Source of the DNA: a virus
Length of the DNA stretch: 20,202 nucleotides
IMG/VR virus record: IMGVR_UViG_3300027791_000175
Location: 1-20,202 of that record
Strand: one strand, 5' to 3'
A program made the position numbers and the translations under genes. Below the pieces are notes generated by a model. The model saw only the letters and a program-made list of their open reading frames with translations, had not been told where the DNA came from and did not search any database. Below are positions 1 to 20,202 of the stretch, one piece after another (the stretch's first letter is position 1; every line of letters starts with the position of its first letter).

Positions 1-1
1 T

Positions 2-1015
2 CAAACGGCAATGGGTCACGCTGCCTTAAATGCTAATACGACAGGTACTGAAAATACTGCCTTTGGCGGCGCAGCATTACTGGATAATACAACAGGCAAC
101 AATAACGTGGCAGTAGGGCGTAATGCCTTAGCCAACAACACCACCGCATCCAACAACACCGCTGTTGGGTATCAGGCTGGGTATAATACAACAACTCAAC
201 CGGAAAATACATTTTTAGGCGCTGGCGCTGGTTATTCTAATGTCACAGGTACAAAAAATACCTTTGTTGGTATGAACGCGGGTTATTATTGTACAGGTTC
301 AGACAACACTATCCTTGGCCGTTTCTCAGGCAACCAAGGCGGCTTGGACATCCGCACCTCAAGCAACAACATCGTGCTGTCGGATGGGGATGGTAATCCT
401 AGGGTTCGGGTTGATTCTAGTGGATTAGTATCTATTGGAGCAGCTACCAGCCCCCACGGAGGAACAAGGCTTTACCTTGAGAATAGCGCTTCAGCAAACG
501 GGCTATCCCAAGTCAATAACACCCACAACGTAAGCGGAGATGTTGCAAACGGATGGTGGCTTGGCTCTAATTGTAACAATACAAGTTCTTATTTTCTTCA
601 GTGTGGTATTACTGGTGTTGCCAACCAGTTGTATATCTACGGCAACGGAAACATACAAAATACTAACAACAGTTACGGCGGTATTTCGGATGTTAAACTT
701 AAAGAAAACATTGTTGATGCTTCCTCACAATGGGATGACATTAAAAACTTAACTGTTCGTAAGTATAGCTTAAAATCAGACAATCTTGATGCCCCTAATA
801 TGCTTGGTGTTATTGCTCAAGAAGTTGAAGATGCTGGAATGGGTGGTCTTGTATTTGAAAGCCCTGATCGTGACACGGACAACAATGTTTTAGACACTAC
901 AACCAAGCACGTTAGTTATTCCATCCTCTACATGAAAGCAGTCAAGGCACTGCAAGAAGCAATGGAACGCATTGAGGCATTAGAAACTAAAGTCACAGCC
1001 CTAGAAGGAGCATAA
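2..1015 (+). CDS. Tail fibre protein, C-terminal part, with S74 autoproteolytic chaperone (5' truncated)
   Basis: This is the distal part of a trimeric tail fibre or spike that probably contacts the host receptor. The reading frame is open to the left edge, and the first residues (TAMGHAAL) already match the repeat unit, so the gene starts outside the window. Counting from the ATG at 11, residues 1-110 hold about five repeats of roughly 22 residues of the type NTAVGxxAL..NTTG, like YadA/Hia head repeats that stack into a trimeric beta-helix. Residues 222-334 are an S74 intramolecular chaperone: GISDVKLKENI, then LGVIAQEVE, then a C-terminal coiled coil (KALQEAMERIEALETKVTALE). Ser226 with Lys231 five residues later matches the Ser-Lys dyad that cuts the chaperone off after folding in endosialidase-type fibres. 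Base composition is AT-richer than in the virion genes downstream. Fibre plus S74 is firm; the receptor is unknown. Confidence 0.9.
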   Translation, partial: QTAMGHAALNANTTGTENTAFGGAALLDNTTGNNNVAVGRNALANNTTASNNTAVGYQAGYNTTTQPENTFLGAGAGYSNVTGTKNTFVGMNAGYYCTGSDNTILGRFSGNQGGLDIRTSSNNIVLSDGDGNPRVRVDSSGLVSIGAATSPHGGTRLYLENSASANGLSQVNNTHNVSGDVANGWWLGSNCNNTSSYFLQCGITGVANQLYIYGNGNIQNTNNSYGGISDVKLKENIVDASSQWDDIKNLTVRKYSLKSDNLDAPNMLGVIAQEVEDAGMGGLVFESPDRDTDNNVLDTTTKHVSYSILYMKAVKALQEAMERIEALETKVTALEGA

Positions 1016-1017
1016 CT

Positions 1018-1233
1018 ATGATTGACGCACCAACCACAGAAGAAATCGCAGCACACTACACAGCAATGGGTCACTCAGTTGACTTGATTAACGCTGGGCA
1101 ACCAGAGGATATGTCCGATGAAGATTGGGCAGACACAGTGTCTCGCAATGTAGAGCATCTGGAAATCATGGTAGCTAAAGACTACTGGACTACAGAAGAT
1201 ATGACCGCTGCTAATGCTGCAATCGCAGCTTAG
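1018..1233 (+). CDS. Small acidic phage protein of unknown function
   Basis: This 71-residue protein is not one I can assign. It starts two bases after the fibre stop codon with an AAGGAG Shine-Dalgarno at 1005-1010, so it is co-transcribed and probably translationally coupled with the fibre gene. It is acidic and predicted mostly helical, with an N-terminal motif (TTEEIAAHYTAMGHSVDLI) and a C-terminal Ala-rich helix. There is no membrane segment, signal peptide or cysteine. Small genes directly behind fibre genes are often fibre assembly chaperones, but nothing in the sequence proves that role here. Confidence 0.7.
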   Translation: MIDAPTTEEIAAHYTAMGHSVDLINAGQPEDMSDEDWADTVSRNVEHLEIMVAKDYWTTEDMTAANAAIAA

Positions 1234-1259
1234 CTTAACTTAACTTAAAGGAGACTGTC

Positions 1260-1481
1260 ATGGGTAAAAATGAAAAGAACCTCATCACTGTCAACGACAT
1301 CGAATACAATGTAGATGATTTCACTGACGCACAGAAGACTATGCTTAATCATGTAAGCGATTTGGATCGTAAGCTGGGTTCCGCACAGTTTAACTTAGAT
1401 CAGCTTAACGTGGGCCGTGAGGCTTTTGTCGGAATGCTGGCAAGCTCGCTTGAAACACCAGCGGAAGACGACGCTGAGTAA
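1260..1481 (+). CDS. Small conserved phage protein, DUF6447-like
   Basis: The protein is 73 residues with a strong AAGGAG ribosome binding site at 1248-1253, seven bases before the ATG. It has an N-terminal beta-hairpin-like segment (ITVNDIEYNVDDFTDAQK) followed by a helical segment (VSDLDRKLGSAQFNLDQL) and an acidic tail. This layout, 'I.I...EY...DLT..QK', a short linker and then one coiled-coil helix, recalls the small cyanophage and marine phage family I know as DUF6447, whose function is unknown. The family name is from memory. It is the last gene before a terminator, so it closes the fibre transcription unit. Confidence 0.7.
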   Translation: MGKNEKNLITVNDIEYNVDDFTDAQKTMLNHVSDLDRKLGSAQFNLDQLNVGREAFVGMLASSLETPAEDDAE

Positions 1482-1502
1482 GCCAGCCAAAATAACGCAA
1501 TC

Positions 1503-1525
1503 GGCCAGCTATGTGCTGGCCTTTT
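1503..1525 (+). terminator. Intrinsic terminator after the fibre cassette
   Basis: A perfect 7-bp stem GGCCAGC/GCTGGCC (1503-1509 and 1515-1521) encloses a 5-nt loop and is followed by TTTT (1522-1525). It begins 21 bases after the stop of the preceding small gene. The T-run is short, so some read-through is likely. Confidence 0.8.
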
Positions 1526-1551
1526 GCATATCCGGCACAATGTGTTATATT
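1524..1551 (+). promoter_or_regulatory. Candidate sigma70-type extended -10 promoter
   Basis: TTGCAT (1524-1529) is followed after 16 bases by TATATT (1546-1551), which is preceded by TG one base upstream (1543-1544), giving an extended -10 element. It sits between the terminator and the first gene of the virion module (ATG at 1581), where a promoter would be expected. The -35 match is only three of six, so the call rests mainly on the -10 element and its position. Confidence 0.4.
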
Positions 1552-1580
1552 GGCCGCAATCCGATTTGCGAGAGGCGACA

Positions 1581-3062
1581 ATGGCTTTAATTGATCTGAA
1601 CATTCCCGCTGGCGTCTACAAAAACGGGACGGACTTGCAAAGCATGGGTCGCTGGCATGATGCGAGCTTAATCCGCTGGGGCGACGGCGTTATGCGCCCA
1701 ATCGGCGGTTGGCGTTTACGCTCCTCAACAGCGGCCAACGCAACTCTTCGCGGCATGTTGACTTGGGTAGCCAATGACGACGTGCGCTGGATTGCTTCAG
1801 GTACATACGACAAACTTTATATTTGGACCGCACCCGGTGTGCGCTATGATATTACTCCTGCCGGTCTAACCGCTGGTAGAGAAGACGCCATTTCGTTTAC
1901 TGGCTTTGGCGGCGGTACATACGGCAGTTATGGCTACGGCATTGCCCGGCCTGACACAGTTCGCATTCAGCCAGCTACAAGCTGGGATTTGGAATCATGG
2001 GGCGAGTATCTGCTGGCCTGCAACGAAGACGACGGCAAGATTTACGAGTGGCAGCTCAACACGGCGGTAGTGGCAGCAGTTCTGTCTAACGCTCCAGTTG
2101 ACAACCTTGGCTGCGTTGTAACTGAAGAGCGCTTCCTGTTTGCGCTTGGCGCTGGCGGCAATCCTCGCAAGGTACAATGGTCAGACAGAGAAAATAATAA
2201 TCTATGGACGCCAGCCGCTACAAACGAGGCCGGTGATCTTGAGCTAAACACGTCCGGCGCGCTGATGAAGGGCATGACCGTTCGCGGCCAGACTTTGCTT
2301 TTAACAACGCGCGACGCCCACGTTGCAAATTATATTGGCCCACCTTATGTCTACGGCATTGAGCGTGTTGGCACGTCATGCGGATTAGCTGCAAAGCAAG
2401 CTGCCGTTGTCGTTGACGCTGGCGCATTCTGGATGGGCGTTAATTCGTTTTACACATATCAAGGTGGCGCTGTGCAAGAGCTGCCGTGCGACGTGGCTGA
2501 CTATGTGTTTAATGACATCAACAAAGGTCAGGTTAGCAAGGCGTTTGGCATGTCAAACTCAATGTTTGGCGAGGTAACTTGGTTTTACCCAAGTGCAGCG
2601 TCAACTGAGAATGACCGCTACGTCACATACAACTACACAGAAAACACTTGGATGATTGGCAACTTGGCTCGCACGGCTGGCATTGACCGTGGCGCGTTCC
2701 GCCAGCCCATGATGGCTGACCCGGCAGACTATAAGATATATGAGCATGAGATTGGCTTTGACTACGGCACGTTAACGCCGTTTGCTGAAACTGGGCCGTT
2801 CCGCATTGGCACGGGCGACCAAGTCATGAGCGTGACTGAATTATTGCCGGATGAAAAATCGCAAGGCGACGTGAATGCTATTTTTAAAACGCGCTTTTAT
2901 CCAAACGGCACGGAACGGTCATACGGCCCGTATTCTATGAGCAACCCAACGTCGGTCAGATTTACCGGGCGTCAGGTTCGAATGCGTGTTGAGGGTGAGC
3001 GCTTGGCTGATTGGCGCGTAGGCATTAATCGGCTTGACGCTGTTGGCGGCGGTCGTAGATGA
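1581..3062 (+). CDS. Virion structural protein, candidate P22 gp10-like tail hub / DNA stabilisation protein
   Basis: The start is ATG 1581 with AGAGG at 1571-1575; an in-frame TTG at 1524 lies inside the terminator and is rejected. The 493-residue product begins MALIDLNIPAGVYKNGTDLQ, an N-terminus I recognise from many marine phages. Repeated W/G-rich strands (WVANDDVRWIASGTYDKLYIW, then SWGEYLLACNEDDGKIYEW) suggest a beta-propeller. Size and order of elements resemble P22 gp10, the hub that plugs the portal after packaging: a 'GVNSFYTYQGGAVQELP' segment in the middle and a strand-rich C-terminus ending near ADWRVGINRLD. The P22-type portal gene downstream supports this. The assignment is structural inference, not a clear sequence match; the safe call is virion or tail structural protein. 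Confidence 0.75.
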   Translation: MALIDLNIPAGVYKNGTDLQSMGRWHDASLIRWGDGVMRPIGGWRLRSSTAANATLRGMLTWVANDDVRWIASGTYDKLYIWTAPGVRYDITPAGLTAGREDAISFTGFGGGTYGSYGYGIARPDTVRIQPATSWDLESWGEYLLACNEDDGKIYEWQLNTAVVAAVLSNAPVDNLGCVVTEERFLFALGAGGNPRKVQWSDRENNNLWTPAATNEAGDLELNTSGALMKGMTVRGQTLLLTTRDAHVANYIGPPYVYGIERVGTSCGLAAKQAAVVVDAGAFWMGVNSFYTYQGGAVQELPCDVADYVFNDINKGQVSKAFGMSNSMFGEVTWFYPSAASTENDRYVTYNYTENTWMIGNLARTAGIDRGAFRQPMMADPADYKIYEHEIGFDYGTLTPFAETGPFRIGTGDQVMSVTELLPDEKSQGDVNAIFKTRFYPNGTERSYGPYSMSNPTSVRFTGRQVRMRVEGERLADWRVGINRLDAVGGGRR

Positions 3063-3718
3063 CCCAGCAGAACCGTCCACCAGAGCCGCAGGATAAAGAT
3101 TGGCAGACTTGGGGCCGACGCCTCATGTCGTACTTGTCCCAAACGCGCTCTGCGTTGGTTCAGCAAACTGGCGGTGAGAGTGCGGCAGACGATGGCACGA
3201 TTATGTGGGACAGGGAAAACCTGTATCCGGTCGTAAGCAAAAATGGTGCTTGGGTTCAGATTGTGCTTGAAGACGGCCAGTATTCTGGCGGCATTACGGC
3301 AGATCAAACTGCGGCGGTTATTAATACGGCGTACGCTTTAACGTACACCGCTGAGATTTCGTCCGGCATTGCTAATGGCACTCCAGCATCTCGCATAGTT
3401 TTTGATGAAGCTGGCGAATACATGATTAGCTTCTCAGCACAGATTTCATCAACGTCTGCTTCAACAGTAAACTTCTGGTTTTGGCCACGGGTTAATGGAT
3501 CAGACGTTACCGGGTCAACAATGAAGAATGCGTTACACCAAAACGGGGCAACGCTGGTTGTTTCGCGCTCATCAATATTTGATCTTAACGCTGGGGATTA
3601 CTTAGAGGTAATGTGGGCTGTGGATAGCACTAACGGTTTTCTCGACGCAACAGCCGCAACTGCGTTTGCGCCTGCCGCGCCGTCATCAACAATAGCAATT
3701 ACGAGGTTGCATGGATAG
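3059..3718 (+). CDS. Virion protein with C1q/TNF-like jelly-roll C-terminus
   Basis: The 219-residue product overlaps the hub gene by ATGA (3059-3062). Residues 1-45 are charged and linker-like. Residues 45-75 (GTIMWDRENLYPVVSKNGAWVQI) resemble a short peg that may attach to the virion. Residues 85-219 carry the strand pattern of C1q/TNF-like jelly rolls: aromatic and Gly-containing strands around DEAGEYMISFSAQISS, VNFWFWPRVNGSDV, and LNAGDYLEVMWAVD, ending in a final strand SSTIAITRLHG. Such domains decorate phage tails and heads as trimeric adhesins. It is probably a tail-associated or decoration protein; the receptor or partner is unknown. Confidence 0.7.
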   Translation: MTQQNRPPEPQDKDWQTWGRRLMSYLSQTRSALVQQTGGESAADDGTIMWDRENLYPVVSKNGAWVQIVLEDGQYSGGITADQTAAVINTAYALTYTAEISSGIANGTPASRIVFDEAGEYMISFSAQISSTSASTVNFWFWPRVNGSDVTGSTMKNALHQNGATLVVSRSSIFDLNAGDYLEVMWAVDSTNGFLDATAATAFAPAAPSSTIAITRLHG

Positions 3719-4073
3719 CGAACTAGAGCGTTGCAGGACTTGGATTGAAGCTGCCTTGGGTTACTCAGGCGGCACTCACGACTTTATTGACGTGGCCGAA
3801 GGTATATACAAAGGCACCATGCAGTTGTGGCCAACGCCAAAAGGGTGCATAGTCACTGAAATTGTGGTATATCCACGGAAGAAGATTTTAAACGTGTTTC
3901 TTGGTGGCGGTGAATTGGACCAGATTTTGGATATGCACGACGATGTAATAGAGTGGGCCAAAGCACAAGGTTGCGTAGCCCTAACCATGACTGGCCGCTT
4001 TGGCTGGAAGAAACCATTGAAGGCGCACGGTTGGGAAGCCCAGCATTCGTCATATGTTAAGGAGTTTGGCTAA
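3711..4073 (+). CDS. GNAT-like acyltransferase-fold protein in the virion operon
   Basis: This 120-residue protein overlaps the previous gene by 8 nt and runs into the next through TAATG. It has the strand-helix pattern of a compact GNAT fold: KGCIVTEIVVYPRKKILNVF is the central beta-hairpin, then a helix (ELDQILDMHDDVIEWAKAQG), then the late motif ALTMTGRFGWKKPLKAHGWE, which matches the 'GR.GW...L...GW' ending of small phage GNATs. The acetyl-CoA loop (Q/RxxGxG/A) is not evident; GGGE after the hairpin may replace it. Relatives sit among virion genes in many marine podoviruses. Whether it is catalytic or structural cannot be told here. Confidence 0.65.
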   Translation: MDSELERCRTWIEAALGYSGGTHDFIDVAEGIYKGTMQLWPTPKGCIVTEIVVYPRKKILNVFLGGGELDQILDMHDDVIEWAKAQGCVALTMTGRFGWKKPLKAHGWEAQHSSYVKEFG

Positions 4074-5611
4074 TGTCCAAAGGTGGATCAACGACTTCAG
4101 CAGTCACAATCCCAGAATACATTGAGGCCGCTGCCCAGCGTAACCTGAATAAAGCCGAGCGTATTTCGCAAATTGGCTACACACCGTATTATGGCCCAGA
4201 CGTTGCGGCGTTTACGCCTATGCAGCAAGCTGGCTTTCAAAACACGGCTGACTTAGCCGGTGCTTACGGCATGGCAGCGCCATCTTCGCAGCAAGACATT
4301 TACGGTGGCATGGGGCCAGCAACAACTTACGCTGGCGGCGTTCAGGGTTATTCCTCTGCGCCAATGTTTGAGCAGTCGTTGCAGACATTGGGCGAACGTC
4401 GTCCCGGCCAAAAGTCTTACATTGATAGCTTCTTTATCGACCCGTACAGCGGTGGCGGTTCTGCTGGCAACTTTGCTCCGATTGATTACACTGGTTATCA
4501 GACTAATGCAGCAGCGGCTCGCGCTGGCGGCGGAGACGGCGGTGGTGGCGGTGTGGTTGGATCAGGCCAGACGGCAAGCACAGGATCAGACGGCACTTCT
4601 GGCTCTTGGGTCAGCGACCAAGAAACATATGGCGCACCGGGAGGTTTCCTTGGTGGAAGCAGTCAGGTTGAAACTGATTACATCAATAACCCTAATATTT
4701 CTGATGAAGACTTTTGGAATACCTTTGAAAGCGGAAACACTGGGCAACAAGCTAGCTCAATGATAACCAATGCAGCCCCAAGTTATGTCGATGGGCAAGG
4801 GCTTACTGTTGGTATCACAAACACAGACATGGCTGGAACTGGCACCCAGATTATGAACGACATTGGCGAGGGTATTACAAACTATGCCGCTAGTTCGCTT
4901 CCTACATCAATTTTCCTTGGCGACTCTTACAAAACTGGCGGAATGAATAATCCAATCAAAACTCCAACGGTTCAAGAAATGATTGTTAACGCGCCAAGCG
5001 AAATGACTTATCAGCCCGATACTGGCAGCTACTCCGGTGGCACCGACAATATTTACACAGCTCCAAGTTCTGGCGGCTCTGGCGGCTTTTTTTCCGGAGG
5101 CGGCTCAGACGGCAAAGGAAACTTTGGCGCGGTGGGTGACTTCTTTGCTGGCAGCCAAACTCCAGCTCCGGTTGCAGCTCCAACTCCCGTATTACCAGTT
5201 GGTAGGCCAGTGGGTAATACAGGAAAAGACTCTGCTGGTCGTGACACCGGCGACAGCAAAGTTATCTGCGCCGCTATGAATAAGATGGGCTTATTGCCTG
5301 ACGACATTTACGCGCTGGATTCGGAGTTTGGCCTAAAGGTCAACCGCGAAGACCCAATGCTAGGCGATGGTTATCGCCTGTGGGCTTTGCCGGTGTCTGA
5401 GTTTATTAAGAAGGACACGCTTGGTGCTAGAGCATTGCGCGCATTCATGCGGCCCATCACATTGGCTTGGGCAAAAGAAATGGCGCACCAGATGCGTCCA
5501 GACGACTATAAACCAAACTATGCTGGCAAAGTTATCATGGCCATTGGCCATCCAACTTGCCGCGCAATCGGCCACGTTTTCCTTGGTCGCCTAGTAAAGA
5601 AGGACGTGTAA
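4073..5611 (+). CDS. Gly-rich internal virion/structural protein with compact C-terminal domain
   Basis: The 512-residue product starts at ATG 4073 inside a TAATG overlap, with AAGGAG at 4059-4064. Residues 1-70 are a conserved-looking start (IPEYIEAAAQRNLNKAERI, then Y.PYYGPDVAAFTPMQQAGF) of a kind common in marine phage structural proteins. Residues 75-390 are low complexity, rich in Gly, Ser, Thr and Asn, with little predicted structure. Residues 395-512 form a separate helical domain: VICAAMNKMGLLPDDIYALD, then GYRLWALPVSEFIKK, then CRAIGHVFLGRL. The middle is probably a flexible spacer. Position between tail hub and ejection-type genes suggests an internal or tail-associated virion protein; I know no experimentally defined role. 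Confidence 0.65.
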   Translation: MSKGGSTTSAVTIPEYIEAAAQRNLNKAERISQIGYTPYYGPDVAAFTPMQQAGFQNTADLAGAYGMAAPSSQQDIYGGMGPATTYAGGVQGYSSAPMFEQSLQTLGERRPGQKSYIDSFFIDPYSGGGSAGNFAPIDYTGYQTNAAAARAGGGDGGGGGVVGSGQTASTGSDGTSGSWVSDQETYGAPGGFLGGSSQVETDYINNPNISDEDFWNTFESGNTGQQASSMITNAAPSYVDGQGLTVGITNTDMAGTGTQIMNDIGEGITNYAASSLPTSIFLGDSYKTGGMNNPIKTPTVQEMIVNAPSEMTYQPDTGSYSGGTDNIYTAPSSGGSGGFFSGGGSDGKGNFGAVGDFFAGSQTPAPVAAPTPVLPVGRPVGNTGKDSAGRDTGDSKVICAAMNKMGLLPDDIYALDSEFGLKVNREDPMLGDGYRLWALPVSEFIKKDTLGARALRAFMRPITLAWAKEMAHQMRPDDYKPNYAGKVIMAIGHPTCRAIGHVFLGRLVKKDV

Positions 5612-5612
5612 G

Positions 5613-6704
5613 ATGGCTGGCGGAACAGGTGTACCTCAAGCAAGAGGCAAAAACGTCCCTGACTGGATGATCAACAACCCTAACTATGATCCAATGGTAC
5701 CCAGTTTATCGGCTATGCGGGAGTACACGAACCCTACTACGGGAGAGTCGTACATGGGTACTGGCGCTGGCCAGTACATGCTTGACCCTTCATTGAAGGG
5801 CGATTTTGTTAATCCCAATGGACCGGTTAGTCTTATGCCTCAATCTAACGGCCCACAAGGCAATCTTATGGGTGCCAACATGGTTGGCCGCGGTGGCACT
5901 AGCATGCCGCAACAAAATCCAAATCTTTTTGACAACTCCAGTCGCCCAAGTTCTATGAATAATTTTGGCGCAGGCAAAGGCGGCGGCGGGCAACCTGCCA
6001 TGCCGAGTAACCTTGCGGGCCAACCCCCGCAACAAGGCCAATACGCGCCAATGGCTCCACAGGGTCAGTTTAATGTAAACCAAGCATCCGCTGGCGCATT
6101 GCAGCAAGCTCTAGGCACAACCCAGCAAGCAATGCAGCGGCCAATCGACATTGGCGCTTATGCTAACCCATATGAAAATCAAGTTGTGCAGCAATCCATG
6201 CGTGATGTTGGCAGCGCTGCGAAAATGGGTCTTAATCAGCTTGACGCTCAAGCTGGTGCAGCCAAAGCCTTTGGCGGCTCACGTCACGGCATTGCGCAAT
6301 CAGAAACAATGAAGGGCTTTAACCAGCAGGCAATGGACCAAGCTGCCCAACTTCGGTCGCAGGGCTTCAACACATCATTGCAAGCTGCAATGGCTGACCG
6401 TCAGGCTCGACTTGGCGCTGCGTCTCAACTTGGTGGTCTTGGTCAGCAAGCGTTCGGCGTGGGTCAGACTATTCAAGGCAATCAACAACAGCAAGGCTTG
6501 CTACAGCAAAGCATTCAGCAAGCGCTTATTGACGCTGCAAGGCAGCAATATGCTGGCTACACGGGCGCACCACAAACGGCGCTTCAGGCTCCGCTGGCCG
6601 CACTTGGTGTAACGCCAACGCCGCAAACCACAACCAACTCAATGCAGCCCGGATTGTTTAATTATCTACAACTTGGCGCAGGCATGGTTGGCGGAAGTAA
6701 ATAG
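5613..6704 (+). CDS. Internal virion / ejection-type protein, Gln/Ala-rich
   Basis: The product has 363 residues. Residues 1-140 are Pro/Gly/Asn-rich and probably disordered. From about residue 150 it becomes a long Ala/Gln-rich helical region: ALQQALGTTQQAMQRP, IDIGAYANPYENQVVQQSM, then a hinge AKAFGGSRHGIAQSE around residues 219-230, followed by more amphipathic helix. The 'NPY...V...........AFGGSR..IA..E' signature is, to my knowledge, widespread in podovirus-like marine phages next to portal and ejection genes. Extended Ala-rich helices without a signal peptide are typical of proteins stored in the capsid and injected with DNA. The start follows the previous stop by one base. The role is inferred from context and composition. 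Confidence 0.65.
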   Translation: MAGGTGVPQARGKNVPDWMINNPNYDPMVPSLSAMREYTNPTTGESYMGTGAGQYMLDPSLKGDFVNPNGPVSLMPQSNGPQGNLMGANMVGRGGTSMPQQNPNLFDNSSRPSSMNNFGAGKGGGGQPAMPSNLAGQPPQQGQYAPMAPQGQFNVNQASAGALQQALGTTQQAMQRPIDIGAYANPYENQVVQQSMRDVGSAAKMGLNQLDAQAGAAKAFGGSRHGIAQSETMKGFNQQAMDQAAQLRSQGFNTSLQAAMADRQARLGAASQLGGLGQQAFGVGQTIQGNQQQQGLLQQSIQQALIDAARQQYAGYTGAPQTALQAPLAALGVTPTPQTTTNSMQPGLFNYLQLGAGMVGGSK

Positions 6705-6716
6705 GAGTTTAGTAAG

Positions 6717-7895
6717 ATGGTTATGAAGCTAGAAGAGCAAGACATGATGGGCAATGCCCAAGCAAACCAGCCTCGCAGCGGGTTGCTTGGCTTGTTTGAT
6801 AAAGCAATGAAGACCAATGACGAAACTGGCCTTAGCCCATTGCAAAACTTTGCTGCGGCTCTTGACCCTATGATCCTGCCGGACCTTCGCGGTGGCCAAG
6901 CAATACGCCAGCAAGGCGTTCAGCGTGTTGGCACAATGTCTAAGAATAAGACTGTTGATATGCTGCGTAAGCAAGGTCGGAACGACCTAGCTGACGCTGT
7001 AATGAATGGCACTATTGGCGCTAAGGAAGCGTTTGGAGTTATGCAGGGTGAGAAGGCTGCGGATACTGCGTTTGGACGGCAGAAGGATTTGGCTAGATTG
7101 ACTGCAAGCTTAACAGCTCCGACAGCAGCTAAAACGCCGACCAGTGTGCAAGAGTATCAGTATGCTGTTGCAAATAATCAACTTCCGGAGGGTGTTTCTA
7201 CATTCCCAGAATATGAAAAATTTATTGCTAGAGCTGGTCGAAACGTTCCAGACCAAACGATGCACCCAACATTAAACCGCCCTTTAACAACATTTGAGTT
7301 GGAGAAAGACAAAAAATATGCAGATTTGTTACCAGATTTAACTTTGTCGGGAATTTCTACGGCGGCTAGAAACGCAGCAACAATTAAAACTGTTATTGAG
7401 CAATTAGGAAATCCTAAAGAAGGTCAAGATTTAACGGGTCCATATCAAGGAATGTTAGGGGCTTTGGGAAGGAACATATTTGCTACAGAGTCTCAAGAGG
7501 CTTTTAACAACGTTGCCTCCGTTCTTCAGCAGTCTTTAAGGGAAATTCTTGGTGGTCAATTTGCAGAAAAAGAAGGTGCGGCACTTATTGCAAGGGGTTA
7601 TGATATTTACGCTCCACCAGAAGTTAACGCTGCACGCCTAAGAGCGCTTTATACTCAACTTGAAGCCACTGCCGCTAATAAAGCTAAACTTATGGAATAT
7701 ACTGGAACTTACGGAACTACCGCTGGTTTTGGTGGGTCCGCAGGCCAACCAGATGTTCAAGATTTTTATAGCGCAATGTCTCAAGCTGAAAAAGGTTTAG
7801 GTTTTAAACAACCTAAATCTACAGGCGTAAATAATGTAGAGCAGTATAGACTTAATCCACAAACTGGAAAAGTGGAGCGTGTTAATGCCGATTAA
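6717..7895 (+). CDS. Probable internal virion (ejection) protein
   Basis: The 392-residue product starts at ATG 6717 with AGGAG at 6703-6707. The N-terminal third (residues 1-135) is helical. The middle holds a short motif common to phage internal proteins (TSVQEYQYAVANNQLPEG). Residues 205-340 form a predicted helical domain with IKTVIEQLGNPKEGQDLTG, a conserved-looking block LREILGGQFAEKEGAALIARGYD and ALYTQLEATAANKAKLMEY. I take it as an ejection protein because it lies between two Ala-rich virion genes and the portal; no enzymatic motif is visible. The base composition changes inside the gene, near 7150, from about 50% GC upstream to clearly AT-richer downstream, so the C-terminal two thirds may have a different history from the N-terminus. 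Confidence 0.6.
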   Translation: MVMKLEEQDMMGNAQANQPRSGLLGLFDKAMKTNDETGLSPLQNFAAALDPMILPDLRGGQAIRQQGVQRVGTMSKNKTVDMLRKQGRNDLADAVMNGTIGAKEAFGVMQGEKAADTAFGRQKDLARLTASLTAPTAAKTPTSVQEYQYAVANNQLPEGVSTFPEYEKFIARAGRNVPDQTMHPTLNRPLTTFELEKDKKYADLLPDLTLSGISTAARNAATIKTVIEQLGNPKEGQDLTGPYQGMLGALGRNIFATESQEAFNNVASVLQQSLREILGGQFAEKEGAALIARGYDIYAPPEVNAARLRALYTQLEATAANKAKLMEYTGTYGTTAGFGGSAGQPDVQDFYSAMSQAEKGLGFKQPKSTGVNNVEQYRLNPQTGKVERVNAD

Positions 7896-9606
7896 TGTTG
7901 ATGTGGGAAATAACCGCTTTATAGAGTTTCCAGACATAGAAACTGCAAACGCATATTTTGCTAATCAAGGTAAAGTTCCTGAAAAGCAAGGATGGCTAAA
8001 AGATTGGCTTGGCCGTCCACAGGGCGTTTTTGAAGAACCTACTACTTTTGGCGAAATTGCCCAAGACGTAGCAAGAGCTGTTCCTGCGGGTCTTGGTCGC
8101 GCCGCTATTGGAATAGCAGAGCTTCCAGAAATGGCTCTTCGCGCTTCTCAGCGAGGAAAGGAAGAAGTGTTTGGGCTTCTTGGGGCTGACGTTGAGAAAA
8201 CTCCAATTACTGATACTTTTACTGGACAAGCTTTAAGAGGCGCTGCTAATATTTCTGGTCTTGGTAATGATTTGCAATACAGGGGCGAAACCGAACTTGG
8301 TCAACGGCTTGGAACTGGAGCTGAATTTGCGGCAGCAGCCCCACTTGGCGCTGGTTCTTTATTAAGAAAAGGCGCCACTCAATTTGCTGGAGGTGTTGCC
8401 GCAGAAAGTGCTGGTCAACAATTTGACGAAACAGGATACGGCGACGCCGCCCGTCTTGGCGTTGGCGTATTGTCACCTACTGGAATTTCAACCGCAAGAA
8501 CGGCTATTAGTCCTATACGAAACATTAGAGGCAAACTTGCCGATGATGTAAATCTTCTTTCAAAATACGGGATTGATACGAGTGCGGGTCAGCAAGCTGG
8601 ACAGGGATACCTTTCTAGAAAAGAACTATCTCAAGGCGAAACTGCGGCACAAAAAAATCAAATAGAGCAATTTTCTTCTGCTGTTATGAAAATTTTGGGT
8701 GGAAATACTGCTGTGGCCGTTGGCGCTCCATTAAGGGAAGCGCAAGAAAGAATTATTTTAGAAATGAAAAATTCAGTTAACGGGCTTTCTGCTCGCGCTG
8801 ACGACATGGACATTAATGATTTATTTGTAAGTTTAGCTAGATTTAAAAAAGTTAAAGCTACTGGAGAAGCTGGCAAGGTTCCAAAAAAAGAATTTGCTGA
8901 TATTTTTGATAGACTTCGAAAGTCGCAAAAAGATGGATTAGCAATAGACGCAGAGGAATATGTATCATTTCGACAGCGTTTGTCAGCAATTACGTCTAAG
9001 GGCGATAATGAAGCCGTAGTTACAGCAAATGAAATGATTAAAGTTCTTGATAATATAGCGGATCGAGCTTTTAGTTCTTCTGGTGATACAGGAAGAATGC
9101 AGCAAATTGCAGCGGCTAGGTCAAAATATAGAGATTACCTTGCCGTAGAAAATGCTTCAATTAAAGCTGCAAAAAAAGGTAAAGAGTTTATAAACCCGCA
9201 AGACTTAAACGTTTCATTTCTTTCTCAAGCTTCGCGTTCTTCGGTCCAAGGTACTCGAGGGGAATTGGCCGATTTAGCTCGTTCTGGCGTAAAAGTTATT
9301 CCAACAAAGGCAGGAGACGCTCAAGAAGCATTAAGAGATATATTTGCATCTTTTAGCACATATGGCACAATTGGCTTTGGAGGAGCGCAAATTATTAAAG
9401 ACTTTACAGACATTTCTCCAGCTTATGTTGCTATGGCATTGGGAATTTCTACGGCAATGTTAGAAAGAGCAATTTCAAGCAAAACCGGCCAAAGTTATTT
9501 AAAAAATAGATTAATGCAGAAAAATCAAACTGCTCTCAGCGCTGATAGCGCAAGGGCGGTTATTGCAGCGCTTGCTAACCAAAATACAGCAGAGGACCAG
9601 CAATAA
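7885..9606 (+). CDS. Probable internal virion (ejection) protein with hydrophobic segments
   Basis: The chosen start is ATG 7885, which overlaps the previous gene by 11 nt and has GGAG at 7874-7877; a GTG six bases earlier would sit against that site. The 573-residue product opens with a short domain found in many phage internal proteins (IEFPDIETANAYFAN), then a linker and an Ala/Gly-rich stretch (residues 50-190) containing weakly hydrophobic segments such as AVPAGLGRAAIGIAELPEMA. Residues 230-450 are charged and helical, and a hydrophobic stretch AYVAMALGISTAMLERAI lies near the C-terminus. This resembles podoviral proteins that enter the host envelope during DNA ejection. The gene lies wholly in AT-richer DNA and joins the portal gene through TAATG. 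Confidence 0.65.
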   Translation: MPINVDVGNNRFIEFPDIETANAYFANQGKVPEKQGWLKDWLGRPQGVFEEPTTFGEIAQDVARAVPAGLGRAAIGIAELPEMALRASQRGKEEVFGLLGADVEKTPITDTFTGQALRGAANISGLGNDLQYRGETELGQRLGTGAEFAAAAPLGAGSLLRKGATQFAGGVAAESAGQQFDETGYGDAARLGVGVLSPTGISTARTAISPIRNIRGKLADDVNLLSKYGIDTSAGQQAGQGYLSRKELSQGETAAQKNQIEQFSSAVMKILGGNTAVAVGAPLREAQERIILEMKNSVNGLSARADDMDINDLFVSLARFKKVKATGEAGKVPKKEFADIFDRLRKSQKDGLAIDAEEYVSFRQRLSAITSKGDNEAVVTANEMIKVLDNIADRAFSSSGDTGRMQQIAAARSKYRDYLAVENASIKAAKKGKEFINPQDLNVSFLSQASRSSVQGTRGELADLARSGVKVIPTKAGDAQEALRDIFASFSTYGTIGFGGAQIIKDFTDISPAYVAMALGISTAMLERAISSKTGQSYLKNRLMQKNQTALSADSARAVIAALANQNTAEDQQ

Positions 9607-11687
9607 TGGAACTTAAACCAAAATCACGCAGCGAAGTCGAAGGCATTGTCCAAACTGCAATCTCTGACGCGGTAGACTTTGTTGAAAGCGAAATAAGCCA
9701 AGACCGGATCAAGGCTCAGCGCTACTACGACGGCGAAGTTGATCTAGGTTACGAGGATGGACGCAGCAAGGTTGTAGCTACTAAAGTACGTGATACCGTA
9801 CGTGCGGTGAAGCCAAGCCTGATGCGAATTTTCCTTAGTACAGCCAAGCCAGTGGAATATGTGCCGCACGGCCCAGAAGACGTAGCAATGGCTGAGCAAG
9901 CCACTGAGTTTATGCACCATGAGTTTACCCGGCTAAACGGCTATCGGGTTATGAACGACGCTTTCCAAGACGCGCTGGTCAAAAAACAAGGCATCGTAAA
10001 AGCATACTGGATGACTTACCCAGAGGCAGAGATTTACACATTCACTGATCTGTCAGACGACGAATATACTTACCTAATAGACGATGACGACGTGACTGTA
10101 ATTGAGCATAGCGTTGAGCTTTCTATTGAGCTGGACGAGATGGGCATAGAGATGGAAATGCCAGTCCACAGCGCAAAACTAAGCCGCCAGAAAGAAAAGG
10201 GCGAGCTGTGCATTGAGAGCGTTCCGCCGGAAGAGTTCTTCGTAAACAGTGACGCTCGCAGCCTGAAAGATGCATACATAGTTGCGCACAGAACTGACAT
10301 GCGAGCTGGCGATTTAATCGCTATGGGCTACGATCCAGAAGTTGTCTTAGACTTAGACAGCTTTGAAGACGGCTCAGACATGACCGAAGCCGAAGTCCAA
10401 GAGCGGCGCGGCTATAGCATGGATACGTCGGACGAGGATATGCAAGACCCAGCAATGCGCAATGTTGCCGTAACAGAGGCTTACATGCGAATTGACGTGG
10501 ACGGCACTGGCATTCCAGTTCTTCACAAAATCACATGCGGTGGCACGGCATACGAAATGCTGGACTTTGAGCCATGCGATGAGTTGCCGTTTGCCAAGTT
10601 TGAAATTGACCCAGAACCACACACGTTCTATGGCCGCTCATTGGCTGAGATTGTTATGGACGACCAAGACGCCGCAACCTCTGTGCTGCGCTCAATTCTT
10701 GATAACGTAGCCATGACGAACAACCCTCGCTTGGGTATTGTTGAAGGCGCAGTTAACATTGACGACGTGCTAAACAACGAGATTGGCGCAATCGTAAGAA
10801 TGCGCGCACCCGGCTCAGTCCAAGAATTAACCGTGCCATTTACTGCCGGTCAGACACTTGGCGCACTAACATACCTAGATAGCCTCGTAGAGACGAAGAC
10901 AGGTGTGTCACGGGCCTCAATGGGCTTAGACCCGGGCGCAATGCAGTCTACAACTAAGGCCGCTGTGCAGGCCACTGTGCAGTCGGCGGCGGGTCAAGTT
11001 GAGGTTATGGTTCGCAACCTTGCAGACGGAATGCGTGATTTGTTTGGCATCATGCTGCGCTTGATGAGCAAGAATGTTGACGAAGAGCAGATGATGCGGA
11101 TGAACGGCACGTTTGTGCCGGTTGATCCACGGGTCTGGGATTCAAGTTTTGATGTTGCCATCAACGTGGGACTTGGCACTGGCCGTGAAGAAGAAAAGAT
11201 CATGGCGCTAGGCCAAGCACTGCAAATGCAAATGACAGTTTACCAAACTTACGGGCCGATGAACGGCTTGGTCAGCATGACTAATATCCGCAACACATTG
11301 GCCGATCAGTTGGCCATCTCTGGCATTCGCAACGCTGACCGTTACTTTGCGCCAATTACGCCTGAGATTGAAATGCAGATGCTTCAACAGCAACAGCAGG
11401 CTCAAGCTCAGCAAGGTCAAGCGGCCGATCCAAACGCCGCATTCTTGCAGGCTGAGCAAATAAAGGCTCAAGTTAAGATGCAATCTGACATGGCTAAGTT
11501 ACAGCTTGATGGCCAGAAGGCAGCGGCCAGCGATGACCTAAAGCGCGACCAGATGGCTCAAGATTTGCTGGTAGATGCAGCTAAAATCTACGGCGAATAT
11601 GGCACATCGGTTGATGTTGCTCGCATCCAAGCTGAGCAAGATAAGATGCGGATGATCGGTGGCATGGCTCAAGGAATGCCGCAATGA
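9606..11687 (+). CDS. Portal protein, P22 type
   Basis: The 693-residue portal forms the dodecameric ring at the capsid vertex through which DNA is packaged and ejected. The N-terminal region (residues 26-100) has the signature seen in P22-like portals of many marine phages: QRYYDGEVDLGYEDGRSKVV, then RDTVRAVKPSLMRIFLSTAK. The middle carries the clip and wing segments (PEEFFVNSDARSLKDAYIVAH, then AYMRIDVDGTGIPV). Around residues 430-470 the conserved stretch SRASMGLDPGAMQSTTKAAV belongs to the stem and crown. The last 120 residues are Gln/Ala-rich helix, comparable to the P22 portal barrel. Length is close to P22 gp1 (about 725). The gene overlaps its upstream neighbour by one base and its downstream neighbour by four. 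Confidence 0.9.
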   Translation: MELKPKSRSEVEGIVQTAISDAVDFVESEISQDRIKAQRYYDGEVDLGYEDGRSKVVATKVRDTVRAVKPSLMRIFLSTAKPVEYVPHGPEDVAMAEQATEFMHHEFTRLNGYRVMNDAFQDALVKKQGIVKAYWMTYPEAEIYTFTDLSDDEYTYLIDDDDVTVIEHSVELSIELDEMGIEMEMPVHSAKLSRQKEKGELCIESVPPEEFFVNSDARSLKDAYIVAHRTDMRAGDLIAMGYDPEVVLDLDSFEDGSDMTEAEVQERRGYSMDTSDEDMQDPAMRNVAVTEAYMRIDVDGTGIPVLHKITCGGTAYEMLDFEPCDELPFAKFEIDPEPHTFYGRSLAEIVMDDQDAATSVLRSILDNVAMTNNPRLGIVEGAVNIDDVLNNEIGAIVRMRAPGSVQELTVPFTAGQTLGALTYLDSLVETKTGVSRASMGLDPGAMQSTTKAAVQATVQSAAGQVEVMVRNLADGMRDLFGIMLRLMSKNVDEEQMMRMNGTFVPVDPRVWDSSFDVAINVGLGTGREEEKIMALGQALQMQMTVYQTYGPMNGLVSMTNIRNTLADQLAISGIRNADRYFAPITPEIEMQMLQQQQQAQAQQGQAADPNAAFLQAEQIKAQVKMQSDMAKLQLDGQKAAASDDLKRDQMAQDLLVDAAKIYGEYGTSVDVARIQAEQDKMRMIGGMAQGMPQ

Positions 11688-11926
11688 CAACAGAAATACG
11701 CATAGAGGCAGATGATGCCCGTCGTTTAAAACACGACACTGCTTTCCAGCAGTTTGTGCAGAGTGTGCGCGATAATCAAATGCAGATTTTCGCAAACAGT
11801 GGTGCGGCTGACGTAGCTGCCCGTGAAGAGGCTCACGCAATTATGCGTGCGCTAAACCAGATCGAAGTGACGCTTGACGCTGCCCTTGCAGCAGAGACAC
11901 TTTTAGATCGCAAACAGAGGAAGTAG
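11684..11926 (+). CDS. Small helical protein between portal and scaffold
   Basis: This 80-residue protein overlaps the portal stop by ATGA (11684-11687), so its translation is coupled to portal synthesis. It is predicted entirely helical and charged (ADDARRLKHDTAFQQFVQSV, then EEAHAIMRALNQIEVTLDAA), with no cysteines and no membrane segment. Small genes in this position are common in phages with P22-type portals, and I do not know a defined function. A role in head assembly is the natural inference from position only. Confidence 0.65.
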   Translation: MTTEIRIEADDARRLKHDTAFQQFVQSVRDNQMQIFANSGAADVAAREEAHAIMRALNQIEVTLDAALAAETLLDRKQRK

Positions 11927-11931
11927 TACCG

Positions 11932-12909
11932 ATGGAATCGACTACTCTAGACGCAGCAGTAGAAAGCCTACTGGCACCCGCAGAAGATAATTCTGGCGGA
12001 GATAATCTTGATGAAGCCGTAAACTCAATGATTGAGCCTGATGACGATCAATCTGAAGAAGTTGAGCTTGCAGACGAAGATCAAGATGACGTTGAGGCAT
12101 CCAGCGACGATGATTATGATGATGCCGAAATTGACGACGAAGACCTAGTAGAAGCACCGGCTGAAGACACCAACCTTATCTCCGTCAAAGTTGACGGCAA
12201 GGAAGAGCGATGGACACTGGATCAGTTAAAGCAATCTGCTGCGGGACAAGCGGCAATTAATAAGCGGTTTCAAGAAGTTGCTGAAGCGCGAAAGCAAATT
12301 CAGCAACATGCAGCCGCATTGCAACAGCAACAGCAACAAGTCATGCAGTTGCACCAGCAAGCGCAAAATGGTGGTTTGCAAGCCCCAATCCCGCCAACAC
12401 GGGAGTTATTCGAAAGTGACCCAATTGGGTACATGGAAGAAAAGCTCAAGTATGACGAGGGTAAGGCACAATACGACCAAAATATGTACCAACTTCAGAA
12501 TGTGCAAAATCAGCGCGCGCAGGCTCAACAAGCGGCTCACCAAGCCTACCTTCAAGAGCAAGCACAAGTGTTGACACAGTTCATTCCTGAAATTGCCGAT
12601 CCTCAAAAGGGTGAAGCAATTAAAAACGCATTGGTTGATACTGGTGTTTCTTACGGGTTTACGCCTGAAGAGATGCAGAATGTAACCGATGCTAGATATG
12701 TGCGCGCGTTGAATGACGCCCGTAAATATCGTGAGCTGGTATCAAAGCGCAAATCAGCACAGTCCAAGGGTGAGAAAGCCCGGCCTGTGGTAAAAGCTGG
12801 CGCGAAAAAACGGCAAGACGGAAATGCTGAAACTCGTAGAAAAGCGCAGACGCGCTTGCAGAAAACAGGTTCAGATGCAGACGCATTAAGCCTGATGTTT
12901 AAACAGTAA
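11932..12909 (+). CDS. Capsid scaffolding protein
   Basis: The 325-residue product lies directly before the major capsid gene. Residues 20-80 are extremely acidic (many D/E runs such as ADEDQDDVEASSDDDYDDAE). Residues 83-120 form a small module (LISVKVDGKEERWTLDQLKQ) of a type common in phage scaffolds. A long Gln-rich coiled coil follows (residues 115-215, with QQQQQQ near 131). The C-terminus (from about 265) is strongly basic, as expected for the helix that binds the inner face of the coat in P22-like scaffolds. Acidic front, central coiled coil and basic tail, together with position, make this call solid. No protease motif is seen, so processing is not evident. Confidence 0.85.
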   Translation: MESTTLDAAVESLLAPAEDNSGGDNLDEAVNSMIEPDDDQSEEVELADEDQDDVEASSDDDYDDAEIDDEDLVEAPAEDTNLISVKVDGKEERWTLDQLKQSAAGQAAINKRFQEVAEARKQIQQHAAALQQQQQQVMQLHQQAQNGGLQAPIPPTRELFESDPIGYMEEKLKYDEGKAQYDQNMYQLQNVQNQRAQAQQAAHQAYLQEQAQVLTQFIPEIADPQKGEAIKNALVDTGVSYGFTPEEMQNVTDARYVRALNDARKYRELVSKRKSAQSKGEKARPVVKAGAKKRQDGNAETRRKAQTRLQKTGSDADALSLMFKQ

Positions 12910-12929
12910 GTCTTTGAAAGGACACTCTA

Positions 12930-13886
12930 ATGGCCCAGCCAACCAACCTATTTGATACCTACGATTCTGTAGGCATCAGGGAAGACCTAAGCGATATGAT
13001 CTACAATGTAGACCCTAGCGCCACACCGTTTTACTCCAAGTCGAGCAAGACAAAAGCAAAAAACACTCTCGTTGAGTGGCAAACACAAGCATTGCGCGGT
13101 TCGCAGGTAAATGCTCACATCGAAGGCGACGCAACTTCTGCCGATGCCGTAACTCCAACTGTCCGCCTTGGCGCACGCACACAGATTTTCAAAAATGCTG
13201 TAGTCGTGTCCGATACGGATGAAGCCGTTGACAATGCAGGCCGTGCCAAAGAATTGGCATACCAAACTTTGCTCATCGCTAAAGAGCAAAAATTGGACAT
13301 CGAAAAGGCTCTTTTTGCTAACCAAGGCAACGTAGGCGGAAGCAATGTTCTTGCCCGTAAAACTGGCGGTGTACCATCATGGTTGATTACTAACGTAAAC
13401 TTTGTTTCAGCCAGTTCAGGTGCAAACCCAACTGGCGACGGCTCCAACGCTCGTACAGACAGTGGCGCTCCAACTGCATTTACGCAGGCCAAGTTTGACG
13501 ACGTTATGCAGTCAATCTGGGAAGAGGGCGGCAAGCCAGATACTTGCTATCTCTCAGCTTTCCAGATGAATGTTGCTTTGGGCTTCACTGGTAACAACAA
13601 CCAGCGTTCAGCAGTACAAGCTGGCGACGAAACTGTTGTTAAGTCACTCGCAGTTTATGTGACACCTTGGGGTACAGTGCAGTTTATGCCTTCTCGCGAA
13701 AACCGCAGCCAAGACGTCTTCATTTTGCAGGACAACATGTGGGAATGCGCAGTATTGCGTGGAACCAAGAATGTTGCACTTGCCAAAAATGGCGACAACA
13801 CAACTCGTCAAGTCACAACCGAATTGGCTCTTTGCTCTAAGAACGAAAAAGCAAACGGCGCGATTTACGACAACACAACTTCGTAA
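12930..13886 (+). CDS. Major capsid protein, SU10 / DUF5309 type
   Basis: The 318-residue coat subunit builds the icosahedral shell with the HK97 fold. The N-terminus (LFDTYDSVGIREDLSDMIYN, then DPSATPFYSKSSKTKAKNT, then EWQTQAL) is the hallmark of the SU10-like major capsid family. It continues with IEGDATSADAVTPTVRLGA and SDTDEAVDNAGRAKELAYQT, the start of the spine-helix region, and ends in the strand-rich axial region (YVTPWGTVQFMPSRENRSQDVF). There is no prohead protease in the gene order, and length matches the unprocessed family. A Shine-Dalgarno AAAGGA lies at 12916-12921. A terminator follows directly, as expected for a highly expressed gene at the end of a transcription unit. Confidence 0.92.
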   Translation: MAQPTNLFDTYDSVGIREDLSDMIYNVDPSATPFYSKSSKTKAKNTLVEWQTQALRGSQVNAHIEGDATSADAVTPTVRLGARTQIFKNAVVVSDTDEAVDNAGRAKELAYQTLLIAKEQKLDIEKALFANQGNVGGSNVLARKTGGVPSWLITNVNFVSASSGANPTGDGSNARTDSGAPTAFTQAKFDDVMQSIWEEGGKPDTCYLSAFQMNVALGFTGNNNQRSAVQAGDETVVKSLAVYVTPWGTVQFMPSRENRSQDVFILQDNMWECAVLRGTKNVALAKNGDNTTRQVTTELALCSKNEKANGAIYDNTTS

Positions 13887-13892
13887 TATACT
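13864..13892 (+). promoter_or_regulatory. Weak candidate promoter at the end of the capsid gene
   Basis: TTTACG (13864-13869) and TATACT (13887-13892) are separated by exactly 17 bases, matching the sigma70 consensus at four and five of six positions. The predicted start near 13899 lies inside the following hairpin, so a transcript would begin with the stem-loop. It may be chance, since it overlaps coding sequence. Confidence 0.25.
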
Positions 13893-13896
13893 AAGT

Positions 13897-13921
13897 AAAG
13901 GGGCGGCTTTGTCGCCCCTTT
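13897..13921 (+). terminator. Intrinsic terminator after the major capsid gene
   Basis: A 9-bp perfect stem AAAGGGGCG/CGCCCCTTT (13897-13905 and 13913-13921) closes a 7-nt loop, with the descending arm ending in TTT followed by AA. It starts 11 bases after the capsid stop codon. The T-run is short but the stem is very stable. Confidence 0.8.
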
Positions 13922-13940
13922 AACTCAACCGGAGAATGAC

Positions 13941-14132
13941 ATGAAAAAAGTTTTAGTTGTAGGCTTCAAGATACACACGTCTCTTGGAAAGCTGGTCAAA
14001 GATGACATAGCAGAGCTGCCCGACGCAGAGGTTGAAACCCTCCAGCGCGTCCGTCCAGATGCACTTAAAGTGCTTGGTGACGTTAAGCCAGCTCCCGCAC
14101 CCGCACCCACTAAGCGCGCCAAGGCCGCATAA
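13941..14132 (+). CDS. Small post-capsid protein of unknown function
   Basis: This 63-residue protein has a GGAG site at 13931-13934. Residues 1-45 (MKKVLVVGFKIHTSLGKLVK, then DDIAELPDAEVETLQRV) look like a small beta-strand plus helix unit of the kind 'G..Y..GD...L....A..L', seen in several small head-region proteins. The tail is a Pro/Ala linker (PAPAPAPTK) ending in basic residues, a design often used to attach to a head or to nucleic acid. It is the first gene after the capsid terminator. No function can be assigned. Confidence 0.65.
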   Translation: MKKVLVVGFKIHTSLGKLVKDDIAELPDAEVETLQRVRPDALKVLGDVKPAPAPAPTKRAKAA

Positions 14133-14135
14133 GAC

Positions 14136-14423
14136 ATGGCCAAAATTTCAGAAACTATTAGCTTTGAGGGTGACGACATGGTCATCCATCAGCGACACGA
14201 CGTGAGCCAAGCTATGAAGGACGCGGAAATGGCCAAAGCCGCTGGCATAGGCATGTCTGGCGATAACCGACTTGTCGGCTTTTTGGAAGGCCCGGTTCTT
14301 GCATCATGGTTAAAGGAAGCCGGTGTATCATGGTCTGATACAGAAGCTGCCAAGGAAGTGGTAAAGCGCAAGATGATGTCTGGCGAGTTTTCCAAATTCC
14401 GCGTTTGGGAAGGAAGTTACTAA
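14136..14423 (+). CDS. Conserved marine phage protein of unknown function
   Basis: The protein has 95 residues. It starts with a strand pair (KISETISFEGDDMVIHQRHD) followed by a helix (VSQAMKDAEMAKAAG) and a C-terminal block (WSDTEAAKEVVKRKMMSG, then FSKFRVWEG). The pattern '...ETI.F.GD.M......DV' at the start and 'FR.W.G' at the end is one I associate with a family found just behind capsid genes in marine podovirus-like phages. It lacks membrane segments and cysteines. A head-tail or head completion role is a guess from position. Confidence 0.65.
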   Translation: MAKISETISFEGDDMVIHQRHDVSQAMKDAEMAKAAGIGMSGDNRLVGFLEGPVLASWLKEAGVSWSDTEAAKEVVKRKMMSGEFSKFRVWEGSY

Positions 14424-14424
14424 A

Positions 14425-14658
14425 ATGGAAATGGACGTAATCTTGAATTTACTTTTTGCCGGAGTTATCAGCGGTCTTGGCTGGTGGATAAAAACACAAA
14501 AAGAGGAGCTTGATCGCGTCCGTATCCTACTCAATAGAACCCGCGAAGAAATGGCCAAAGAATACGTTACCAAGTCTGACAGCAACCAAGTTCTTTTGCA
14601 GATAATGAATAAGTTTGATCGGTTAGAAGAGAAGATTGACAAGCTGATGGCGAGGTAA
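14425..14658 (+). CDS. Single-TM coiled-coil protein, spanin- or holin-like
   Basis: This 77-residue protein has an N-terminal membrane helix (residues 4-22, ILNLLFAGVISGLGWWIK) and then a charged coiled coil to its end (KEELDRVRILLNRTREEMAK and VLLQIMNKFDRLEEKIDKL). That is the topology of an inner-membrane spanin or of small DUF2730-like phage proteins. It opens the lysis region, with GGAAGGAAG upstream at 14409-14417. The next gene encodes a small exported protein, which would suit an i-spanin/o-spanin pair, but that partner lacks a lipobox. Membrane topology is well supported; lysis function is inferred. Confidence 0.7.
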   Translation: MEMDVILNLLFAGVISGLGWWIKTQKEELDRVRILLNRTREEMAKEYVTKSDSNQVLLQIMNKFDRLEEKIDKLMAR

Positions 14659-14659
14659 C

Positions 14660-14833
14660 ATGCTCTGCGTTTTGGTTTTTCTATCTTGGGGTCATACTTG
14701 GATTGATGGGTCAAATCAACTGTCCAAATATTGCTACTATGATTGCCAAGGCAAAAAGAATGGCAGTTGGTACGATAAGGTTTACAGGGTATCCCCGAAT
14801 TATAACTGCCCCGCAAGGATTGTGTTTGCATGA
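14660..14833 (+). CDS. Short exported Cys-rich protein
   Basis: A 57-residue reading frame fills the gap between two recognised genes. ATG 14660 follows the previous stop by one base with GAGG at 14652-14655, and its TGA overlaps the next start as ATGA (14830-14833). The N-terminus is hydrophobic (MLCVLVFLSWG), a short signal or anchor segment. The rest is Tyr/Cys-rich, with cysteines at 25, 29 and 50 in a pattern CYYDC ... NYNCP. Small exported proteins with a 'CYYDC...CP' ending occur in lysis regions of marine phages as I recall. Disulphides in the periplasm are likely. There is no lipobox cysteine, so it is not a typical o-spanin. The exact fit to both neighbours makes it a real gene. Confidence 0.65.
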   Translation: MLCVLVFLSWGHTWIDGSNQLSKYCYYDCQGKKNGSWYDKVYRVSPNYNCPARIVFA

Positions 14834-15306
14834 TTGATCCATTCACAGCATTTGCCGCCGCCACTTCTGCCGTTTCGGCAATCAAAAAGGGCATCCAACT
14901 CGGCAAAGATATTGGCGGCATTTCATCTGATTTGGGAAAATTTGCCACTGCGCTTTCAGACATAAACTGGGCGCACAAACAATCAGAAAACCCGCCTTGG
15001 TATGCAGTATTGTTTGGGAGTAGTGGCCCAAGTGCGATGGACATCTTCGCCAAGAAAAAACAAGCGGAGGCCATGCGTGCTGAGATTAAGCAATATATTC
15101 AATTCGGCTTTGGGCAATCTGCGTGGGATGAGCTGCTTTACATTGAAGCCCAAGTTCGCAAGGACCGCCAGAAAACTCTGTATCGCAAGGCGGAAATACA
15201 ACAGACAATTATGGAGTGGGCTTTGGGCATTCTGGTGGTGGTATCAGGATTTGGTGTCCTTGGCGTGGGCGTTTATTATCTCGGCAAAAAGCAAGGGAAA
15301 TGGTAA
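14830..15306 (+). CDS. Membrane-anchored marine phage protein of unknown function
   Basis: The product has 158 residues. The N-terminus (MIDPFTAFAAATSAVSAIKK, then GIQLGKDIGGISSDLGKF) is a signature I recognise from a family spread across marine podoviruses, pelagiphages and cyanophages. Residues 70-128 are charged helix (KKKQAEAMRAEIKQYI, then VRKDRQKTLYRKAEIQQ). Residues 130-151 are a strong membrane helix followed by KKQGK, so the protein is probably tail-anchored with most of its mass in the cytoplasm. It lies immediately upstream of two holin-like genes and overlaps both neighbours. A link with lysis timing or with the virion is possible; no function has been established to my knowledge. 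Confidence 0.7.
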   Translation: MIDPFTAFAAATSAVSAIKKGIQLGKDIGGISSDLGKFATALSDINWAHKQSENPPWYAVLFGSSGPSAMDIFAKKKQAEAMRAEIKQYIQFGFGQSAWDELLYIEAQVRKDRQKTLYRKAEIQQTIMEWALGILVVVSGFGVLGVGVYYLGKKQGKW

Positions 15307-15503
15307 TGGCAACTAAACTAGATGAATGGAAAGTATTGCCCCGGCTTATGATGCTGGCGGTAACTGTGCTAACATATCAGGCGGTGCATTGGTTTATGTC
15401 TTTACCCGATCCAAGCATATCTCAGTCAGGGCTTGTTAGCGTCTGCATGGGCGCGCTCACAGGCTGCTTCGGCATTTGGATGAACGGTAAGGAGGTAAAA
15501 TAA
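15306..15503 (+). CDS. Small two-TM membrane protein, holin-like
   Basis: The start is ATG 15306, overlapping the previous stop as TAATG; the frame is open further upstream to 15216 but that part is antisense to none and merely overlaps the neighbour's coding sequence. The 65-residue product has two membrane helices (residues 14-32, LMMLAVTVLTYQAVHWFMS, and 40-59) joined by the short loop LPDPSISQ, and ends in charged residues. The 'LPRLMML...WFM.LPDP...Q..LVSV' pattern is one I know from marine phages next to endolysin genes. It could be a class II-like holin, or an antiholin to the larger holin that follows. A near-perfect Shine-Dalgarno for the next gene (TAAGGAGGT, 15488-15496) lies within its 3' end. 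Confidence 0.7.
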   Translation: MATKLDEWKVLPRLMMLAVTVLTYQAVHWFMSLPDPSISQSGLVSVCMGALTGCFGIWMNGKEVK

Positions 15504-15889
15504 TGTTTCAAACTTTACTGGGGCCAATTGCAAATATCGTCGGGAGCATCGTAAATGGTAAGATGGAGCAGAAGGCCGCCGAAACTAAAGTCAAGATTGC
15601 GAAAGCTGAAGCTCAAGCCCAGATCATGCTGTCACAGGCCACCTCTGAGGCCGATTGGGAAAAGGTCATGGCAGAGGGTTCACGCGATAGCTGGAAAGAT
15701 GAATGGCTTACCGTGTTGTTTTCAGTGCCTCTGATACTAGCATTCTTCGGTGAATGGGGCCGGGTTATCGTAGCTGAAGGCTTTGCCGCGTTGGATGTCA
15801 TGCCAAGCTGGTATCAATACACGCTTGGCGTAATCGTAAGCGCCAGCTTTGGCGTTCGATCTGCAACTAAATTTTTCGGGAAGAAATAA
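15503..15889 (+). CDS. Holin, GTA three-TM type
   Basis: The 128-residue protein should permeabilise the inner membrane and release the endolysin. Residues 20-60 are a charged amphipathic helix (KMEQKAAETKVKIAKAEAQA). A conserved-looking block follows: SWKDEWLTVLFSVPLILAFF (residues 63-82), GFAALDVMPSWYQYTLGVIV and SFGVRSATKFF. The KDEW...PL...F motif and the 'P.WYQY.LGVIV..SFG.R' end are typical of the Pfam family 'holin of 3TMs, for gene-transfer release'. Two strong membrane segments (69-84 and 104-118) are visible, with a weaker one near residues 1-17. It starts in a TAATG overlap behind the strongest ribosome binding site in the region. Confidence 0.85.
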   Translation: MFQTLLGPIANIVGSIVNGKMEQKAAETKVKIAKAEAQAQIMLSQATSEADWEKVMAEGSRDSWKDEWLTVLFSVPLILAFFGEWGRVIVAEGFAALDVMPSWYQYTLGVIVSASFGVRSATKFFGKK

Positions 15890-16143
15890 TGGTTACTCCA
15901 AGCAAAGGCAAAGCGCGCGTTAAGGTTACGTCCAGCGGCAAGAAAGTCAGCTACGGTCAAGCTGGAAATGCAAAGGGAGGTGGCCCAAGGGTCAAGCCCG
16001 GCACATCCAAGGGTGACGCTTATTGCGCGCGCTCCGCTGGCCAAAAGAAAAGTCACCCAAAGGCTGCGGCTGATCCAAACAGCCCGTTAAACCTGTCACG
16101 CAAGCGCTGGAAATGCTCCGGCACAAAATCAAAGAGGAGCTGA
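15889..16143 (+). CDS. Small basic Cys-containing protein, marine phage family
   Basis: The 84-residue protein has 21 Lys/Arg and only two acidic residues. It contains a Gly-rich segment (GQAGNAKGGGPRVKPGTSKG), a motif DAYCARSAGQKKSHPKAA, and a C-terminal block DPNSPLNLSRKRWKCSG. The combination 'GTSKGD.YCARS...DPNSP...SRKRWKC' is a pattern I recall from small cyanophage and marine phage proteins of unknown function. The two cysteines could bind zinc or pair with each other. It is the first of three basic mini-proteins between holin and endolysin, joined by TAATG to the holin. Nucleic acid binding or a virion role is plausible, not shown. Confidence 0.7.
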   Translation: MVTPSKGKARVKVTSSGKKVSYGQAGNAKGGGPRVKPGTSKGDAYCARSAGQKKSHPKAAADPNSPLNLSRKRWKCSGTKSKRS

Positions 16144-16145
16144 AT

Positions 16146-16301
16146 ATGGGACTTTATTCTAACATCAACGCTAAGAAGAAACGCATTGCCGCTGGCAGTG
16201 GCGAGAAAATGCGCAAGCCGGGTGCAAAGGGCGCACCGGCCAAGGGCGCGTTTAAACGTGCAGCCCTTACGGCAAAGAAGCCCAATAGGAGGACATCATA
16301 A
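16146..16301 (+). CDS. Very basic 51-residue protein
   Basis: The start is ATG 16146 with AGAGGAG at 16133-16139; a longer frame from 16113 would place the start inside the previous gene without a ribosome binding site. The product has 15 Lys/Arg in 51 residues against one Glu. Its core, NINAKKKRIAAGSGEKMRKP then GAKGAPAKGAFKRAA, matches a small protein type I have seen in many marine phages ('GLY.NI..K..RI..GSGEKMRK.G.KGAP'). Its function is unknown; charge suggests contact with DNA, RNA or membrane. It is the second of three basic mini-proteins. Confidence 0.7.
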   Translation: MGLYSNINAKKKRIAAGSGEKMRKPGAKGAPAKGAFKRAALTAKKPNRRTS

Positions 16302-16468
16302 TGGCGGCTGGCGTTAAGCACTATTTCAAGAACGGCAAAGAGCATACGGGCGCTACTCACAAAGCCAATGGCAAGGTTATGTCTGGCGCACGGCACACTG
16401 CCTCTAGCAAATTCTTAGTCCACAAGAAAGATTTGTCGGCTACCGCAAAAAAGATGGCCAAAAAATGA
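16301..16468 (+). CDS. Basic, His/Lys-rich 55-residue protein
   Basis: A short frame bridges the previous gene and the endolysin. ATG 16301 overlaps the preceding stop (TAATG), AGGAGG lies at 16287-16292, and its TGA overlaps the endolysin start as ATGA (16465-16468). The 55 residues contain 12 Lys, one Arg and five His against two acidic residues; segments are KHYFKNGKEHTGATHK, KVMSGARHTASSKFLVHKKD and ATAKKMAKK. The pattern 'KHY.KNGKE..G..H.......GA.HT..S..LVHKKDLS' is familiar from small phage proteins near lysis genes. Its exact fit to both neighbours and strong ribosome binding site make it a real gene; its function is unknown. Confidence 0.7.
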   Translation: MAAGVKHYFKNGKEHTGATHKANGKVMSGARHTASSKFLVHKKDLSATAKKMAKK

Positions 16469-17088
16469 GCGAGGCAATGAAAAACCTGCAAGCCAAAATC
16501 GGCGTTGGCGCTGATGGTGCGTTTGGGCCAAATACCGCTAAAGCCATCGCCAAGCATTTTAACCTGTCGCCTGAGCGTGGCGCGCATCTTATGGGTCAGG
16601 CCCACCATGAAAGCGGTGGCTTTAAGCGTACCCGTGAGGGGCTGCACTACTCAACGCCGGAACGCATTCAAGCTGTATGGCCATCGCGCTTCCCTACCGT
16701 TGACAGTGCCAAGCCATATGCGCGCAATCCGTCAGGTCTAGCCAACAAGGTCTACGCTGACCGCATGGGCAATGGCAATCAGGCATCGTGCGAAGGCTCG
16801 CTATATTGTGGCAGAGGCTTTCTGCAACTCACAGGCAAATCAAATTATCTCAGCTTTGCATCCGACATGGGCATCCCCGAAGTTATGACCGATCCGGACC
16901 TAGTTGCCAGCACATACGCGTTTGAGACTGCTCTGTGGTTTTTCCGCACCAATGGCTTGTTTAAAATAGCTGAGACGGGTGTTGATGAGGAGACGATCCG
17001 CAAAATCACTAAACGCGTCAACGGTGGCTATCACGGTCTTGATGATCGGATTGAGCAAACCAATCAAATCTATGGATGGCTTAGCTAG
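16465..17088 (+). CDS. Endolysin, GH19 chitinase/lysozyme-like muramidase
   Basis: This 207-residue enzyme should cleave peptidoglycan glycan strands after the holin opens the membrane. Residues 1-33 (LQAKIGVGADGAFGPNTAKA) look like a minimal peptidoglycan-binding repeat. The GH19 catalytic domain follows: AHHESGGFKRTREGLHYS, in which Glu49 is the probable acid and Glu58 the base. Further conserved blocks are YADRMGNGN, GRGFLQLTGKSNYLSFA (substrate cleft) and the final TKRVNGGYHGLDDR. The C-terminus ends in IYGWLS. Length and motif order fit lysozyme-like GH19 phage endolysins. There is no signal peptide, so release depends on the holin. It overlaps the previous mini-gene by ATGA. Confidence 0.9.
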   Translation: MSEAMKNLQAKIGVGADGAFGPNTAKAIAKHFNLSPERGAHLMGQAHHESGGFKRTREGLHYSTPERIQAVWPSRFPTVDSAKPYARNPSGLANKVYADRMGNGNQASCEGSLYCGRGFLQLTGKSNYLSFASDMGIPEVMTDPDLVASTYAFETALWFFRTNGLFKIAETGVDEETIRKITKRVNGGYHGLDDRIEQTNQIYGWLS

Positions 17089-17099
17089 GCTAGCCAACC

Positions 17100-17474
17100 T
17101 TGCAGGATCAAGCCGCAAGCGCAAATGTCGGACGGGCCGGGGAATACCTCGCCCTAAGCCGACTTAGTCTCGCAGGATACTTCTGCACACTTGCGCCTTC
17201 GCAGGACCATGACGCGTATATACAGATGGATACACGCATACTGACTTTGCAGGTCAAGACGTCATCAAAAATCAGGCACCAGAAATATCAATTCTTCACC
17301 AAGCAAAGCGAAATCCGGCAGCGGTCTGACGTTTACGCATTCGTGTCGATGGACCTTAATAAGATTTTCTTCTGCCGTGGAGATGACCCAATAATCAGGC
17401 CAAGCTCAACGCACTTGGATGCTGAATTATTTGAGCCGGGTAGTATGCAAGAAGTTTTATCTTCGTTCGATTGA
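17100..17474 (+). CDS. PD-(D/E)XK-type nuclease, Mrr-like QVK variant
   Basis: The 124-residue product starts at TTG 17100, the only start codon between the in-frame stop at 17091-17093 and the conserved core; the upstream site is weak (AGG at 17087-17089). The fold signature is clear: a helix with glutamate (GRAGEYLALSRLSLAGY, Glu15), an acidic strand (SQDHDAYI, Asp38), then a strand LTLQVKTSS with Gln51-Val-Lys53. In PD-(D/E)XK enzymes these are the metal and catalytic residues; Gln in place of Glu occurs in Mrr-type and PDDEXK_5 proteins. The gene follows the endolysin by 11 bases and ends the plus-strand unit. Role could be host DNA degradation, recombination or exclusion; the sequence does not decide. 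Confidence 0.65.
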   Translation: MQDQAASANVGRAGEYLALSRLSLAGYFCTLAPSQDHDAYIQMDTRILTLQVKTSSKIRHQKYQFFTKQSEIRQRSDVYAFVSMDLNKIFFCRGDDPIIRPSSTHLDAELFEPGSMQEVLSSFD

Positions 17475-17484
17475 TTTGGCTTTG

Positions 17485-17545
17485 CTAAGTAATATCGCAG
17501 TATTACTTGCCTCTCTAAAATACATCTAAGTAATCTCCCAGTATC
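17485..17545. repeat. Imperfect 20-bp direct repeat with internal dyad
   Basis: Two copies, ctaagtaatatcgcagtatt (17485-17504) and ctaagtaatctcccagtatc (17526-17545), match at 17 of 20 positions and start 41 bases apart. The first copy also begins a perfect 8-bp inverted repeat AAGTAATA/TATTACTT (17487-17494 and 17501-17508) with a 6-nt spacer. The repeats fill the space between convergent genes. There is no GC-rich stem or T-run, so a standard terminator is unlikely. A protein-binding site or a weak bidirectional 3' end are the alternatives. Confidence 0.6.
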
Positions 17546-17547
17546 TT

Positions 17548-17772
17548 TTAACTATTCGGCCTCGCCACTGGCCGGATGCTGCTTGACGGCATGTCAGTTC
17601 GCTCACATTGCGCCATGCTATCTCTAGACTGCGCTAAGATGACGGGGTAGATCGCATCAATAGCCACTGAGCATGTCTGCATGTCCTTGAAGTAAACAGT
17701 TGACGTGGCCTCATAGGAGGTCACGCCAATGTTTACGGTGTAGGTCAGGATTAGTGCTGCCCAGTAAGTCAT
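17548..17772 (-). CDS. Small exported protein of unknown function
   Basis: This 74-residue protein is the last gene of the minus-strand cluster and overlaps the upstream gene by ATGA (17769-17772). Its N-terminus is hydrophobic (MTYWAALILTYTVNIGV, residues 1-17), resembling a signal peptide or anchor with no positive charge at the start. The remainder contains two cysteines (residues 34 and 56) in MQTCSVAIDAIYPV and DSMAQCERTD and a Pro/Arg-rich tail. Two Cys after a signal segment suggest a small periplasmic disulphide protein. I do not recognise the family. The exact overlap supports it as a gene; function is unknown. Confidence 0.55.
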   Translation of the reverse strand: MTYWAALILTYTVNIGVTSYEATSTVYFKDMQTCSVAIDAIYPVILAQSRDSMAQCERTDMPSSSIRPVARPNS

Positions 17773-18533
17773 CGTTCATCCTCAAATGGTGAATGGAATG
17801 CCTCGATAGGCTGCTTGCAGAACACCCAGCGCCATTGCGGCTTAGTCTGGTCCTTGATTTCCACATAATCGCGCACCCGGTGTATTTTTTCAGCTAAAAC
17901 CAATTTCTTCAAATAGCTGGCTGTGCGTGGGATACTATCCCCAAGCAACTCAGCGGCGTCTGCGACGGTAACGCGCTGGTCATCGCTCAGCATGCCGATA
18001 AGTTTCTCACCTTGCGCTATGCCATACGCCTTACGCCTGCTAGCTATTTCAAGCGCGCCCTTGTGCATCGTGCTTTGCCGTGGCTTCATCGACGGCAATG
18101 GCCCACGGTTTTTTAGTTTGTATTGCAGCCGCTCAAACTCAAGAATGCAATGGCCGTAAGTTATCTCGTATCGCTTATACTTGTCAGTGACGCCCTGAAG
18201 GCTTGCCTTTAGTCTGCCTTCGGGAGAGCGTTTAAAGCGGATTTCAGCCTCTCTAGCAGCACGCTCTGCTCCTGTAGCCTCTGCTGCAAGTTTGGCCTCT
18301 TCAAGGTGTTCGGCTCGCTCAGCATGATCGAGTTCACTCTCTCGAGCCTCTGGATATACTTCATTATTTTTTCCATGCCTTACCTTTCTGGCTAAAGTTA
18401 TACCTAATTTTTTTGCGATGCGGTGGACCGTTGAATTGGAAATGTGCAGCAATTCTGCAATCTCGCCCTGACACATATTCATCTCAGCGCACTTGATGAG
18501 ATGATCTATTGTGGCGTCTGAAGTCTTGGTCAT
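17769..18533 (-). CDS. DNA-binding protein with two HTH domains
   Basis: The start is the ATG at 18533, with GGAGG at 18541-18545; a longer frame from 18575 overlaps the zinc protein gene and lacks a site. The product has 254 residues. Residues 10-47 are a classical helix-turn-helix (CQGEIAELLHISNSTVHRIA, then KKLGI). Residues 62-110 are a long charged helix (ERAEHLEEAKLAAEATGAER). Residues 115-145 are helical with aromatic residues. Residues 178-225 form a second winged-helix-like unit (RVTVADAAELLGDSIPRTAS, then YLKKLVLAEKIHRV). It may regulate the minus-strand operon, act in replication control or bind the origin. Two DNA-binding heads joined by a helix would fit a looping or dimeric regulator. 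Family not identified. Confidence 0.7.
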   Translation of the reverse strand: MTKTSDATIDHLIKCAEMNMCQGEIAELLHISNSTVHRIAKKLGITLARKVRHGKNNEVYPEARESELDHAERAEHLEEAKLAAEATGAERAAREAEIRFKRSPEGRLKASLQGVTDKYKRYEITYGHCILEFERLQYKLKNRGPLPSMKPRQSTMHKGALEIASRRKAYGIAQGEKLIGMLSDDQRVTVADAAELLGDSIPRTASYLKKLVLAEKIHRVRDYVEIKDQTKPQWRWVFCKQPIEAFHSPFEDER

Positions 18534-18697
18534 TCGTCTTCCTCCATAGGCTCTACTTGGCCTGTTCCTGCGCAATTATCGCATTCAGTTGTTTCTGTGT
18601 CTGGAAAGCCATAATCATTGTTAAGGCTTTGCGTGACAAACGTCTCGCGTTCCTGTGATCCAGTGCCATTGCACTCAGGGCAATCAATCCATTCCAT
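18530..18697 (-). CDS. Zinc-binding mini-protein, DnaJ central-domain type
   Basis: A 55-residue frame lies between the HNH gene and the HTH gene. Its ATG (18697) overlaps the HNH stop as TAATG, an AGGGAGAAGA site lies at 18701-18710, and its TGA overlaps the next ATG as ATGA (18530-18533). It contains two CxxCxGxG motifs, CPECNGTG (residues 6-13) and CDNCAGTG (39-46), separated by 25 residues, which are half of the four motifs of the DnaJ Cys-rich domain and should hold one Zn2+. The tail is acidic (EPMEEDE). There is no J-domain. Such mini zinc proteins may aid folding or bridge replication proteins. The motifs and double overlap make it a clear gene; function is unproven. Confidence 0.8.
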   Translation of the reverse strand: MEWIDCPECNGTGSQERETFVTQSLNNDYGFPDTETTECDNCAGTGQVEPMEEDE

Positions 18698-18999
18698 TAC
18701 TCTTCTCCCTTAGCTGCATCTATGTGGTGTTTGTTTGCGTAAGTGTGGATGGCGTGGCAGTTGGCGCACAACACCTCACACTTTTCCATTTCGGCCACGA
18801 CGTTTTTCATTACGCCTTTACTGGCTAACTTTGAAACACTCATAACCTTATCTGAAGGGTCCAAGTGGTTAAAATGTAAAGCCACAGGATGCTCAGCGTA
18901 GCCGCAGCGATTGCAGCCTGCATTAATTTTAAAATTGTCTACAAATGCCCTAATTTTTGCCGCGCGCTCGACGGCCAATTGCTGCGCCCTGCTACGCAT
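18697..18999 (-). CDS. HNH endonuclease
   Basis: This 100-residue protein is an HNH-type nuclease. It has a basic N-terminal helix (RAQQLAVERAAKIRAFVDNF), a first zinc knuckle CNRCG (Cys29, Cys32), the core LHFNHLDPSDK (His42, Asn44, His45) and a second block KCEVLCANCHAIHTY (Cys78, Cys81, His82, His85). The two Cys pairs hold structural zinc; the HFNHLD and CHAIH histidines form the ββα-metal site. Phage HNH proteins assist terminase packaging or act as homing endonucleases; this one sits in the replication cluster, overlapping RepA-like and zinc-protein genes by one base each, so it is a regular operon member rather than a recent free-standing insertion. The specific target is unknown. Confidence 0.85.
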   Translation of the reverse strand: MRSRAQQLAVERAAKIRAFVDNFKINAGCNRCGYAEHPVALHFNHLDPSDKVMSVSKLASKGVMKNVVAEMEKCEVLCANCHAIHTYANKHHIDAAKGEE

Positions 19000-20202
19000 T
19001 ACGAAACATCCTTACATTTACCGTCTTTATCAGTGAACCAAACGAAACCCTCGTTCTGCACCAAATGTCCTGCGCCAATCAACGCTTCAATAGACTGCTT
19101 ATATGTAGAGCGCGGATTTGCCACTGAGGACACTTTGCCAACAAAGTGATCCTTCACTGTCTCCTCAGAGATAACCCAAAAGGTGCGTGGCTCAGGCCAG
19201 CCGGGGCCACCCGGATTTGGATTGCCTATGCCCTCGCCGCGCAATTGCGTAAACACCTTGCGAATAAGCAACTGGTTCTTGCCCTTGATGCGTGGCTTGT
19301 TGGCTTCCTCAATCTCACTGTCTGACGCCTTGTGAATGGTACAGGTTGTTACAGCATCGCCATCCTCATCTATGCCAAGCTCAATCACGTTTAGCTTGAA
19401 CGAGAATAGCGTACCCGTCTCCATGTCGCGCTGCTTAGTTGCCCTTGCCGTGCGCATGCCCGTGGCTTCATCGTGGTCCAACTCAATCTCTGTGTCGGTT
19501 GCCGCGCGTAAACTTGAGTGGCCGCGCGCTCCCGCTGCTTTATCTTTGCCTGAGTGATGCACAACTGCCAAGCTGGCACTTGTTATCTCGCGCAGCTTAT
19601 CGCAGTTGCCAATAAACTTGGTCATGTCTTCCGGAGAGTTTTCATTGCCGCCAGCCATAGAGCGGCTGAGCGTGTCCACAACAATAAACTTAACTTGGCC
19701 GTGCTTGCGAGACACCTCACGGCATAGCTTCTCCAGCACGACCATGTCCACGTCGCCATCAAGCAAGTTTACCGGCAAAGGTCTAACGGCAAGCTTAACG
19801 TCCTTGTGTTCGGGGTACTGTCGGCTGAGAGCCACAACCCGGTTGTGCATCCCCATGCCGCCTTCTGTGGCGAGATACAAAACTGAGCCGCCAATAACTT
19901 TATGGCCGTTCCATTCCTGCCCGGCAGCAATATGCCAAGCCATGTCTAAAGCGAAGAACGACTTGCCCACGTTGGACGGGCCATAGATCACAGACATCTG
20001 CCCGTCGCCCAACCAGCCCTTAACAAGGTAGTTGCGGCTGAGTTGCGGTATTGCCTCACCCGGCATGAAGATTTGGTCCATCACGCTCTGCACTGTCAGC
20101 GCCTTGCGTGTTGCATCTGGGCCTTGGTTGACCCACATGTCGGAATAGTCCCAGCCATCATTCTCAGGCATGATGTACTCAACGCCCAACTCAGAGAATG
20201 CG
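18999..20202 (-). CDS. RepA-like AAA/RecA-fold replicative helicase, probably Toprim-primase fusion (5' truncated)
   Basis: The protein is a hexameric-helicase-type RecA ATPase. Walker A GPSNVGKS is encoded at 19959-19982, followed by FFALDMAWHIAAGQEW; Walker B is KFIVVDTLSRS; the sensor block is LAVVHHSGKDKAAGARGHSS then LRAATD. These are hallmarks of RepA-like (AAA_25) ATPases of phages and plasmids. The C-terminus, from about 100 residues before the end (LLIRKVFTQLRG, then STYKQSIEALIGAGHLV), looks like a winged helix. The frame stays open to the right edge. The first visible residues (GVEYIMPENDGWDYSDMWVN) resemble the end of a Toprim primase domain ('.D.ND....G'), so the ATG at 20171 and TTG at 20189 are probably internal. 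It heads the minus-strand replication operon visible here. Confidence 0.87.
   Translation of the reverse strand, partial: AFSELGVEYIMPENDGWDYSDMWVNQGPDATRKALTVQSVMDQIFMPGEAIPQLSRNYLVKGWLGDGQMSVIYGPSNVGKSFFALDMAWHIAAGQEWNGHKVIGGSVLYLATEGGMGMHNRVVALSRQYPEHKDVKLAVRPLPVNLLDGDVDMVVLEKLCREVSRKHGQVKFIVVDTLSRSMAGGNENSPEDMTKFIGNCDKLREITSASLAVVHHSGKDKAAGARGHSSLRAATDTEIELDHDEATGMRTARATKQRDMETGTLFSFKLNVIELGIDEDGDAVTTCTIHKASDSEIEEANKPRIKGKNQLLIRKVFTQLRGEGIGNPNPGGPGWPEPRTFWVISEETVKDHFVGKVSSVANPRSTYKQSIEALIGAGHLVQNEGFVWFTDKDGKCKDVS

Follow-up and report, generated by a model that had tools for sequence, protein, structure and literature searches.

What does a stand-alone half of a DnaJ zinc domain do in a marine phage, and which of its neighboring genes does it work with? 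The question arises from a 20,202-nucleotide stretch of viral DNA (the window), in which a 55-residue protein (MEWIDCPECNGTGSQERETFVTQSLNNDYGFPDTETTECDNCAGTGQVEPMEEDE) is encoded among genes for a primase-helicase, an HNH endonuclease, and an HTH/winged-helix regulator (Table 1). A sequence-only reading of the window had described two CxxCxGxG motifs 25 residues apart in this protein and linked it, speculatively, to replication. We confirmed the motifs and their spacing and place the gene on the minus strand. Comparison with relatives points to a testable role in regulation, in place of the speculative one in replication.

Table 1. Features of the zinc-protein locus, in window coordinates
Feature	Position	Strand	Description	Basis
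Primase-helicase	18999..20202	-	C-terminal part, cut at the window edge; 657 aa in G002	
HNH endonuclease gene	18697..18999	-	100 aa; between helicase and zinc-protein gene, in the window's lineage only	Relatives compared
Zinc-protein gene	18530..18697	-	55 aa; half-DnaJ protein with a single putative zinc site	ORF conserved, four Cys kept, purifying selection
Motif 1, CPECNGTG	18659..18682	-	Residues 6-13	Cys invariant in A2 alignment
Linker	18584..18658	-	25 residues; predicted long beta-hairpin, strands 14-21 and 31-38	AlphaFold2
Motif 2, CDNCAGTG	18560..18583	-	Residues 39-46	ORF translation, A2 alignment
HTH regulator gene	17769..18533	-	254 aa; conserved partner, ATGA overlap with zinc-protein gene	
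Leader of nested gene	18377..18394	-	Shine-Dalgarno-like GAAAGGTAAGG	
Nested gene	18209..18376	-	55 aa (MEKIMKYIQRLERVNSIMLSEPNTLKRPNLQQRLQEQSVLLERLKSALNALPKAD); +1 frame of HTH gene	
Small gene	17548..17772	-	74 aa (MTYWAALILTYTV...); overlaps HTH stop, downstream of HTH in many relatives	

Conservation and predicted fold of the zinc protein

Relatives of the zinc protein were recovered from viral contigs at 10 loci and then at 40, down to 40% identity. The four cysteines are present in all 86 distinct relatives that adjoin an HTH gene, and both full CxxCxGxG motifs in 85 of the 86; the first motif of the L009 and L010 proteins reads CNGTRT. The window gene and its L025 counterpart are separated by seven synonymous and no amino-acid changes, other pairwise dN/dS values range from 0 to 0.38 (mostly <0.2), and the frame is under purifying selection. 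The sequence-only reading was to be dropped if related phages had lost the cysteines or showed no conservation of the frame; since the cysteines are kept and the frame is selected, it stands on this point. Invariant flanking residues (WIDCPEC, E16, S24, and G30) and an acidic C-terminal tail are specific to the family. At two loci (L009:2000-2440 and L032:3992-4432), the protein is 146 aa long with an extended, probably coiled-coil tail, and the HTH gene still follows it.

The Pfam DnaJ central domain (PF00684) matched the zinc protein at 25.1 bits (cut-off, 32.7) over profile positions 17 to 53, corresponding to DnaJ motifs 2 and 3, and none of six records scored above the curated cut-off. 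Pfam Anti-TRAP (23.7 bits) also stayed below its curated cut-off, and NCBIfam RtpA (NF058604) gave 20.5 bits (cut-off, 65). All 21 members of the A2 alignment matched Pfam DnaJ_CXXCXGXG at E<=0.01, and 19 matched Anti-TRAP. The Q-like antiterminator families PHROG 127 and PHROG 6060 (the latter a family of 61 positions) were matched by 17 of the 21, weakly and driven by the cysteines (best E values among members, 3.8e-4 and 2.4e-5, respectively). Searched against PDB sequences with a wider alignment, the family matched DnaJ (1exk), with far weaker matches to anti-TRAP (3lcz/2bx9) and Q (7ubj); a PDB profile search from six close sequences alone returned no match.

The AlphaFold2 model (mean pLDDT, 80.5) has two knuckles with a long beta-hairpin between them, which is the knuckle-and-hairpin fold of the DnaJ central domain. 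Its top Foldseek match was DnaJA2 (7zhs; probability 0.97, TM 0.54, with a poor E of 0.23), and lambda Q (4mo1) was matched weakly (TM 0.45, with a poor E of 4.3). No J-domain (PF00226) was detected in genomes G002, G003, and G005, and the control genomes were positive. Based on this predicted anatomy, the protein is probably the single-zinc half of a DnaJ domain. The PF00684 alignment, the DnaJA2 fold match, and the search for PF00226 bear out the earlier proposal of one DnaJ-type zinc site with no J-domain. In fold and motif, the identification as half of a DnaJ domain is correct, but the protein is not a member of the DnaJ family. The protein adds to the small half-DnaJ phage proteins, a kind already known.

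Relatives in named phages gave weak matches only, and a host-prophage scan of genome contigs produced three doubtful ones (25 to 36% identity or 10 residues long). For the helicase and portal proteins, the nearest named phages were Roseobacter CRP phages and Octadecabacter DB virus 2. In PADLOC, the zinc protein had no match and the regulator had weak HTH-type ones only; a defence or counter-defence role was rejected on this outcome.

Gene neighborhood and the regulator partner

Both junctions described in the sequence-only reading are present in the window: a TAATG at 18697, where a single A is common to the HNH stop and the zinc-gene start, and an ATGA, where the zinc-gene stop TGA (18532-18530) overlaps the HTH-gene ATG (18533-18531). 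The two differ in reach, as the link to HNH holds in the window but not in general and is local to the window's lineage. We saw the HNH gene in the window and L026-L028 only and did not find it in L001 and L005-L010. Relatives without it have the zinc-gene leader immediately after the helicase stop, and that leader corresponds to the end of the HNH gene, its final codons plus stop (GGAGAAGAGTAA). The HNH gene is a local insertion whose end is the ancestral ribosome-binding leader of the zinc gene. As a functional partner it was rejected, being inserted, missing in most relatives, and ending in what serves elsewhere as the zinc-gene leader.

The HTH gene is a far steadier neighbor. The zinc gene lies directly upstream of it, mostly with a 4-base overlap, for 101 of 115 distinct HTH genes; one gene intervenes in 11 (gaps of 724 to 730 nt), and the zinc gene is missing in three. 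Seven of the 11 gaps match a PAPS-reductase-like protein (L040:1296-2030), which in L040 overlaps the zinc gene by 4 bases; a gene of the PAPS reductase family is also found close to the helicase of CRP-821. Of 107 testable relatives, counted as distinct cases, 22 have a helicase upstream of the zinc gene (19 directly and 3 with HNH between). The helicase of G006 is on the opposite strand several kilobases off, while its zinc gene still accompanies the HTH gene. More distant zinc-protein relatives (L046, L047, and L053-L062) are followed by another small gene that is repressor- or HTH-like by eye; its L054 copy had no significant PHROG match. The conserved pairing with helicase and HNH proposed in the sequence-only reading therefore did not hold up under the neighbor survey, with its 22 of 107 helicase cases and with HNH missing in L001 and L005-L010. 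Gene order across relatives thus ties the zinc gene to the gene of a DNA-binding regulator and not to the helicase.

The regulator is predicted to have an N-terminal HTH (residues 6 to 43), coiled helices (67 to 139), and a C-terminal winged helix (158 to 239). Among its sequence matches are HTH_24 and PHROG 323 (D5-like transcriptional regulator), and Foldseek returned many similar winged-helix regulators, none at E <= 0.001. No annotated phage record matched it. A role as the small terminase subunit was rejected, since G002 has a separate candidate adjoining its large terminase. Convergent with the zinc/HTH operon and kept in most relatives is a gene at 17100-17474 (+) for a 124-aa protein (MQDQAASANVGRAGEYLALSRL...), which by eye is PD-(D/E)XK-type nuclease-like and which weakly matches PHROG 5018.

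A candidate gene nested within the regulator gene

The survey of genes downstream of the zinc gene also yielded a second frame, a by-product more surprising than the half-DnaJ protein itself. A +1 frame within the HTH gene was open in every one of 119 distinct genes, a set gathered in part with the nested protein as the query, although the genes found by HTH searches only all carry the nested ORF too. It is open even in L045, despite an identity of only about 25% between HTH proteins. The start codon is ATG, GTG, or TTG in 113 of 116 cases, and 96 of 116 have a Shine-Dalgarno-like sequence. Every surveyed copy of the nested gene lies within an HTH gene.

Substitution patterns change at the borders of this frame. 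Synonymous divergence of the HTH frame drops from ∼0.61 to 0.25 exactly across the nested gene, and the fraction of comparisons in which HTH-frame four-fold sites differ is 0.13 within the nested region versus 0.52 outside, falling as low as 0.013 in residues 61 to 70. The HTH protein itself is less conserved there, with an amino-acid identity of 0.51 inside and 0.64 outside. The third codon position of the HTH frame coincides with the second of the nested frame and is the slowest inside the nested region (0.22 versus 0.49); the first HTH position coincides with the nested wobble position and is the fastest there (0.38). Among random synonymous recodings, 0 of 2,000 sets kept all 16 nested frames open. 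An RNA element alone was rejected as the explanation, as it would not preserve the nested protein RLERVNSIMLSEPxTxxRPNLxQRLxEQ.

There is strong comparative support for the nested ORF as a conserved, long-lived, same-strand overlapping gene. The marine-phage regulator gene would thus carry a third, previously unlisted product that ordinary annotation overlooks. The nested protein had no significant PHROG match; that it acts as a small helical modulator of the HTH regulator is a guess.

Possible roles and comparison with known systems

We put at about an even chance the reading in which the zinc protein is a small zinc adaptor that works with the HTH/winged-helix regulator. Two CxxCxGxG knuckles linked through a beta-hairpin would bind one zinc ion, and the protein would be translated just ahead of, and coupled to, the HTH and winged-helix regulator. 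It would then most likely bind the regulator or an RNA polymerase that the regulator recruits, and the two genes together would do the job of Q-type antiterminators, in which both modules lie in one chain. The base for this reading is a protein family with four conserved cysteines, selection on its frame, a conserved gene pair, and a predicted fold, from which we infer that the protein binds zinc, associates physically with the regulator, and takes part in transcription control. In its favor, the zinc-HTH pair is intact in G006 despite a helicase located elsewhere on the other strand, and >100 distinct phage contigs keep the zinc gene coupled to one DNA-binding regulator. Against it, all of the family scores fall below curated cut-offs, and both Foldseek E values given above are poor. 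A gene order common to one phage lineage is evidence of co-inheritance and not of binding, and unrelated phages have similar small proteins near genes for a primase or helicase (CB7_72, Kyle gp83, and Vibrio 1.119 gp68). The regulator resembles many winged-helix proteins, none at E <= 0.001, so it may act in transcription or, for example, in replication initiation. An extension in which the zinc, HTH, and +1-frame proteins form one three-part regulatory unit in a widespread group of marine phages, that is, a split Q-like regulator with its own coiled modulator overprinted on it, seems to us somewhat doubtful.

Two alternatives have the zinc protein act without its neighbor. Like anti-TRAP, it might oligomerize through its knuckles and block a host RNA- or DNA-binding protein, with the HTH gene a mere operon mate. 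The two proteins are of similar size (55 versus 53 aa) and have two motifs of identical type, zinc is required for the assembly and function of anti-TRAP (PMC2896485), and the Pfam Anti-TRAP matches across the A2 alignment point the same way. We nevertheless regard this as unlikely, given an RtpA score far under its cut-off, a 25-residue linker far longer than that of anti-TRAP (zinc-binding segment at residues 9 to 36; PMC2896485), and a fixed order with the HTH gene that would be left unexplained. It is decidedly improbable that the protein is a decoy or modulator of host DnaK/DnaJ, a free zinc center II that binds DnaK or its clients with no J-domain. The match to DnaJ motifs 2 and 3 and the DnaJA2 fold match favor such a role, and a family of chloroplast chaperones based on a DnaJ-like Zn-finger domain has been described (ZnJ2; PMC5818400). 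Set against this are the presence of one of the two zinc sites only, the lack of a J-domain in the genome, and the flanking residues and acidic tail particular to this family; nor would a chaperone decoy require the tight coupling to an HTH regulator gene that is seen in >100 genomes.

The replication reading held that the free protein supplies in trans, acting with the helicase, the partial DnaJ module reported for the polymerase of phage HMO-2011. That precedent is real, as gp12 of HMO-2011 is annotated with DnaJ_CXXCXGXG between its exonuclease and polymerase domains (PMC9038755), and proximity also speaks for the idea: the window gene is near the primase-helicase, and its CB7 counterpart directly follows a primase/helicase gene. 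The test case is G002 (35,637 bases; loci L021 and L022), which is 95 to 97% identical to the window across most shared stretches and which we take as a complete, circularly permuted genome because of a 215-base direct terminal repeat (99%) at its ends. It has no family A (PF00476) or family B (PF00136) DNA polymerase, and its largest replication protein is the 657-aa primase-helicase; in the window, the ORF-tool start of that gene at 20189 is not the real start. Lacking those polymerases, G002 presumably replicates on the host polymerase and its own primase-helicase. A polymerase was thus rejected as partner of the zinc protein, and with no such enzyme in G002, and with motif spacing and alignment that do not fit, the in-trans module has no partner here. 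Together with the minority of relatives in which a helicase lies upstream, this leaves the replication reading not supported, and we consider it a very remote prospect.

DnaJ has four CxxCxGxG motifs and a J-domain and works with DnaK. Its cysteine-rich domain (PF00684; E. coli DnaJ 1EXK and DNAJA2 7ZHS) is the best sequence and fold match of the zinc protein, the likeness lying in the site II knuckles and the beta-hairpin. Unlike J-domain co-chaperones, with their four motifs and two zinc sites, the zinc protein has two motifs and no second site, lacks the J-domain and substrate domains, and has a longer hairpin linker (25 residues). Anti-TRAP (RtpA) of Bacillus, a 53-residue stand-alone protein that regulates a nucleic-acid-binding protein (PMC2896485), is likewise small with two CxxCxGxG motifs and, like the zinc protein, uses the motif 2-3 half of the DnaJ domain; the zinc protein differs from anti-TRAP in its longer linker, its acidic C-terminal tail, and its place in a phage gene coupled to HTH.

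Like the zinc protein, the module of HMO-2011-type polymerases comes from a marine phage and has two CXXCXGXG motifs (PMC9038755), but it is embedded in PolA, its motif starts are 25 residues apart versus 33 here, and it aligns with the zinc profile motif by motif, in two separate pieces rather than contiguously; the zinc protein is neither located in a family A polymerase nor, judging from G002, accompanied by one. Small proteins with two CxxCxGxG motifs are also known from Pectobacterium phage CB7 (CB7_72, 43 bits against the zinc-protein profile built in this analysis), Pantoea phage Kyle (gp83), Vibrio phage 1.119 (gp68), Burkholderia phage BcepNY3 (gp18), and Bacillus phage Riggi, although these are larger proteins from unrelated phages with other neighbors.

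In lambda Q, a single chain contains both a zinc knuckle and an HTH. Among phage transcription regulators, Q-type antiterminators (PHROGs 127 and 6060; lambda Q 4MO1/7UBJ; Loki gp45) also contain a half-DnaJ zinc knuckle, a likeness that is weak in score (PHROG 127 E value and 4MO1 Foldseek match, above). The HTH of lambda Q is confirmed (PMC6606751), and gp45 of phage Loki, which has two CXXCXGXG motifs, was reported to match lambda Q in HHsearch (PMC5313236). The zinc protein has no HTH in its own chain; in the phages studied here, unlike in lambda Q, the zinc and HTH modules are separate, coupled genes.
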